From NCBI RefSeq assembly GCF_013705725.1, contig NZ_CP055481.1:3038001-3102000 (forward strand): a stretch of 64,000 nt of DNA. The letters run 5' to 3'. This DNA comes from Klebsiella sp. RHBSTW-00484 (lineage in GTDB: Bacteria; Pseudomonadota; Gammaproteobacteria; Enterobacterales; Enterobacteriaceae). How positions within the stretch are numbered: the first letter of the stretch is position 1; each line of letters starts with the position of its first letter. The notes under the pieces are model-generated. The model was given only the letters and a program-made list of their open reading frames with translations. It was not told the DNA's origin and did no database searches. Both the position numbers and the translations under genes were made by a program. Below are positions 1 through 64,000 of this stretch, one piece after another.

Positions 1-507
1 CGCTCCACCCAGCCGCTGGAAGAGACGCGCCAGCGCCTCAACCTGAATGATTTTCTCGACACTATCGTCTGTGATTATGCTGATGTTGGCAAAGCGGTGC
101 GCTTTATTCCCGGCGCTATCCAGCGACCGGTGCTGATTCAGCCGCAGGCGCTGCGGCGCATTATGAGCAATCTGATTGATAATGGGCTGAAATTTGGCGA
201 TAGCGTCACCGTTAGCCTCGAAGATGCGCAAAATGGTGATATTACAATTAAGGTTGCCGATGAAGGGCCAGGGATCCCCGATGATCAACTGGAGGCGGTG
301 CTGCAACCTTTTTATCGGCTGGAGAATTCGCGCAATCGCGATACCGGCGGCACTGGGCTGGGTCTGGCAATTGCCGCACAGCTAGCCAGTCAGATGGCGG
401 GCAAGCTGACGTTGCGCAACTGCTCAAGCGGCGGTCTGGAGGCCTCGGTGCTGCTGTTTGCCACCGCTTTGTATCCTTCTGTATCCCCGAGCGCTACAGA
501 TAACTAA
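1..507 (+). CDS. Sensor histidine kinase, C-terminal part (5' end outside window)
   Basis: The reading frame is open from base 1, so this is the last 168 residues of a longer protein. It holds the ATP-binding (HATPase_c) half of a two-component sensor kinase: an N box (NLIDNGLKFG, about residues 57-66 of the visible part), a G1 box (DEGPGIP, about 87-93) and a G2 box (GTGLGLA, about 117-123). The phospho-accepting histidine and the membrane part would lie upstream. The partner regulator is not visible, so the signal cannot be named. A non-coding gap of about 100 bases separates it from dipZ. Confidence 0.9.
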   Translation, partial: RSTQPLEETRQRLNLNDFLDTIVCDYADVGKAVRFIPGAIQRPVLIQPQALRRIMSNLIDNGLKFGDSVTVSLEDAQNGDITIKVADEGPGIPDDQLEAVLQPFYRLENSRNRDTGGTGLGLAIAAQLASQMAGKLTLRNCSSGGLEASVLLFATALYPSVSPSATDN

Positions 508-609
508 GCTGACAAATTCCCGCGATTTCAGACACTTTAGCCATACATACGCCTGCTGTAATGGGTTGGCTGCCGCTTCAGGCAGCTAACTCATCTGAGG
601 AGAGCGTGT

Positions 610-1800
610 ATGTCCATTCTGATTGCTTTTTTCGGCGGTATGCTGACGCTGCTGAGCCCCTGTACCTTGCCGGTTATCCCGTTAATTTTTGCCAGCGTGC
701 GCGGTAAAAGGGCTCATCTGCTGCTGATGCTTAGCGGCATGGTGCTGATGTTTACCGCCGTTTCGCTGCTGGTGACGGTTGCCAGCAGTTGGGTGGTGAG
801 CCTGACGCTTGCCGGACGCTGGCTGGCGCTGCTGTTTTTGGCGCTGGTCGGAGTGAGCCTGATATCCACAAAGGCCGCGCAACGCCTGGCGGCTCCGGTG
901 GTGGCGTTAGGTAATCGTATTAACGCGCGCAGCTATCAGCACGCCGGAGGGGCGGGCGCGCTGCTGGCGGGTCTGGCCACCGGCTTGCTGTGGGCACCGT
1001 GCGCCGGGCCGGTACTGGGCGCGATCCTCAGCCTTGGATTTATTCAGGGCAGCTCGGTCACTAGCGGATTACTGCTGCTGTCTTACGGCAGCGGCAGCGC
1101 GCTGATGCTGGCTCTGTTGTGGCTGTTCGGCTCCCGGCTGACTGCGCGTTTGCGTAAAGGTCTGGCTTTTAGCGAACGCCTGCGTCAGCTGGCGGGCGTG
1201 GCGATGCTGGCATCGGTGGTGCTGATAGCCCGCGGGGCGGACAGTTTTCTACAAGGGGCTAACGGATTGACGCAACGGCTGGAGCAGCGTCTCAGCGCTG
1301 GTTTGCCGCAGCCGGAGCAAAAAGCGGTTCTACAGCCGGTTGTTGCGCCGCAGCCAACCAGCGAAATGCCTGCACTGGAAGGTGGTAGCGCGTGGATCAA
1401 TAGTCCGCCGCTCAGTAACGCTTCGCTAAAGGGCAAAGTGGTGTTAATCGACTTCTGGACCCGAGATTGTATTAACTGCCAGCATACGCTGCCCTACGTG
1501 CGCGAGTGGTCGAATAAATATCGCGCTGCCGGGCTGGTGGTGGTGGGCGTACATACTCCGGAGTATCCGTGGGAGCGTTCGCTGCCCGCGCTGCGTGAAG
1601 CGGTCACAAAATGGCAACTGACTTACCCTATTGTGGCGGATAACGGTTACGCCATCTGGAACGCGTTTGGTAATCAGTATTGGCCCGCGCATTATCTGTT
1701 CGATGCCAAAGGCAAGCTGCGCTATACGGCTTTTGGCGAAGGAGACTACGTCCAGCAGGAGAAGATGATCCAGCAGCTGTTACAAGAGGCGAGAGCCTGA
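610..1800 (+). CDS. dipZ: DipZ-like CcdA-thioredoxin fusion, thiol:disulfide interchange protein
   Basis: The protein has 396 residues. The N-terminal half is a CcdA/DsbD-type membrane domain with the two expected transmembrane cysteines (SPCTLP, Cys18; WAPCAGP, Cys131). A linker of about 60 residues leads to a periplasmic thioredoxin-like domain with the CINC pair (residues 287-290). The family carries electrons from cytoplasmic thioredoxin across the membrane to periplasmic thiols. GAGGAG lies 8 bases before the ATG. A second protein of related design lies at 16822-18057, so the window holds two such electron shuttles. The periplasmic target is not evident. Confidence 0.88.
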   Translation: MSILIAFFGGMLTLLSPCTLPVIPLIFASVRGKRAHLLLMLSGMVLMFTAVSLLVTVASSWVVSLTLAGRWLALLFLALVGVSLISTKAAQRLAAPVVALGNRINARSYQHAGGAGALLAGLATGLLWAPCAGPVLGAILSLGFIQGSSVTSGLLLLSYGSGSALMLALLWLFGSRLTARLRKGLAFSERLRQLAGVAMLASVVLIARGADSFLQGANGLTQRLEQRLSAGLPQPEQKAVLQPVVAPQPTSEMPALEGGSAWINSPPLSNASLKGKVVLIDFWTRDCINCQHTLPYVREWSNKYRAAGLVVVGVHTPEYPWERSLPALREAVTKWQLTYPIVADNGYAIWNAFGNQYWPAHYLFDAKGKLRYTAFGEGDYVQQEKMIQQLLQEARA

Positions 1801-1947
1801 CAAAGGTTTTAGTGACAACGTCACTTATTTAAATGTAAAAATAAATATCCTCCGGCATAGCCGGAGGTTTTTCATATGCGCCTATAAGGCTCTGTTGCCA
1901 GCCGCGCCCTAACAGGCGCATCGCGATCTGACATTTGCATTTATGGA

Positions 1948-2406
1948 TTACTTACGGCCCGTAAACGGGCTGCCCGGATAGGGGATCGAGAGTTGCTCAC
2001 CCATTTTATCCTCTTCCAACTGGTGCTTTATGTATTCTTGTATCCTGGCTGTATTTTTCCCAACCGTATCAACGTAATACCCTCGGCACCAGAATTCCCT
2101 GTTACGGTATTTGAACTTCAAATCGCCAAACTGCTCATAAAGCATCAGGCTGCTCTTTCCCTTCAGGTATCCCATAAAGCCCGACACACTCATTTTGGGC
2201 GGGATTTCCAAAAGCATATGGATGTGATCCACACAGCATTCTGCTTCCAAAATATTCACGTTTTTCCATTCGCACAGCTTTCTTAAGATACTGCCTATCG
2301 CTTTGCGCTTTTCCCCGTAGAACACCTTTCTTCGGTACTTCGGCGCAAAAACTATGTGATATTTACAGTTCCATCGCGTGTGCGCTAAGCTCTTTTCGTC
2401 CCTCAT
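1948..2406 (-). CDS. tnpA: IS200-type transposase TnpA (Y1 HUH)
   Basis: The protein has 152 residues when started at MRDEKSLAHT, the usual size of IS200 transposases; an upstream in-frame start would add 17 unrelated residues. The HUH motif is HIHM, and the catalytic tyrosine lies in the YYVDTVGKN stretch. The start codon follows an inverted repeat (CCCCTTTTGAT at 2413-2423 pairing with ATCAAAAGGGG at 2471-2481) that would bury the ribosome-binding site. Translational lock-down of this kind is known for IS200, so expression is probably very low. Confidence 0.92.
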   Translation of the reverse strand: MRDEKSLAHTRWNCKYHIVFAPKYRRKVFYGEKRKAIGSILRKLCEWKNVNILEAECCVDHIHMLLEIPPKMSVSGFMGYLKGKSSLMLYEQFGDLKFKYRNREFWCRGYYVDTVGKNTARIQEYIKHQLEEDKMGEQLSIPYPGSPFTGRK

Positions 2407-2412
2407 TGGGAC

Positions 2413-2481
2413 CCCCTTTTGATTTCTTGTTGAACGTTTGCAGTTGCCAGACCGCAAACTGTTTTAACAAATCAAAAGGGG
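2413..2481 (-). promoter_or_regulatory. Inverted repeat sequestering the IS200 tnpA ribosome-binding site
   Basis: Two complementary 11-base arms (2413-2423 and 2471-2481) flank a 47-base loop just upstream of the tnpA start, and the proximal arm includes the Shine-Dalgarno region. The same arrangement is known to repress IS200 transposase translation. Confidence 0.6.
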
Positions 2482-2548
2482 TTTTTATAACTGGCTCAAA
2501 GCTGAAAGCTTTACAGAACCTCCAGCCTAGCTGGAGGTTTTCTGTGCA

Positions 2549-2581
2549 CAAAAAAGCCGATAAAGTGAATTATCGGCTTTT
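2549..2581 (-). terminator. Rho-independent terminator of dat-ddc
   Basis: The arms AAAAGCCGATAA and TTATCGGCTTTT enclose a 6-base loop and end in a T run when read on the minus strand, 23 bases after the ddc stop codon. Confidence 0.85.
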
Positions 2582-2603
2582 CAGCGTTTATTGTGAAACT
2601 AGC

Positions 2604-4076
2604 TTACTGCGCCAACAGTTCCTGGGCGGTGCGTTCTACCAGGCTCAGCAGCACCTTCACGTCATCTAAGGTGACGATCGGGTTCAGCAGCGTCAGCTTC
2701 AGGCAGGTCACGCCATTGTGTTCGGTCACGCCGACGTTCGCACGACCGGAGGCCAATAGCGCATCGCCAACCCGCTGGTTGAGCAGGGCGATGGCGGCAT
2801 CGTCGCTGCCCGCCATCTGCTGCGGACGCGAACGGAACAGCACGCTCGCCAGCTGCGGCTGCATTACCAGCTCCAGCGTCGGCTGCGTCTCGATGTAATC
2901 CGCCACGTTCAGCGCCATCGTTACGCCGTGATCGATGATCTCCGCGTACTGCTTCTGGCCCAGCGCCTCAAGACCCATCCACAGCTTCAGCGCATCGAAA
3001 CGGCGGGTGGTTTGCAGCGATTTTGACACCAGATTTGGCACGCCGTGCTCTTCATCGAACTCAGAGTTCAGATAGGCAGCCTGATAGCGCATCAGCTCAT
3101 AATGGCGGGCTTCTTTTAACAAAAACGCGCCGCAGCTGATGGTCTGGAAGAACTGTTTGTGGAAATCCAGGGTGATGGAATCCACTAATTCAATACCGTC
3201 CAGACGATCGCGATATTTCTCCGACATCAGCAGTGCGCCGCCCCAGGCTGCGTCAACGTGCAGCCAGATCTGATGCTCTGCCGCTACTGTCGCGATTTCC
3301 CGCAGCGGGTCAATCGCCCCCGCATCGGTGGTACCTGCGGTGGCGACGATTGCCATAATCTGCTCGCCGTTAGCCTGGGCTTGCGCGATTTTCGCTTTCA
3401 GGTCCGCAACGTCCATTCGCGCGAATTCGTCGGTTTTCACCAGCGTCACGGAACGGTAGCCAAGGCCCATCAGCGCCATATTCTTCTGCACCGAGAAGTG
3501 GGCGTTTTCAGAACATAGCACTTTGTACTGGCGAATATCGCCCGGCAGACCATCCTGCTGGATGGAATGACCCATACGTGCGAAAAAGGCATCGCGCGCC
3601 AGCATCAGACCCATCATATTGCTCTGGGTGCCGCCGCTGGTGAATACGCCTGCATCGCCAGCGCCGTAGCCTACCTGAGCGCGCAGCCACTCAATCAGCT
3701 TGATCTCGATGATGGTCGCTGACGGGCTTTGGTCCCAGGAGTCCATGCTCTGGTTTGTGGCGTTAATCAGCACTTCCGCCGCCTGGCTAATCACCAGGCT
3801 CGGGCAGTGCAGGTGCGCCACGCACTGTGGGTGGTGTACCGACAGGCTGTCTTTCAGGAAGTACTCGATCGCACGTTCAATCGCCGCCTGGTTGCCCAGA
3901 CCCTGTTCGTTGAAATCAAGGGTGATGCGCTCACGCAGCTCGTCAACGCTTTTCCCCTGATACATCTCAGGTTGCTGCAGCCACTGCGCTACCGCCTGGC
4001 TGGTCTGAGCAATCGCTTGCTGATAGGCGTCAATACTCTGCGCGGAACCAGCAAGAATTGGATTCAATTTGGACAT
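2604..4076 (-). CDS. ddc: L-2,4-diaminobutyrate decarboxylase
   Basis: This is a 490-residue PLP-dependent group II decarboxylase. The cofactor region shows HVDAAWGG (about residues 273-280) and the PLP lysine in LDFHKQFF (Lys307). It converts L-2,4-diaminobutyrate to 1,3-diaminopropane and CO2, the second step after Dat. The start is taken at MSKLNPI; a GTG three codons upstream is possible but lies very close to the GGAG. It follows dat by 18 bases, forming an operon that ends at the terminator near 2549. Confidence 0.95.
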   Translation of the reverse strand: MSKLNPILAGSAQSIDAYQQAIAQTSQAVAQWLQQPEMYQGKSVDELRERITLDFNEQGLGNQAAIERAIEYFLKDSLSVHHPQCVAHLHCPSLVISQAAEVLINATNQSMDSWDQSPSATIIEIKLIEWLRAQVGYGAGDAGVFTSGGTQSNMMGLMLARDAFFARMGHSIQQDGLPGDIRQYKVLCSENAHFSVQKNMALMGLGYRSVTLVKTDEFARMDVADLKAKIAQAQANGEQIMAIVATAGTTDAGAIDPLREIATVAAEHQIWLHVDAAWGGALLMSEKYRDRLDGIELVDSITLDFHKQFFQTISCGAFLLKEARHYELMRYQAAYLNSEFDEEHGVPNLVSKSLQTTRRFDALKLWMGLEALGQKQYAEIIDHGVTMALNVADYIETQPTLELVMQPQLASVLFRSRPQQMAGSDDAAIALLNQRVGDALLASGRANVGVTEHNGVTCLKLTLLNPIVTLDDVKVLLSLVERTAQELLAQ

Positions 4077-4094
4077 TGCGGTCACTTACTCCAC

Positions 4095-5480
4095 TCAGAC
4101 CGGTTTTACGCCGGCGGCCAGCAGGGCCTGTTCAAATTTGTCGAAGAAAATTTCCAGTTCCGCGTTGCTGATCAGCAGGGACGGCAGCAGACGCAGTACG
4201 CAGCCGTGACGGCCACCGCGCTCGAGGATCAGGCCCGCTTCGAAGCATTTCTTCTGCAGCAGTGCAGAAAGCTCGCCATCAGCCGGGTAGCTACCCATGT
4301 GATCCGGCGCTTCGTTCGGTTTGACGATCTCGATACCGATCATCAGGCCCAGACCGCGCACGTGGCCGATAACCGGGTAACGTTTCTGCATCTCGGCCAG
4401 TTTGCCTTTCAGCCACTCGCCCTGGGCGGCGACTTTATCGGCAATGTTGTTGTCTTTCAGGTGACGCAGTGTGGTCAGGCCGGTAGCCATCGCCAGCTGG
4501 TTACCGCGGAAGGTACCGGTGTGGTGACCTGGTTCCCAGGCGTCGAACTGCTTCTTGATACCCAGAACGGCCATAGGCAGACCGCCGCCTACCGCTTTAG
4601 ACATCACGATGATGTCCGGCTCAATGCCCGCGTGTTCAAAGGCGAAGAATTTACCGGTACGGGCAAAGCCCGCCTGGACTTCGTCGATGATCAGCAGAAT
4701 GCCGTGTTCCTGCGTCACTTTACGGATGCGCTGCAGCCACTCGACCGGAGCCGGGTTCACACCGCCTTCACCCTGAACGGCTTCGAGGATCACCGCAGCC
4801 GGTTTACGCACGCCGCTTTCAACGTCGTTGATCAGGTTTTCGAAGTAGTAGGTCAGCGCTTTCACGCCTGCGTCACCGCCGATACCCAGCGGGCAGCGGT
4901 ACTGGTGCGGATAAGGCATAAACTGCACTTCCGGCATCATGCCGTTGACGGCTTCTTTTGGTGACAGGTTGCCGGTGACGGACAGCGCACCGTGGGTCAT
5001 CCCGTGGTAACCGCCGGAGAAGCTGATGATGGAAGAACGGCCGGTGTATTTTTTCGCCAGCTTCAGCGCCGCTTCCACGGCGTCAGCACCGGTCGGGCCG
5101 GTGAACTGCAGGCAGTATTCTTTGCCTTCGCCCGGTAACTGGGAGAGCAGGTATTCACAGAAGCGATCTTTTAACGGAGTCGTCAGATCGAGAGTATGTA
5201 ACGGCAAGCCGCTGGTAATGACACTTTGGATGCTCTGCAGCACATCAGGGTGGTTGTGACCGAGTGCCAGAGTACCGGCGCCGGCAAGGCAGTCCAGGTA
5301 CTGTTTGTTATCCGCATCGGTCAGCCAAACGCCTTCCGCTTTGGTAATCGCAAGGGGTAGCTTGCGCGGGTAGCTCCTGACATTCGATTCGAATTCAGCC
5401 TGACGGGCCAAAAAGGTATCGTTGTTTGCATCTAATAAATCTGCGCCTAAAGTATCAATACGGACTTTATCCGTCATCAT
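4095..5480 (-). CDS. dat: Diaminobutyrate--2-oxoglutarate aminotransferase
   Basis: This is a 461-residue class III aminotransferase. It shows the acidic pocket [13 protein letters not shown] and the PLP lysine in [12 protein letters not shown]. It makes L-2,4-diaminobutyrate from aspartate semialdehyde and glutamate, feeding Ddc directly downstream. The start has two adjacent ATGs (5480 and 5477); GGGAG sits 4 or 7 bases upstream, so the second may be used. A long antisense reading frame over this gene is a by-product of its codon usage. Confidence 0.95.
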
Positions 5481-5787
5481 ATCACTCCCACAACCAGCGT
5501 TACGGTTGAATGCTGGTTGAATAAATTGGTGTAAGAAATTGAATCGCTATGCATAAAGCGGGCACAATATATGGCTTTTTAAATCCGCATTCAACGTTTT
5601 ATTGATTGCGGTATTTTTACGTTATTTTTACATTGTTAAAAATGGGGGTAACTCATTGATAGAAGTGAAGTGTTTTAAAGGATGAAAGACCTTTAAAATT
5701 GTAATTATTAGTGAAGTAATTTCTCATTTTTTATTACCGCTTCGCTGACGTTGCTGGCGAAAAAATTTCCGCCAGCACCAGGATGAA
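5481..5787. other. Intergenic region between thiY and dat
   Basis: This 307-base stretch is AT-rich and non-coding on both strands. It must contain the dat-ddc promoter. I see no clear inverted repeat or operator, and no strong terminator for the thi operon that ends at its left edge. Confidence 0.6.
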
Positions 5788-6726
5788 TCAATGCAGTTCA
5801 AGCGCATAATTTGCTAAAGGTGTGACTTTTTTCACCAACTTGTTGTTATATAAAAACTGTTCGTAAGCTTCATAACGTGGTTTATCCAGCTCGGCCGGAT
5901 TGGTAGCAAACAGAGGAATGGTTTTCAGCCATGCCTGCTTATTGAGCTCGGTGTTGAGCTCCGGATGCGCGGCGGCGAACGCCAGCCAGGTCTCCTGCGG
6001 ATGGGTGCGCAGGTAGGTGACGCCTTTTTGCAACGCGGCGAGGAATGCTTTGATTTTCGGGGCGTTAACTTCATCGCGGTTGGCGACAATCACCAGTTCG
6101 TCATAGGCCGGTACGCCATAGTCCTCGACGTTCATCACCACAGGATCTTTCCCCTGAAGCTTAATTTCCAGCGCTTCTATATTACGGTAACCGCCAATGA
6201 CCGCATCAACCTGACCGGCCAGCAGGGCACTGGTTAACTGGAAGTTCACATTGATAAGCTTAATGCTATTGGGATCGATTTGCGCGTGCTGCGCCATGGT
6301 TGCCAGCGTCGCCTGTTCAATACCGCTGACCGAATAACCGACTTTTTTACCTTTCAGGTCAGCCGGAGTTTTGATGTTTTTATCCAGCGCAATGACCGTG
6401 TTTAGCGGCGAGTTAATCAGCGTGCCGACACGCACCAGCGGCAGTCCTTCATCGGCAAAAAAGTGCACCTGTGGCTGATAGGTGATTGCCAGGTCGGCCT
6501 GACGGGCGGCCACCAGTCGTGGCGGCAGCGCCGGGTCGGATGGTGGTACAATTTTAACGTCCAGGCCCGCTTCTTTAAACGCGCCAATCTGCTCGGCGAC
6601 CATTATCGGCGCATGATCGGGGTTGATATACCAGTCCAGCACCAGGGTGAGCTTCTCGTTAGCCAACGCCTGAGCGGTGAGCAGCGCGGTGAAGGCCATC
6701 CCGGTGAATATATGTTTATGCATCAT
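5788..6726 (-). CDS. thiY: ABC transporter substrate-binding protein, thiamin pyrimidine-precursor type (ThiY-like)
   Basis: The protein has 312 residues. A Sec signal peptide ends near AQALA (about residue 22), followed by an NMT1/THI5-like binding domain (LDWYINPDHAPIMVA; PPRLVAARQADLAI). This family binds formyl-aminopyrimidine-type precursors that enter HMP and thiamin synthesis. It is the last gene of the tenA-thiZ-thiX-thiY operon behind a TPP riboswitch, which supports the role. The exact ligand is inferred. Confidence 0.85.
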   Translation of the reverse strand: MMHKHIFTGMAFTALLTAQALANEKLTLVLDWYINPDHAPIMVAEQIGAFKEAGLDVKIVPPSDPALPPRLVAARQADLAITYQPQVHFFADEGLPLVRVGTLINSPLNTVIALDKNIKTPADLKGKKVGYSVSGIEQATLATMAQHAQIDPNSIKLINVNFQLTSALLAGQVDAVIGGYRNIEALEIKLQGKDPVVMNVEDYGVPAYDELVIVANRDEVNAPKIKAFLAALQKGVTYLRTHPQETWLAFAAAHPELNTELNKQAWLKTIPLFATNPAELDKPRYEAYEQFLYNNKLVKKVTPLANYALELH

Positions 6727-6748
6727 TACTCCTTGTATTTCGAAAGGG

Positions 6749-7489
6749 TTATTCCGGCTTCCAGTTGATCAACCGGTGTAAAAAAGCATCCACCGCCAGC
6801 CACAGCAGGACTGTCAGCAGTACCAAAATAAACAGGGCGGCAAAACAGATATCGGTTTGCAGGCGGGCGTTGGCGTTGAGCATGACGTAGCCCAGCCCTT
6901 CGGCAGAACCGACCCATTCACCGATAATTGCGCCGATGGGGGCCACGGCGGCGGCCATCCGCAGGCCGGAACCGAGCGCCGGGAGCGCCGCCATCATCCG
7001 CACGTGGCGCAGTTGAGCGCCAAAAGATGCCCCCATGGTGCGCGCCAGATCGAGATAGTCGTTGTTGACCCTCCGCAGACCATCAAAAAACGCCGAAGTG
7101 ACGGGGAAGAAAATCACCAGCACCGCCATCATGACCTTGGCGCTCATGCCGAAGCCAAACCACAGCACCAGCAGCGGGGCGAGGGCAAAGACCGGGATCG
7201 CCTGGCTGGTCAATACCAGCGGCATCAGCCAGCGCTGAAGACGCGGCGAGACGATCATGCACAGCGCCAGAACCACGCCGAGCAGGACGCCAAGCAGCAG
7301 TCCGCTGAGAATTTCACTCAATGTGATGAGCGAGTGCCAGCCGAGATAAGCCCGATTGACCCATAGCGCATTGCCGACTGCCGACGTTGATGGAAGTAAA
7401 AAGGCGGGAATGCCGCTACGACTTGCCAACCACCAGAGCAGCAGCAGGCCGCAGAACACCACGCAGCCACGAAACAGTTTCCCGCTCAT
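6749..7489 (-). CDS. thiX: ABC transporter permease, thiamin-precursor uptake (ThiX-like)
   Basis: This is a 246-residue inner-membrane permease of the SsuC/TauC/ThiX type. It has about six hydrophobic segments and the cytoplasmic EAA-loop signature (ARTMGASFGAQLRHVRM) that docks on the ATPase. It overlaps thiZ by 4 bases (ATGA), implying coupled translation, and thiY follows after 22 bases. The specificity is inferred from the riboswitch and neighbours. Confidence 0.87.
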   Translation of the reverse strand: MSGKLFRGCVVFCGLLLLWWLASRSGIPAFLLPSTSAVGNALWVNRAYLGWHSLITLSEILSGLLLGVLLGVVLALCMIVSPRLQRWLMPLVLTSQAIPVFALAPLLVLWFGFGMSAKVMMAVLVIFFPVTSAFFDGLRRVNNDYLDLARTMGASFGAQLRHVRMMAALPALGSGLRMAAAVAPIGAIIGEWVGSAEGLGYVMLNANARLQTDICFAALFILVLLTVLLWLAVDAFLHRLINWKPE

Positions 7490-8214
7490 CCGTTAGCCCT
7501 TATTAGCTGTTGCAATAGTTCCGCCTGGCTCGATAGCAGGTGAGGATCGTCGGGTGCACGCGGCGGAACGCCGGATAAGCGGTGTGAATCGTCGATATTA
7601 CCGGGGGCGGGAGAGAGCACCAGCAGGCGATGGCTGAGCCGACAAGCCTCCATCGGATCGTGGGTAATCAGCACCACGGTGCGGTTCACCAGCAGCTCGG
7701 CGGCCAGCGTCTGAATTTTCGTGCGGGTGATGGTATCGAGCGCTGAAAAAGGCTCGTCCATCAGCACAATGGGTCGGTCTTCATACAGGGTGCGAGCCAG
7801 CGCCGCCCGCTGGCGCATACCGCCGGAGAGCGAGGCCGGGCGGTCGTTAGCGCAATGCTCAAGGCCAACCTGCTGTAATAAAGTCGCAACCCGCTGGGTA
7901 TCAACCCGTTCCCCGCGCAGACGCGCGCCGAGGGAGACGTTGTCACGCACGTTTAGCCAGGGGTAGAGCAGATCTTTTTGCCCCATCCACGCCAGCCGTT
8001 TAGCTATCGGCTGACCATCGCTGGCGTGAACCTCGCCCGCAGTGGCTTTTGCCAGCCCAGAGAGAATGCGCAGCAGGCTGGTTTTCCCGGCACCGCTGGC
8101 TCCCAGCAGCGAAACCCACTGACCGCCGGGGATATCAAACGTCAGATTGTCGAAAACCAGCCGCGAACCGAAGCGCAGGCTCAGACCGCGCACCGTAATG
8201 CCGGGTGCAATCAC
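7486..8214 (-). CDS. thiZ: ABC transporter ATP-binding protein, thiamin-precursor uptake (ThiZ-like)
   Basis: The protein has 242 residues with a full nucleotide-binding domain: Walker A GASGAGKTS, signature LSGGMRQRAALART, Walker B IVLMDEPFSALD and switch histidine LITHDP. It powers uptake through ThiX/ThiY. It overlaps tenA by 4 bases upstream and thiX by 4 bases downstream, so three genes are translationally linked. Confidence 0.9.
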   Translation of the reverse strand: MIAPGITVRGLSLRFGSRLVFDNLTFDIPGGQWVSLLGASGAGKTSLLRILSGLAKATAGEVHASDGQPIAKRLAWMGQKDLLYPWLNVRDNVSLGARLRGERVDTQRVATLLQQVGLEHCANDRPASLSGGMRQRAALARTLYEDRPIVLMDEPFSALDTITRTKIQTLAAELLVNRTVVLITHDPMEACRLSHRLLVLSPAPGNIDDSHRLSGVPPRAPDDPHLLSSQAELLQQLIRANG

Positions 8215-8906
8215 GCCGGGCGCTCCGTGACGACATTCAGCCCCATTTGCCAGAAGTTAGCTTCCAGCCGCGTGGCGGTGGTAAAAATAGCGCTGAGTTC
8301 AGCAAAACGCGCCTCGCCGCCGCGCTGTTGCCAGAGCGTTTCCAGCAGGCTAATGGCGGCATTAACGCCGTTCAGGTAGCCCTCATCACCGTAGTTACGG
8401 ATCCAGGATGCGTAAGGATTAGTGGTGAGGTTAGTCGCCGGATCGTGCAGCAGACCGAGGCCGATTTCCGCGTATCCGGCAACGCAGGGCATCAGCGCCG
8501 CCAGCAGATCCAGCGCGTCGCCGGAATGACCGATATCCAGCACGTAGCGGGTGTAGTTGAGGGTTTCCGCGGCTTCCGGTTCGCAAGCCATTGTCGCCTC
8601 ATTCAGCCCCCAGCTGTTGCAGTAGCCAACATGCAGCGGGAGTTCGTCGAGGATGGCGTTCATCGACGCGGCGGCGGTACGCATTTCCGGTAGCGTACGC
8701 AGTTTACTGACCAGCAACGCATAGCTGCGGGCAAAGTGGATCAGAAACAGGTAGTCCTGGGTCAGATAGCGGCGGAAAGCGGGTTCGGGCAGGGTGCCGT
8801 CGGCGAGTTGGCGCAGAAAGGGATGGGCGACGTAATGTTGCCAGTCATCACCGGCCTGCTGACGCAGACGACCGTAAAGACCTTGAGTAAACGCGGGAAG
8901 AATCAC
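8211..8906 (-). CDS. tenA: TenA-family aminopyrimidine aminohydrolase (thiaminase II)
   Basis: The protein has 231 residues. The TenA fold is shown by DYLFLIHFARSYALL and the catalytic cysteine in MPCVAGYAEIG (Cys141). TenA hydrolyses aminomethyl-pyrimidines from degraded thiamin to HMP, so the operon couples salvage of the pyrimidine to its uptake. It is the first gene after the TPP riboswitch, with an AGGAGG-type ribosome-binding site directly upstream. Confidence 0.9.
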   Translation of the reverse strand: MILPAFTQGLYGRLRQQAGDDWQHYVAHPFLRQLADGTLPEPAFRRYLTQDYLFLIHFARSYALLVSKLRTLPEMRTAAASMNAILDELPLHVGYCNSWGLNEATMACEPEAAETLNYTRYVLDIGHSGDALDLLAALMPCVAGYAEIGLGLLHDPATNLTTNPYASWIRNYGDEGYLNGVNAAISLLETLWQQRGGEARFAELSAIFTTATRLEANFWQMGLNVVTERPA

Positions 8907-8982
8907 AGGACCTCCTGATTAAGGGGAGATCCGGGCGTGCTGAAGTGTGAACAGGCAATGGCGCAAAACTGGCGGAAATGCC

Positions 8983-9068
8983 AACCCGTCCCTTCGCTGG
9001 CATGACCCAGATCAGGTTCAAAGGGTTCGGCTTACGCCATCTCAGCCCTCACGGGACACCCCTCGGTT
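8983..9068 (-). ncRNA. TPP (THI-box) riboswitch controlling tenA-thiZXY
   Basis: On the minus strand the THI-box core is readable: GAGGGGTG, GGCTGAGA, ACCCTTTGAACCTGATCTGG and GCGAAGGGA, in the right order and spacing. It lies about 80 bases before tenA. Thiamin pyrophosphate binding would repress the operon. No clear intrinsic terminator follows, so control is probably at translation, as in other enteric TPP switches. Confidence 0.95.
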
Positions 9069-9076
9069 TGGCCAAT

Positions 9077-9105
9077 GTTATACGACATTCGCTTTTTGAT
9101 TACAA
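9077..9105 (-). promoter_or_regulatory. Predicted sigma-70 promoter for the TPP-riboswitch operon
   Basis: On the minus strand, TTGTAA (-35) and TATAAC (-10) are separated by exactly 17 bases. The start point would fall a few bases upstream of the riboswitch P1 stem. Confidence 0.65.
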
Positions 9106-9151
9106 TGCTGTGAATTTGGCGAATTTAAGTGACATTGTCACGTTTTAATTT

Positions 9152-9186
9152 GCCGGGTGGCGGCGAGCCGCCTTACCCGGCCTACG
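9152..9186. repeat. REP-type palindromic element
   Basis: GCCGGGTGGCGGC and GCCGCCTTACCCGGC form the stem typical of enterobacterial repetitive extragenic palindromes. It lies just beyond the stop of the Gfo/Idh/MocA gene at 9216. Confidence 0.75.
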
Positions 9187-9215
9187 CCAGGATTGTCGCC
9201 GTTATCGGTTCGATA

Positions 9216-10388
9216 TTAACGAAACTCAACCCAACTGGCGCCGTTATCTGCTGAACGCACGCAGTTCTCCACCCAATGCACGCCGAGCGCACCGGCTTTC
9301 GCATCCGGATACCAGAAGTTTTCCAGCAGCGCGGCGTCGCGGCGATCGGTCGCATCCATGGCGATAGCGAAACGCCGGTACAGATTCGACCAGGCCTCAA
9401 ACAGCCCTTCGGGATGACCGCCGCCGATCCTGTCGTCCTGCAAGGCTAGCGGATCGAGATAGGCCATCCCGCGTTCCAGAATACGTACCGGCTCGCCCTG
9501 GATTTCATAGCGCAGCTGGTTTGGCTGTTCATCCCACCACTCCAGGCTGGCTTTTTCACCGACGATACGTACTTTCTGCCCGTGCATTGAACCGCTGTTG
9601 ATCGCCGAGCACCACATCGAGCCGATCGCGCCGTTGTCGTATTCCATCAACACATGGGCGTTATCCTCCAGCGGGGCGCGGCTTTTGACAAAGCTCTGGC
9701 GAGAGCACATCAGACGGGTGATGTTGAGCTTCGGGGCCATGGTTTCTGCCAGAAACAGCGGATGCGTGGCCAGGTCGCCCAGGACATAGCTGGGACCGAC
9801 AAATTTCGGATCAACGCGCCAACGGGTGCTGGGGTTTTCCTGCTCTACAGGCTGATTGTGGAAACCGTGTGCGAACTGCATATTGACGATACGGATCTCG
9901 CCCAGTAGCCCTTGTTCAATCATCTTTCGGGCCTGCAAAATCAGCTGATGCCCGGCGTAGCCATAGGTGACGCCAATGATTTTGTGCTGTTTTTCGCTAA
10001 GCGCCACCAGCGCATCGGCCTCTTCGCCAGTAAAGCACAGCGGTTTTTCGCAGACTACATGCAGCCCGGCTTCCAGCGCCGCCCGGCAAATCTCGTAATG
10101 AGTGTTGTTCGGCGTAGCGATGGAAACAGCTTCAATGCCGTCTTCTCGCGCCGCTTCTTCACGAAACAGGGTTTTATAGTCGGGATAGCAACGTTCAGCG
10201 CTCACCCCCAACTGCTGACCAAATTCTCGCCCGCGCTGGGCATCAATATCGAATGCGCCTGCCAGCAGGGTAAACGCACCGTCGCGCAGCGCCGCAGAGC
10301 GGTGAATATAACCAATCTGGCTGCTTCCGCCGCCGCCAACCATACCCCAGCGTAACGACCGGCCTACAGGTTTTGTACCGTTAATCAT
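9216..10388 (-). CDS. Gfo/Idh/MocA-family NAD(P)-dependent oxidoreductase
   Basis: The protein has 390 residues. An N-terminal Rossmann fold shows MVGGGGSSQIG, and the family motif appears as VVCEKPL (catalytic lysine). The C-terminal alpha/beta domain includes RWRVDPKFVGPSYVLGDLATHP. The family oxidises sugars or cyclitols. It lies 15 bases after an IolE-like isomerase gene, so the two probably act on the same sugar or polyol. The substrate is not deducible. Confidence 0.88.
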   Translation of the reverse strand: MINGTKPVGRSLRWGMVGGGGSSQIGYIHRSAALRDGAFTLLAGAFDIDAQRGREFGQQLGVSAERCYPDYKTLFREEAAREDGIEAVSIATPNNTHYEICRAALEAGLHVVCEKPLCFTGEEADALVALSEKQHKIIGVTYGYAGHQLILQARKMIEQGLLGEIRIVNMQFAHGFHNQPVEQENPSTRWRVDPKFVGPSYVLGDLATHPLFLAETMAPKLNITRLMCSRQSFVKSRAPLEDNAHVLMEYDNGAIGSMWCSAINSGSMHGQKVRIVGEKASLEWWDEQPNQLRYEIQGEPVRILERGMAYLDPLALQDDRIGGGHPEGLFEAWSNLYRRFAIAMDATDRRDAALLENFWYPDAKAGALGVHWVENCVRSADNGASWVEFR

Positions 10389-10403
10389 GTGGTTATCTCC
10401 TGA

Positions 10404-11327
10404 TTAAAATCCGACGGAGCGCAGGTAGCGCAGGCTTTCCGTGACCGCCTGCAAACTGCCTTCGACGTTGCGCGGGTCACGTTCCTGTTCGATGGTTATC
10501 CAGCCCTGATAGCCGCGCTTATCCAGAAACGCGTGAACCGCCGGATAATCAATAGCGCCGCTGCCAAGCGGGCACATCACACCTTCCGCGCAGGCGGCGA
10601 AGAAGTCGATACCGCGGGAAATCACGCTATCGAACACTTCCGGGTCGACATCTTTAAAGTGCAGGTAGTCGAGCCGGTCAAAGTGGCGATCCAACCAACT
10701 AATCGGGTCCATACCCGAGTAGTAGAGATGACCGGTATCAAGGCATAGCCCGGCAACGTCGTGCGGGATCTGCGTTGCCAGCAGGTCTATTTCATCGGCA
10801 AATTCGATACAACCGCCCGCGTGAGGGTGGATAACCGGACGAACGCCGTACTCCTGCCACGCCAGTTTGCTGATGGTGACAATGTGGCTAATCATCCGCT
10901 TCCAGTCGGTGGGGGAAAGCCGTGGTGCCAGGTCGCTGCGTCCGGCGTATTTGGCCCGTTGCGGATTACCGAAATCAATGATCACCAGGTAGGGCGGCTG
11001 GAACGAGTTTCCGGGCGTTTTTTCCGCCGTTGGAACCTGCGACAGATTGCGGCAGAGGTTGTGCGTCAGTTCGACAATGTTCGGGAAGTTCTCTTCGCTG
11101 ACCAGATCGTCAAAGATCGTACCGGCAACCAGCGAAAGCCCGTGTTTGCTCAGCGCGGCGCTAAGTTCATCAGCCTGAGTCGGCAGGTAGCTCCATGGCC
11201 CCAGTTCGATACTCTTGTAGCCCGCGGTCGCCGCTTCCTGCAGCACCTGTGACCAGGGTGGCAGATAGGGGTTTTTGGGATCATCGACGCCCCAACTACA
11301 TGGCGCATTGGCAATATGTATGGTCAT
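10404..11327 (-). CDS. Sugar phosphate isomerase/epimerase, TIM barrel (IolE-like)
   Basis: The protein has 307 residues from MTIHIAN; an upstream start would add 11 residues but lacks a ribosome-binding site, whereas AAAGGA precedes this ATG. AP-endonuclease-2-type TIM barrel motifs carry likely metal ligands: PVIHPHAGGCIEF, GLCLDTGHLYYSG, YLHFKDVDPEV and WITIEQERDP. It resembles inosose dehydratases and related 2-keto-sugar epimerases. It is the first gene of a pair with the downstream oxidoreductase. Confidence 0.87.
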   Translation of the reverse strand: MTIHIANAPCSWGVDDPKNPYLPPWSQVLQEAATAGYKSIELGPWSYLPTQADELSAALSKHGLSLVAGTIFDDLVSEENFPNIVELTHNLCRNLSQVPTAEKTPGNSFQPPYLVIIDFGNPQRAKYAGRSDLAPRLSPTDWKRMISHIVTISKLAWQEYGVRPVIHPHAGGCIEFADEIDLLATQIPHDVAGLCLDTGHLYYSGMDPISWLDRHFDRLDYLHFKDVDPEVFDSVISRGIDFFAACAEGVMCPLGSGAIDYPAVHAFLDKRGYQGWITIEQERDPRNVEGSLQAVTESLRYLRSVGF

Positions 11328-11446
11328 GATGGATTCCTTTGCAGATTGAGGAGAAAACATGACCAGTATTGAATGAATATTTCAAAATCAACAATGATGA
11401 AATTTAAATTCCTTGATGTGATTCAAGATTTATTTTGATAGTTAAA

Positions 11447-11466
11447 TTGATGGTTTTTTATCAATC
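11447..11466. promoter_or_regulatory. Inverted repeat upstream of the isomerase/oxidoreductase pair
   Basis: ATTGAT and ATCAAT are separated by 8 bases in the AT-rich gap between the LacI-type regulator and the isomerase gene. This could be an operator for that regulator, but AT-rich repeats arise easily by chance. Confidence 0.3.
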
Positions 11467-11521
11467 TCAGGCGCGAGAAGGCGCGCAGAGAAAGTGCGCG
11501 CGTTGCGGGTAACGCAGGAAA

Positions 11522-12556
11522 TCAGAGATTTTCTTTGGTGAGCAGATCGAAAGGTTGTAGCGCGGAGGTAAACGTCGCCTGCGACTGGCTGGTTGCCTGC
11601 ACAAACTCGCGTATTGTCGCGGCGGCAAACTCGCTCAGCCGATGCGCAATCATCAAATCAATAGTGCCGTCGATTAACGCCAGCTCGCCGTTCTCCACGG
11701 GACCATGGCAAATCAGCGTGACCTGATGCTGACGCTGATGGGCATGTAGCGCGGCGATGATACCCTCAACGCCGCCGCAGGGCGCGTAAATCGCCGTCAG
11801 TGAAGGGTATTGTTGCAACATTTTGTCCGTTACCTGATGGGCAATATCAGTCCTTTCATGGCAGCGTACCGGCTCCAGCACCCAATTGCCTTTACCGTGT
11901 TCGCGCAGGTAAGAACGGAAGCTAATTTCACAGTTTTCCTGACAGATAAACCGGTTATCGCCGACGATAATGCCGATTTCCCCTTCGCTGTGGCACAGCC
12001 GGTCAACCGCCCAGCCAGCAGTGCGGCCTGCTTTCTGATTATCGAGGCCGATGTAGCCGCTGCGTTGCGCGACGGCCATGTCGGAGAGCAGGGTTAATAC
12101 GCGCACGCCTTTATCGGCGGCCAGGGCGACGGCGTGGCGGATAAGCGGGTTATCCAGCGCCACAATGCCAATGACATCAACTTCATCGCTCAGGCGAGAG
12201 ATACCAGCGACCATTTCATCGATAGCATTAATATCATAATGTAGAAAAACGGGAGCCTGATTTGGGGCATGCCAGGGCATCGCCGCCAGTTCGAGCGCTT
12301 GCGCCAGCTGAGAATAAAAAGAGTGCGATTGCTGAAGCAGGATAAATCCCATTCTGAGAGGAACTGCCGACTGACCGGCGGCCAGCCGATAGTGCGATTG
12401 CTCCAGGGCAAACCCTAAGCGGCGCGCGGATTCAAGCACTTTGCGTTCTGTACTTTCTTTGACCGGGGTACGCTTGTTAAGCACTCTGTCCACCGTCGCA
12501 ATGCCGACTCTGGCATCTCTGGCAATGTCGGTCATGGTCACTTTCTTCGCAGACAT
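11522..12556 (-). CDS. LacI-family transcriptional regulator
   Basis: The protein has 344 residues. The N-terminal LacI helix-turn-helix reads VTMTDIARDARVGIATVDRVLNKR, and a periplasmic-binding-like effector domain follows. The ATG at 12556 is 8 bases after AGGAG; a GTG three codons earlier is less likely. It is transcribed in the same direction as the isomerase/oxidoreductase pair and probably controls it. The effector would be a sugar or cyclitol. Confidence 0.9.
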   Translation of the reverse strand: MSAKKVTMTDIARDARVGIATVDRVLNKRTPVKESTERKVLESARRLGFALEQSHYRLAAGQSAVPLRMGFILLQQSHSFYSQLAQALELAAMPWHAPNQAPVFLHYDINAIDEMVAGISRLSDEVDVIGIVALDNPLIRHAVALAADKGVRVLTLLSDMAVAQRSGYIGLDNQKAGRTAGWAVDRLCHSEGEIGIIVGDNRFICQENCEISFRSYLREHGKGNWVLEPVRCHERTDIAHQVTDKMLQQYPSLTAIYAPCGGVEGIIAALHAHQRQHQVTLICHGPVENGELALIDGTIDLMIAHRLSEFAAATIREFVQATSQSQATFTSALQPFDLLTKENL

Positions 12557-12577
12557 AAATGTCACTCCTTATCCGTT

Positions 12578-12597
12578 AATGATAAAAATCTATCATT
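12578..12597. promoter_or_regulatory. Palindrome, candidate LacI-type auto-operator
   Basis: AATGATA and TATCATT are perfect 7-base arms around 6 bases, about 20 bases upstream of the LacI-type regulator start, where an autoregulatory operator would be expected. Confidence 0.5.
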
Positions 12598-12930
12598 ATT
12601 TGGAACGATAAAAAGCGAAGGGACTCTGGTTTCAGGAAAAGAGAGCTGACACGACATGGTTTTAATGCATATTTCTTCTTAAAAAGATACTATCAGATCC
12701 GTGTTCCTTGCTTATCCTCTTGAAATTAAGAAAAATCTCATTTTTATTTCAAATGAAATGCCATCCTGCAATCGCAAACAGTCTTTTGTTTGGCAAAACG
12801 GACTATACTTGGCAATCTTCCGGCAATACGTTCAAAAATATATTAATTATTGTTAATTTTACGCTCAATGCATTACCTGCTCATATGATGTGGTTGTTGA
12901 AGTGGAAGGTTTGGAAGGGCGGAGGTTTGT
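12598..12930. other. Divergent intergenic region before the diguanylate cyclase
   Basis: This stretch of about 330 bases is AT-rich and has no convincing gene. A short open frame at 12708-12959 lacks a ribosome-binding site and overlaps the next gene. The promoter of the diguanylate cyclase must lie here, but I cannot place it. Confidence 0.5.
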
Positions 12931-14169
12931 ATGCTATTAAAAGAACTTGTTATTTTTGACTTATTAAGCACCCCCGTTTGGGTAGTCCATCCTTTCAATG
13001 AAAATATCATCTTCGCCAACCAGGCATCTAAGACGCTGTGCGGCAATATGACCCTCGCTCAAATGCGAAAAGGGACCTTCTCAACCTGCCCGGAAACCGC
13101 GCTACAGCACTATTTGCGCTACTTGCAGAATATTACCGAAGTTTATGAAATATGGACCATTGAAACCGCTGAGGGACTGGCCTCTATCAGCTGTAAAACG
13201 ACCCTGATTAACTCAGAGGAGCAGGGAGTCTTAATTCTCTTTGAGGCGGTAAAACTGCTACCGCAGAATAGATCGGTTAATACAGCCTCTCGTTCTTATC
13301 AACGGCGTAATAATGGTTTCTTTGCCCGCTTTTTTATGACTAACTCGGCACCGATGCTATTAATAGACCCTAATAAAGATGGGCGCATTGTAGATGCTAA
13401 TATTGCGGCGCTGCGCTTTTATAACTATACCTCTGAAGAAATTCGCACCAGGCATACCTGGCAGATAAATACCCTCGGTCGCGACGTCCTGCCGATTATG
13501 CATAACGTGGTGAGTTTACCCGGGGGGCATAAACCGCTTAATTTTACCCACATACTTTCCGATGGGTCGATACGCCATGTCCAGACCTACGCCGGGCCGG
13601 TGATTTTATACAACGTGCGCCTGATGCTGTGCATCATTCATGACATCACCGAAGAGGTGCATTTAAAGAAAGAGCTGGAGTTCTCTGCCTCGCACGACTC
13701 GCTCACCGGACTGCTTAATCGTCGCGAATTTTACCGCGTCGTGGAGTCGCCTTCGTTTAAACCGGAAGGATTTTGCCTGTTACTGGTGGATATCGACCAT
13801 TTCAAGCTGATCAATGACGATCACGGGCACCAGAAGGGTGATGAAGTTCTGCTGGCAATTTCCGCTCTCCTGGCCGCTGCCGGGGGCGTCGACGATAAAA
13901 TTTATCGTTGGGGCGGTGAGGAGTTTTTACTGTTCCTGCAAAATGCATCGCTGGAAACGGCGCTGGAGATGGCGGAGAAAATTCGCTATGCCGTCAGCGA
14001 ACATCAGACGCCAGACCTGCTGGTACCTGTCACGGTCAGTATTGGCGTTGCGGAACATCAGCATGGCGAAGAGATAGACCAGTTGTTTAATCGCGTTGAT
14101 AAAGCGTTATATGCGGCTAAAAAAGCGGGGCGTAACATAGTTCAATTGCATCTGATTGAGAAGTGTTAG
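12931..14169 (+). CDS. PAS-PAS-GGDEF diguanylate cyclase
   Basis: The protein has 412 residues. Two PAS-like sensory regions (about 10-110 and 140-245) precede a GGDEF domain. The active site is RWGGEEFLLFL, a functional GGEEF variant, with upstream VDIDHFKLINDDHGH for metal and substrate. The position of the inhibitory RxxD site reads GVDD, so product feedback may be lost. There are no membrane segments, so it should act in the cytosol. GGCGGAGG lies shortly before the start. Confidence 0.92.
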   Translation: MLLKELVIFDLLSTPVWVVHPFNENIIFANQASKTLCGNMTLAQMRKGTFSTCPETALQHYLRYLQNITEVYEIWTIETAEGLASISCKTTLINSEEQGVLILFEAVKLLPQNRSVNTASRSYQRRNNGFFARFFMTNSAPMLLIDPNKDGRIVDANIAALRFYNYTSEEIRTRHTWQINTLGRDVLPIMHNVVSLPGGHKPLNFTHILSDGSIRHVQTYAGPVILYNVRLMLCIIHDITEEVHLKKELEFSASHDSLTGLLNRREFYRVVESPSFKPEGFCLLLVDIDHFKLINDDHGHQKGDEVLLAISALLAAAGGVDDKIYRWGGEEFLLFLQNASLETALEMAEKIRYAVSEHQTPDLLVPVTVSIGVAEHQHGEEIDQLFNRVDKALYAAKKAGRNIVQLHLIEKC

Positions 14170-14238
14170 CTTCATTGACCTGATATTCAAGTGTAAGGGT
14201 CTACAATAAGTGCATCACAAAGACAGGAACAGGATGTC

Positions 14239-15369
14239 ATGACGTATTCAATCTCGAAGAAATTTCTCACTGCAACCTCAGCGCTACTGCTTCTTTCGAT
14301 GAGCTCTCTACCGGTTATTGCGGATGTGATTTCTCCACTCAGTGAAGAGCACGGATTAAGCGAAGCCGCGAAACAGTATCTCCTGCATTATCCTTCCCAT
14401 AGCGGCGTTGATGGCAAAACCGTGCGCGAAGATACCGCCGCCGTATTTATTCCGTTCGGCGAAACCCCGACAGGCGGATGGCCGGTGGTGGTCTGGGCCC
14501 ACGGCACCGTTGGCGTTGCTAATCACTGTGCACCTTCGTTAAACCCGCGTAGCGATCGCGACAAGCAGTATTTGAATACGTGGCTGTCGTTAGGCTATGC
14601 GGTGGTTGCCCCGGATTATGCCGGACTGGGTTCTTCGGGTTTACACCATTATCTTAATGCTCGCGGTGAAGCGTGGAGTATTCTGGATGGCGTTCGCGCG
14701 GCCCTGAAACAATTTCCGCTTAAGAATGAGCTTATTCTGGTAGGGCAGTCCCAGGGCGCGCATGCGGCGTTCGCCAGTGCGGGATATCAGCCTGAATATG
14801 CACCAGAGCTGAATATTCGCGCAACGGTATTGACCGGTACGCCTTATTTTGAAAAAGGGACCACCGCTGCTGACATTCTTCCGCCTGCGGGTGGCAAAGT
14901 CCAGATTGGTGGCGATCCGAAAATTCCCTATATCTTCTATATCTATCTTTCAGCCGCCGATGCTAATCCGCAGCTAAATCCCGCCGACTATTTCCAGGCG
15001 AAAGCGCTGCCGCTGCTTAAAGAGGCGACCAACCTGTGTATTACGCCATTAAACGATGAAGTGATGAAGGCAGGGCTTAATGCCGGCAATTCTCTCAAGC
15101 CGGGTATCGATTCGCTGCTCAGCGCCAGCGTAGGCACGATGCTCTATCCAACGTTAAAAATCGATCATCCGGTATTTATTGGCATGGGTAGCGTTGATGT
15201 GAATGTGCCAACGGCGATGCAAAAACGTTTTGCTGATGCGGTGATAAGCGCGGGAACGCAAGCGGATGTGCATATCTACGAAGGACTGGATCATAGCGGT
15301 ACGGTAAACCCGTCATTGCGCGATTCGGTGCCGTTTTTGATTAAGACGTTAAATAACCAGCAGCAGTAG
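14239..15369 (+). CDS. Exported alpha/beta-hydrolase (secretory lipase-like)
   Basis: The protein has 376 residues. A Sec signal peptide (about residues 1-29, ending PVIAD) is followed by an alpha/beta-hydrolase fold. The nucleophile elbow is GQSQG (Ser171), with VWAHGT as oxyanion region, GSVDVNVPT for the acid and GLDHSGT for the histidine. It resembles secreted lipases and esterases. It is a single gene 69 bases after the cyclase. The substrate is unknown. Confidence 0.85.
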   Translation: MTYSISKKFLTATSALLLLSMSSLPVIADVISPLSEEHGLSEAAKQYLLHYPSHSGVDGKTVREDTAAVFIPFGETPTGGWPVVVWAHGTVGVANHCAPSLNPRSDRDKQYLNTWLSLGYAVVAPDYAGLGSSGLHHYLNARGEAWSILDGVRAALKQFPLKNELILVGQSQGAHAAFASAGYQPEYAPELNIRATVLTGTPYFEKGTTAADILPPAGGKVQIGGDPKIPYIFYIYLSAADANPQLNPADYFQAKALPLLKEATNLCITPLNDEVMKAGLNAGNSLKPGIDSLLSASVGTMLYPTLKIDHPVFIGMGSVDVNVPTAMQKRFADAVISAGTQADVHIYEGLDHSGTVNPSLRDSVPFLIKTLNNQQQ

Positions 15370-15381
15370 GCATAATTCTGT

Positions 15382-15406
15382 GAGCCGCCCGAACAGATGG
15401 GCGGTT
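15382..15406. terminator. Hairpin between convergent genes
   Basis: AGCCGCCC and GGGCGGTT form an 8-bp stem around 8 bases between the hydrolase and the small membrane protein gene. No long T run follows, so terminator strength is uncertain. Confidence 0.5.
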
Positions 15407-15426
15407 CAACACAGGTATAACGTAGA

Positions 15427-15528
15427 TTACCAGTACTTAGGAATTAAGTAGCCATACATCACGACCGCGACAACAATCATCACCGTAATAATCGCCCAGT
15501 CTGCTTTTAGTGATTTTACTGCGTTCAT
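15427..15528 (-). CDS. Predicted 33-residue single-span membrane protein
   Basis: The frame starts with ATG, 4 bases after GAGAAG, and encodes 33 residues. A basic N-terminus (MNAVKSLKAD) is followed by one hydrophobic span (WAIITVMIVVAVVMYGYL) and a short IPKYW tail. This is the typical design of enterobacterial small membrane proteins, many of which assist transporters or sensors. I do not recognise the family. It stands alone downstream of nrsF. Confidence 0.6.
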   Translation of the reverse strand: MNAVKSLKADWAIITVMIVVAVVMYGYLIPKYW

Positions 15529-15631
15529 AAGCTTCTCTTTTTTCAATGAATGACCCTGTCAACTTACCCCCGTCGCGCATGCTGAAGGGTGATGAAGATC
15601 ACACAATGATATTTGTCGTACAAATCAATAA

Positions 15632-16264
15632 TCACTCGCCAACGCTCACCCAACGCCTACCGACCAGAATCGTCAGCGCCATAATTGCTACTATGGCGGC
15701 CAGGTGCATCACGAAATCCAGGGCGTGCAGATGTACCGGGTGACAAAAGGCCAGCAGGCTCACCGCCAGGCTGGCGATCCCCAATCCCGCCATCGCCAGG
15801 CTGCGTACCGGGTTGAGCGCGCGGGTGCGCCGCAGGCTGGCAATCATCAGTACTATCATCGGCGAACTTACTGCCAGCAGAAAGGTAAAGCAGCTAATGC
15901 TGTCGTTATCGTGCATCACTGGCGTATCACCGGGAATACTGCGCAGGCTTAACCCGAGCCACATCAACCCGATGGGCAGCAATGCTTTCCAACTTAGCGC
16001 CTGCCGCCCGGCAATACTCATAGTGAAAGCGCTGCGGATGGCCAGCGTCCCGAGCAAAAAGGCCAACAGTAGCTGCGCGACAGCCCATATGGCCCCCGGC
16101 TGTGACCAATCGGTTAACCCTCGCGGTAGCAAGTAACTTACAGCGATAGCGCAGGGCAGCGCCACTACCAGCCAGCCGAAGACCCGTTTGTCTGTTGGCC
16201 ACGGACGCTTTATCGGCTGCATCTCGCGGCTGAGTTTTTCAATCAACACATTATGATCGGTCAT
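15632..16264 (-). CDS. nrsF: Anti-sigma factor of the NrsF family (DUF1109)
   Basis: The protein has 210 residues with a short cytoplasmic N-terminus (LIEKLSREMQPIKRPW) and about six membrane spans. The region carries conserved cysteines and histidines, including SISCFTFLLAV and LLAFCHPVHLHALD. In this family the membrane protein holds an ECF sigma factor and releases it on metal or redox stress. It overlaps the sigma gene by 14 bases. The start at MTDHN follows GGAG by 6 bases. Confidence 0.85.
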   Translation of the reverse strand: MTDHNVLIEKLSREMQPIKRPWPTDKRVFGWLVVALPCAIAVSYLLPRGLTDWSQPGAIWAVAQLLLAFLLGTLAIRSAFTMSIAGRQALSWKALLPIGLMWLGLSLRSIPGDTPVMHDNDSISCFTFLLAVSSPMIVLMIASLRRTRALNPVRSLAMAGLGIASLAVSLLAFCHPVHLHALDFVMHLAAIVAIMALTILVGRRWVSVGE

Positions 16265-16808
16265 GATGGGCTCCAAAACGGCGCAGATTCTTCAGCGCCC
16301 GATGCAGTAGCGACTTCACCGCCGCAACGCTTAGATTGTTATGCTCGGCGGCTTCTGTCAGGCTCATTTCTCGCAGATGCACGTGTTCGACGATTTCACG
16401 CTGGCGATCGGGTAGCTGGCGCAAATAATCCGCCAGCTCCTCCTGGGTATCCTGATTTTGCCCAGGCGGCGTGGAGGGAACGTCCGGCAGAGTCTCTTCG
16501 TTAATTTCCCAGTGCTGATGACGACCGCGCCGCCGTAGCGCATCAATCACGCGCGCTGAGATAATCGCCATCAGCCAGGGCAGAAAGGGAAATGCCGGAT
16601 CGTAGGTATGGCGAACCCGATGTACCGTCAGCAGGACATCCTGAATCACATCCTCGACTAGCGTATCATCGCTGATTTGTTTACGTATTTGCGAACGGAT
16701 CACCGGCACCAGCGCTTTTAACAGCCGGGTGTAGGCGAGCCTGTCGCCCGCCTGCGCCCGTTCCATTAGCGCGGGCCAGCTTTCACGCGCGCTATCGTTT
16801 GTTTGCAT
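16251..16808 (-). CDS. ECF RNA polymerase sigma factor
   Basis: The protein has 185 residues from MQTNDSARES; a longer frame reaches back into the upstream gene and is rejected. Region 2 (about 20-90) contains VEDVIQDVLLTVHR, and region 4 (about 125-180) contains DRQREIVEHVHLREMSLTEAA and SVAAVKSLLHRALKNLRR. It sits between a DsbD-like gene and its own NrsF anti-sigma, so the operon is a self-contained stress response. The operon promoter near 18700 fits its likely recognition site. Confidence 0.9.
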   Translation of the reverse strand: MQTNDSARESWPALMERAQAGDRLAYTRLLKALVPVIRSQIRKQISDDTLVEDVIQDVLLTVHRVRHTYDPAFPFLPWLMAIISARVIDALRRRGRHQHWEINEETLPDVPSTPPGQNQDTQEELADYLRQLPDRQREIVEHVHLREMSLTEAAEHNNLSVAAVKSLLHRALKNLRRFGAHHDRS

Positions 16809-16821
16809 AATCCGCCTTGTG

Positions 16822-18057
16822 CTATGACGCTTTTTTACCGGCAGCCTGATTAAGTGCGTTGACCACAATGCCAGGGGTAAGAACCTGCGGCAGCACCTTC
16901 GGTGGGCTACCGTCCGCCGGATAAACCACGTATAACGGCAGGCCGCCCTGGCCGAACTGGTTGAGCGCGTCATCGACATCGGGGTTAAATTTTGTGGAGT
17001 CAGCCACCATATACAGGGTCCCGGTTTTTGCCAGCGCCTCTTTAACTGCCTGGGTAGAGAGCGACGTTTTTTCATTGACCTGGCAGGTGATACACCAGGA
17101 GGCGGTAAAGTTAACGAAAATGGGTTTTCCCTGTCCTCGCTGTTGCGCGACGGTTTGCGGCGTCCACTTCTGCGCGGTCACGTCGGCAGTTTGAGCCTCG
17201 GCGGGCGACGTGCCTTCGGCTTTCATGACCCCCGGAAGCGGGACAATAACCGCAGCCACCAGAACCGCGGTGACCGTAAACAGCACCTTGTGACCTTTAC
17301 CGTGAAAACGACGCTGCTGGGCGATGCCGTACAGCCACGCGGCAAAACTTAGCACGACGGAGGCCGCAAGTAATGCCGCCAGCGCGCTGCTTCCGGCCTG
17401 CTGTGCTAGCACCCAGACCAGCCAGGCGTAAGCGCCGAACATCGGAAACGCCAGCACGCGCTTAAGAATATCCATCCAGACGCCGGGACGCGGCAACACT
17501 TTTGCCAGCGCCGGGAACAGTGAGATGAGAGTAAACGGTGCCGCGAAACCCAGCGCCAGGGCCAGAAAGACCGTCAGTGCCACCGCAGGCGGCTGCACTA
17601 AAGCGTAGCCAATGGCGCTGGCCATAAAGGGGGCGGCGCAGGGCGTTGCGACGACTATAGCCAATGCGCCAGTCAGCGCGGAACGTATAAATTCGCCTCG
17701 GTTAATATTCAGCGCCCCGACGCGCTGCGCGGCTAAGCCCACTTCAAATACGCCAAGCAAATTGAGCGCCGCGGACAGAATAATCAACGACAGTAGGGCG
17801 ATAACCAGCGGTGATTGCAACTGAAAACCCCAGCCAACCGCAGTACCACCGGCTCGCACCGCCAGCAGAATGCCTGCCAGCGCCATCATGGTTATTACCA
17901 CTCCGAGCAAAAATGCGAGTCCTTCGCGCCGTGCGCTGGCGGCATTATCTGAGTGACGCAGCAAACCCAGCGCTTTCAGCGAGACGACCGGAAATACGCA
18001 GGGCATAAAGTTGAGGATGATGCCGCCAATAAAGGCGGCCAGCATGGCAGTTAACAT
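16822..18057 (-). CDS. DsbD-like thiol:disulfide reductase lacking the N-terminal alpha domain
   Basis: The protein has 411 residues. The membrane beta domain shows the two key cysteines (NFMPCVFPVVSLK and VVATPCAAPFM), and the C-terminal thioredoxin-like gamma domain has SWCITCQVNEK. Full DsbD has an extra periplasmic alpha domain that is missing here. It should pass electrons from cytoplasmic thioredoxin to a periplasmic partner, most simply the exported peroxiredoxin encoded just upstream. The gap to the sigma gene is 13 bases. Confidence 0.88.
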   Translation of the reverse strand: MLTAMLAAFIGGIILNFMPCVFPVVSLKALGLLRHSDNAASARREGLAFLLGVVITMMALAGILLAVRAGGTAVGWGFQLQSPLVIALLSLIILSAALNLLGVFEVGLAAQRVGALNINRGEFIRSALTGALAIVVATPCAAPFMASAIGYALVQPPAVALTVFLALALGFAAPFTLISLFPALAKVLPRPGVWMDILKRVLAFPMFGAYAWLVWVLAQQAGSSALAALLAASVVLSFAAWLYGIAQQRRFHGKGHKVLFTVTAVLVAAVIVPLPGVMKAEGTSPAEAQTADVTAQKWTPQTVAQQRGQGKPIFVNFTASWCITCQVNEKTSLSTQAVKEALAKTGTLYMVADSTKFNPDVDDALNQFGQGGLPLYVVYPADGSPPKVLPQVLTPGIVVNALNQAAGKKAS

Positions 18058-18072
18058 CGCTGGCCTCTGTGC

Positions 18073-18639
18073 TTAGTGGGTTTGCGGGTGAGATGCGTCG
18101 TACTGCTTAACGGCAGCCAGGGTTTTCTCAATATGCGTTTCCGGGTTTCTATCAGTGTAACTCAGTAAGATGTTGCCATCTGGCGCAATCACGTAAGAGG
18201 TACGGTCGGAAAGCGTTTTGCCTTTCATCTCCATCAGCGTTTGATACTGCGCCGCGACTTTGGCACCTGGGTCGGCTGCCACGGTGAATTTATCCCGACA
18301 CTCTAGTTTGGAGAAATCGCTCACCTGATCGGTGTTGCCTGCGGTGACACCAACGACCGTCGCGCCCATTTTGTTGAAATCATCGGTGGCTTCAGCAAAA
18401 TCATGCGCTTCGATGGTACAGCCTGCGCTAAAGGCCGCCGGGAAAAAGTAGAGCACCACGGGACCTTTTTGCAACGCGTCTTTAAGTGAGAATGTCAGCG
18501 ATTTACCGGCCAGCGCACCCTGCAGCTCGAAGTCAGGGGCTTTAGCTCCTGCTGGCAGCGCCGCGCTGGCGCTGAATGCAGGTAACGCGATGACGGCGGC
18601 GAGGGCCAGGGTAGACACGAGGGTTTTTATTGATTTCAT
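18073..18639 (-). CDS. Exported peroxiredoxin (BCP-like, AhpC/TSA family)
   Basis: The protein has 188 residues from MKSIKTL, with CAGGAG ideally spaced. A Sec signal peptide ends near FSASA. The peroxidatic cysteine lies in AFSAGCTIEAHDFAEA, and a second cysteine in FSKLECRDKF may resolve it. It reduces peroxides in the periplasm and would need an electron donor; the DsbD-like protein 15 bases downstream is the obvious one. It is the first gene of the four-gene ECF operon. Confidence 0.88.
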   Translation of the reverse strand: MKSIKTLVSTLALAAVIALPAFSASAALPAGAKAPDFELQGALAGKSLTFSLKDALQKGPVVLYFFPAAFSAGCTIEAHDFAEATDDFNKMGATVVGVTAGNTDQVSDFSKLECRDKFTVAADPGAKVAAQYQTLMEMKGKTLSDRTSYVIAPDGNILLSYTDRNPETHIEKTLAAVKQYDASHPQTH

Positions 18640-18694
18640 TATCAGCTCCTGCGATGGATGGACAATCTGGGTTTTGGTCAACTCAGTTATTCAA

Positions 18695-18720
18695 TTCGCA
18701 GGAGCAGGCAGAAAAGTTGC
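18695..18720 (-). promoter_or_regulatory. Candidate ECF-type promoter of the peroxiredoxin-sigma operon
   Basis: On the minus strand GCAACT and CGAA are separated by exactly 16 bases, 56 bases before the peroxiredoxin start. From memory, Caulobacter SigF (also paired with NrsF) uses GTAACC-N16-CGAA; this matches 4 of 6 plus 4 of 4 positions. This would make the operon self-activating. It is a prediction only. Confidence 0.5.
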
Positions 18721-18737
18721 GCTTAGATGAAAAAAAT

Positions 18738-19355
18738 TTACGGTTTATATTCCCAGGCCGAGAGAAAGACGCTAATCGCACACTCCGCAAGCTGGTCCAG
18801 CTTCTCTGGCTCCACCGCTTTTTGCGCAATTAACGCTCCCGGGAGCAGATAGCCCATAATTGCGCCGAGAAACGCGGTAGCCTGGAGGTTCGGGTCGCTC
18901 ATATTCAGCAGGCCCTGGTCGCGTTTTTGAGTCAGTATTTCGCTTAACGCCTGTAATACGCGACCTGAAGGTCTTTGTTCGAGAGTGAGGTACAGCTCAG
19001 GTTTCTGCACCAGAACCTGGATCAGTAACCGCTGAAAATGGATATTTTCCGGCGTATAAAAGTGTTGCTGTACGACTTTCGCGAAACCGCGCAGCAGCGC
19101 CGGGAGATCCTGCTGACTTTCCTGTAAGAGCTGGCGCAAAGGCGGCTGCATTTTATCATTGAGAAACTCAAACGTTTCCAGCAGCAGCGCGTCTTTTCCG
19201 CCGGGGAAATGGCTGTACAGCGTCGGTCGCGAAGTTCCCGCTTCGGCGGCGATAGTGTCCAGAGATACATCAAGCCCATGCTGAAGAAACAGTTCGCGGG
19301 CAGTTTGTAAAATGCGGGGGCGGGCTTTCATTGGTCGCCCGCGTTGATTCGCCAT
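18738..19355 (-). CDS. TetR-family transcriptional regulator
   Basis: The protein has 205 residues. The N-terminal helix-turn-helix reads GLDVSLDTIAAEAGTSRPTLYSHF, followed by an all-helical ligand domain. It starts 12 bases after the RND pump stop codon, with AAGGA before the ATG, so it is the last gene of the pump operon. It probably represses the pump in response to a pump substrate. Confidence 0.9.
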   Translation of the reverse strand: MANQRGRPMKARPRILQTARELFLQHGLDVSLDTIAAEAGTSRPTLYSHFPGGKDALLLETFEFLNDKMQPPLRQLLQESQQDLPALLRGFAKVVQQHFYTPENIHFQRLLIQVLVQKPELYLTLEQRPSGRVLQALSEILTQKRDQGLLNMSDPNLQATAFLGAIMGYLLPGALIAQKAVEPEKLDQLAECAISVFLSAWEYKP

Positions 19356-19366
19356 CGATTCAATCC

Positions 19367-22300
19367 TTACGGTTTGCGTCTTTTCAGTTGCACGATCCCT
19401 TGCTGAACCAGCAAGAAAAATAGTGGGACGAAAAGCAACGTCAGCAGGGTCCCGGTGAGCATACCGCCGATCACCGCAGTCCCTATCTCTTTTTGGCTGG
19501 AAGCGCCTGCACCGGTAGAGAGTACCAGAGGGATAACGCCGACAACAAATGCGAGTGAAGTCATGACGATAGGGCGCAATCGCAATCGCGCACCTTCCAG
19601 GGCCGCTTCAGCCAGCGTTTTTCCTTGTCGGAACTGCGTCAGGGCGAACTCCACGATGAGGATCGCATTTTTGGCGGAAAGGCCCATGGTGGTCAGCATG
19701 CCGACCTGAAAGTAGATGTCGTTTTCGAACCCGACCAGCCTTGATGCGCCCACGGCCCCCAAAATACCAAGAGGGATGATCAGCATCACGGCGATCGGGA
19801 TAGACCAGCTTTCATACAGCGCAGCCAGGCATAAAAACACGAATGCCAGCGACGCCAGATACACCCATAACGTTTGCGTGGATGATGCCTGTTCCTGAAA
19901 GGAGAGGCCGCTCCATTGTATGTCGAAGCCGTCAAGAGCGCCCGCCAGTCCGCTTATCTCCGTCATTGCCTTGCCAGAACTGAGGCCCGGGGCCGCGCCG
20001 CCCTGAAACTGAACGGCGGATAAACCATTAAAGCGCTGCAACATCTGCGGCCCGGTGGTCCAGCGCGATGAGGCGAAACTGTCGAAAGAGGCCATATTGC
20101 CGCTGCTACCGCGCACAAACCAGGCGGATAAGTGTTCTGGCGCTGAACGCCACTGCGCATCACCCTGCATATAGACGCGTTTAACGCGCCCGCGATCGAT
20201 AAAGTCATTGATGTAAACCCCACCCCAGGCCGCGGAGAGCGTACTGTTGATATCGACCTGATCCAGACTTTGCGCCAGCGCTTTTTGTCGGTCGACATCC
20301 ACCTGTAGCTGGGCTTTTTCTTCGAGGCTGTTGATTCGCACGGCGTTCAGCTTAGGATTTTCTCTGGCCGCGTTAAGCAGAGCGGTTTGCGCTTCGGTAA
20401 GGGCGCGATAGCCATTTCCCGCGCTATCCTGCAACCACAGTTCAAAACCGCTGGATTGCCCAAGGCCGCGAACCGTAGGCGGAGATGTGATGCTGATGGT
20501 GGCAATCCGGGACGTTTGATTAAAGTGCTGGTTTGCCCGCGAGATAATGGCCTGTGCGCTATTGAACGCGCCGGGACGGTCATCCCAGTGTTTTAATTCG
20601 GCAAAAGCCATCCCCACATTTTGCCCGCTGCCGGCGTTATTTCTCCCGGTCACCATAAAGATAACATTCAGGTTGTTCGCCTCCTCGGTCATAAAATAGC
20701 GCGTAATCTCAGCACCTACCTCTTCGGTCATCGACATCGGTGAGCCCGAAGGGAGGGTAAACTGAACCATCACCGCGCCCTGATCTTCCTCGGGGAGAAA
20801 CCCTGTCGCGAGCTTCTGATATTGCCAGAGCATCAATAGCGACAGCATCAAAGCCAGCAGCACAAAGCGAAAAGGGCGACCGGATATTTGCCGAAGCAGA
20901 GCAAGGTAGCGATTCTGGCTTAACTCAACGCCACGATTGAAACAGGTGAAAAATATCCCTTTTTTAACGTGCCCGGGCCGTAGCAGATGGGCGCACAGCG
21001 TTGGCGTCAGAGTCAAGGCGACCAGCGCAGAGAGCGCCATTGCGGAGACAATGGTCACGGTGAACTGGCGATAAATAATCCCCACAGATCCGCCAAAGAA
21101 TGCCATCGGAATAAAAACGGCGGAAAGAACTAACGCGATACCGATGATCGCGCCGGTTATCTCCTGCATGGAGCGCAGAGTCGCCTCCAGCGGCGTGAGT
21201 TCTTCCTCCGTCATTAAGCGCTCTACGTTCTCCACTACTACGATCGCATCATCAACCAGCAAGCCGATCGCCAGAACCATTGCAAATAGCGTCAGGGTGT
21301 TGATGTTGTAGCCCAACAGGCTAAGAATGCCGAAGGTCCCCAACAGGACAACCGGAACCGTGAGCGTTGGGATCAGCGTCGCCCGCCAGCTCTGGAGAAA
21401 GAGATACATCACGGCCACCACAAAAAGAATCGCTTCAATCAGCGTATGCACCACGCTTTCGATCGAGACCGTCACAAATGGCGTGCTGTCTCGCGGGTAA
21501 GCGGCGATAACGCCTTGCGGGAAGCGCGGCGTTAAACGCTCTACCTCTGTCCGGACTTTCTCCGCTGTTTCCAGCGCGTTGGCGCCGGATGCTAACTGAA
21601 TGGAGATCCCGGCGGCAGGGAAACCGTTAAGCGTCGTTTGGTTCTGATAGTTTTCAGCGCCAATCTCAACGTGCGCAACGTCGCGCAAATAGACCACGGA
21701 GCCGTCGCTGTTGGTGCGCAGAATGATGTTTTCAAATTGTTGTGGACGCTCAAGGCGTGATTGGGTCGTTACCGTCGCATTCAGATACTGCCCATTTAGC
21801 GTCGGAAGTGAACCGATTTCCCCGCTGGTAACCTGCGTATTCTGCGCTTCAACGGCGGCCTGTACATCGGAAGGCATCAGGTTATAGCTGGTGAGTTGCA
21901 GCGGATTTAACCAGATGCGCATGGCATACTGCGCGCCAAAAACGGTCGTCTCTCCGACGCCATCAACCCGGCTGAGTGGCTCCTGAAGAGTGCTGATAAG
22001 AAAGTCGCTGATATCAATACTGGTTAACTGATGACTTTCATCATACAGCGCGACCACCATCAGGCTGTCACCCTGCGATTTTGTCACCGTGATCCCTTGC
22101 TGTTGAACCTCCTGCGGTAAACGAGTCATCGCCTGATTGACGGCATTCTGCACCTGGACCTGCGCCATATCGGGATTGATATGTTGATCAAAACTGAGGC
22201 TGATCCGCGACTGTCCGGCTGAGCTGCTGCTGGAGGAGAAGTAAAGCAGGCCATCAATGCCTTTAATCTGCTGTTCAAGAACTTGCGTGACGCTGTCCTC

Positions 22301-22474
22301 GACGGTTTCAGCGGAGGCTCCAGGATAGTTCGCCGTGACATTGACGCCCGGCGGGGCAATATCCGGGTATTGTTCGACGGGAAGCGTCAATAGCGCAAGG
22401 GTTCCGGCGGCCATAATACAAATGGCGATGACGGCGGCGAAAACGGGTCGGAAGATAAAAAAGCGGGCCAGCAT
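19367..22474 (-). CDS. RND-family multidrug efflux pump, inner-membrane subunit without a linked adaptor gene
   Basis: The protein has 1035 residues from MLARFFIFRP (GAGG 8 bases upstream; a GTG three codons earlier is possible). It has the AcrB/HAE-1 layout: 12 membrane spans, two large periplasmic loops, and the proton-relay aspartates in GLLVDDAIVVVENVERL. Such pumps need a periplasmic adaptor and an outer-membrane channel, and neither is encoded nearby. From memory, KexD of Klebsiella pneumoniae is an RND pump with the same missing adaptor that borrows AcrA; this may be the same or a related gene. Confidence 0.9.
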   Translation of the reverse strand: MLARFFIFRPVFAAVIAICIMAAGTLALLTLPVEQYPDIAPPGVNVTANYPGASAETVEDSVTQVLEQQIKGIDGLLYFSSSSSSAGQSRISLSFDQHINPDMAQVQVQNAVNQAMTRLPQEVQQQGITVTKSQGDSLMVVALYDESHQLTSIDISDFLISTLQEPLSRVDGVGETTVFGAQYAMRIWLNPLQLTSYNLMPSDVQAAVEAQNTQVTSGEIGSLPTLNGQYLNATVTTQSRLERPQQFENIILRTNSDGSVVYLRDVAHVEIGAENYQNQTTLNGFPAAGISIQLASGANALETAEKVRTEVERLTPRFPQGVIAAYPRDSTPFVTVSIESVVHTLIEAILFVVAVMYLFLQSWRATLIPTLTVPVVLLGTFGILSLLGYNINTLTLFAMVLAIGLLVDDAIVVVENVERLMTEEELTPLEATLRSMQEITGAIIGIALVLSAVFIPMAFFGGSVGIIYRQFTVTIVSAMALSALVALTLTPTLCAHLLRPGHVKKGIFFTCFNRGVELSQNRYLALLRQISGRPFRFVLLALMLSLLMLWQYQKLATGFLPEEDQGAVMVQFTLPSGSPMSMTEEVGAEITRYFMTEEANNLNVIFMVTGRNNAGSGQNVGMAFAELKHWDDRPGAFNSAQAIISRANQHFNQTSRIATISITSPPTVRGLGQSSGFELWLQDSAGNGYRALTEAQTALLNAARENPKLNAVRINSLEEKAQLQVDVDRQKALAQSLDQVDINSTLSAAWGGVYINDFIDRGRVKRVYMQGDAQWRSAPEHLSAWFVRGSSGNMASFDSFASSRWTTGPQMLQRFNGLSAVQFQGGAAPGLSSGKAMTEISGLAGALDGFDIQWSGLSFQEQASSTQTLWVYLASLAFVFLCLAALYESWSIPIAVMLIIPLGILGAVGASRLVGFENDIYFQVGMLTTMGLSAKNAILIVEFALTQFRQGKTLAEAALEGARLRLRPIVMTSLAFVVGVIPLVLSTGAGASSQKEIGTAVIGGMLTGTLLTLLFVPLFFLLVQQGIVQLKRRKP

Positions 22475-22489
22475 CGCGATCACCTCGGA

Positions 22490-22915
22490 TCAGTTAATGG
22501 GTTCTTGCAGGGCGAAAATAGGCGGCGGTTCAATAAGACTGGAGTCGGGGCGTTGCCCTTGAAAAGGCGCCGGGCAGTTCAGCACATCGCAGGCTTTGGC
22601 AACGAGATATCGATGGATTTCAATGCATGACTTCGTGCGCTGATATTCACTCCAGAGATAGTCGTAGGTCTGGATGCTGAAAATATTCTGTTGTAACAGA
22701 ACGCGCAGATCGTGTTGCCGTTTCTGCGCATATTCATAGATGAAGAGGGTGCGGCAAAGTTTAGCCTCTGCCGGATCCTGTTCGGGTGAGCACGCCTCCA
22801 GTAGATGCGCCTCGCTGGGAACTGGTTTCAGCAACGAGGCGCTTAGCAAACATGGAAAAAGTGATAATCCAATGAAAAAAAACAGCTTTGCCCATTTTTT
22901 GCCGCTGAACATCAT
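22490..22915 (-). CDS. Exported cysteine-containing protein of unknown function
   Basis: The protein has 141 residues. A signal peptide (about 1-26, ending PCLLSA) is followed by a small helical region with five cysteines (LEACSP, AKLCRT, TKSCIE, AKACDVLNC), suggesting disulfides. I do not recognise the family. The stop lies 15 bases before the RND pump start, so it is co-transcribed and could be a periplasmic accessory of the pump. The start is at two adjacent ATGs behind GGGGAG. Confidence 0.7.
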   Translation of the reverse strand: MMFSGKKWAKLFFFIGLSLFPCLLSASLLKPVPSEAHLLEACSPEQDPAEAKLCRTLFIYEYAQKRQHDLRVLLQQNIFSIQTYDYLWSEYQRTKSCIEIHRYLVAKACDVLNCPAPFQGQRPDSSLIEPPPIFALQEPIN

Positions 22916-23040
22916 TTTCTCCCCGCTTATTTATTTACTTTACAGTAAGGTAAATAAATTGTTTAAACAAGTCCTCAATACGATCAACGAGGCTAAGGGA
23001 AGAGAGAAGGCCAACGAGAGGTGCTCCGCTGGCTGGTGGG

Positions 23041-23493
23041 TCAAAACATGCTATTGCCGCTGGCGGTCTTTTCTGGAACGGTTTGGGTGACATCCCAGTG
23101 TTCGATGATTTTATGCTGCTCGTCGACGCGGAAAATATCGATGATTGCGCGCGTGACGCCCGGTTCGCGCCCGGTAACCTCGACGTGCAGGATCACGTGA
23201 TCCCCGTCGACAAACGCCTGCTTAATTTCGCTGTGCGAGTCGGGATATTTGTTCTTCAGGAAAGCGATAAACTGCTGAAAACCCTCCTCGCCATCTTTCG
23301 CCATCGGGTTGTGCTGAATGTAACGATCGCCGAGGTAGGGCTTCGCGGCAGCAAAATCTTTGTCGTTTAACGCTTTGTTATAAAACTCAATAACGTTCTT
23401 TTTGTTTAACTGTTCACTTTCGCTATTGCCCGCAAAAGCAGCGGGCGATAGCGCGCAAAACAGAGACAGAGCAATGAGCGATTTCTTGAACAT
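23041..23493 (-). CDS. Exported SnoaL-like / NTF2-fold protein
   Basis: The protein has 150 residues from MFKKSLI, with TGGAGG 4 bases upstream; an upstream in-frame start is rejected. A Sec signal peptide ends at SPAAFAG. The rest is a SnoaL-type barrel (NVIEFYNKALNDKDFAAAKPYLGDRYIQHNP ... EHWDVTQ), read here as two separated parts of that motif region. Family members are polyketide cyclase-like or of unknown role. It is a single gene between digH and the pump operon. Confidence 0.78.
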   Translation of the reverse strand: MFKKSLIALSLFCALSPAAFAGNSESEQLNKKNVIEFYNKALNDKDFAAAKPYLGDRYIQHNPMAKDGEEGFQQFIAFLKNKYPDSHSEIKQAFVDGDHVILHVEVTGREPGVTRAIIDIFRVDEQHKIIEHWDVTQTVPEKTASGNSMF

Positions 23494-23547
23494 AAAACCT
23501 CCAGCGATGGTTGTGGTATCAGGCATCTAGCCTGTCAGGTGACGCAA

Positions 23548-24873
23548 TCAACCGCCCCAACGGCTTTTCAGGTAGTTAACGGCTTGCTGGGTTTGTGGTT
23601 GATTCAGATAGTTCTCTCTGAACAAAATCGTGCCCTGAATTTGCGGCATTGATTCATTCAGATCAAGCTGCTTTTTCAGTTCAGGCACGCCGCCGCTGAC
23701 CATCCAGTCGGGCTCGTTCTTTGACGGTTCGCCTACTTTGTAGAGCGCTACGCCGATGTACAGACGGGTATTGGTGGGCTTCACCACGTCAGCCCACCAC
23801 TTTGCCAGTACATCGTAGCGAGCCGCGTCGCGAGCGAAGGGCCAGTAAATTTGCGGGGCGATATAATCCAGCCAACCCTTCTGAACCCACAGACGGGTAT
23901 CGGCATAAGACTCATCGTAGGCCGCAGCGCCTCGGGTGTTGGAACCCGCCGGATCGTGCGACAGATTGCGCCAGACGCCCGCCGGACTGACGCCGAATTC
24001 CACGTCGGGATTAAGCTGTTTGATGGTGCGGGAGACCTGTTCAATCAGCAGTTGGGTATTGTGCCGCCGCCAGTCTGCCTTCGAGGCAAAACCCTGGCCA
24101 TACTGTTGGAATGTCCGGTTGTCGTTAAGCGCCGATCCCGGCGATTCAGTGTAGAAATAATCATCGAACTGTACGCCGTCAACCGGATAGCGTTCAACGA
24201 CTTCAGCAACAATACTGGTTATCCAGTCACGCGCTTGCGGAATGCCCGGGTCAAGGACAAAGCGGTCTCCGGAGGTGCGGATCCATTCCGGGTGCAGGAT
24301 ATATACGCTGGCGGGAACCTGCGAAAGCGTGCTGTTAAGCTCGGTCACGGTTTTAGGACGGGTATTGACGGAGACACGATAAGGGTTAAACCACGCATGA
24401 ACGCGCATTCCACGCTTATGCGCTTCATCGAGCATAAACTTCAGCGGATCGTAGCCAGGATCCTGACCAATTTTCCCGGTCAGCATGTCGGACCACGGCA
24501 AAATCTTTGATGGCCAGAGCGCGGTGCCGTCCGGTTTCACCTGGAAGAACACGGTATTGATCCCGAGATTTTTCAGATTATCCAGCTTGGCGATCAGCGC
24601 TTCCTGCTGCAGACGAATGCGGCGACTGGCGTCGATGCCGCCGTTAACGGATTCCAGCGGCGGCCAGTCGAGGCGCGATACGGTCGTTAACCAGACGCCG
24701 CGCACCGGCTCATGGCTTTTGGGCAACGTTGGCTGCTTCGCTACGGGCGGTATCGGGGTGACCAGAGAAACAGGTGGCTTACTGGTACAGTGAGCCAGTA
24801 ACAGAGCGGCGGCTATCACTACACCGGATATTTTCAATTTAGTCAAAAGAGAGCTACGAGAGCGGATCATCAT
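23548..24873 (-). CDS. digH: DigH-type glycosyl hydrolase lipoprotein (YddW)
   Basis: The protein has 441 residues. It is an outer-membrane lipoprotein with lipobox LLLAHC (Cys29), followed by a GHL10 TIM-barrel domain (VRGVWLTTVSRLDWPP, VHAWFNPYRVS, GVQFDDYFYTESPG, APQIYWPF). E. coli DigH cleaves denuded peptidoglycan glycan strands left after amidase action at the septum. The gene lies near the terminus in E. coli too, consistent with the position of this window. Confidence 0.92.
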   Translation of the reverse strand: MMIRSRSSLLTKLKISGVVIAAALLLAHCTSKPPVSLVTPIPPVAKQPTLPKSHEPVRGVWLTTVSRLDWPPLESVNGGIDASRRIRLQQEALIAKLDNLKNLGINTVFFQVKPDGTALWPSKILPWSDMLTGKIGQDPGYDPLKFMLDEAHKRGMRVHAWFNPYRVSVNTRPKTVTELNSTLSQVPASVYILHPEWIRTSGDRFVLDPGIPQARDWITSIVAEVVERYPVDGVQFDDYFYTESPGSALNDNRTFQQYGQGFASKADWRRHNTQLLIEQVSRTIKQLNPDVEFGVSPAGVWRNLSHDPAGSNTRGAAAYDESYADTRLWVQKGWLDYIAPQIYWPFARDAARYDVLAKWWADVVKPTNTRLYIGVALYKVGEPSKNEPDWMVSGGVPELKKQLDLNESMPQIQGTILFRENYLNQPQTQQAVNYLKSRWGG

Positions 24874-25142
24874 ATTTGCCAGCTTTTCTGGTCGTCGTAC
24901 AAAAGGGTCATTTTCGTATTATTCGATATTAAGTCAATAGTTTAGCTGCATGTGTCGCCGCGTAGATGCGTGAGTCGTAGAGCGATAAATTTTTCCTCGC
25001 ATCACGTAACTGTTTGCCATGGTATATCATTGATATGCATTAAAACTTGATTGGTTCAGGGCAAGTTTAAACAGGGTTTGTTAAAATTTGACCAAACAAT
25101 TGACCACCAGTCTTTCATGGTGAGTCGAACTGGGTTAACACA

Positions 25143-26663
25143 ATGAAATATTCATCTTTACGCCGCCATCTGTGGATATTCTTATTTCTGATTACGGTAC
25201 TGAGCCTGGGTACGGGACTTTGCTACTGGCAAATGCAAAAAAAAGTCGATAAGGATATCCATTCGCGGCTCCAGCAGGCGATAGCCAGTCTCGATGTCAC
25301 GGTTTCACAAGCGGAACAGGCCGCTAATATGGCCGAACCTTTTATGGGGAAAAACTGTGATGAGAATGTCCTGGCAGAGTTGCGCACCCTGGTTGCCACC
25401 ATTCCTGATGTGCGGACGGTGAATTTTGGTAAGAATAATGAAATATACTGCACCTCGGTATTTGGGGGACGGAAGTTTCAATTCGATCGGACTCAATATA
25501 CGCAAGGTGCTCTGCAATTATTCAGCGGTAATGAAATCACGCCTATGCATCCATTGATGGTGTATAGCGAACAGGATGATAAAGGAAATACGGTTCTTGT
25601 CGGTGTTGATGGTTATTATTTATACAATATTCTGACCGTTCTTGATGGCGACTCGCATTTGTATCTAAAGGTCGGCGATCGGGTGATGACGCGTAAGGGG
25701 GAAGTCATCGCCACGCCAGATATCAAAGCCCCCGTTAGCTTAAAGTCAGAGCAGTTTAACTTCTCGGTCATTGCCGATCGTGCCTGGGCATCCGGGGTGA
25801 GGGTGTTTATTCGCTATGAGCAACATACGTTGATCGCGATTATCCTGGCCTCCTTGTTGCTCACGTTTTTATTCAGGAATTATCTGCGCTACCGCAATAC
25901 GATTGAGTATCAGCTCAGACAAGCGATCGAACTTAAACAGCTCAAACCGTATATTCAGCCCATCGTCAGCGATGAGACGGGAAGGGTGGTTGGCGGGGAA
26001 GTGCTGGTGCGTTGGGAGCACCCAAAATTGGGGTTTATTGCGCCGGATAAGTTTATTTCTGTCGCAGAGCAGACCGGGTTGATCAAAGAGATCACGGCGA
26101 TTTGTTTCGCTGAGGTCATTCGCCAGTTTCGCCGCCAGCAGTCAATGATCCCAAAAGGGCTGTTTATCTGTTTTAACACCAGCTCGGTAAACTTCCAGGA
26201 CGACGAGATTGTCGCGCTATGCCAGACGTTTATTCAGCAACTGAAAGACTTGCAGGCACGCCTTGTGCTGGAAATTACTGAACGGGAATCGATTGAAAAT
26301 ACCTTGCAAACGTCGGCAGTGACGGATCGGCTCAGAAAAATGGGCGTACAGTTTTCACTGGATGATTTCGGTACCGGGCACGCTAATTACAATTACATTC
26401 AGCAGTTTAACCCTGAAATTATCAAAATTGATAAGGTGTTTACTTTTAACATTGTGACCAATAATGCCTCTGCGCTGGTGGTCAAGAACATGGTCAATCT
26501 GGCGAAGAAATTTAACTGCCAGGTCATTGCGGAAGGTGTTGAGGATAAGGGCCAGCTTGAGGTGCTTAAGGATATGGGGATCGCTATCTATCAGGGATAC
26601 TACTTCTCGAAACCGGTACCGGTTAATGAGTACATTCAGATGCTTTCACGCTCGTTTCGCTAA
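25143..26663 (+). CDS. CSS-domain EAL cyclic-di-GMP phosphodiesterase
   Basis: The protein has 506 residues. An N-terminal membrane span (about 12-30), a periplasmic CSS-type domain (MGKNCDENV; IYCTSVFGG) and a second span (about 233-250) precede an EAL domain. Active-site motifs are GGEVLVRWEHP (EVL variant), ICFNTSSVNFQ, LEITERE, SLDDFGTGHANY and QVIAEGVED. In E. coli PdeC-type enzymes the periplasmic cysteines sense DsbA/DsbB redox state. It hydrolyses c-di-GMP to pGpG. Confidence 0.92.
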   Translation: MKYSSLRRHLWIFLFLITVLSLGTGLCYWQMQKKVDKDIHSRLQQAIASLDVTVSQAEQAANMAEPFMGKNCDENVLAELRTLVATIPDVRTVNFGKNNEIYCTSVFGGRKFQFDRTQYTQGALQLFSGNEITPMHPLMVYSEQDDKGNTVLVGVDGYYLYNILTVLDGDSHLYLKVGDRVMTRKGEVIATPDIKAPVSLKSEQFNFSVIADRAWASGVRVFIRYEQHTLIAIILASLLLTFLFRNYLRYRNTIEYQLRQAIELKQLKPYIQPIVSDETGRVVGGEVLVRWEHPKLGFIAPDKFISVAEQTGLIKEITAICFAEVIRQFRRQQSMIPKGLFICFNTSSVNFQDDEIVALCQTFIQQLKDLQARLVLEITERESIENTLQTSAVTDRLRKMGVQFSLDDFGTGHANYNYIQQFNPEIIKIDKVFTFNIVTNNASALVVKNMVNLAKKFNCQVIAEGVEDKGQLEVLKDMGIAIYQGYYFSKPVPVNEYIQMLSRSFR

Positions 26664-26695
26664 GCAAGAAAGAGAATGAGTGACTTCTGTTCCTA

Positions 26696-26759
26696 CCAAA
26701 ACACAGGAAATTAAAAGGTGATCAACTCGGCAAAACCGAGTTTTAATTTCCTGTTTTGG
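26696..26759 (+). terminator. Extended hairpin/terminator after the EAL gene
   Basis: A core hairpin CTCGG-CAAAA-CCGAG (26726-26740) followed by TTTT looks like an intrinsic terminator. It is nested in a longer inverted repeat of about 19 bases (CCAAAACA... at 26696 pairing with ...TTTTGG at 26759). It separates the EAL gene from nqrE. Confidence 0.7.
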
Positions 26760-27323
26760 CTGAAAATTTGGCACTATTAAGAAATAACTCAACAACATGG
26801 AGGTTGTCTTGTTCGAAACTCACCTGAATATTTTTATCCGCGCGGTGTTCGTCGAAAATATGGCGCTCAATTTTTTCCTTGGTATGTGTACCTTTCTGGC
26901 TATTTCGAAAAAAATTGATGTAGCTTTTCGTCTCGGATTGACGGTGACGGCCTTGCTGGCGATAGCAACGCCCATTAACAACCTCATTTACAATTATCTT
27001 TTAAAAGAGAATGCCCTGATCGACGGGGTTGACCTGAGCTTTCTCGATTTCATCACTTTTATCGGCGTTCTCGCTGCATTGGTGCAGATTCTGGAAATGG
27101 TTATCGACAAATACTTCCATGCGTTAAACCATGCCCTTGGTCCGTTTCTGCCGCTGCTGACCATTCACTGCGCCATTTTTGGCGCGACGATTTTTATGGT
27201 CCAGCGTGAATACACTTTCCTTGAGTCGCTGACCTACGGCACCGGATGCGGTATCGGCTGGATGCTGGCGATTGTGGCATTGGCCGGGATCCGCGAAAAA
27301 CTTAAGTACGCGAATATGCCTAA

Positions 27324-28518
<1,195 letters not shown>

Positions 28519-28636
28519 CTAAAGCATTACGCGGATTAGGCAGCGTATTTATTACCGCCGGGTTGATGTCGCTAGGTTTTATGTCGTTTTCCGGTATCTC
28601 GTTGTAGGCTTGAGGGAGCAGGGCGAACCCTGCTAA

Positions 28637-28789
28637 CTTACTTGCCCGGTAAAGTTCGATTTATTCAATCAAATCTTTGATGCCACTCAATGGACTAACG
28701 GTGCTTATGCCATAGGAAACTTTTTCCTTGTTCCCCTGAAAAACCGCCATATTAATACAAAGACCGGATTAACAGTATTCGGTGGAATA
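28637..28789 (+). other. Intergenic region with a coding-like open frame of about 50 codons, no start
   Basis: A hairpin (GCAGGG-CGAA-CCCTGC, 28618-28633) closes nqrE. After it, one plus-strand frame stays open from 28637 into the end of the AraC gene and reads like a protein fragment (for example QIFDATQWTNGAYAIGNFF). There is no start codon or ribosome-binding site. It may be the remnant of a lost gene, or chance. Confidence 0.3.
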
Positions 28790-29704
28790 TTAAAGCTTAC
28801 TGGCAGACTTTCTCAGAACAGTGATATCCCTTTTAGGCGACACCTCAAACATCCTCGTATATTCACGACTGAAATGGGATAAGCTTTCATAACCGACAGC
28901 AAATGCCGCCGTGGTGACATCATAATGCTCATTCAGCATCAGTCGTCTTGCCTCATTAAGGCGCAGCCATTTCTGGTAACGGAGTGGACTCATTCCCGCA
29001 AGTTGCCTGAAATGGTGATGAAAAGAGGGCGTGCTCATCTGCACCCGACTCGCCAGCTCCTCGATACGCAAAGGCGATGCTATATTGGTCTTCAACCAGT
29101 CAATGGCTCTGCCGATGCGGTAACCATGTCCGTCTACGGCTGCAATTTGTCTAAGATGATCGGTCTGGTCACTCATCAACAGGCGGTAATGTATTTCCCG
29201 CTGAATAAGTGGGCCGAGAACCGGGATGGCTCCGGGCTCGTCAAGCAATGCAAGCAGACGGCAGAAAGGCTCCAGCAGAACATCCGTCACCGTTCCGATT
29301 CCAACACCTGTCCCCACGTTTCTTTTTTTGACTGGTGGCAGACCTCCCTGAGCAATTAACTCCATTAATACGCGTTGGTCGAGTTTATAGGCTATACCGA
29401 CGCACGGCCGTGATGACGATGCTTTAAGTACTTCTGAACTGGCGGGCAGATCGAGAGACGTTACCAGAAACTTTTCCGCATCATATTCGTAGGGTTCACC
29501 GCCAACCCACATGGTCTTCGCGCCATCGGTCACCAGAACCACGCTGGGAGGGACCGGGCAACTGACCGGAGAAGCAGGCTCATCTCGTCGGAATAATTCC
29601 AGTCCTTCGATAGCAGTGGGGAAATCTCCGGTACCAGGCGTGCGTTGCGCGATATCCTGGGTGAGCATCCTGAGTAAATCCCCAACCGATCTGTCTGAAA
29701 TCAT
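28790..29704 (-). CDS. AraC-family transcriptional regulator
   Basis: The protein has 304 residues. An AraC_N-type cupin domain (about 20-170) precedes two helix-turn-helix motifs (RIEELASRVQMSTPSFHHHF and VTTAAFAVGYESLSHFSREY). It is divergent from the broken alpha/beta hydrolase gene and a nearby alcohol dehydrogenase stub. The AraC/aldehyde-reductase/hydrolase layout resembles YqhC-type control of aldehyde detoxification. That link is an inference. Confidence 0.9.
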   Translation of the reverse strand: MISDRSVGDLLRMLTQDIAQRTPGTGDFPTAIEGLELFRRDEPASPVSCPVPPSVVLVTDGAKTMWVGGEPYEYDAEKFLVTSLDLPASSEVLKASSSRPCVGIAYKLDQRVLMELIAQGGLPPVKKRNVGTGVGIGTVTDVLLEPFCRLLALLDEPGAIPVLGPLIQREIHYRLLMSDQTDHLRQIAAVDGHGYRIGRAIDWLKTNIASPLRIEELASRVQMSTPSFHHHFRQLAGMSPLRYQKWLRLNEARRLMLNEHYDVTTAAFAVGYESLSHFSREYTRMFEVSPKRDITVLRKSASKL

Positions 29705-30296
29705 TTTGTATGCCTCAATTTTGCGCTATCTCTGCGATGTTAACTTACCAGCCAGAAAAATAGAAATAAACGCTTTCACTGCAGGTTCATAGGATCAGGC
29801 AAAAAACAAAGAGTATTTTAATAACACATTTCTTCAGGGGCACCCAAAATAGCAATACTCAAATCAGACTCTGGCCCGGTATATATACGCCGATGTTGTG
29901 TCTGAATGAATCATGTATACCGTTTGAAAACAGCCCCTTTATCAACGAATGAAAGGTTTCAATATCATGACAATAAAATCTTCAAAGCGCTTTTTCAATA
30001 GCGCACTCCTCGCGGGAGCACTGTCCATGATTTCTACAGAATCTGCGCTCGCCCAGCCTGTGTCCGGCACATCAGACCCTTCGGTACGTCTGGTTCAGAC
30101 GTGGGATAAAACCTTCTCAAGGAGTGACAAAGTGGAGCATCAAAAAGTGACGTTTAAAAACCGTTACGGCATGACGCTAGCCGCAGATGTGTATCTTCCT
30201 AAAGATCGCGGCAACAAGAAACTTGCTGCTATTGTTCTTTCGGGGCCTTTCGGTGCGGTAAAAGAGCAGGCCTCTGGCCTTTACGCTCAAACGCTA

Positions 30297-31449
30297 AATA
30301 GATGCGCGGAATAGTAGATCACTGAAAGGGAACTCAGCCCGGATTGTGCGATCTGATCAATCGCCAAACCAACCAAAACCACCAACCGGACTGAGCGATG
30401 CCGATCATAGCACCAATACCCCGTGGCGAACGACGCCTGATGCAGAAAGCTATTCATAAAACGCGCGATAAAAATCATGCCCGCAGACTCACGGCCATGC
30501 TGATGCTTCATCGGGGTGAACGGGTCAGCGATGTTGCCAGAACTCTCTGTTGTGCTCGTTCATCCGTTGGTCGCTGGATTAACTGGTTTACGCACTCAGG
30601 TATTGAAGGCCTGAAATCCTTACCCGCAGGGCGCTCCCGACGCTGGCCTTTTGAACATATCTGCACCCTGTTACGTGAGCTGATAAAGCATTCTCCCGGC
30701 GATTTTGGTTATCAACGTTCACGCTGGAGCACCGAATTACTGGCAATAAAAATCAATGAGATAACCGGTTGCCAGTTACATGCAGGAACCGTTCGCCGCT
30801 GGTTGCCATCTGCGGGGCTTGTATGGCGCAGGGCCGCGCCAACTCTGCGTATCCGTGACCCACATAAAGATGAAAAGATGGCGGTAATCCACAAAGCGCT
30901 GGATGAATGCAGCGCAGAGCATCCGGTATTTTATGAAGATGAAGTGGATATCCACCTTAATCCTAAAATCGGTGCGGACTGGCAGTTGCGCGGACAGCAG
31001 AAACGGGTAGTGACGCCGGGGCAGAACGAAAAATACTATCTGGCCGGCGCACTGCACAGTGGCACGGGTAAAGTCAGCTACGTGGGCGGCAACAGCAAAA
31101 GTTCAGCGCTGTTTATCGCTCTGCTGAAGCACCTGAAAGCCACTTACCGGCGGGCGAAAACAATCACGCTGATCGTTGATAACTACATTATCCATAAAAG
31201 CCGCGAAACACAGCGCTGGTTGAAAGCAAATCCCAAGTTCAGGGTAATTTACCAGCCGGTTTACTCGCCGTGGGTGAATCATGTGGAACGGCTATGGCAG
31301 GCACTTCATGACACGATAACCCGTAATCATCAGTGCCGCTCAATGTGGCAGTTACTGAAAAAGGTCCGCCATTTTATGGAAACCGCCAGCCCATTCCCCG
31401 GAGGAAAACATGGTCAGGCAAAAGTGTAGCGGTATTAGGCGCAGCTATT
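30297..31449 (+). mobile_element. IS630, complete copy (1153 bp)
   Basis: The ends AATAGATGCGCGGAATA and (reverse) AATAGCTGCGCCTAATA are matching inverted repeats. The length of 1153 bp equals that of IS630 as I remember it. The element lies between two TA dinucleotides (30295-30296 and 31450-31451), the hallmark of IS630 insertion. It splits the alpha/beta hydrolase gene. Confidence 0.95.
30398..31429 (+). CDS. IS630 transposase
   Basis: The protein has 343 residues. N-terminal helix-turn-helix motifs (ERVSDVARTLCCARSSVGRWI) precede a Tc1/mariner-like DDE domain: FYEDEVDIHLNPKIG (first D), TLIVDNYIIHKS (second D) and YSPWVNHVERLWQALH (E). The reading frame and element ends are intact. Confidence 0.95.
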   Translation: MPIIAPIPRGERRLMQKAIHKTRDKNHARRLTAMLMLHRGERVSDVARTLCCARSSVGRWINWFTHSGIEGLKSLPAGRSRRWPFEHICTLLRELIKHSPGDFGYQRSRWSTELLAIKINEITGCQLHAGTVRRWLPSAGLVWRRAAPTLRIRDPHKDEKMAVIHKALDECSAEHPVFYEDEVDIHLNPKIGADWQLRGQQKRVVTPGQNEKYYLAGALHSGTGKVSYVGGNSKSSALFIALLKHLKATYRRAKTITLIVDNYIIHKSRETQRWLKANPKFRVIYQPVYSPWVNHVERLWQALHDTITRNHQCRSMWQLLKKVRHFMETASPFPGGKHGQAKV

Positions 31450-32243
31450 TAGCCGAGCGCGGATTCGTGACGCTGGCTTTTGATCCGTCTTACACCGGGG
31501 AAAGCAGTGGGGAACCACGCAATATTGCCTCTCCTGATATTAATACCGAGGACTTTATGGCCGCGGTCGATTTCATTGGATTGCAACCTTATGTCGATCG
31601 TGAGCGCATCGGTGTCATCGGTATTTGTGGCATGGGTGGTATTGCACTGAACGCCGTTGCAGTTGATAAACGCGTCAAAGCCGTTGTTGCGAGCACCATG
31701 TATGACATGAGCCGGGTTATGTCCAAAGGCTACAATGACAGCGTAACCCCGGAGCAACGCGAGCAGGCGCTTGAGAAGCTGAGTCTTCAGCGCTGGGACG
31801 ATGCGGCAAACGGTGAACCTGCCTATCAACCCCCTTACAACAAACTGAAAGGCGGTGAAGCGCAGTTCCTCGTGGAATATGCGGACTACTATATGACAAA
31901 GCGTGGATACCACCCGCGTGCGGTAAACTCAGGAAATTCATGGTCGGTAACAACCCCGATCTCCTTTATGAATTTCCCACTGATGACCTATATTAAGGAA
32001 ATTTCTCCACGTCCGGTCCTGTTTATCCATGGTGAAAAAGCACACTCGCTTTATTTCTCCAAAACGGCCTATGAAGCGGCAAATCAGCCAAAAGAGCTTT
32101 TGATTGTCAAAGATGCTACACATGTTGATTTGTATGATCGGATGGATAAAATTCCGTTCAACGACATCGCAGCATTCTTTAATAAGAATCTTAATAAATA
32201 AGTAATAACAGACCCAGCGCAGCCAGGTCATCAAGGTCTAAAT

Positions 32244-32354
32244 ATGCAAAATTTTATCTATCATAACACTGCGAAAATTATTTTCGGTCAAAATCAAATA
32301 TCCGCAATTGAGCATGAAATTGCCGCGGATAAAAGAGTGATGATTAGTGAATGA
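32244..32354 (+). pseudogene. 5' stub of an iron-containing alcohol dehydrogenase (YqhD-like)
   Basis: The 36 codons (MQNFIYHNTAKIIFGQNQIS ...) align with the N-terminus of YqhD-type alcohol dehydrogenases (family pattern NFxxHTPTRIxFGKG), up to where the Rossmann strand and GGG motif should follow. The frame then hits a stop and unrelated sequence, so about 350 codons are missing. It lies 42 bases after the broken hydrolase, so it was probably in its operon. Confidence 0.65.
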
Positions 32355-32401
32355 AGTTATATTTCACGTACTCACAACGTTGTTTAAAAGAGGAAAGGTA
32401 G

Positions 32402-32773
32402 ATGTCCTGGAACTTTGACCTGTTAGCAAAAATTGATGCGGCTGATGATCTCAAAATCGCCCCGTTTCATCCTGATATGATGACCACCGGTACGCCAACA
32501 TGGATTTGGGAGGTGAGGGTAGATAACCGCCTTTTCGTGCGTGCCTATAGTGGCACGGGTTCTAAATGGTATCAGGCAGCGCTGGACCAACAGGCTGGTA
32601 AGATACGGGCTATTGGGCAGGAGTTTGACGTCATATTCGTGATGACATCAGATCCTGTGCTTCAGAACAAAATAGACCAGGCCTATCTAACAAAATACGC
32701 CAGCAGTCGCTATGTTTCCGCAATGACCGGGACAAGAGCCAGGGCGGCTACCGTCGAAATAGTACTTGCCTGA
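32402..32773 (+). CDS. DUF2255-family protein
   Basis: The protein has 123 residues. The core is WIWEVRVDNRLFVRAYSGTGSKWYQAA, typical of the small DUF2255 proteins of unknown function. GAGGAAAGG stands before the ATG. It follows the dehydrogenase stub and is followed by a hairpin. These proteins often lie beside oxidoreductases. No catalytic role can be assigned. Confidence 0.75.
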   Translation: MSWNFDLLAKIDAADDLKIAPFHPDMMTTGTPTWIWEVRVDNRLFVRAYSGTGSKWYQAALDQQAGKIRAIGQEFDVIFVMTSDPVLQNKIDQAYLTKYASSRYVSAMTGTRARAATVEIVLA

Positions 32774-32832
32774 TCGATGCCATATTGGAGTATTTGGGTT
32801 TTATATCGTTTTCCGGCATCTTGAAACCCTAA
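32774..32832 (+). pseudogene. Possible fossil of an nqrE-like 3' end
   Basis: One frame reads EYLGFISFSGILKP then stop (TAA, 32830-32832). This resembles the NqrE C-terminus at 28570-28607 ([12 protein letters not shown]), and the DNA agrees at about three quarters of positions over 33 bases. No upstream nqrE sequence is recognisable. The match is short and could be chance. Confidence 0.3.
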
Positions 32833-32861
32833 CTACACGTTTTGAGAGTGGTTAGGGTTTC
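32823..32861 (+). terminator. Hairpin downstream of the DUF2255 gene
   Basis: GAAACCCTAAC and GTTAGGGTTTC are perfect 11-base arms around a 17-base loop, between the DUF2255 gene and the convergent VOC gene. There is no long T run. Confidence 0.55.
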
Positions 32862-32910
32862 CTGACGCTGCGTTTGACGTTGATTGAAGTACGCGTCTTT
32901 ATTTTATGTA

Positions 32911-33312
32911 TTAATCTGTTATAGCAAGCGGAGTAAATAACTCAATCAAGTTTTCCTCCGGATCGTACAGATGAACTACACGCATACCCCATTCGGGCAT
33001 ATCCATTGGCTTGTTAATGAATTTAATCCCTTTTGCTAAGAATGCCTGATAGCTTTCATCGACGTTATTTACCTCGAAAGATATCATTGATTTTTCTCGA
33101 TATCCTATAGGGTGTGCTTTTTCGGTGTTTCCAATAACCGGTGCCATCAGGTCGGATGTAAATAGGGCGAAGCCTTCTATTCCTTCAGCTACTTTGAAGC
33201 TGGCATAGCAATCTTCAATATCCCAGACCGCTTCCAAACCAAGTTGCTGGGTGTAGAAGTTAAAACATTTGCGGTAATCTTTGACTAATAGCCTTACGTT
33301 GCTGAATTTCAT
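32911..33312 (-). CDS. VOC-family protein (glyoxalase/bleomycin resistance fold)
   Basis: The protein has 133 residues with the paired beta-alpha-beta-beta-beta modules of the vicinal oxygen chelate fold (MKFSNVRLLVKDYRKCFNFY at the N-terminus; MRVVHLYDPEENLIELF at the C-terminus). The enzyme or binding role is unknown. It is the last gene on this side of dif, about 190 bases away. Confidence 0.85.
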   Translation of the reverse strand: MKFSNVRLLVKDYRKCFNFYTQQLGLEAVWDIEDCYASFKVAEGIEGFALFTSDLMAPVIGNTEKAHPIGYREKSMISFEVNNVDESYQAFLAKGIKFINKPMDMPEWGMRVVHLYDPEENLIELFTPLAITD

Positions 33313-33504
33313 ATCGACTTCCTTATAGACATCTATGTTTTATTTAGACGGGATAAAAGAGCTATGGGCGAGTTGCGACACACGCTGTGTCAGTTCGGAA
33401 TGAAGTGAAGTAAATGTACGACAGACCTAATGCAATAAAAGGGAGGTAGCTCAAAATTCACAACATGCTGATTTCTGTGGCTGCTCCAGTGAATCATGAT
33501 GGCT

Positions 33505-33532
33505 ATTTAACATAATATACATTATGCGCACT
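33505..33532 (-). other. dif: Chromosome dimer resolution site dif (XerC/XerD target)
   Basis: Read on the minus strand, the site consists of XerC arm AGTGCGCATAA, centre TGTATA and XerD arm TTATGTTAAAT. From memory, E. coli dif differs only at the first base of the XerC arm. XerC and XerD bind the two arms and resolve chromosome dimers under FtsK control at the septum. The XerC arm faces the ISNCY array, whose first element begins exactly 5 bases away. Confidence 0.93.
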
Positions 33533-33537
33533 GAGGC
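33533..33537. repeat. GAGGC direct repeat, first of four copies bordering the ISNCY array
   Basis: The same 5 bases occur at 33533-33537 (between dif and copy 1), 35816-35820, 38099-38103 and 40086-40090, that is, at every junction of the array. They are best read as 5-bp target duplications made by successive insertions at the same phosphodiester position beside dif. Confidence 0.9.
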
Positions 33538-33634
33538 TGTAATGGCTCAATAGTAATGTCCGCCTGTGGCTCAATTCAGATGTCCGCGCTATGGTAAGCT
33601 TCACTGGTCCGTTTAAACTACCGGGAGGCATATC

Positions 33635-35038
33635 ATGAGCGCAGAAAGCTCAGGAGTGTTTACTTTGAAAGAGATCAACCGGATCAAGATTATACAGGAC
33701 GTCATTGAACGTCGCATCACAACGCGCCGTGCGGCCGAGCACCTCGGTATCAGCGACAGGCAATGCCGCAGACTTCTTGCCCGTTACCGTGAAGGCGGAC
33801 CGCTTGGTATGGCCAGCAGACGATGTGGCATGCGTGGTAACCGCCAGTTGCCACCCGGGCTCGCAGATCAGGCTCTGGAACTGATCAAGACGCGTTATGC
33901 TGATTTCGGTCCGACTCTGGCGCGTGAAAAGCTCGAAGAACTCCACGGACTGTTTCTTGGCAAAGAAACTGTCCGGCGCATCATGGTGCGGGCTGGCTTA
34001 TGGGTTCCCCGTAAACAACGTGCCGCAAGGATCCCTCAACCACGGTACCGGCGTCCGTGTACTGGTGAGCTGATACAAATAGATGGCTGTGATCACGACT
34101 GGTTTGAAGGCCGTGGCCCGGCCTGCACCGCGCTGGTCTATGTTGATGATGCAACCAGCAAACTGATGGAACTGTTGTTTGTTAAATCGGAGTCCACGTT
34201 TTCTTACTTCGAAGCCACGCGGCGCTATATCGATAAGCATGGTAAACCGCTGGCACTGTACAGCGATAAAGCCGGTGTTTTTCGTGTTAACAATAAACAC
34301 GCCACAGGCGGAGACGGGCATACTCAGTTTGGGCGAGCCATGCATGAACTGAACATCCAGACTATCTGTGCAGAAACCAGTCCCGCCAAAGGGCGTGTAG
34401 AACGAGCTCACCTCACTTTACAGGATCGTCTGGTCAAAGAGCTGCGGTTACAGGGCATTTGTTCAATGGAGGCTGCAAATGACTTCGCTGAGGCCTATAT
34501 GGCTGACTATAACCGCCGTTTTGGCAAAGTACCGCGACATGATTTTGACGTACACCGTGCTGTAGAACATGATGAGGACCTGGGGCTTATTTTCACTGTT
34601 CGTGAAAAACGTAAAGTCTCAAAATCGTTGACGATACAATATGATAAAATGTTGTACCTGATTGAAGACAGCGAACTGAGTCGCCGTGCAATAGGTAAAT
34701 ATATCGATGTGTATCACTATCCTGATGGCAGAAAAGAGCTGCGCCTGAACGGTACGCTACTTCCCTACTCTACCTACGACCGACTGTCAGAAATCGACCA
34801 GGGCGCGATTGTCGATAACAAGCGTCTTGGCCGAACCCTGGAGTTTATCAGTCTGGTGCAGAGCAAGCGGGATAACACGCGCTCTCAGTCAATTCCCGCT
34901 GGAGATGGCCCTTCCCGACGACGGCCAAAGCAGGAAGGGAAGAAATCCCAGCGCTCACTGGATAATGATGACATGCTCGAAGCACTCAAACAGCTTCAGT
35001 CACGTTCAGAGGACATTTTTGGTAAAAGAGCCCGCTGA
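33635..35038 (+). CDS. ISNCY-family transposase, copy 1
   Basis: The protein has 467 residues. N-terminal helix-turn-helix regions (ITTRRAAEHLGISDRQCRRLL; GKETVRRIMVRAGLW) precede a DDE integrase core: GELIQIDGCDHDWFEG (first D), ALYSDKAGVFR (second D) and SPAKGRVERAHLTLQDRL (E). The C-terminal domain includes KSLTIQYDKMLYLIED. The encoded protein is identical to that of copy 2. GGGAGG precedes the ATG. Confidence 0.95.
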   Translation: MSAESSGVFTLKEINRIKIIQDVIERRITTRRAAEHLGISDRQCRRLLARYREGGPLGMASRRCGMRGNRQLPPGLADQALELIKTRYADFGPTLAREKLEELHGLFLGKETVRRIMVRAGLWVPRKQRAARIPQPRYRRPCTGELIQIDGCDHDWFEGRGPACTALVYVDDATSKLMELLFVKSESTFSYFEATRRYIDKHGKPLALYSDKAGVFRVNNKHATGGDGHTQFGRAMHELNIQTICAETSPAKGRVERAHLTLQDRLVKELRLQGICSMEAANDFAEAYMADYNRRFGKVPRHDFDVHRAVEHDEDLGLIFTVREKRKVSKSLTIQYDKMLYLIEDSELSRRAIGKYIDVYHYPDGRKELRLNGTLLPYSTYDRLSEIDQGAIVDNKRLGRTLEFISLVQSKRDNTRSQSIPAGDGPSRRRPKQEGKKSQRSLDNDDMLEALKQLQSRSEDIFGKRAR

Positions 35039-35066
35039 TGGTACTCACTGGCCGGACAGTGGTTGC

Positions 35067-35699
35067 TCACCAGTTGATATTGTCCGGCCAGACCCATGAT
35101 GTATTATTCATTTCGTTCAGCATCTTTATGTCCTGCTTTTCACGGGCATACTTACCCCATAATGAATGAAAAGAACGAACAATACTGATTAACTGCTTTT
35201 TTCTTTGCTCCGGAGATAGGCTGATAAAATAGCAGCACCTGCTGTCAATATTATCCTCAATGAAATTAAAATCAGAGTCTGATGCATATTTTACTGTTAG
35301 CATAATATCATTCGACGTTGTTCTCTCAGACTCTGTTAATGCTGATTCTATCAGGTATTCAAAGGCATACATGACAGACAGCTGGTTTTTGTCTGTCTGA
35401 ATATAACCCATTGAGTTTCTGAGTATTGAGGACTGTACCAGGACCAGAGGCCATAAAAGCTCAACACCATAAAGCTTATATGTATCATGTTGATCATACT
35501 GATGTTGCTCAACACGACGATTACCTTCCCGTGCTTTACGAATATCATAGGCAAGGGATAACATAAATCCGTCTTTAACTTTAATCAGTGGGCTTTCATC
35601 CACGATGTAATGAATGAGTTCATGTAATTCATTCAGGGCTTCTGAATCTCCCCACAGTATAAAACCTGCATTGTTCGGCGTTAACTCGTATCGAAGCAT
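35067..35699 (-). CDS. Cargo protein of the ISNCY element (DUF6904-like), copy 1
   Basis: The protein has 210 residues from MLRYELTPN; an in-frame ATG four codons upstream is also possible. The N-terminus (GFILWGDSEALNELHELIHYI) resembles the DUF6904 family of unknown function. There are no membrane spans or catalytic motifs that I recognise. It is convergent to the transposase and lies inside the inverted repeats, so it moves with the element. Its base composition is lower in GC than the transposase, suggesting a separate origin. Confidence 0.72.
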   Translation of the reverse strand: MLRYELTPNNAGFILWGDSEALNELHELIHYIVDESPLIKVKDGFMLSLAYDIRKAREGNRRVEQHQYDQHDTYKLYGVELLWPLVLVQSSILRNSMGYIQTDKNQLSVMYAFEYLIESALTESERTTSNDIMLTVKYASDSDFNFIEDNIDSRCCYFISLSPEQRKKQLISIVRSFHSLWGKYAREKQDIKMLNEMNNTSWVWPDNINW

Positions 35700-35917
35700 G
35701 GGCTCAATCATCCTGTTGTTTCAGTCGGAGGAAAGTCTATCAGTAAAGAGAATGAGAGATCAAAGTGGTCATTTTAATTGAGCTGGATAACGGACATTTC
35801 AATTGAGCCTTGACAGAGGCTGTAATGGCTCAATAGTAATGTCCGCCTGTGGCTCAATTCAGATGTCCGCGCTATGGTAAGCTTCACTGGTCCGTTTAAA
35901 CTACCGGGAGGCATATC

Positions 35918-37321
35918 ATGAGCGCAGAAAGCTCAGGAGTGTTTACTTTGAAAGAGATCAACCGGATCAAGATTATACAGGACGTCATTGAACGTCGCAT
36001 CACAACGCGCCGTGCGGCCGAGCACCTCGGTATCAGCGACAGGCAATGCCGCAGACTTCTTGCCCGTTACCGTGAAGGCGGACCGCTTGGTATGGCCAGC
36101 AGACGATGTGGCATGCGTGGTAACCGCCAGTTGCCACCCGGGCTCGCAGATCAGGCTCTGGAACTGATCAAGACGCGTTATGCTGATTTCGGTCCGACTC
36201 TGGCGCGTGAAAAGCTCGAAGAACTCCACGGACTGTTTCTTGGCAAAGAAACTGTCCGGCGCATCATGGTGCGGGCTGGCTTATGGGTTCCCCGTAAACA
36301 ACGTGCCGCAAGGATCCCTCAACCACGGTACCGGCGTCCGTGTACTGGTGAGCTGATACAAATAGATGGCTGTGATCACGACTGGTTTGAAGGCCGTGGC
36401 CCGGCCTGCACCGCGCTGGTCTATGTTGATGATGCAACCAGCAAACTGATGGAACTGTTGTTTGTTAAATCGGAGTCCACGTTTTCTTACTTCGAAGCCA
36501 CGCGGCGCTATATCGATAAGCATGGTAAACCGCTGGCACTGTACAGCGATAAAGCCGGTGTTTTTCGTGTTAACAATAAACACGCCACAGGCGGAGACGG
36601 GCATACTCAGTTTGGGCGAGCCATGCATGAACTGAACATCCAGACTATCTGTGCAGAAACCAGTCCCGCCAAAGGGCGTGTAGAACGAGCTCACCTCACT
36701 TTACAGGATCGTCTGGTCAAAGAGCTGCGGTTACAGGGCATTTGTTCAATGGAGGCTGCAAATGACTTCGCTGAGGCCTATATGGCTGACTATAACCGCC
36801 GTTTTGGCAAAGTACCGCGACATGATTTTGACGTACACCGTGCTGTAGAACATGATGAGGACCTGGGGCTTATTTTCACTGTTCGTGAAAAACGTAAAGT
36901 CTCAAAATCGTTGACGATACAATATGATAAAATGTTGTACCTGATTGAAGACAGCGAACTGAGTCGCCGTGCAATAGGTAAATATATCGATGTGTATCAC
37001 TATCCTGATGGCAGAAAAGAGCTGCGCCTGAACGGTACGCTACTTCCCTACTCTACCTACGACCGACTGTCAGAAATCGACCAGGGCGCGATTGTCGATA
37101 ACAAGCGTCTTGGCCGAACCCTGGAGTTTATCAGTCTGGTGCAGAGCAAGCGGGATAACACGCGCTCTCAGTCAATTCCCGCTGGAGATGGCCCTTCCCG
37201 ACGACGGCCAAAGCAGGAAGGGAAGAAATCCCAGCGCTCACTGGATAATGATGACATGCTCGAAGCACTCAAACAGCTTCAGTCACGTTCAGAGGACATT
37301 TTTGGTAAAAGAGCCCGCTGA
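35918..37321 (+). CDS. ISNCY-family transposase, copy 2
   Basis: This 467-residue DDE transposase has the same protein sequence as the one at 33635-35038, including all three catalytic residues and the ribosome-binding site. Both copies are therefore potentially active and also form a 2.3-kb direct repeat for homologous recombination. Confidence 0.95.
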   Translation: MSAESSGVFTLKEINRIKIIQDVIERRITTRRAAEHLGISDRQCRRLLARYREGGPLGMASRRCGMRGNRQLPPGLADQALELIKTRYADFGPTLAREKLEELHGLFLGKETVRRIMVRAGLWVPRKQRAARIPQPRYRRPCTGELIQIDGCDHDWFEGRGPACTALVYVDDATSKLMELLFVKSESTFSYFEATRRYIDKHGKPLALYSDKAGVFRVNNKHATGGDGHTQFGRAMHELNIQTICAETSPAKGRVERAHLTLQDRLVKELRLQGICSMEAANDFAEAYMADYNRRFGKVPRHDFDVHRAVEHDEDLGLIFTVREKRKVSKSLTIQYDKMLYLIEDSELSRRAIGKYIDVYHYPDGRKELRLNGTLLPYSTYDRLSEIDQGAIVDNKRLGRTLEFISLVQSKRDNTRSQSIPAGDGPSRRRPKQEGKKSQRSLDNDDMLEALKQLQSRSEDIFGKRAR

Positions 37322-37349
37322 TGGTACTCACTGGCCGGACAGTGGTTGC

Positions 37350-37982
37350 TCACCAGTTGATATTGTCCGGCCAGACCCATGATGTATTATTCATTTCGTT
37401 CAGCATCTTTATGTCCTGCTTTTCACGGGCATACTTACCCCATAATGAATGAAAAGAACGAACAATACTGATTAACTGCTTTTTTCTTTGCTCCGGAGAT
37501 AGGCTGATAAAATAGCAGCACCTGCTGTCAATATTATCCTCAATGAAATTAAAATCAGAGTCTGATGCATATTTTACTGTTAGCATAATATCATTCGACG
37601 TTGTTCTCTCAGACTCTGTTAATGCTGATTCTATCAGGTATTCAAAGGCATACATGACAGACAGCTGGTTTTTGTCTGTCTGAATATAACCCATTGAGTT
37701 TCTGAGTATTGAGGACTGTACCAGGACCAGAGGCCATAAAAGCTCAACACCATAAAGCTTATATGTATCATGTTGATCATACTGATGTTGCTCAACACGA
37801 CGATTACCTTCCCGTGCTTTACGAATATCATAGGCAAGGGATAACATAAATCCGTCTTTAACTTTAATCAGTGGGCTTTCATCCACGATGTAATGAATGA
37901 GTTCATGTAATTCATTCAGGGCTTCTGAATCTCCCCACAGTATAAAACCTGCATTGTTCGGCGTTAACTCGTATCGAAGCAT
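37350..37982 (-). CDS. Cargo protein of the ISNCY element (DUF6904-like), copy 2
   Basis: This is identical to the cargo gene of copy 1 (210 residues from MLRYELTPN). Its frame is intact in both copies, which is mild evidence that it is expressed or useful to the element rather than debris. The function is unknown. Confidence 0.72.
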   Translation of the reverse strand: MLRYELTPNNAGFILWGDSEALNELHELIHYIVDESPLIKVKDGFMLSLAYDIRKAREGNRRVEQHQYDQHDTYKLYGVELLWPLVLVQSSILRNSMGYIQTDKNQLSVMYAFEYLIESALTESERTTSNDIMLTVKYASDSDFNFIEDNIDSRCCYFISLSPEQRKKQLISIVRSFHSLWGKYAREKQDIKMLNEMNNTSWVWPDNINW

Positions 37983-38195
37983 GGGCTCAATCATCCTGTT
38001 GTTTCAGTCGGAGGAAAGTCTATCAGTAAAGAGAATGAGAGATCAAAGTGGTCATTTTAATTGAGCTGGATAACGGACATTTCAATTGAGCCTTGACAGA
38101 GGCTGTCAGCACAAAGCGTTATTGTCGTCTCAGCACAATTCACACGCGTCGTGTACGCTAAGCCTTCATTTTGCTCAGCACAGGACCGCGATCTT

Positions 38196-39554
38196 ATGTT
38201 GGTGACTATGACAGACAAAGAACTTTACCGGCTTGGCATCATTCAGCGAGTATTTGACCGGGCTTTGCTTCAGCGCGACGCAGCAGACATACTTAAGCTC
38301 AGTGTTCGTCAGGTGCAGCGTCTTGTGCGTCTGTACCGGACAGATGGCGCAACCGCATTTGCATCTTCCCGCCGTGGACGTCCTGCAAACAACCGGATCG
38401 ATGAAGAAACACGCTGTAAAGCCCTGGATTTGATCCGGTGCCACTATTCAGATTTTGGCCCAACGCTCGCAACCGAAAAACTGGCTGAACGCCATCATAT
38501 ATATCTCTCTGTTGAAACCATCCGTAACTGGATGACAGCCGACGGTCTCTGGCGTCCTCATTCCCGCCGGCGAACCCGGGTTTACCAGCCGCGCTATCGT
38601 CGCGACTGTTTCGGCGAACTGGTTCAGATCGATGGCTCTCACCATGACTGGTTCGAAGGAAGAGCCCCAAAATGCTGTCTTCTGGTCTTCATGGATGACG
38701 CCACAGGTCGCCTGATGCACCTGCGATTCTGTGATTCAGAAAACGCGTTTGACTACATGATGGCTACCCGGCAATACATTGATAAACATGGTAAACCTGT
38801 CGCATTTTACAGCGACAAGCATGCGGTGTTCAGGGTCAGCGGACCCGAAAGCCGACGTACCGGCACAACCCAGTTCGGACGGGCTCTCCGGGAACTGGCG
38901 ATCGAATTGATTTGTGCCAACAGCAGCCAGGCAAAAGGTCGCGTGGAACGGGTAAATAAAACGCTCCAGGATCGACTGATTAAAGAGATGCGCCTGCAGA
39001 ACATCAGCTCGGTTGCTGAAGCCAATCAGTGGATTGAACATTTCATGTCTGATTTTAACCGTCGTTTCTCCCGGCCGGCAAAATACCCTAAAGATCTGCA
39101 CCGTGCGGTCACACAGAGTCCACTGGAGCTGAATGATATCTTCGCCTGGCAGGAGCTACGGACCTTATCGAAAGCACTGACTTTTCAGTATGATAAAGTC
39201 ATGTATATCATTGAACCCACCGAACAAAATACGCGCATAGCAGGTGAAAAAATTACCGTTTATGATTACCCTGACGGAAGCATTACTTTCCGGCATCAGC
39301 ACCGGCCACTGGGTTATAAGATTTTCGATAAACTGACCTGCGTTGATCAGGGGGCGGTTGTTGATAACAAACGACTGGGTGCCGTTCTGAGGCTGGCACA
39401 GCAGAAACAGGACGAGCTGGAGGCTGAAGGAAAGCGAATGCGCAGTACAAAAATGCCCCGCAGGCGCGCTCAGGAGCGTGCACTGGAAGAGCTCAGGGCG
39501 ATCAACCCGGTGCTGGCCAGTCCGCAGGATTTTATCCCCAGCCTGAAGCGATGA
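38196..39554 (+). CDS. ISNCY-family transposase (second type)
   Basis: The protein has 452 residues from MLVTMTDKEL; a start 15 codons upstream is possible but lacks support. Helix-turn-helix RDAADILKLSVRQVQRLVRLY is followed by the DDE core: GELVQIDGSHHDWFEG, AFYSDKHAVFR and SQAKGRVERVNKTLQDRL. It has the same domain plan as the ISKpn21-like transposase but is clearly diverged in sequence. Confidence 0.93.
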   Translation: MLVTMTDKELYRLGIIQRVFDRALLQRDAADILKLSVRQVQRLVRLYRTDGATAFASSRRGRPANNRIDEETRCKALDLIRCHYSDFGPTLATEKLAERHHIYLSVETIRNWMTADGLWRPHSRRRTRVYQPRYRRDCFGELVQIDGSHHDWFEGRAPKCCLLVFMDDATGRLMHLRFCDSENAFDYMMATRQYIDKHGKPVAFYSDKHAVFRVSGPESRRTGTTQFGRALRELAIELICANSSQAKGRVERVNKTLQDRLIKEMRLQNISSVAEANQWIEHFMSDFNRRFSRPAKYPKDLHRAVTQSPLELNDIFAWQELRTLSKALTFQYDKVMYIIEPTEQNTRIAGEKITVYDYPDGSITFRHQHRPLGYKIFDKLTCVDQGAVVDNKRLGAVLRLAQQKQDELEAEGKRMRSTKMPRRRAQERALEELRAINPVLASPQDFIPSLKR

Positions 39555-39602
39555 GCCCTTCCCTCACCTGCGGATCTGATATGGCCGACAGATGAGAGAA
39601 AA

Positions 39603-39998
39603 ATGGACGACAACAAACCAGTGCTCCTGACACTTCACGAAGCGCTACGCCTGGATTTGATTGAAGCCTATATGGCGCGGGAAATCACGCTGGCAGAAGT
39701 GGCAGAGTCCATGGAGCTCACCCGTCGTCAGTGCTCCCGCCTGATTAAGCGCTATCGCGAGCTGGGGCCAGCCGGTCTGGTCAGCCGGCGCCGTGGAAAG
39801 CCCGGCAATCATCAGTTAAACACCACCATCAGAGATCAGGCACTGCAGCTTATTCGCTCACGCGGCCGGGGTATGAATCCGTCAGCCATCTGGCGAATTC
39901 TGATCACAGAATACGGTGTCCGGATTTCAAAAGAGACCGTACGTAAACTGATGATAGCCGAGAAAACCTGGCAACCACGTTCTTCCTCCAAAGCCTGA
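39603..39998 (+). CDS. Stand-alone helix-turn-helix protein related to the ISNCY transposase N-terminus
   Basis: The protein has 131 residues. LAEVAESMELTRRQCSRLIKRYRELGP and VRISKETVRKLMIAEKTWQPR match the DNA-binding part of the ISKpn21-like transposase (RRAAEHLGISDRQCRRLL; GKETVRRIMVRAGLWVPR), but the DDE domain is absent. GAGAGAAAA precedes the ATG. It lies inside the second-type element. It could be a transposition regulator or the relic of another transposase; the clean start, stop and length favour a real gene. Confidence 0.7.
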   Translation: MDDNKPVLLTLHEALRLDLIEAYMAREITLAEVAESMELTRRQCSRLIKRYRELGPAGLVSRRRGKPGNHQLNTTIRDQALQLIRSRGRGMNPSAIWRILITEYGVRISKETVRKLMIAEKTWQPRSSSKA

Positions 39999-40090
39999 CT
40001 CAACCTTAAAAAGGCATTGTCCAGACTCTCCACTGACGTCAGGTCAGCTTTGTTTTCAGCACGACATTTCAACATTGGCTAGACAGAGGC

Positions 40091-40231
40091 TGTAGAGGCT
40101 CAATGCTAATGTCTATTTGTGGCTCATTGAATGTCCAGGCTATAGTTTTCAAACCTGTATGTCTGGTCAACGACTCACTTTTCCTGATGAGGAGTTTTCT
40201 ATGGCTATACATGACGCCGGGATGTTCACCG
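40091..40231 (+). mobile_element. Left-end stub of a fourth ISNCY-family element
   Basis: Directly after the fourth GAGGC, the sequence TGTAGAGGCTCAATGCTAATG resembles the left end of the ISKpn21-like copies. It contains the first 11 codons of a transposase (GAGGAG, then ATG at 40201; MAIHDAGMFTV, compare MSAESSGVFTL). It is cut at 40231 by the IS3-family element, and the rest is missing. Confidence 0.8.
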
Positions 40232-40249
40232 TGAATCGCCACGGATAAT

Positions 40250-41062
40250 CTAGACACTTCCGAGCCGTTGATAATACTGGTTTTCATATTCTGTCGGTGA
40301 CATCTGTTCGCTAGAACCATGCCGACGCTTACTGTTATAAAACATTTCGATGTAATCAAAAATATCACTGCGGGCTTCTTCCCGCGTTCCGTAGATCTTT
40401 TTCTTTATCCGTTCGCGTTTCAACAACTGGAAAAAGCTTTCTGCAACCGCATTATCATGGCAGTTACCGCGACGGCTCATGCTGCCTTCCAGGCCGTGTG
40501 ATTTCAGGAACGACTGCCACTCATGGCTTGTGTACTGACTGCCCTGATCCGAATGAACCAGCACCTGTTTTTGGGGATTACGCCGCCATACAGCCATCAG
40601 CAGTGCGTTCAGGACAATGTCCTTTGTCATCCGGGATTGCATGGACCAGCCGATAATTTTGCGTGAGAACAGATCAACAACCACGGCAAGATACAGCCAG
40701 CCTTCGTGGGTCCTGATGTAGGTTATGTCCGTTACCCAACGCTCATCCGGAGCATCCGGATTGAACTGTCGCTGGAGCCTGTTGGGCGACACGATACTGG
40801 CCTCGCCTTTACGTGCCCGCGGGCTCCGGTATCCGACCTGAGCCTTTATCCCGACACGTTTCATCAGTCGCCAGACCCTGTTCACTCCGCACTGTTGCCC
40901 GCTGTCACGCAGATCCAGATGGATTTTGCGATAACCATAGACGCATCCCGATTCCAGCCAGAACTGTTTAATCTGTCCTGTCAGTCTCAGGTCTGCCTGA
41001 TGGCGTTGTGAATGCGGCTGCTGAAGCCAGGCGTAAAAACCACTGGGATGAACATCCAGCAC
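40250..41062 (-). CDS. IS3-family transposase OrfB (catalytic part)
   Basis: The visible ATG-to-stop part has 270 residues; the true protein begins further upstream through a -1 frameshift from orfA. It has a helix-turn-helix-like N-terminus and an rve DDE core: DERWVTDITYIRT, VLVHSDQGSQYTS and GNCHDNAVAESFFQLLKRE. A run of seven A residues near the end of orfA (about 41152-41158, minus strand) is a likely slippery site producing the OrfAB fusion. Confidence 0.94.
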   Translation of the reverse strand: MLDVHPSGFYAWLQQPHSQRHQADLRLTGQIKQFWLESGCVYGYRKIHLDLRDSGQQCGVNRVWRLMKRVGIKAQVGYRSPRARKGEASIVSPNRLQRQFNPDAPDERWVTDITYIRTHEGWLYLAVVVDLFSRKIIGWSMQSRMTKDIVLNALLMAVWRRNPQKQVLVHSDQGSQYTSHEWQSFLKSHGLEGSMSRRGNCHDNAVAESFFQLLKRERIKKKIYGTREEARSDIFDYIEMFYNSKRRHGSSEQMSPTEYENQYYQRLGSV

Positions 41063-41118
41063 CCGACAGAGCAGGCGAACAGGCCAGCAACAGGTGTTGT
41101 CACGGATAAAGGCGTACC

Positions 41119-41403
41119 TCAGTCGGACAGCTTTGCGAAGTACGCCGCGGCTTTTTTTAATATGTCCCGTTCGTCGGTAACCCGCTTCAGCTCTTTCTGG
41201 AGACGGCGGATCTCGGCCTGAGCATCTGACTGTTCTTTATTTGTGGAAGAATCCGGACCGTACTTCTTTATCCAGGCGTAAAGGCTGTGGGTGGTGATAT
41301 CGAGACGTGTTGCAACGCTGGCAACAGAATAACCGCGATCAACAACCTGTTTGACTGCTTCAGTTTTAAACTCTTCGGGATAACGCTTACCGCTCATGGG
41401 CAC
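41119..41403 (-). CDS. IS3-family OrfA (DNA-binding part)
   Basis: The protein has 94 residues. Helix-turn-helix YSVASVATRLDITTHSLYAWI is followed by a leucine-zipper-like stretch (IRRLQKELKRVTDERDIL). OrfA binds the element ends, and with OrfB it forms the transposase by programmed frameshifting. Confidence 0.94.
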   Translation of the reverse strand: MPMSGKRYPEEFKTEAVKQVVDRGYSVASVATRLDITTHSLYAWIKKYGPDSSTNKEQSDAQAEIRRLQKELKRVTDERDILKKAAAYFAKLSD

Positions 41404-41441
41404 CTCTCTTTAAGCCATCTTAAATGACTCTAAGGTGTCTG

Positions 41442-41933
41442 TTAAACCCGTGGCGATTCATATGCATCCATCTTGCATGCATAGAACCAGACATATTCAG
41501 AGCCAAACATCATCAACCCATCGCGAACTTTCCTGGCCCTGAAATTACGGGACTCACCCGGTTCGATACCGAAAATATAGTTGCTCAATGGCTCAGGTGA
41601 CTGATCCTTGAACATTCGCTGGACTGACTGCAGTTTTGCCTCAAAAAGCTCGTTATAAAAATGGTTATATTGGTAGTTTCCTTGCTGATATATCTTTTTC
41701 TGCGACCCATCCGCATGATGGTAGAAACCTTTGACTATCATGCTGGCTTTCTGTTTTTGAATGTTAATTTTTACCCACAGGTCCATGTACTCGCCGGGTT
41801 TCATATGGATCTTCTGCTGGCCGCTACAGGAGTATTTGTCGCTATCGTTGTTAAAAAATGCCATAGCCACAAGCAATATTGCCAGAACCACAGTCACGGC
41901 GACGATAGGCTTGAACATTTTATTATTTATCAT
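41442..41933 (-). pseudogene. FidL-like inner-membrane protein, 3' end cut by the IS3-family element
   Basis: The frame starts at MINNKMFKP (GGGGGGAG before the ATG; an earlier start is rejected). One N-terminal span (IVAVTVVLAILLVAMAFF) anchors a periplasmic domain. The last residues (ESPRV) come from the IS end, so the native C-terminus is missing from about residue 158 on. It overlaps the upstream ToxR-like regulator gene by 11 bases. Similar pairs include MarT-FidL and YqeI-YqeJ. Confidence 0.7.
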
Positions 41934-42645
41934 GCTCCCCCCTGAAGAGATAGTTTTTACATACATCACCGGCGCTTGCAGAAGAACGGCAATGAACTAA
42001 AGACTCGAATAAAATGTCTACTGAATCATTCTCAAGATAATAAAAAACATCTTGTTCATCACACTGAAATGATTCCGCTTGAATGAGCGCCGCAATACGC
42101 TGCTTCGCCTCTTCACTTTTACTGAGCACCTGTACTTTACAGCCAGCGATAGTCTCCGCAGCACTCAATGGCAACGTGCCTAATTGACGCAATGACTGTA
42201 AATTGAATAAACCAAAAAATAGCGGTATTAGCAGCAAAGACCACATTATGTAGAATGGCTTTATGCAAGACTTCAGCCCTTTTACCACAGGTAAAGGCTG
42301 ACTCTCCTGGCGAGTCGTTGATGTGACTTTCACGTCTTCAGGCAGCAGAAGCCCTATCCTGGGTTTAGTCACCAGAATATCTTTATCCACTCCCAGATCG
42401 CGGAATCCTTTTCTCAGCATTGAGATATTTTGACTGAGGTTACTGTCGCTATCCACTAGCTCGTTTTTTTTAAAAATATCATCCAGCAGCGTATCTCTGG
42501 CGATAACCGCCCCTTGATTTTTAATGAAGTACTCAAGTAAGACGCTGACCGACGTAGCTAATGAGATATTGTCTTTTGTTTCGAGATGGGTCAGAGAGCG
42601 ATCTAAAGCATCGAATCGTATTGTATCTTCGAAAATATAATTCAT
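41923..42645 (-). CDS. CadC/ToxR-like membrane-bound transcriptional regulator
   Basis: The protein has 240 residues from MNYIFED, preceded by GGGGGGGA. A cytoplasmic winged-helix domain (about 1-105; NQGAVIARDTLLDDIF, DSNLSQNISMLRKGFRDLG) is followed by one membrane span (FYIMWSLLLIPLFFGLF) and a periplasmic tail with cysteine residues. The family activates virulence or adhesion genes in response to periplasmic signals. Its partner gene is truncated by an IS, so the system may be inactive. Confidence 0.85.
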   Translation of the reverse strand: MNYIFEDTIRFDALDRSLTHLETKDNISLATSVSVLLEYFIKNQGAVIARDTLLDDIFKKNELVDSDSNLSQNISMLRKGFRDLGVDKDILVTKPRIGLLLPEDVKVTSTTRQESQPLPVVKGLKSCIKPFYIMWSLLLIPLFFGLFNLQSLRQLGTLPLSAAETIAGCKVQVLSKSEEAKQRIAALIQAESFQCDEQDVFYYLENDSVDILFESLVHCRSSASAGDVCKNYLFRGEHDK

Positions 42646-43469
42646 ATTTCCCCCCCAAAAGTATGGTGGGTAATGTAACAATTTAAAACTAGATAAATTT
42701 AGGGATTCTTCTATCTATGAAACATTATCTTTTCTTATGTAAGGTAAATGATAAAGTGCTGATGTTTATCCATAAATTGATTACATCTGCTTATTCTATT
42801 GTTTATATATTGAAAAAAATTAACAATGCGCAAAGAGAGAACCAATAGATAAATTTATTTATTTTATTAACAATGAGTTATCGTGTTTCAATTATGTAAA
42901 ATCATGTTCTTTTTTTACCAAATATTGGCATGAAAATCGATTCAGCACTCCTTCGTCTTTCAGACTACACGAGTCAGAAAACTGTCCTTTTATGTTCTAC
43001 TTGAGCAGGTGGCTTAAGTATATACACAAAAATAAAGGGGATTGGTCACTTACCGTACGTTATTCTATCTATTCATCTGCCTGAGGTCTAACAGACTCAC
43101 TCATTTTCAGAATATTCATTTGGCTTAAACTTATCTTCAATGCCCGCGATGAGGTCATCCTTAGAGCAGTAAAGAGGCGGTGTGCGGGGAATATCCCAGA
43201 AGGTAGCATGAACCTCCCATACCCGCACTGAAAGAGTGGCAGGCAGGAGATGAATTTATACCCTTATAAGAAGGAGTGTTATTTTTGATATTCCTTGTTA
43301 TTCTGCTGAATTGTTGTCCAGGTAATTATCATTCAACATGCTGTTCATTCAGGGAATGACCTGGCCACGAAGTTGTACTTGCCGACTCGATATCCAGACC
43401 AACAAAGCGAAGTCCGGCGAGCTTATTCACATCTGCCAGACAGGTGTCTTTACCCCAGGGAGAATCACC
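42646..43469. other. Long AT-rich intergenic region
   Basis: This is 824 bases between divergent genes. The first 350 bases are strongly AT-rich, as in silenced horizontally acquired DNA. The second half contains only a possible gene fragment on the minus strand (43097-43255). A frame joined to the FAD oxidoreductase from 43338 is probably not translated. Confidence 0.6.
43097..43255 (-). pseudogene. Possible C-terminal gene fragment
   Basis: A minus-strand frame of 52 codons without a good start ends with TGA at 43097. Its residues look protein-like (VWEVHATFWDIPRTPPLYC, then KDDLIAGIEDKF), with composition unlike random frames. I do not recognise the family. It may be the tail of a gene whose front was lost. 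Confidence 0.35.
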
Positions 43470-44792
43470 GTGAAATTTGCATCAATCCCTTTCAATCAAA
43501 ATCAGGTGGGATGGCCGCTTAATGAGATTGACCGCCAAATACAACCGCAGTTGAGCGGAGACATCAACGCTGATTGGGTCGTCATCGGCTCCGGCTATGC
43601 TGGTGTGAGTTTTGCCCGCAGGCTGGCCAGCCTCAACCCGCAGCTGAACATTGTGCTTATTGACGCCGAATCTGCGGCGACCAGTTCCTCTGCCCGAAAT
43701 TCAGGGTTTGTTATTGGCCTGCCGCATAATATCGGTAGCTCTACCGCCGAGTTGAAAAAAGCGCAGGACTATCGCGCCCTGCTCCAGGAAGGGATCCGCC
43801 TGTTAGAAGAAACGGTGACCGCACAGCAGATTGAGTGCGAGTGGGAAAACGTTGGCAAATATCACTGCCAGATTGACCCATCCAGCGAAGCCATTATGCA
43901 GGAGTACGTTGATAATCTTCAGCTTATGCAGGAACCCTACAGCCTGTTGAATAGCGAAGAGCTGTATCAGAAGCTGGGAACCCGGATCTACAGTAAAGGT
44001 ATCTATACCCCCAGCTGTATTCTGGTGAACCCGGCGAAACTGATTGCGGGCCTCGCGCGCCATCTCCCGGAAAACGTCACGGTTTACCATCAGACGCCAG
44101 CGCTGGCTATTCACAACGAAAACGGCGGCATCAGGGTGACAACCCTACAGGGGACGATTCAGGCCAGGCAGATTATGCTGGCGACTAATGCGCTTTCTCG
44201 TGAGCTCTCTCCCGTGATAAGTCGCCAGGCGTCAATGGCGACCTATGCCAGCATCACCGCCCCGCTTACGGCTGAACAGCGCCAGCGTCTGCCCGCAATG
44301 GAAAGCTGGGGGCTGACGCCGGTGAATGCCATCGCCGGAGCCACGCTGCGCTATACCCGAGATCATCGTTTTCTGATCCGCCAGCATGTCGATCCGGCGC
44401 TGCGGGGCGTCATCACTGCGGGACAAACTGCCAACGCCGCGCGGCAGCATCTGGCGTTATTCCACAATGCCTACCCGGAACTGCGAGATGTACCGCTGGA
44501 AAGGACGTGGTCCGGGACTATTAGCGTCACCCGCAACGGTGCGCCGGTCTGGGGGCGACTTGCGCCGCAGGTGTGGAGCGCCGGAGGCTGTAACGGTGCC
44601 GGGGTGTCAAAACAAACCATCGCCGGGACGCTGCTCGCCGACATGGCTCTGGGGCAGGATAACCCGCTGATCGCGGCCATGCAGTCGCTGGGGCAGGCAA
44701 ACTTTATGCCGCCCTCCCCGTTCCTCGATATCGGCGTAGCCGGTGCATTGTGGAAAGAGCGCTATATGGGACGTAAAGAGACGGCGATGTAG
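43470..44792 (+). CDS. FAD-dependent amino-acid/amine oxidoreductase (DAO fold, PuuB-like)
   Basis: The protein has 440 residues. The start is GTG at 43470, 7 bases after GGGAGA; the upstream extension in frame is unlikely. The FAD-binding Rossmann motif is VVIGSGYAGVSFARRL (about 40-55), with the family motif SSSARNSGFVIG (substrate and flavin) and C-terminal WSAGGCNGAGVSKQTIAG. It resembles gamma-glutamylputrescine oxidase and D-amino-acid dehydrogenases. The substrate is unknown, and no transporter is adjacent. Confidence 0.85.
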   Translation: MKFASIPFNQNQVGWPLNEIDRQIQPQLSGDINADWVVIGSGYAGVSFARRLASLNPQLNIVLIDAESAATSSSARNSGFVIGLPHNIGSSTAELKKAQDYRALLQEGIRLLEETVTAQQIECEWENVGKYHCQIDPSSEAIMQEYVDNLQLMQEPYSLLNSEELYQKLGTRIYSKGIYTPSCILVNPAKLIAGLARHLPENVTVYHQTPALAIHNENGGIRVTTLQGTIQARQIMLATNALSRELSPVISRQASMATYASITAPLTAEQRQRLPAMESWGLTPVNAIAGATLRYTRDHRFLIRQHVDPALRGVITAGQTANAARQHLALFHNAYPELRDVPLERTWSGTISVTRNGAPVWGRLAPQVWSAGGCNGAGVSKQTIAGTLLADMALGQDNPLIAAMQSLGQANFMPPSPFLDIGVAGALWKERYMGRKETAM

Positions 44793-44811
44793 TCGCCACT
44801 GGCGGGAGTTA

Positions 44812-44844
44812 AACAGGTTTCAGTCGGTGGGATTGAAACCTGTT
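44812..44844. terminator. Bidirectional hairpin between convergent genes
   Basis: AACAGGTTTCA and TGAAACCTGTT are perfect 11-base arms around 11 bases, between the oxidoreductase and map. Confidence 0.75.
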
Positions 44845-44851
44845 GTCTGGC

Positions 44852-45631
44852 TTAGTCCGGGATCGCTTCACCTTTACGCAGCGTCAATACCTCAAACCCC
44901 TGTGCAGTAACGGCAATGGTATGCTCCCACTGCGCCGAAAGTTTTTTATCGCGAGTGACCACCGTCCAGCCGTCTTTTTTGTTTTTTATCCGGCTATCGC
45001 CCTGATTCACCATCGGTTCAATGGTAAACACCATCCCTTCTTTAAGTACGGCACCGGTACCGGGTTTGCCGTAGTGCAACACCTGAGGATCTTCGTGCAT
45101 CTCTATACCGACGCCGTGTCCGCAGTACTCTCTAACCACGCTGTAGCCGTTGCTTTCAACATAGGACTGGATCGCATGGCCGATGTCGCCCAAGGTCGCG
45201 CCCGGTTTAACGACCTTAATGCCCTTCCACATCGCTTCATAGGTTTTCTTCACCAGCCGACGAGCCAGTGGTGAAACATCACCAATCAGGTACATCTTGC
45301 TGGAGTCGGCAATCAGCCCACCTTTTTCCAGCGTAATGTCGACGTTAACAATCATGCCGGATTTCAGATGTTCCGTTTCCTTCGGCATACCGTGGCAAAC
45401 CACGTCATTGATCGACGTATTTAGCACGTAGGGGAAATCATACTGCCCCTTACTGGCCGGGCGCGAATGCAGCTCGTTGACGATGAAATCCTCAACCCGA
45501 TTGTTGATGGCCATGGTGGTGACGCCAGGCTGAATAAAGGTATCCAGCATATCAAATACCGAGGCCAGCAGTTCGCCTGCGTGGCGCTGGCGGGCGAGTT
45601 CGTCGGTGGTTTTAATGGGAATTGATAGCAT
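44852..45631 (-). CDS. map: Type I methionine aminopeptidase, probably a second copy
   Basis: The protein has 259 residues with the pita-bread metallopeptidase fold and the five metal ligands: NVDITLEKGG and IADSSKMYL region (Asp residues; the second is D in ADSS where the family has D-T/S), GHGVGIEMHEDP (His), FTIEPM (Glu) and QWEHTIAV (Glu). It removes the initiator methionine. The usual map lies beside rpsB, so this is probably a paralog. It overlaps the upstream ParD-like gene by 20 bases. Confidence 0.9.
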   Translation of the reverse strand: MLSIPIKTTDELARQRHAGELLASVFDMLDTFIQPGVTTMAINNRVEDFIVNELHSRPASKGQYDFPYVLNTSINDVVCHGMPKETEHLKSGMIVNVDITLEKGGLIADSSKMYLIGDVSPLARRLVKKTYEAMWKGIKVVKPGATLGDIGHAIQSYVESNGYSVVREYCGHGVGIEMHEDPQVLHYGKPGTGAVLKEGMVFTIEPMVNQGDSRIKNKKDGWTVVTRDKKLSAQWEHTIAVTAQGFEVLTLRKGEAIPD

Positions 45632-45830
45632 TGATCACCTCCAGCAAACGATCGGAGCCGGACTTCAGCATCATCAGTTTAATTTGCTGATGGTTAAGCT
45701 CAGGATAAAGCTCGCTCATCATCCCAAGGCGGATCCAGTACTCCGCCTGCGCGTTGACCGAACGCGACATCGCCTTGCTGGCATCACGGATGTCGTCATG
45801 CAGCAGGTCAGAAATTTTCACAATACCCAT
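45612..45830 (-). CDS. ParD-like antitoxin-family protein
   Basis: The protein has 72 residues, mostly ribbon-helix-helix-like in character (VKISDLLHDDIRDASKAMSRSVNAQAEYWIRLG), matching the ParD-like family. No ParE-type toxin gene is present. Its stop lies 20 bases inside map, so the two are transcribed and probably translated together. The upstream region has an AT-rich imperfect palindrome that could be an auto-operator. Confidence 0.8.
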   Translation of the reverse strand: MGIVKISDLLHDDIRDASKAMSRSVNAQAEYWIRLGMMSELYPELNHQQIKLMMLKSGSDRLLEVINAINSH

Positions 45831-45925
45831 TTATACGTACCGTAACGATTTATATATGTATCGTATATTACGCCACCACGGTTAAGCGGACAACTTTGGC
45901 GACTAAGAACCGTTCCTTCTTAATT

Positions 45926-46228
45926 TCACGAACTCACCTCGCGTACCTGGCAACTCATCAGTATGTATTGAGCATCTTTACACTTATGGTGATCTATTAA
46001 CGGCACAAGTCGCCTGAAATGTTCACTTGCACAATGCCGGTCAAGCGCCGCCCGATCCGGCCACTCTTCGATAAAAATGAAATGACCCGGATCTTTTTCA
46101 TCAATATACAGATCATAAGCGATGCAAAGAGGTTCCTTTTTAGTGGACGCTATTAACTCGCGGTACAAAGGCATAACAGCCTCAATATCCTCAGGTTTTA
46201 TAAAATCTTCGGCGATGACTTTTAACAT
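45926..46228 (-). CDS. YgiN-like antibiotic biosynthesis monooxygenase-fold protein (putative quinol monooxygenase)
   Basis: The protein has 100 residues from MLKVIAEDF, with TGGAGG 5 bases upstream. It is a single ABM ferredoxin-like barrel: MPLYRELIASTKKEPLCIAYDL, FIFIEEWPDRAALDRHCASEHF. E. coli YgiN is a quinol monooxygenase of this fold. It is a single gene. The substrate is not predictable. Confidence 0.85.
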   Translation of the reverse strand: MLKVIAEDFIKPEDIEAVMPLYRELIASTKKEPLCIAYDLYIDEKDPGHFIFIEEWPDRAALDRHCASEHFRRLVPLIDHHKCKDAQYILMSCQVREVSS

Positions 46229-46337
46229 TCCAACCTCCATGAAAAAGAAGAATTTGTACACTATGGCGTAAAGAGATTTTTGGCAAAGGTAACAATGGCC
46301 GGAAAAATTGCAGGAAGCCAGGGGATGATCCCGAGGT

Positions 46338-46580
46338 TTGCAACCGACGATCCTGACTCACGAGTCGGCTATTATAGCGCTGGCGATGTTGGGAATGGGC
46401 GTTTTGCTGCCGCTGTTTCGCTTTCTGGTCCCGCTGGTTTATTTCTGGCCGCATCCCTATGCCCAGATCATTCTTTTGCTTAGCGATTTTGTGCTGCTGA
46501 CGGGCGGCTTGTTATTTGTGACGTTTCACTCCATGCTCGAAGGGATCAGAGCGGAAAATGAGAATAAGGAGTTCATCTGA
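46338..46580 (+). pseudogene. DUF2975-type membrane protein, probably 5'-truncated
   Basis: The visible frame has 80 codons from a TTG. It covers the last two membrane spans and the typical charged C-terminus (MLEGIRAENENKEFI) of DUF2975 proteins, which normally have about four spans and twice this length. The sequence before 46338 shows no in-frame continuation. It is followed after 2 bases by the small XRE regulator usually paired with this family. Confidence 0.6.
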
Positions 46581-46582
46581 CT

Positions 46583-46789
46583 ATGGCAGTGGTGGTTAAT
46601 CTGGACAAAATGCTGGTGGAGAGAAAAATGACGTCCAGGGCGCTGGCGGCTTATGTCGGGATCACCGAGCAGAACCTGTCGCTGCTCAAATCGGGAAAGG
46701 TGAAAGGTATTCGTTTTGATACGCTGGCAAAAATCTGCCAGGCGCTGGAGTGTCAGCCAGGCGATATTCTCGCCTGGGAGGCGGATTAA
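46583..46789 (+). CDS. Small XRE/Cro-type helix-turn-helix regulator (YozG-like)
   Basis: The protein has 68 residues, essentially one Cro/C1 domain (LVERKMTSRALAAYVGITEQNLSLLKSGKVKGIRFDT, shown here as the HTH stretch; CQALECQPGDILAW). In many bacteria it follows a DUF2975 membrane protein, as here. The last 4 bases overlap the end of the convergent GntR gene. Confidence 0.85.
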   Translation: MAVVVNLDKMLVERKMTSRALAAYVGITEQNLSLLKSGKVKGIRFDTLAKICQALECQPGDILAWEAD

Positions 46790-47541
46790 CGCCCCTTATC
46801 AATCATACAGTTCCACTGTTGGCTCACGCTGCTCTGGCTGGTGGCGATCTGTAGCGACAGGCTGGCATCAAGGGTATGCGTGACGCTGTATTCAAGCACC
46901 ACGTCATCCAGATCGCGGGCGACTCGCTCAATGCGAAACAGCGGGCGCCCCGGCTCAATATTTAACAATCCCGCCGTGCGGGTATCGCAGCAAACCGGCG
47001 TATAGCGCTCCGTGGCGTTGGCTGGCGAGTAGCCGAAGGTTTCCCGCAGCTGCTTATACAGCGACCGGCTGCCGTCGACGTGGCTGAGATCGTTATAAAT
47101 CCGCCCATTTAGCCAGGTCAGAACGTGGCCGACCGGTTTTTCCCCCTGCACCAACAGCCGCTCCAGGCGCATCAGCTGGCTGCCTAAATCTAGCCCCATC
47201 TGCTCCGCCACGTCCTTATCTGCCATGGTCGAAATTAGCGACAGCACGTCCACTTCGACGACACCTGGCGCATCAAAGGTGGTCAGTACATCCGGGAGGT
47301 CGGTGTAGTATTTCTGCAACGCATCGCGGTTAATAAAGGTCCCTTTACCCTGCTCCCGATACACCATGCCTATGCTTGCCAGCGAATCTATCGCCTGTTT
47401 AATGGTGCCGCGCGCGACCTTGAATTCCCCGGCGAGCAGCAGCTCACCCGGGAGTTTATCGTCATAGGTAAAAGAGAGGATCCGCTGCAGGATAACGTCT
47501 TTTATCCTTAAATAGAGAGGGAGTCCATCCGACTCAAACAT
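46786..47541 (-). CDS. GntR-family regulator with UTRA effector domain (HutC type)
   Basis: The protein has 251 residues. N-terminal winged helix: YDDKLPGELLLAGEFKVARGTIKQAIDSLASIG. The C-terminal UTRA domain (about 85-235) binds small ligands such as sugar phosphates. It is the last gene of the PTS operon that begins at 52100, and it probably represses it until the phosphorylated substrate appears. Confidence 0.9.
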   Translation of the reverse strand: MFESDGLPLYLRIKDVILQRILSFTYDDKLPGELLLAGEFKVARGTIKQAIDSLASIGMVYREQGKGTFINRDALQKYYTDLPDVLTTFDAPGVVEVDVLSLISTMADKDVAEQMGLDLGSQLMRLERLLVQGEKPVGHVLTWLNGRIYNDLSHVDGSRSLYKQLRETFGYSPANATERYTPVCCDTRTAGLLNIEPGRPLFRIERVARDLDDVVLEYSVTHTLDASLSLQIATSQSSVSQQWNCMIDKGR

Positions 47542-47554
47542 ACTTGTGCTCCAC

Positions 47555-48295
47555 TCAGAGGTAGTGTATCTGGCTCCTGTATGTGCTCAGTATATCCTGA
47601 TTTATCGCCTGATTACCGTCTATGTTTGCGCTGGCGAGAATGGGCGGCGTGCACTCATTTTCCAGCATGATTTCGCAAATGCGCAGTACCAGACTGTTGG
47701 CAATCGTCGCGCCCATAATGGTGGATAACGGCGCGGCTTTTTGCGCCAGGCCCGGCAGGCTAACGGACGCATCGCCGTACTCGCAGTGGTTATCGATGGT
47801 AATGTCGGCAATATCGACCAGCAGCTTGCCGCTGGAGTGGCGTGATGTCACCCGCGCCGCCGTTGCGAGGCTGGTAATAGCAATAACCTTTGCCCCACAG
47901 GATTTCGCCGCCAGCGCGACATCAATCGTAATCGCGTTTCGCCCGGAGACTGAGTGAATCAACAGCGTATCACCCGCCCGCAGCGGCGACTGCTCAACCA
48001 GCACTCGCCCCAGATTTTCCACATTCTCCACCGCGCTGGTCAGGGTTAATGGCCTGACGTTAAGCATCAGTGCGGGAGTGAAAAGCGGATTGATAATGGC
48101 CAGACCGCCTGCCCGATAACTCATCTCTTCCGCCAGAATTCCGGCGTGGCTGGCCCCGAAAACAAAGATATTGCGCTGTGCCAGGATGCTCTGCGCCATC
48201 ATTTCCGCCGCCTGCAGTAGCTCATCTGGGCGTTGTTCGAGAAAAGCCAGCTTCTGGCGGATTTGGCTGTAATACTGCTTCAATGCATCGCTCAT
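47555..48295 (-). CDS. SIS-domain sugar-phosphate isomerase-like protein
   Basis: The protein has 246 residues. One SIS domain (about 30-170) shows IFVFGASHAGILAEEMSYRAGGL and LLIHSVSGRNAITIDVAL. It resembles the UPF0309/AgaS-like group, which acts on amino-sugar phosphates. It lies 15 bases after the IIC gene, so its substrate should be the imported sugar phosphate. The exact reaction is unknown. Confidence 0.85.
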   Translation of the reverse strand: MSDALKQYYSQIRQKLAFLEQRPDELLQAAEMMAQSILAQRNIFVFGASHAGILAEEMSYRAGGLAIINPLFTPALMLNVRPLTLTSAVENVENLGRVLVEQSPLRAGDTLLIHSVSGRNAITIDVALAAKSCGAKVIAITSLATAARVTSRHSSGKLLVDIADITIDNHCEYGDASVSLPGLAQKAAPLSTIMGATIANSLVLRICEIMLENECTPPILASANIDGNQAINQDILSTYRSQIHYL

Positions 48296-48309
48296 CTATT
48301 TTCTCCCCG

Positions 48310-49620
48310 TCAGAACATCAGCATGCTGGTCAAAAGGTGAATAAGCGGCGCAAGAACAAACATATCGCTGTCGCCGGCCCACAATGCGGTATCGGGAATG
48401 GTGTTGTTGATAAAACCAGTCACGCAGAAATATTGCCCCCACGCGACCACCGTCGAGGTGATAAATCCCGCCAGTAGCGCACCTTTATAGCCGCCGGTAA
48501 TATTGCCGAAAACGCCTGCCGTTCCGGCGTGGAAGAAAATCACAATCATACTGGGAATAAACACGTAGCCGGTGTAGCGGCCAATCAGGGTCAACCACAG
48601 CAGCGAACCAACAAACGCGCCGACAAAGCCTAACACCACCGCGTTTGGCGCAAAGTTAAACAGAATCGGGCAATCCAGCGCCGGTTTTGCGCCAGGAACC
48701 AGCCGCGAACCAATGCCGTTAAACGCCGGTACCATTTCACCAATAAACATGCGCACGCCAAGCAGCACCACGGCGATGCCGCCGGTAAACATCAGCGACT
48801 GTTTGAGCGCGTAAATATAAAAGCTCAGATCCCCCGATTGCGCGAGAATTTCAGCCGCCTTCGCCGTGCCTTTTATTTGCAGAATAAAGGTGCCGATAAA
48901 GAACAGCAGCGACATCGTTAATGCGGTCACTACGTTGGAGTCACGAAGAAAACCGAGTTTTTTCGGGACTTTGATATCCTCAGAACTAATTTTATTACGC
49001 GCAAATAGCTGTCCAAACAGCGCCCCAAGCAGAGCCACCGAGGCCGAAGTATGCCCCAGCGCCACGTTGTCGTTACCAGTAATTTTGCGTACCCAGGGCT
49101 GGACCAGCGCGGGTTGTAACGTCCAGTACAGGCCCATAATCACCGTCAGCATTAGCGTTAACTGCACCGCTGAAATACCGGGTTCGGTGTTCACCATTAC
49201 CCCGGCAAAAATCATTGTGGTCCAGAACATCATGTGCCCGGTGAGATAGATATATTTAAAGCGCGTGAGCCGGGCCAGCAGCAGGTTGATGGCGAATCCC
49301 CCGGCGATGGCGATCGTCACGCTGCTGCCGTAGCGCTCGCTAAAACGCGCCTGACCGATAATATTGGTCAGGTTCATCGAACTGAGGCCGAATACCTCGG
49401 TCCAGATAGGCTGAAATATCAGTAAAGCGGAAACGATAATCCCGGCTCCCGCGCCGATGATCAGAAAGCCCAGAATCCCTTTCAGGGTGCCGGAAACAAT
49501 ATCAGCGAGCGGTTTCTTTTGCAGCACCAGGCCCAGCAACACAATCAGGCCAATTAAAATCGACGCCTCACCAAAAATATTGATCGTTATCCAGCGCAGA
49601 ACGCCAAGAAATTCACTCAT
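48310..49620 (-). CDS. PTS system IIC component, ascorbate (UlaA/SgaT) family
   Basis: The protein has 436 residues with about 11 hydrophobic segments, typical of UlaA/SgaT permeases (ISLI-type start LRWITINIFGEASILIGLIVLLG; ARFSERYGSSVTIAIAGGF; GEMVPAFNGIGSRLVPGAKPALDCP). It translocates and, with IIB and IIA, phosphorylates a sugar acid or related compound. It overlaps the IIB gene by 4 bases. Confidence 0.88.
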   Translation of the reverse strand: MSEFLGVLRWITINIFGEASILIGLIVLLGLVLQKKPLADIVSGTLKGILGFLIIGAGAGIIVSALLIFQPIWTEVFGLSSMNLTNIIGQARFSERYGSSVTIAIAGGFAINLLLARLTRFKYIYLTGHMMFWTTMIFAGVMVNTEPGISAVQLTLMLTVIMGLYWTLQPALVQPWVRKITGNDNVALGHTSASVALLGALFGQLFARNKISSEDIKVPKKLGFLRDSNVVTALTMSLLFFIGTFILQIKGTAKAAEILAQSGDLSFYIYALKQSLMFTGGIAVVLLGVRMFIGEMVPAFNGIGSRLVPGAKPALDCPILFNFAPNAVVLGFVGAFVGSLLWLTLIGRYTGYVFIPSMIVIFFHAGTAGVFGNITGGYKGALLAGFITSTVVAWGQYFCVTGFINNTIPDTALWAGDSDMFVLAPLIHLLTSMLMF

Positions 49621-49904
49621 GACGACGCTCCCGGTTTCAGAATATTGGCCTGCGTCAATGCCCGGATTATTTCAGCGTTGTCGATATAGTTATTCACCAC
49701 CACCACCGGGCAGGATAGATGTTTTAGATTGTCCACCAGCTCGGCGTTGGTGATCACTACATCGGCATTGGCCGATGCGGCTGAAGAAACATCCATATGT
49801 TCAACGGAGGCCTGAATACCGTGCTGTTTTAACACCGTTTCGACGTTCATTTTTAAAATCAGGCTTGAGCCCATACCTAAACCACAGACTGTCAGAATTT
49901 TCAT
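49617..49904 (-). CDS. PTS system IIB component (UlaB-like)
   Basis: The protein has 95 residues. The phospho-cysteine loop lies at the N-terminus (ILTVCGLGMGSSLILK, Cys7), as in lactose/ascorbate-type IIB proteins. It passes phosphate from IIA to the substrate in IIC. The gap to IIA is 45 bases. Confidence 0.9.
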   Translation of the reverse strand: MKILTVCGLGMGSSLILKMNVETVLKQHGIQASVEHMDVSSAASANADVVITNAELVDNLKHLSCPVVVVNNYIDNAEIIRALTQANILKPGASS

Positions 49905-49949
49905 CGCTATTCACTCCGTGTTAATTAAGCTACAAACGCTGCGAGCAGC

Positions 49950-50384
49950 CTACGACGCGCTGGCTAACAGCTGATAAAGTTGTTCAGGATCGTGAGAATG
50001 CATCAGGGTATGCAGGTTATGATCATCGCTCAGCACGGTGACGATATGCTGGATAAGATGGATATGCGCATCGCTGCTGGTTGCCGAAAGCCCCAGCACC
50101 ACCTGCACCGGGTCGTTTTCCACATGACCAAACGCCAGCGGCTCGCGCAACCTGATTAGGCTGATTTGCGCCTTAATGGCCCCCTGTTCGGGGCGGGCGT
50201 GAGGCAGCGCCAGCCCTGGCGCAATGACAAAATAGGGGCCAAGCTCACGGTAGCTATCAACCATGGCCTGAACGTATTGCGGGCTACAGGCTCCCGCGCG
50301 ACAGAGCGCGTTCCCCGCTTCGCGGATCGCCTCCTCCGGGCTGCTGGCCGGGCAATCAACCTTTATCGACTGACTTTCGATCAT
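49950..50384 (-). CDS. PTS system IIA component (fructose/mannitol/ascorbate type, UlaC-like)
   Basis: The protein has 144 residues of the PTS_EIIA_2 domain. The active-site histidine is in GLALPHARPEQGA (His62). It accepts phosphate from HPr. Its start lies 29 bases inside the end of the creatininase gene, so the two are tightly coupled. Confidence 0.9.
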   Translation of the reverse strand: MIESQSIKVDCPASSPEEAIREAGNALCRAGACSPQYVQAMVDSYRELGPYFVIAPGLALPHARPEQGAIKAQISLIRLREPLAFGHVENDPVQVVLGLSATSSDAHIHLIQHIVTVLSDDHNLHTLMHSHDPEQLYQLLASAS

Positions 50385-51117
50385 CGGCGGCTCCTTGCGT
50401 TAAGTGATGGCGAATAGAGGCCAGGGTAGTCTCCAGCGCCTGCTGAACGAAGGCACGGCCTTTCTCTTCGCAGGCCCTGGTGGGGTCACCCAGCACGGCG
50501 TAATCAGAAAACTCGGTCCAGCGTATCGGTTGATAGCGGAAATTCTGTGGAAATACCGGATAGTGCTCACGGGCGTTAGCCATGGTGACGAACTCCGGGG
50601 CCAGCGCCAGCATCAGCGAGGTTTCGACCTCATCGGCATGCATATAGCCGGGATAAGCCACCGCCGAGGTTTGCCGCTTTTGCACCTCCTGCTCCATACC
50701 TGCCCAGCTGTAGCTGAGCAGCGTGATGTCTTTCTCCTTTAGCTGGCGGGAAGCCGCTTTAATAGCGTCAAAATTGCCGTAATGTGCGTTGATCACCGCC
50801 GTGGTGGTAATGCCGTAGCTGGCCATATTCTCCGCCAGCGACACCAGCATCGACGTCAGTTGTTCATTGCCGATATCAATCGCGCCCGCATGCCCGCGCA
50901 GCGACCACACCTGGCTGTAAGAAATAACGGGCAGGCTCAGCGCGCACTCGCCTAACTGTTCATCGAGCAGCGCGCAAAAGCGCTCGGCCAGCAGGTTGTC
51001 GGTATCCAGCGGTAGGTGATCGCCGTGTGGCTCGACCGCACCCAGCGGTAGCAAGGTAATCTGCGCCTTCTGCAGTGCGAGCCGGGCTTCACGTTCATTT
51101 AAATGGTGCAGTTTCAT
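50356..51117 (-). CDS. Creatininase-family metal-dependent amidohydrolase
   Basis: The protein has 253 residues. The family metal-site motif is LLPLGAVEPHGDHLPLDTD (Glu, His and Asp), with later NAHYGNFDA and DEVETSLML. Members open cyclic amides or related rings. With a phosphotriesterase-like lactonase next to it and a PTS transporter, it may process a cyclic sugar derivative. It starts 11 bases after the phosphotriesterase gene. Confidence 0.87.
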   Translation of the reverse strand: MKLHHLNEREARLALQKAQITLLPLGAVEPHGDHLPLDTDNLLAERFCALLDEQLGECALSLPVISYSQVWSLRGHAGAIDIGNEQLTSMLVSLAENMASYGITTTAVINAHYGNFDAIKAASRQLKEKDITLLSYSWAGMEQEVQKRQTSAVAYPGYMHADEVETSLMLALAPEFVTMANAREHYPVFPQNFRYQPIRWTEFSDYAVLGDPTRACEEKGRAFVQQALETTLASIRHHLTQGAADDRKSVDKG

Positions 51118-51128
51118 TGCACCTCTCC

Positions 51129-52100
51129 TTAACCAAAAGCGAAGTAACGCGCCGGATTTTCGACAAAGAAATCATGCAGTAACGCTTCGCCGTCAAACCC
51201 GGCCTCCCGCGCCTCTTCGACGAATCTTGGCCGCCAGTCGCTGAGGATAAACTTCAGCCCCAATCCCCCTTTGCCGTAATGCGCGCTCATCGATTTGCGG
51301 GCAAAATCGCCGCCGATGAGGATTTGCTTTTGATAACCTTGCTGGCACAGCGCCAGAATGGCCTGGGTGCGGATATGTTCAGGGTAATATTTGATGCGGC
51401 TGATACCGTCAAAAGAGAGAAACGCCCCGGTGTTGGCGATCTGACGGTGTAGCCAGGGATCGGGGTTGCGATCCATATGAGCGAAACATAAGCGGGAAAG
51501 ATCCAGCCCCAGACGGGTAAATATCTGCGCCTGTTCTAATCCCATCGTCCCCATTTCCGTATGGCTGTGCATCGGCGCGCCAGTGCGTTGCTGGGCGCGG
51601 ACAATGACTTCCATGGTTTTTCTCTCTAACGGAGAAATCGTGTTATATCCCGTACCACACTTCACCACCCCGGCCCGATGCGGGGTTCCTTCGATCCCCT
51701 CGGTGACCTCGTGGCAGACGTGCTCAACCAGTTCATCAATTTCTGAGTTGGCAATCCAGTCAGCAAAGCTTTGTGAAGAGCCTGGACGCAGGCTGCTCCA
51801 CAGAAAGCCTTTGTTAAAACCGGCGGTGGCGATAATGTGCAGTTGCTGACGCTGGGCCATTTCGGCGACGGTTGCCGCATGGCGACCATAATCCGGGGCG
51901 GTGGCGTCGTAGATAGCGTTGCCACCAGCAAGACGGAAATCACTTAATTCACGCTCGGAAGCCTGCGGGTCATCCAGCAAAAGGTCGTCATCCTGACGTT
52001 CTGCCCAATAAGGCGGAATACAGTAGATATGATCGTGGCTGTAGGTCACGCCCAGTTGATTAGCGGCAATGTCGCCGTTTAAGGTACGAATGATGCCCAT
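51129..52100 (-). CDS. Phosphotriesterase-family hydrolase (Php-like), lysine variant
   Basis: The protein has 323 residues from MGIIRTLNG, with GGGGAG 8 bases upstream; an upstream start is rejected. TIM-barrel metal ligands: VTYSHDHIYC (HxH), GVVKCGTGYN (bridging Lys), MHSHTEMG, FAHMDRNPD and GGDFARKS (Asp). Many relatives are lactonases or sugar-lactone hydrolases rather than true phosphotriesterases. It is the first gene of the PTS operon. Confidence 0.87.
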   Translation of the reverse strand: MGIIRTLNGDIAANQLGVTYSHDHIYCIPPYWAERQDDDLLLDDPQASERELSDFRLAGGNAIYDATAPDYGRHAATVAEMAQRQQLHIIATAGFNKGFLWSSLRPGSSQSFADWIANSEIDELVEHVCHEVTEGIEGTPHRAGVVKCGTGYNTISPLERKTMEVIVRAQQRTGAPMHSHTEMGTMGLEQAQIFTRLGLDLSRLCFAHMDRNPDPWLHRQIANTGAFLSFDGISRIKYYPEHIRTQAILALCQQGYQKQILIGGDFARKSMSAHYGKGGLGLKFILSDWRPRFVEEAREAGFDGEALLHDFFVENPARYFAFG

Positions 52101-52152
52101 GTTTCTTGCTCCCCGGAACGGATAAGAAGGTGCTTTCAACATAGGTGAGCGC

Positions 52153-52170
52153 CACTTGTCCAGTCAAGTG
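52153..52170. promoter_or_regulatory. Inverted repeat at the PTS operon promoter, candidate GntR operator
   Basis: CACTTG and CAAGTG are separated by 6 bases, 53 bases upstream of the first gene. Further CACTTG half sites occur near 52258, which would suit a cooperative repressor. Confidence 0.45.
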
Positions 52171-52284
52171 ATCAAGTTCGCATCAGTAATACAAAATTCT
52201 TATCTGTGAGCCAGGTCTGATGTTCACGTTTTAACCCGTCGAGCGTGCCCACTTATCACTTGAATACGTTTTTTGCATTTCAGA

Positions 52285-52305
52285 GTATGTGACGTTGTCA
52301 CATAC
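52285..52305. promoter_or_regulatory. Perfect palindrome upstream of the PTS operon
   Basis: GTATGTGAC and GTCACATAC are perfect 9-base arms around GTT. The core TGTGA-N5-TCACA resembles a CRP site but has 5 instead of 6 central bases. It lies about 185 bases before the first PTS-operon gene and 211 before the small gene at 52516. It could serve CRP, or a regulator with a shorter spacer. Confidence 0.55.
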
Positions 52306-52515
52306 GATTTTATCAAAGAGAAAGTTATTCTAATGGAATTAAATCTGCCCCTTTGCGTCATGAATTAATTATTTCCCTTGTAAAAACAAACAAATGCGCA
52401 CTCAAGCAAGACGGTAAGTTTCAGGCTAATAATTACGTTAATTGATTAAAATGTTTAATTGAATGAATCGATAAAAGGAGTATTGTTAAAAACAATGATG
52501 AGCGGAGATAAGTAA

Positions 52516-52764
52516 ATGTTACGAGATTTTTTGTTGGTAGAAAAAGAAGATCGCCTGGTTGAACAACAATGCGCAAGCGACGATATGATAAACGCAACGG
52601 ATGTCACTGAATGGATCATTATCAATAGCAACGGCGACAAAAAAGGCCGTGTGGCCTTATTTAATCAGTTTACTACCCGTCGTTCGTATTGTGTGAATTA
52701 CCGCATAACGCAGTTTGATAATAGTGGACGAGTTGTTGTCGACCGTCTGGCGGATTCCATTTAA
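52516..52764 (+). CDS. Small protein of unknown function
   Basis: The protein has 82 residues, is charged and soluble, and has no signal peptide or membrane span (MLRDFLLVEKEDRLVEQQCA ... DRLADSI). GGAG lies 8-10 bases before the ATG, and a strong hairpin follows the stop, so it looks like a complete single-gene unit. I do not recognise the family. Confidence 0.6.
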   Translation: MLRDFLLVEKEDRLVEQQCASDDMINATDVTEWIIINSNGDKKGRVALFNQFTTRRSYCVNYRITQFDNSGRVVVDRLADSI

Positions 52765-52785
52765 TTACTAAAACCCCACCAGCGG

Positions 52786-52813
52786 CTAAGAGCCTAATGG
52801 GATAGGCTCTTAG
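52786..52813 (+). terminator. Terminator-like hairpin after the small gene
   Basis: CTAAGAGCCTA and TAGGCTCTTAG form a perfect 11-bp stem with a 6-base loop. No long T run follows. Confidence 0.65.
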
Positions 52814-52954
52814 TTACGCCCCCCCTCCCCAGCGCCTGAAATTCCTCTGCCTGTAACATAAACGCGACACCGTTCTCATTACCATTTCATTGCTGTGGTT
52901 AATCTAAACGTGTGTGTCTTCGTACACACGTTTTTCTATCAACAAGGAAGGTAC

Positions 52955-53179
52955 ATGTTTCCAGAACACAGAGAGTTGATTTCTCGATTGAAAACCTCGC
53001 ACTCACGCTTTCAATCGCTATTCGAAAAACATAACGCGCTCGATCACGATATTTCCCGGATAGAAGGAGCTGACGGCAAAGGATACAGTCTTGAGCTTGT
53101 TCATATGAAGAAAGAAAAACTTCTGTTGAAGGATGAGTTACTGAAAATCCTCCAGCATGAGAGCCTGAATCAGGCCTGA
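52955..53179 (+). CDS. ydcH: YdcH (DUF465 family)
   Basis: The protein has 74 residues from MFPEHRELI, equal in length to E. coli YdcH, with AAGGAAGG before the ATG; a longer frame upstream is rejected. It is an entirely helical, coiled-coil-prone DUF465 protein (HRELISRLKTSHSRFQSLF; KKEKLLLKDELLKILQ). The function is unknown. The gene is a terminus-region marker in E. coli as well. Confidence 0.9.
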   Translation: MFPEHRELISRLKTSHSRFQSLFEKHNALDHDISRIEGADGKGYSLELVHMKKEKLLLKDELLKILQHESLNQA

Positions 53180-53189
53180 CGCTTCGATT

Positions 53190-53213
53190 AAGGCCGCCAG
53201 ATAGCGGCCTTTC
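53190..53213 (+). terminator. Rho-independent terminator of ydcH
   Basis: AAGGCCGC and GCGGCCTT form an 8-bp stem with a 6-base loop, followed by TTTCTTCTCTC, 10 bases after the stop codon. Confidence 0.8.
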
Positions 53214-53229
53214 TTCTCTCAACTTCCGG

Positions 53230-54066
53230 CTACGAACGGATAAACGCCAGCAGATCGGCGTTAATCACATCAGCATGGGTGGTATGCATACCGTGCGGGT
53301 AGCCGGGGTAAATTTTTAGCTGGCTATCAGACAGGAGTTTATCCTGCAATATCGCCGCGTTCTGATAGGGAACAACCTGATCATCATCCCCCTGCATAAC
53401 CAGTACCGGTAGCGTAATGGCTTTTAAATCCTCGGTCTGATCGGTTTCAGAAAACGCCTTAATCCCCTCATAGTGTGCCTTCGCACTGCCAATCATACCC
53501 TGCCGCCACCAGTTCTGAATGGTGCCTTGCGACACTTCTGCGCCATCGCGGTTAAAGCCATAAAAAGGCCCGGAAGCGACGTCGAGATAAAACTGCGCGC
53601 GGTTAGCAGCCAGCGCCTGGCGAAAACCATCAAAAACTTCAACAGGTGTCCCGCCTGGATTGTTGTCCGTTTTGACCATCAATGGCGGAACCGAACTGAT
53701 AAGCACCGCTTTAGCGACGCGTCCCTGCGGTTGGCCATACTGTGCAACATAGCGCGCAACCTGCCCGCCGCCGGTAGAATGCCCGATATGCACGGCGTTA
53801 TGCAGATCCAGATGTTCCGCCACAGCCGAAGCGTCCGCGGCGTAATGATCCATATCATGACCTTCACTCACCTGGTCTGAGCGACCGTGACCGCGCCGGT
53901 CAATAGCAATCACCCGGAAGCCTTCCGCCAGGAAAAACAGCATCTGGTTATCCCAATCATCCGCGCTTAACGGCCAGCCATGGTGAAATACAATGGGCTG
54001 CGCATCTCTGGAACCCCAGTCTTTATAGAAAATATTAACGCCGTCTTTGGTTGTCACAAATGCCAT
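53230..54066 (-). CDS. Alpha/beta hydrolase of the non-heme chloroperoxidase type
   Basis: The protein has 278 residues. Nucleophile elbow GHSTGGGQ (Ser about 97), oxyanion region [13 protein letters not shown], acid in [11 protein letters not shown], and histidine in [13 protein letters not shown]. Enzymes of this group act as esterases with cofactor-free perhydrolase side activity. There is no signal peptide. It is a single gene divergent from the DeoR-ribokinase operon. Confidence 0.9.
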
Positions 54067-54529
54067 GCTACAAACTCCTCTAATGAGAAAACAAGGCTGC
54101 TGGCTGACGCCTGCAGTGAGTCGGGTATAAGGGGTGAATGTTCTGTCTGGTGGCTATCACGTCTCGTGGGTATGAAAATGGTTTGGCTGAAAAAGTGTAG
54201 ATGATTTTTGGCGATGCGGGGCGTTCGCATTTCATTGTGCGTTTGAAGGCACCAGATGCTTGATCGGGATGAGTGTCGTGTTACGTGATAATGAATCCAT
54301 TTCGCCAATAAGAATAAGCTCAATAAGGAAATATTTTTACAACCACAAAACATATTATCGAATTAGCCAACATCACTAACTAACGACCCAACACTGGCTA
54401 TATCTGCAGACATAAACACAGCATTCCTTACTCAATTTTTGCTTTTTTTTGGTTTTACCCACAAGTTTATGGCTACTATCACACCGCCAAAATACAGAAA
54501 TATTACATTTGTATTCAGTGAGGTGAGGT
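54067..54529. other. Divergent intergenic region
   Basis: This region of 463 bases lies between the chloroperoxidase-like gene and the DeoR-ribokinase operon and is AT-rich towards the operon. I see no gene and no clear operator. It must carry both promoters. Confidence 0.55.
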
Positions 54530-55750
54530 ATGAAAAAACAGCGCCATCATATAATAATGAAATTTATCAGCATCGAAGGTTTTGTTCGTGTCTCAGCGCT
54601 TGCGGATTATTTGAATGTTACGAAAGAAACAGTCAGATCCGATCTCAATGAGCTTTGCAAAAAAGGTTTTGTTAATCGCTGTCATGGTGGCGCGTATATA
54701 GACATAAATACGCTTGATTGTGTCACCAGAAATGAAATTATCCACGTCCTTGAATCAGGAGATTCATACGGCGTGGTAAAACGAGGCCCTCCTGTCATGA
54801 AAAACAATGTATGCGTACTTGGATCGTTTAATGTTGACATCATCAGTTATCTTCCAAGACTTCCTAATGCTGGAGAGTCGCTGCTTTCCGATAAACTCAT
54901 ATTCTCTGCGGGCGGCAAAGGATGTAATCAGGCGCTGGCCGCCAGCTATGCGGATGCAAATGTTAGCTTCATAACCAAAATTGGCTCCGATCATTTTAGC
55001 GAATATGCCAGTTCATTTATTAACGCTTCATTAATCAAAAAACCCGTTATTTACAAGTCTGGCGACGTACAAACTGGCACCGCCACGATTTATGTTGATG
55101 AAACCACGGGCGAGAATATGATCGCGATATTCCCTGGCGCCAATATGACGATTACAGCTGATGAGGTATTGCTGCAAAAAAACGCAATTATTGATTCAAA
55201 TATCGTTCTTTTACAACTGGAGACAAATCCGGACGCGCTAACAAATACAATCCATATCGCCCATGACGCTAATGTTCCGGTGATTATCAACCCTGCTCCC
55301 TACAATCCCTGTATTAATCAGTTTCTGGATGGACTGGATTACCTGACGCCCAATGAGACAGAGGCTGGATTACTGACCGGCATCGCTGTCACTGATAGCG
55401 CATCGGCCATGGACGCGGCACAAGAGATTCATCGCCGCGGAGTAAAAAATGTGGTGATTACTCTGGGTAAAAAAGGCTCGATGGCCTTTGACGGAAGAAG
55501 ATTCATTTTCTCCCCTGCATTTCCTGCGGTTGTGAGGAATACCGCAGGTGCCGGCGATGCATTTAATGGTGCTCTGGCTGCAGAACTGGCCAGAGGGCGG
55601 TCTCTGGAAAATGCGCTGATTTATGCCTCAGCATTTGCTTCACTGGCGGTGGAAACACCAAACGCATCAGACATGCCTGATAACCAGGCCGTGCTTCATC
55701 GAATTAATACCACTCAGTATCACCAAACTTTTTCAGAAAAGAAAAAATAA
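54530..55750 (+). CDS. DeoR-type helix-turn-helix fused to a ribokinase-family sugar kinase
   Basis: The protein has 406 residues. The first 60 form a DeoR-type HTH (VSALADYLNVTKETVRSDLN). From about residue 92 a complete PfkB/ribokinase domain follows: SAGGKGCNQALAASY (substrate loop), DYLTPNETEAGLL, and the catalytic TAGAGDAFNGALAAEL. A regulator that is itself the kinase could sense its own substrate. GAGGTGAGGT precedes the ATG. It heads a four-gene operon. Confidence 0.88.
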   Translation: MKKQRHHIIMKFISIEGFVRVSALADYLNVTKETVRSDLNELCKKGFVNRCHGGAYIDINTLDCVTRNEIIHVLESGDSYGVVKRGPPVMKNNVCVLGSFNVDIISYLPRLPNAGESLLSDKLIFSAGGKGCNQALAASYADANVSFITKIGSDHFSEYASSFINASLIKKPVIYKSGDVQTGTATIYVDETTGENMIAIFPGANMTITADEVLLQKNAIIDSNIVLLQLETNPDALTNTIHIAHDANVPVIINPAPYNPCINQFLDGLDYLTPNETEAGLLTGIAVTDSASAMDAAQEIHRRGVKNVVITLGKKGSMAFDGRRFIFSPAFPAVVRNTAGAGDAFNGALAAELARGRSLENALIYASAFASLAVETPNASDMPDNQAVLHRINTTQYHQTFSEKKK

Positions 55751-55760
55751 GGAATCTATT

Positions 55761-56522
55761 ATGAATGCTATCAACAAACCTTTAAATATTCTTTTTATTG
55801 GTGAATCATGGCATATTCACATGATCCATTCAAAGGGATATGACAGCTTTACTTCAAGTAAATATGAAGAAGGTGCAACATATTTATTAAAATGTTTACG
55901 CGATGCCGAGGTATCTATCACTTACATGCCAGCTCACCAGGTGCAGATTGCCTTTCCAGAAGATTCGGCAGAGCTGGATAAATATGATGCCATTGTTATT
56001 AGTGATATTGGCAGCAATACCTTCCTTTTGCAAAACGATACATTCTATCAGTCCAAAATCAAACCTGATGCTCTGGATATGATAAAAGAATATGTTTGCC
56101 ATGGTGGCGGTTTATTAATGATTGGCGGCTACCTCTCTTTTATGGGTATTGAGGCCAAAGCCAACTATAAGAATACCGTTCTTGCTGATGTTCTTCCGGT
56201 CATTATGTTTGATGGCGATGATCGCGTTGAGAAACCTTCGGGGGTATACGCCAGTCCTGTTGAAAGTGGGCATGAAACAGTCAATGAATTTACAAATTGG
56301 CCCGTTTTCCTCGGTTATAACAAGGTGGAATCGAAGGACAACGCGACCGTTGCACTGACTATAGACAACGACCCTCTCCTTGTTTATGGCAATTTTGAAA
56401 AAGGTAAAACCGCCTGCTTTATGAGTGATTGCTCGCCACACTGGGGAAGTCATGAATTTATGAACTGGAAATACTACACCAGTCTTTGGGTAAACATTCT
56501 TCGCTATATATCCAAAAACTAA
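55761..56522 (+). CDS. Glutamine-amidotransferase-like (class I GATase fold) protein
   Basis: The protein has 253 residues from MNAINKPLN, 10 bases after the kinase gene. It shows a GATase1-like Rossmann fold (LNILFIGESWHIHMIHSKG; YDAIVISDIGSNTF; VCHGGGLLMIGGYLSFMG). A canonical nucleophile-cysteine elbow is not evident (GGYLSF in its place), so it may be a ThuA-like or non-catalytic relative. The role in the operon is unknown. Confidence 0.72.
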   Translation: MNAINKPLNILFIGESWHIHMIHSKGYDSFTSSKYEEGATYLLKCLRDAEVSITYMPAHQVQIAFPEDSAELDKYDAIVISDIGSNTFLLQNDTFYQSKIKPDALDMIKEYVCHGGGLLMIGGYLSFMGIEAKANYKNTVLADVLPVIMFDGDDRVEKPSGVYASPVESGHETVNEFTNWPVFLGYNKVESKDNATVALTIDNDPLLVYGNFEKGKTACFMSDCSPHWGSHEFMNWKYYTSLWVNILRYISKN

Positions 56523-56588
56523 AATATCGGGTTCGAAGACATTATCTTCGGGCCCACCGCCTGACATATCAAGATACAGGATGGATAT

Positions 56589-57557
56589 ATGAACCAACGT
56601 AAATACTCCGTTCCATTACTGATGCTGGCAACAATTCTGGCTGGTACGCTGTCACCTATGCAATCAGCGGTAAACGGCGAGCTGGGTCACTGGCTCAATG
56701 ACGGCAATGCCTGCGCGGTTATTTCATTTGCCAGCGGCCTTGTGGTGATGTTTTTCATCATCATGGCTAAAAAAGAGACCAGACAACAGTTTGCTTCTAT
56801 TCCTTCACTAATAAAGCAGAAAAAAATACCGCTGTGGAATTGGTTTGCTGGTCTGTGTGGTGCCATGGTGGTGTTCTCTGAAGGGGCCTCCGCCAGCGCT
56901 CTGGGCGTCGCGACATTCCAGACGGCATTGATTTCAGCGCTCATTCTTTCCGGATTACTGTGTGACCGCTTTGGCATCGGCGTTAGTGAGAAGAAATATT
57001 TCACCTCGTACCGGGTTATCGGCGCTATTTTCGCGGTTGTCGCCACGATATTTGTTGTTTCTCCCCAATGGCGATCCACATCATTCATCCTTCTGGCCAT
57101 TCTGCCGTTTATGGCAGGCTTGCTGGCCGGATGGCAGCCGGCAGGCAATGCCAACGTTGCGCAAGCGACGGGGTCGATGTTGGTTTCTATCACCTGGAAT
57201 TTTATCGTCGGCTTCACGGTTCTGGGTACCGCCCTGCTTATTCGCATCGCCCTTGGACATGTGAGTTTCCAGTTGCCTGATACCTGGTGGATGTATCTCG
57301 GTGGACCTCTGGGGCTGATGTCAATCGGGCTCATGGCGATTCTGGTTCGCGGACTTGGCTTGTTGATGCTCGGCGTCGCATCCACTGCCGGACAGTTGTT
57401 AGGGTCGATACTGATTGACGTGCTCGTTCCTGCTCTGGGCAATACTGTTTATTTTGTCACCCTCGTCGGCACGGTTTTCGCGCTTGTTGGTGCCATTGTC
57501 ACCACCATCCCTGACTTTAAAGCCGCGCGACTGGCTAAAGCGGAGGCTCAATCATGA
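56589..57557 (+). CDS. DMT-superfamily permease, YdcZ/DUF606 type
   Basis: The protein has 322 residues with about ten membrane spans, formed by two repeats of the DUF606 unit (GTLSPMQSAVNGELGHWL in the first; LAGWQPAGNANVAQATGS in the second). It probably imports the compound handled by the kinase and the phosphotriesterase-family protein. It overlaps the next gene by 4 bases. Confidence 0.85.
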   Translation: MNQRKYSVPLLMLATILAGTLSPMQSAVNGELGHWLNDGNACAVISFASGLVVMFFIIMAKKETRQQFASIPSLIKQKKIPLWNWFAGLCGAMVVFSEGASASALGVATFQTALISALILSGLLCDRFGIGVSEKKYFTSYRVIGAIFAVVATIFVVSPQWRSTSFILLAILPFMAGLLAGWQPAGNANVAQATGSMLVSITWNFIVGFTVLGTALLIRIALGHVSFQLPDTWWMYLGGPLGLMSIGLMAILVRGLGLLMLGVASTAGQLLGSILIDVLVPALGNTVYFVTLVGTVFALVGAIVTTIPDFKAARLAKAEAQS

Positions 57558-58585
57558 AAGGCTACATTCAAACCGTGACAGGCCCAGTTAAGAAAGAAGA
57601 TATGGGTCTCACCCTGCCTCATGAGCATCTCTTTAATGACCTGTCTTCTGTGGTGGATAAACCCTTTTACGCCTGGTCTGAGCAGATGGTGGACTCCTGC
57701 GTTTGCGCGCAGAAGCAGTGGGCATTGAAACACGATCCCTACTGCTGCGCGGATAACATGAGCCGCAAAGACATTGAGGATGTCATTGAGGAGATTAAAA
57801 GCTTTATGGCGTTCGGCGGGAAAACCATTGTTGATGCCACCGGGTCGGAATCGATTGGTCGCGATCCTTTATCACTGCGGGAAGTCGCCATCCGGACCGG
57901 AATCAACATCGTTGCCTCCTCTGGCCCCTACCTTGAAAAATTTGAAGGAGACAGGTTGCACCAGCAGGTCGATACGCTGGCAGACATCATCGACAGAGAG
58001 TTGAACCATGGAATAGCGGATACCGATGTTCGGGCAGGCATGATTGGCGAAATTGGCGTATCGCCGGAGTTTACGGACGCAGAGAAAAACAGCCTGCGCG
58101 CGGCATCTCTTGCGCAGATTAACAATCCGGGGGTATCCATCAACATCCATATGCCCGGTTGGCTGAGGCGCGGCGATGAAGTGCTGGACATTGTCATCAA
58201 TGAGATGGGGGCATCCCCGGAGAAAGTGTCACTCGCCCATTCGGACCCGTCAGGGAAGGATCTTGATTATCAGCGGCGGATGCTGGATCGGGGCGTCTGG
58301 CTGGAGTTTGACATGATAGGACTCGATATCACCTTTCCTAAAGAAGGTATCGCTCCGGGCGTTCAGGAAACGGCCGATGCCGTTAGTCGGCTTATCGAGT
58401 TGGGTTATGGGAACCAATTGGTATTAAGCCATGACGTTTTCTTAAAACAGATGTGGGCTAAAAATGGAGGGAACGGCTGGGGCTTTGTGCCTAATGTCTT
58501 CATGGGCTATCTGGCCACTCGCGGTGTTGATCAGGACACCATTAAGAAACTCTGCATAGACAATCCTGCGAATTTACTCGCCTGA
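57554..58585 (+). CDS. Phosphotriesterase-family hydrolase, glutamate variant
   Basis: The protein has 343 residues. TIM-barrel ligands: LPHEHLFND (HxH), GMIGEIGVS (bridging Glu instead of carboxylated Lys, as in E. coli Php), NIHMPGW, LAHSDPSG and LSHDVFLKQ (Asp). It is only distantly similar to the paralog at 51129-52100. With the kinase and permease it suggests use of a lactone- or ester-linked sugar compound. Confidence 0.88.
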   Translation: MKGYIQTVTGPVKKEDMGLTLPHEHLFNDLSSVVDKPFYAWSEQMVDSCVCAQKQWALKHDPYCCADNMSRKDIEDVIEEIKSFMAFGGKTIVDATGSESIGRDPLSLREVAIRTGINIVASSGPYLEKFEGDRLHQQVDTLADIIDRELNHGIADTDVRAGMIGEIGVSPEFTDAEKNSLRAASLAQINNPGVSINIHMPGWLRRGDEVLDIVINEMGASPEKVSLAHSDPSGKDLDYQRRMLDRGVWLEFDMIGLDITFPKEGIAPGVQETADAVSRLIELGYGNQLVLSHDVFLKQMWAKNGGNGWGFVPNVFMGYLATRGVDQDTIKKLCIDNPANLLA

Positions 58586-58597
58586 CTTAACAGATAA

Positions 58598-58620
58598 GGC
58601 AGCCCGGCTAACGGGCTGCC
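58598..58620. terminator. Bidirectional terminator hairpin
   Basis: GGCAGCCCG and CGGGCTGCC form a 9-bp GC-rich stem between convergent operons. T-rich sequence follows on the minus-strand side only. Confidence 0.75.
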
Positions 58621-58633
58621 TCCCAGGAGAAGT

Positions 58634-59071
58634 TTATGGCTCCTCATCGCACGTGATAGTCACCACTTCAGCACCTGACAGGTTAAGTGAGGTAAGCCCT
58701 TGCTCCACCCTTCCCAGCTTTATTAAACCCGGTGAATGGCGGTAATCTTCACGAAAAATAGCCAGATTTCCCCAAGGCGCGTAATACGCGATATCACCCC
58801 GCTTCGGCGTTATCGATTCCCGGACGTCTGCCTGGCGCAACTTCGCCGGTAGCCAGGCGATTTTCTCGGTTGAGCCGTAATCCTCAAGCTTCACCGTCAA
58901 GGGTAACTGCGCCAAAAACTCGCGTGCGACGGTGCTCTCCTCCAGAGAGCCAACCACTTTCACCCCGTTAAAAACAAACTGAATTTTCACCCTGTTCTCC
59001 TGCCCGTTAGCCGATGCGACACCCGTCAGCGCGGCAAAGATAAATAGCGCGGTGCTGAGAGTTTTAAACAT
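58634..59071 (-). CDS. Exported cyclophilin-like-fold protein
   Basis: The protein has 145 residues from MFKTLSTAL (GGTGAG upstream; a longer frame is rejected). A signal peptide ends near VASANG. The rest matches the cyclophilin-like domain found in small periplasmic proteins (KVVGSLEESTVAREFLAQLP; GDIAYYAPWGNLAIF). It is the last gene of a three-gene set of exported proteins, 4 bases after the carboxymuconolactone decarboxylase-like gene. Catalytic activity is not certain. Confidence 0.78.
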   Translation of the reverse strand: MFKTLSTALFIFAALTGVASANGQENRVKIQFVFNGVKVVGSLEESTVAREFLAQLPLTVKLEDYGSTEKIAWLPAKLRQADVRESITPKRGDIAYYAPWGNLAIFREDYRHSPGLIKLGRVEQGLTSLNLSGAEVVTITCDEEP

Positions 59072-59075
59072 AGTC

Positions 59076-59876
59076 TCACCCGACCAGACCGCGAGCACGC
59101 AGCACTTCGCCAACCACCGGCGCGGCGGAAAACGCATTGGGCCATCCCGCATAGAACGCCGCGTGAGTCACTATCTCCCCGGCCTCTTGCGCCGTAAGAC
59201 CGTTGTCCATCGCCCGATTAAGATGATAGCCAATCTGCGCACTTTGCCCGGCAGCAATCAGCGCACTCACCGTCACCAGGCTGCGATCGCGCGGCTTCAG
59301 CCCCGGTCTCTGCCACAGGTCAAGGAAAAGCGGATCGGTGGTGAACTTTACAAGCCCTGGGGAAATGGGGCCGACGTTCTTTTCTACCGTGGCCGAACGC
59401 TGGTTTTCAACCTCCTGATTGAGGGGAAGCAGCGCCGGTGAGGCCGCCGCCAGCTGCTCGTGACTAATACCACGAGCGGCAAAAATATCTTTCGTCACGG
59501 CGATGGCGGACATGGCGTTTGGCCAGCCGGAATAAAACGCAAGGTGAGTAATCACCTCTGAGACTTCAGCCGGAGTGACCTCGTTATCGAGGGCGATTTC
59601 AACGTAATGCTTCAGCTCAGCGGGCTGATTGCGGGCAATCAGAATAGCGATGGTCACGATGCTCCGGTCGCGCAGCGAGAGTTCATTTCTCTTCCAGAGA
59701 TCCTCAGCCAGGACTTCATTGCCAAAACGTGCAAGCGCCGGGGAGACCGACTGGATATCCGTAGTCGACAATACGGATGGAGTAAATGGAGTCATACTGG
59801 TACCTCTTTTTTCTTCAGCACAGGCAAGGTTGCCCAAAATAAGTGACATCGCAGCAACGGCAATAAAACCTTTCAT
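59076..59876 (-). CDS. Exported double carboxymuconolactone-decarboxylase (CMD) domain protein
   Basis: The protein has 266 residues from MKGFIAV, with AAGGAG spaced 6 bases. A signal peptide or lipoprotein signal (ILGNLACAEE) is followed by two CMD repeats (EVSEVITHLAFYSGWPNAMSA and EAGEIVTHAAFYAGWPNAFSA). The AhpD-type CxxC is missing in both, so a peroxidase-type reaction is unlikely. The repeats share the motif EVxTHxAFYxGWPNA with putative gamma-carboxymuconolactone decarboxylases. Confidence 0.82.
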   Translation of the reverse strand: MKGFIAVAAMSLILGNLACAEEKRGTSMTPFTPSVLSTTDIQSVSPALARFGNEVLAEDLWKRNELSLRDRSIVTIAILIARNQPAELKHYVEIALDNEVTPAEVSEVITHLAFYSGWPNAMSAIAVTKDIFAARGISHEQLAAASPALLPLNQEVENQRSATVEKNVGPISPGLVKFTTDPLFLDLWQRPGLKPRDRSLVTVSALIAAGQSAQIGYHLNRAMDNGLTAQEAGEIVTHAAFYAGWPNAFSAAPVVGEVLRARGLVG

Positions 59877-59897
59877 GGTCAACTCCTTGTGGGCAAA

Positions 59898-60494
59898 TTA
59901 ATTTGAGAGTCTTTCCACTAGCTGGCGCTGATACTCAGGCAACTGGCTGCGAGTGGCGCTCTGAAACACCAGCGGTGGAAGCCAGGTCATTCCAGTATGC
60001 AGGGCGCTGGCCTTCATCGGCATAAATACGTCGGCAAGGCTGACGCCAATTCGACCGGACTCGCCGTAGGTCGTGTCGCCTCCCGCTGCGGTGGTCACAA
60101 TCAGCATTTCCTTACCCTGCCACGACCCTGGTCCCACGCTGCCCCAGGTATCGTTCATCCAGGCTTTCATCATCGGCGTAATGTTGAACCAGTGAGTGGG
60201 GAAAATGAAAACAATGCGCGAGTGTTCACGCATAAGGCGTCGCTCTTCATCGGCATTGATTTTTCGCGTGTCATAACCGTAAAGCGTCTCCAGATTGCGC
60301 ACGGTCACGCCGGGTACGCTTTGCGCTGCGGTCTCAAGACCTTTGGTCATGACCGATTGTTCCGGATAAGGGTGAGAAACAATCACCAGGGTTTTTGTCT
60401 CGGCGGCCGCGTGGGTACTGAAAGATCCGATAAAAAAGATGACTGCGGCCAAAAAGCAAAATAGTCCGGGGATACTGCGGTGTTGTAATTTCAT
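59898..60494 (-). CDS. Exported flavodoxin-fold / NAD(P)H quinone reductase-like protein
   Basis: The protein has 198 residues. A clear Sec-type N-terminus (LFCFLAAVIFFIGSFSTHAAAE) precedes a flavodoxin-like fold of the MdaB/YwrO type (TLVIVSHPYPEQSVMTKGL; IVFIFPTHWFNITPMMKAWM; TAAGGDTTYGESG). Relatives are cytoplasmic NAD(P)H-dependent enzymes, so export is unusual. It is the first gene of the three-gene set, divergently opposed by none but next to a LysR gene in the same direction. Confidence 0.8.
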   Translation of the reverse strand: MKLQHRSIPGLFCFLAAVIFFIGSFSTHAAAETKTLVIVSHPYPEQSVMTKGLETAAQSVPGVTVRNLETLYGYDTRKINADEERRLMREHSRIVFIFPTHWFNITPMMKAWMNDTWGSVGPGSWQGKEMLIVTTAAGGDTTYGESGRIGVSLADVFMPMKASALHTGMTWLPPLVFQSATRSQLPEYQRQLVERLSN

Positions 60495-60593
60495 TGAGGT
60501 CTCCTTCTCTTTTGCCTCAAGGGTAAGGCGCGCATTGCGAAGGAGCCAGCCCCGCTTATCGAATGGGGTTGTGAGTAATTTTCATCAATCAGG

Positions 60594-61502
60594 CTACAGG
60601 CCCAGCGGTTTTAACTCTCTGACAAGATCAATTAATAAGCGCAGCCCTGCGGGAAGCTGATGACGGCTGGAGTAATAGATATAGAACCCCGGCCCGGAAG
60701 AAGCCCAGTCGGTGAGGACCAGGCGCAAACGCCCTTCGCTAACGTGCTGAGAAATAAGCGGTTCCGGGAGATACATCAAACCGAATCCCTGCAATATCGC
60801 CACCACCCCGGTTTCCGCCTGATCGACCGTCAGCAAAGGGGGGACCTTTATGGTGAGCTGCTCCTCACCGCGCTCAAACTCCCATTTATAAATACGATTA
60901 TTCCCCAGCCGGTTGCTAACACAGCGATGGTGATGCAGATCGTCTGGATGCTGAGGTTCTCCAAACCGCGCGAGATAGGTCGGAGACGCTGCGACAACCC
61001 AGCGAACATCGGCGGAGAGGCGCTGGGCCACCATATCCTCAGGTACTGTTCCGCCGTAGCGGATCCCGGCATCAAAACGCTCTTCCGTCACATCAATAAT
61101 GCGGTTGCTGGCGGCAATATCCAGTTCAATGTCGGGATAGCGCTCGGCAAAAATCGGCAAAATGGGAGCCAGAAGCAGCGTGGCGGCTTCAACGGCGACG
61201 TTAAGACGAATGCGTCCTGCGGGTGAGTCGCGGAACTGATTAAGCTGCTCGATCGCCGCATCGATCGTGGCTACCGGTTCGCTCACCGCGCGGGCCAGGC
61301 TCTCACCCGCCGCCGTCAGAGTGACGCTTTTGGTGGTGCGGTTCAGCAAACGTACGCCCAGTCGCGCCTCAAACCCCTTCAGGGCGTGGCTGAGCGTCGA
61401 GGCGCTGACGCCAAGCTCGATGGCTGCCTTGCTAAAACTGTGATGGCGTGCGATGGCGCAAAAATAGATAAGATCGGCCATATCGGCACGGTTCAAATTC
61501 AT
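60594..61502 (-). CDS. LysR-family transcriptional regulator
   Basis: The protein has 302 residues. The N-terminal winged helix reads HHSFSKAAIELGVSASTLSHALKGFE, and a periplasmic-binding-like effector domain follows. It lies 99 bases upstream of, and in the same direction as, the three exported-protein genes, and probably regulates them. On its other side is the trp promoter, divergent. Confidence 0.9.
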   Translation of the reverse strand: MNLNRADMADLIYFCAIARHHSFSKAAIELGVSASTLSHALKGFEARLGVRLLNRTTKSVTLTAAGESLARAVSEPVATIDAAIEQLNQFRDSPAGRIRLNVAVEAATLLLAPILPIFAERYPDIELDIAASNRIIDVTEERFDAGIRYGGTVPEDMVAQRLSADVRWVVAASPTYLARFGEPQHPDDLHHHRCVSNRLGNNRIYKWEFERGEEQLTIKVPPLLTVDQAETGVVAILQGFGLMYLPEPLISQHVSEGRLRLVLTDWASSGPGFYIYYSSRHQLPAGLRLLIDLVRELKPLGL

Positions 61503-61642
61503 ACGGTCTCGCTAACGTGGTAGAAAATCAGCTGAAAAAACCACGGTACCTCGACTTGATGCATTGAAGCAATGTGCTGTTTCACGTTTGCGCTGACGAG
61601 AAAAATCGCAATGTTCGATTCTTGGTATCAATAATTCCAAAG

Positions 61643-61676
61643 TTGACATTGACCTCTAGAACTAGTTTACTAGTAC
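61643..61676 (+). promoter_or_regulatory. trp promoter and TrpR operator
   Basis: TTGACA (61643-61648) and TTTACT (61666-61671) are spaced 17 bases. The -10 overlaps the operator GAACTAGTTTACTAGTAC (61659-61676), which differs from E. coli trpO at essentially the central bases. TrpR with tryptophan should bind here. Confidence 0.92.
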
Positions 61677-61702
61677 AAATTCTTTTTTCCAGGTATCGAA
61701 AA

Positions 61703-61756
61703 ATGCAACGCGTGATCATGATGACTCTGCACAGCTGGTGGCGCACTTCCCGTTAA
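61703..61756 (+). CDS. trpL: trp operon leader peptide
   Basis: The 17-residue peptide MQRVIMMTLHSWWRTSR has tandem tryptophan codons (TGGTGG) followed by CGCACTTCC, as in E. coli trpL. AGGT precedes the ATG. Ribosome stalling at the Trp codons would favour the antiterminator and read-through into the downstream genes. Confidence 0.92.
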   Translation: MQRVIMMTLHSWWRTSR

Positions 61757-61798
61757 CGGGCAGTATCGTCACGTCTGCAGTTTGCACACCGATACCCG

Positions 61799-61824
61799 GC
61801 CCGCCAATAAGCGGGCTTTTTTTT
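61799..61824 (+). terminator. trp attenuator
   Basis: The GCCCGC-CAATAA-GCGGGC hairpin is followed by eight T residues. Together with the upstream alternating segments (ACGGGCAGTATC; CGATACCC) it forms the classical attenuator layout of enteric trp leaders. Confidence 0.93.
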
Positions 61825-61854
61825 GTCCAGATTTTACGTATGCGGCGCAGGAAA

Positions 61855-61951
61855 ACAGCCCGCGACCGCTGCGTAGTACCCGATTTCACTTCACGTGCAG
61901 AGTCCTCACCGGGAGAGATGGAACCCGACTCAGGTACTGCGCATATATTAA
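61855..61951 (+). pseudogene. trpC: Decayed 3' end of trpC
   Basis: One frame reads TARDRCVVPDFTSRAESSPG, resembling the end of TrpC (…GLDFNSAVESQPG…), and a second frame then gives QVLRIY plus stop at 61951, resembling the TrpC terminus QTLRAY. A frame change lies between. The fragment sits exactly where trpC should end before trpB, so an old deletion apparently removed trpE, trpD and nearly all of trpC. The match is short and rests on remembered E. coli sequence. Confidence 0.6.
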
Positions 61952-62607
61952 GGAGCAATAATGAGCACATTACTTAACCCCTACTTTGGCGAATTCGGTG
62001 GTATGTACGTTCCGCAGGTTTTGATCCCGGCGCTACGCCAGCTGGAAGCGGCGTTTGTCAGCGCACGCGAAGATCCGCTCTTTCAGGCTGAATTTACCCA
62101 TCTCCTGAAAAATTATGCCGGTCGTCCAACGGCGCTAACAAAATGCCGCAATCTTACGCAAGGAACCCGCACAACGTTGTACCTCAAACGAGAAGACCTG
62201 CTGCACGGCGGCGCGCATAAGACCAATCAGGTTCTTGGCCAGGCGCTGCTGGCAAAACGCATGGGCAAAACGGAGATTATCGCCGAAACTGGTGCCGGAC
62301 AGCACGGCGTAGCATCGGCCCTGGCCAGTGCCCTGTTGTGCCTGAAATGCCGCATTTATATGGGCGCGAAAGATATTGAACGCCAGTCGCCTAACGTCTT
62401 CCGTATGCGCCTGATGGGTGCGGAAGTGATCCCCGTTCACAGCGGTTCATCCACCCTGAAAGATGCGTCGAACGAGGCTCTGCGCGACTGGTCCGGAAGC
62501 TATGAAACCGCCCACTTCATGCTCGGCACCGCCGCGGGGCCGCATCCTTTTCCAACCATCGTGCGTGAATTCCAGCGCATGATCGGCGAAGAGACCTGGG
62601 TACAGAT

Positions 62608-63922
62608 GGGTCTTCCCCGATCATGGTGGGAGACTCAGAAGTCCATGTTTAACCTGCCGTAATGGAACATCACAGCTACTTTGAACCGCTCCTTGTTCCG
62701 GTATCCCCTCGACTTGATCCGCAGCAGTCTGATCTTGCTGTTCAGCGATTCTGCATTGCCGTTTGATACCCGATGCTTCATCGCATTCAGGATACCGTAC
62801 AGCCGTTTACGTAACGTTCTGGCGGCACTACTCAGCAGCGGGACGCCAACATCTTTTGCCATCGCTATCCATTCCTGCCACAGGCGTCTGCTGTGCTCGT
62901 CATACCGACGGTTCCAGAGTTCCCGCGCCAGCTCTTTCATTGCCCAGCAACGGCTGGTATCAGGCAGGACCATCTGCGCTGCCTCCAGTCTTTCTGCTAT
63001 TCGACCATGACGCTTATGACGGCCGTACAGCCACAGATAGCGGGAGCGATGTGCACGTTTTCGGGCCTGCAACGGGATCGTTTTCATCTCTGACTGCCGT
63101 GTTTTATCCACCACGGCACAGAGCATTTTGGCTACATGGAAGTGATCGAAGGCGATTTTTTCTACTGCGTTGGGTAAGTGGATCCGGGCCGCGCTGATAT
63201 AGGCCGGGTTCATATCCATCGACAAGGTTTTGATGGATTCGAGCTGGCGGTCACCCAGGTTTCGGAGATAACCGGCAAGACTCTCAACACCACGATCATC
63301 CCTTAGCTCAAGCGCTTGTCCCTGCGTATCCGAGATAACGGTGACATACTGATAACCCTTTTTGAAGCTCACCTCATCCACACAGAGGTGACGCGCAGAC
63401 TGGGGCAACCGTCGGCGCGCCAGTCCTCGCTTTACCGCACGCTGCATGATGTTATCGACGGCATTCCAGCTGAGTTTCAGTTGTTTCCTGACAGCATCAA
63501 CGGTACTGATTTTCAGCCATGAGAGCACGAAGGATTCGAACAACAACGTATACCGGCTGCCGGGTCCCGCCCACGGAACTGGCAGCGTCAGGCAACCATG
63601 TTCCGGGCACATAATGCGGGGGACATCGGCTTCGACTATCGTTGAAAACTGGCAGGTATCGAGATGACGCCATTTGCGATGCCGGTGATCGTGAGCAGGA
63701 CAGGATTTCCCGCAGGCCGGACAGGTCAACTGAGTATTTTCAGCGATCCCGACAGTAACGGTAACAGACCCCGCATTTTCATCGAGAGAAAGAGACGTTA
63801 CCTGCCACGGAGCAGACAGGTTGAGGATATGAGCATAGAGGGACTTTTCGTCCATGGTGGTGACCTCTGGCGAATTAATACGCCATTATCATGCCTTTAG
63901 CCACCACAACAAGGGAAGACCC
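62608..63922 (-). mobile_element. ISL3-family insertion sequence (1315 bp)
   Basis: The ends GGGTCTTCCC and GGGAAGACCC are inverted repeats. The element is flanked by the 8-bp direct repeat GTACAGAT (62600-62607 and 63923-63930), the duplication size typical for ISL3. It contains one transposase gene on the minus strand and interrupts trpB. Confidence 0.95.
62635..63855 (-). CDS. ISL3-family transposase
   Basis: The protein has 406 residues. The N-terminal zinc-finger-like [20 protein letters not shown] is typical of ISL3 transposases. The DDE core includes [17 protein letters not shown] (first D), [12 protein letters not shown] (second D) and [21 protein letters not shown] (E). The frame and element ends are intact, so the copy may be mobile. 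Confidence 0.94.
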
Positions 63923-64000
63923 GTACAGATACAGGAAAAAGAGGGACGCCTGCCGGATGCCGTTATCGCCTGCGTGGGCGGCGGCTCCAACGCCATCGGC

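Follow-up and report, generated by a model that had tools for sequence, protein, structure and literature searches.

The dif site, where sister chromosomes are separated, is essential and present in a single copy. Tn7 produces a 5-bp duplication at its target and shows target immunity. In the dif/pdif modules of Acinetobacter Xer sites are used on plasmids and chromosomes, with XerCD acting between paired sites. The closest described systems belong to the IS1202 family, in particular to its ISAjo2 sub-group (Harmer, Pong & Hall 2023, PMC10132070). According to this paper, the family possesses a TnsB-like transposase and TGT/ACA ends, and its members insert 5 bp from the XerC arm of dif or pdif sites in a fixed orientation. 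ISKpn21 is listed there in Table 8, once adjoining a site whose 28 bases are identical to those of the dif presented here; insertion at a chromosomal dif was shown in Acinetobacter, and contact of the transposase with XerC bound at dif was proposed. What a sequence-only reading of our locus took as known, namely that plasmid-borne IS1202-group elements insert 5 bp from pdif, is thus already published, ISKpn21 included. In the sections consulted, the word “tandem” has no match, and neither a stack with one repeated spacer and its order, nor the frequency at dif sites of Klebsiella and its relatives, nor multi-gene cargo (ars, Thoeris) appears. No description of stacking and its order was found in the literature searched.

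Here, we show such a stack in the window, i.e. the whole stretch of 64,000 nucleotides from Klebsiella sp. RHBSTW-00484 that was analysed (Table 1). Four IS1202-family elements are arranged head to tail in one orientation on the XerC side of dif, beginning exactly 5 bases from it, and the coordinates confirm the earlier claim of GAGGC at every junction, the outermost element being a stump. The array resembles the published elements in transposase family, TGT/ACA ends, 5-bp duplication, spacing and orientation, but PMC10132070 describes single insertions. Three further identical pentamers follow the copy at dif, each exactly between two IS ends, and chance is therefore excluded; the outermost GAGGC is gone because an IS3-family element truncates element 4. 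That the target is the chromosome's own dif, 5 bp from the XerC arm and in fixed orientation, is likewise supported at the array. Element 3 is likely an isoform of ISKpn65, judged by its length and transposase size against Table 7 of PMC10132070. The similarity of its 131-aa ORF to the transposase is confined to the N-terminal HTH part (profile 2-112 of 368). The stump of element 4 matches the left ends in loci L051 and L213 at 95-97%.

Table 1. Features of the dif region and the adjoining array (positions in the window).
Feature	Position	Strand	Details
Chromosomal dif	33505-33532	-	sequence; sole exact genome match; terminus by skew and KOPS
XerD arm of dif	33505-33515		
Spacer of dif	33516-33521		
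XerC arm of dif	33522-33532		
GAGGC adjoining dif	33533-33537		target site copy
Element 1, ISKpn21	33538-35815	+	2278 bp, ends TGT...ACA
Element 1 transposase	33635-35038	+	467 aa, NCBIfam NF033594 ISNCY_2
KOPS octamer	34909-34916	-	points at dif
Element 1 passenger gene	35067-35711	-	DUF6904, PF21845, E 8.1e-48
GAGGC junction, elements 1/2	35816-35820		
Element 2, ISKpn21	35821-38098	+	2278 bp, identical to element 1
Element 2 transposase	35918-37321	+	
KOPS octamer	37192-37199		points at dif
Element 2 passenger gene	37350-37994	-	DUF6904, sequence same as in element 1
GAGGC junction, elements 2/3	38099-38103		
Element 3, IS1202 family	38104-40085	+	1982 bp
Element 3 transposase	38151-39554	+	467 aa from GTG; 452 aa from internal ATG
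KOPS octamer	39556-39563		points at dif
Element 3 second ORF	39603-39998	+	131 aa
GAGGC junction, elements 3/4	40086-40090		
Element 4, IS1202 family	40091-40231	+	left-end stump, 141 bp
IS3-family element	40232-41460	-	cuts element 4; ends 40232-40269 / 41423-41460

Elements 1-4 are members of the IS1202 family and of its ISAjo2/ISAba32 sub-group, with the large DDE transposase, the ends, the duplication and the dif spacing all found. The transposases match the NF033594 profile with E values of 6.4e-149 and 1.4e-147, and a four-sequence alignment reveals the invariant residues D150, D211, E256 and Q263 (Q seven residues after E), among which the catalytic residues are probably to be sought. 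Elements 1-3 carry imperfect terminal inverted repeats of the type 5'-TGT ... ACA-3', the left end of element 1 contains a second GGCTCAATTCAGATGTCC block as inner repeat, and the 5-bp GAGGC at all four junctions lies within the family range of 3-6 bp. The name ISAba32 subgroup reportedly appears in Siguier et al. 2023 (Plasmid 127:102696).

The dif site reads ATTTAACATAATATACATTATGCGCACT (reverse complement AGTGCGCATAATGTATATTATGTTAAAT) and is located at 3.07 Mb on the 6.33-Mb contig. A search of the 6.94-Mb assembly with its own arm pattern gives no other exact match. Two other sites with at most 3 mismatches are found on contigs C2 and C4, both adjoining ISKpn21. In 20 sampled stretches of 20 kb (the stretch with dif being set aside) GC skew is positive in 11/11 before dif and negative in 8/9 after it, the remaining one showing +0.002. 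The KOPS octamers switch strand at dif (20 plus and 2 minus before, 0 and 9 after). The dif region is the replication terminus. On this strand cumulative skew has its maximum here, and not the minimum that the sequence-only reading named in its refuting condition. In contrast with the Acinetobacter modules, the elements of the array are moved by a transposase; an inverse second Xer site was not found, the chromosome contig having one match to the dif pattern at up to 3 mismatches, a pattern that divergent XerC arms escape.

The proposal that the newest copy stands next to dif is supported by layered plasmid series and by a gradient from intact to decayed copies, whereas identical GAGGC junctions alone give no order. 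At three plasmid Xer sites with records of n and n+1 layers the extra layer lies between dif and the resident (3/3). Among the informative detectable stacks, 16/16 combine an intact copy on the dif side with a decayed distal one (reverse 0), a count biased toward the newest-proximal reading because junctions whose dif-side copy has lost its right end escape detection. Empty sites were found in part. IncHI1 plasmid L216 has one, and of 5,426 genomes 129 match the E. coli flanks joined without an insertion (dif-AATAT-native) with a coverage of 80% or more, the 8 matches listed being 100% over all 193 bases; this E. coli site carries three ISKpn21 copies in L043. An empty dif-GAGGC site was seen in none of 19 genus genomes, and the layer order in this very array is therefore inferred. 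The array is most likely a record of arrivals with the newest copy closest to dif.

In a set of 80 transposase loci (L051 was dropped as spurious), 17 of 21 stacks headed by dif have the same spacer at the first junction as on the dif side, the exceptions being L085, L086 (by one base), L096 and L120. Further discordant spacers occur on the strain's own plasmid C4, in L132 and L219, and at the second junctions of L070, L223 and L076 (the last by one base). The discordant spacers of C4, L132, L219, L070 and L223 suggest that stacks recombine, and an array grown by unequal crossing-over or exchange with plasmid stacks, instead of repeated insertion at dif, has to be weighed; moreover, elements 1 and 2 are identical, and a RecA duplication carrying one spacer copy would look the same. 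We regard such growth by homologous recombination as improbable, for elements 2, 3 and 4 are mutually different yet share one spacer, and at the three plasmid sites the added layer is another element than the resident, accompanied by a spacer copy of its own.

Family ends at dif were surveyed more widely. A strict pattern found them in only 2 of 394 genomes across the order, one being this genome. It needs an intact end with the letters TGT and TGTC and a fixed-pattern XerC arm and thus misses relics, so a scored survey of exact-dif genomes was used instead. With 98,856 scored windows as the null and a cut at a null fraction no higher than 2.1e-4, family ends or relics stand at exactly +5 in 13/19 species dif sites of the genus Klebsiella and in 9/37 dif sites from other Enterobacteriaceae genera. 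Test locus L192 resembles training locus L049, a possible overlap in the end score. A matrix trained without Enterobacterales gives 12/19 and 7/37 at this cut, rising to 13 and 9 at 1e-3. Of the 56 dif sites, none passes at any of the 13 other offsets examined.

Among the 80 loci, scored by the best-matching copy, 56 of the 64 scorable ones lie at a dif-like site, 2 adjoin another family element and 6 show neither (two just under threshold); 16 were not scorable, and the control gave 0/4,481 windows. ISNCY insertions away from any Xer-like site, which would have spoken against the sequence-only reading, are accordingly few. These numbers bear on the idea that newcomers are drawn by the ends of resident elements and not by dif, joining on either side. 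A resident should be flanked by the spacer on each side and identical junctions fit either, but the excess of dif-like sites over neighbouring elements, the dif-side position of the added layer and the decay away from dif all stand against it; already disfavoured, it is very improbable.

BLAST matches lacking a full dif alignment were considered as off-target copies and this reading was rejected: a dif-like XerD arm is present at all 5 copies read, which represent three distinct sites, and the distance is 5 bp or, in L125 with its poor XerC arm, 6 bp. L210 and L211 lack the left end and adjoin annotated ISKpn38. The tandem ISKpn21 junction recurs in 73 records of plasmids and in 3 of E. coli. 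Two ISKpn65 target rows given as degenerate in PMC10132070 (CP001630, MK552108) reach 18.5 and 26.1 on the left-end score and so count as left ends of the family (the top of 98,856 null scores is 18.5), and from printed letters and score they may more simply be read as stack neighbours on either side of ISKpn65; a 33-base search for these records in the plasmid collection gave no match.

The gap to the dif-like site among the 56 loci is 5 in 46, 6 in 9 and 4 in 1. The transposase might read the dif DNA itself without Xer proteins, and the XerD arm and inner XerC arm are indeed common to the scored targets. We consider this rather unlikely: the outer part of the XerC arm and the spacer of 5 bp, nearest the insertion, look most variable by eye, and variable near bases would be easier to reconcile with spacing set by a bound complex than with recognition of a local motif.

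Successive insertion of elements 1-4 at one point, 5 bp outside the XerC arm and with each newcomer dif-proximal, is our preferred explanation, and as a whole we give it a probability of about 0.84. The large DDE transposase would target dif, most probably as a complex with XerC/XerD that it contacts, and would join the element left end first at a fixed distance of 5-6 bp, duplicating those bases. Each newcomer is predicted to enter between dif and the previous element, and the target is rebuilt after each insertion because the 28-bp dif and its 5-bp neighbour stay intact. Tandem identical copies give no sign of target immunity, and layers would therefore pile up, the distal ones decaying and being cut by other elements. 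The same process presumably acts at dif-like sites of large plasmids, with cargo layers for arsenic resistance and Thoeris defence.

Such cargo transposons of the family at dif-like sites comprise one of 7.2 kb for arsenic resistance and one of 3.9 kb with Thoeris (anti-phage) genes. Like Tn7, the family combines a TnsB-type transposase, TGT/ACA ends, a 5-bp duplication, a single target site and cargo in some members; in contrast with Tn7 and its target immunity, dif elements insert repeatedly at the same site. Genes of TnsA, TnsC or TnsD type were absent among the ORFs examined in elements 1-3 (transposase plus DUF6904 or HTH ORF), and none is annotated in the ars and Thoeris elements.

KOPS octamers in 34 whole elements point toward dif in 18 cases and away in none, with 17 elements having no octamer. 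In 73 transposase genes 21 of 27 toward-dif octamers occupy one conserved Leu-Pro position, where the Pro codon is CCC in 42/54 compared with 31/140 for Pro before T elsewhere (column 285 left out); the Pro-before-T context therefore does not explain this codon use. Column 285 is also CCC-rich (36/54) yet lacks KOPS. Octamers pointing away are not significantly depleted, either in all unique genes (3 seen, 6.3 expected) or in 43 representatives (2 and 3.1), and kinship is not fully removed. The polarity may suggest selection.

Chances seem evenly balanced that dif sites of chromosomes and megaplasmids are landing pads for dif-homing, self-sufficient Tn7-like transposons, time-ordered and bearing metal-resistance and anti-phage cargo, with FtsK-orienting KOPS aimed at dif so that long stacks spare the segregation machinery and form a stratigraphic record. 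A known target preference becomes a predictable process, as a dif rebuilt with every insertion would gather elements in the order in which they arrive. Ordered stacking would explain apparent off-target copies and would mark where defence and metal-resistance cargo settles next. This raises the questions how dif functions when kilobases of foreign DNA begin 5 bp away from XerC, and whether the elements have adapted, by KOPS polarity, to life beside it. If true, stacks are readable records that give relative dates for the arrival of elements in plasmids and chromosomes.

The sequence-only reading had taken the chromosome's own dif as target of the array, and this is borne out: the window carries an exact Enterobacterales-type dif 28-mer (XerC arm at right), then the 5-bp spacer GAGGC and then elements in one direction. 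GC skew and the orientation of KOPS (octamers guiding FtsK) switch at this site, and no other exact dif was found in the 28 contigs of the assembly with the pattern used. The repeated GAGGC was indeed read at all four junctions. Element 3 is probably an isoform of ISKpn65, as we infer from its length, transposase size and second ORF; Table 7 of PMC10132070 gives 1980 bp and 452 aa for ISKpn65. Element 3 is covered to 80% or more of its length in 558 of 1,333 plasmid records matched, at 99.8% in the 30 matches listed. Its second ORF (39603-39998; 131 aa) resembles the DNA-binding N-terminus of the transposase and could encode a regulator. At 29949-32201 a hydrolase-like frame seems to be interrupted by a 343-aa transposase-like ORF (30398-31429).

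Positions of dif, elements and layered plasmid sites (L-numbers are individual compared loci)
Feature	Locus	Position	Remarks
dif	window	33505-33532	
GAGGC spacers	window		before ISKpn21 copy 1; between copies 1 and 2; copy 2 and element 3; element 3 and stump
ISKpn21 copy 1	window	33538-35815	named in record annotation
ISKpn21 copy 2	window	35821-38098	identical to copy 1; named in record annotation
Element 3	window	38104-40085	relative, 1982 bp
Element 4 stump	window		141 bp, behind last GAGGC
Arsenic-resistance transposon	L018	8110-15297 (-)	7,188 bp
Arsenic-resistance transposon	L046	2083-9270	7,188 bp
Arsenic-resistance transposon	L214		7,188 bp
IncHI1 site	L216		empty
IncHI1 site	L214		arsenic transposon alone, 5-bp spacer
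IncHI1 site	L218		arsenic transposon alone, 6-bp spacer
IncHI1 site	L212, own plasmid C2		ISKpn21 + arsenic transposon
IncHI1 site	L134		two ISKpn21 + arsenic transposon
IncHI1 sister site	L217		Thoeris element alone
IncHI1 sister site	L213		3.0-kb element in front of Thoeris element
IncHI2 site	L129		ISKpn21 alone
IncHI2 site	L222		element 3 in front of ISKpn21

ISKpn21 is represented in this genome by five transposase genes of identical sequence, besides other relatives: two in the window and one on each of contigs C2, C4 and C6. Each of the three copies outside the window is 5 bp away from a dif-like site. On C6 the element has GTGTT left and right, and on C2 a second family member follows ISKpn21 with the spacer TATAA at both. 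The copy on C4 (L020) has TGAGT at its left and AATAC at its right, followed by another family end, and these unequal spacers point to recombination between stacks.

Beyond this genome, a four-protein alignment was scanned against 84,980 species genomes, which gave at least 592 stretches, of which 551 were confirmed; the 80 best loci were taken and 16 of them, with the left end missing or at a contig edge, were left out of scoring. A dif-like site lies 4-6 bp from the left end in 56 of the 64 scored loci (gap of 5 in 46), by a score that accepts three XerD-arm variants picked after the loci had been inspected and that reached its cut of 12 in 0 of 4,481 control windows. In two loci the left end abuts another family right end. 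Insertions without an Xer-like site, which had been named as evidence against the proposal, are represented by the remaining six (L060, L077, L098, L099, L118 and L119), two of them (L099 and L119) near the cut with a score of 11.

ISKpn21-like DNA is present in 52 of 5,426 E. coli genomes. With dif plus left end as query, 19 of 21 E. coli chromosome rows align across the 28-bp site (60 of 72 records listed), and in all six of the 21 that were read (L043, L044, L224-L227) a gap of 5 or 6 bp separates the element and the site. Five of the six have hipA alongside, L044 adjoins an integrated filamentous-phage-like region, and L226 shows a differing XerD arm and adjacent phage genes. Right of dif, the sequence TAAGGATGGCAGAATCTGG... 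is shared by two species of Klebsiella, a further genus and a strain of E. coli (L140, L152, L174, L044), in the last bordering zot-like phage genes; it is probably an Xer-integrated filamentous prophage that shares dif with the transposons. Where the XerC side of dif is unoccupied, a recurring motif like GAATCTGGC.TTT was seen by eye about 10 bp out in many genera (L156-L192).

Occupancy of chromosomal dif was scored at exactly +5 with a matrix of 45 distinct left ends from the 80 loci; training and test loci may overlap. Within the genus, where the exact 27-mer was present in 19 of 20 genomes, 13 of 19 dif sites (window included) reach scores that no more than 2.1e-4 of the 98,856 neighbouring windows attain, several being decayed relics. 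The wider bacterial family had the 27-mer in 39 of 129 genomes searched, and after removal of two genus members 9 of 37 sites pass the same cut. Retraining without Enterobacterales (36 ends) left 12/19 and 7/37 at this cut, and 13 and 9 at 1e-3; none of the 56 sites passes at the 13 other offsets from dif that were tried.

Among the 80 loci 21 dif-headed ones are stacked, another family left end following immediately on the right end of the first element (the junction in L051 was spurious and was removed), and the junction spacer equals the dif-side spacer in 17 of them (4 to 6 bases compared), with mismatches in L085, L086 (one base), L096 and L120. An ISKpn21-ISKpn21 junction (205-bp query, at least 80% covered) occurs in 73 of the 1,335 plasmid records with some match and in three of the 62 such records of E. 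coli; one of the three, strain 2022CK-00450, has three tandem ISKpn21 at chromosomal dif. Spacers are concordant in four of five tandem plasmids examined (L130, L131, L133 and L134, with TATAA, then TATAAA), the exception being L132. No description of such stacks was found in the literature searched, including the parts available of PMC10132070, PMC13141974, PMC12907356, PMC5034289, PMC11724359 and PMC11705084; Siguier et al. 2023 may contain related observations.

Identical spacers had been taken to imply that the newest copy is next to dif, but they fail to give the order because insertion at either side of a resident leaves them. The order itself finds its support elsewhere. At all three plasmid sites with a layered series the extra layer stands between dif and the resident, which is read as gain on the assumption that fewer layers mean the older state; alternatively, the dif-side layer may have been lost cleanly. 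Element 3 and ISKpn21 are found in either order, matching the prediction from arrival time. Counter to the pattern, L219 has ISKpn21 before a relative of the Thoeris element with a mismatching spacer. For the IncHI1 site 11 of 56 records were examined, own plasmid and L223 counted. Secondly, wherever one transposase of an adjacent pair in a dif-headed stack is intact and the other broken, the intact copy is dif-side (16/16, reverse 0; two-sided sign test 3e-5), a count that leaves out equal-state pairs, contig ends and headless stacks and in which "broken" means, in 10 of 16, a left end only with no transposase match downstream (up to 2.6 kb). Since junction detection needs the right end of the dif-side copy, decayed dif-side copies could be missed, and reverse cases may hide among the six loci with neither site nor family end and in L095, where the dif-side piece extends to the start of the contig. 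A milder alternative holds that deletions near dif are not tolerated. For the window array itself we infer arrival with the newest copy next to dif.

Some family members carry cargo. The second element on C2 (7,188 bp) is identical over its whole length to those in L212, L214 and L046, a draft contig of Escherichia sp. ESNIH1; annotation of L212 and L214 lists transposase, arsH, a transcriptional regulator, an arsenic transporter, arsC, a universal stress protein and a SulP transporter. Identical 5-bp spacers flank each copy at plasmid Xer sites, as TATAA on C2, and in L046, where the element adjoins an exact chromosomal dif sequence with GAGGT on both sides and an older relic behind. Three IS1202-family members with one extra ORF are known from PMC10132070, and no mention of multi-gene cargo of the ars or Thoeris kind was found in the literature searched. 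A 3,927-bp element carries a Thoeris pair (PADLOC E 1.5e-122 for ThsA, 7.9e-74 for ThsB), in two tandem copies at a plasmid dif-like site in L215 and singly in L217 and L213 at 99.9%. In L219 a PDC-S28 candidate defence helicase lies behind a family transposase.

A KOPS octamer points at dif once in each ISKpn21 and once in element 3 (34909, 37192, 39556). Across the 34 complete elements among the 80 loci, all 18 octamers present, spread over 17 elements, face dif and none faces away (reversed control motif 4/1), and nine enterobacterial elements have seven toward and none away, with 2.0 expected per strand. In 73 distinct transposase genes 27 octamers face dif, where codon shuffling predicts 5.4, and 3 face away, where it predicts 6.3, with 21 of the 27 falling at one conserved Leu-Pro position (alignment column 377) whose Pro codon is CCC in 42 of 54. 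The strong synonymous-codon conservation at this site creates the dif-pointing KOPS; column 285 is similarly CCC-rich without KOPS, and in the window ISKpn21 and element 3 have their octamers at positions other than column 377. The polarity toward dif is suggestive of a function, short of proof.

Distance, side, orientation, duplicated spacer and the intact dif are seen directly in these loci, as is the place that the extra layer takes in the three plasmid series. The transposase would recognise Xer-bound dif, and target immunity would be lacking in these elements. PMC11724359 reports that every enterobacterial replicon larger than 250 kb has an active XerCD site controlled by FtsK, which would account for the insertions in large plasmids.
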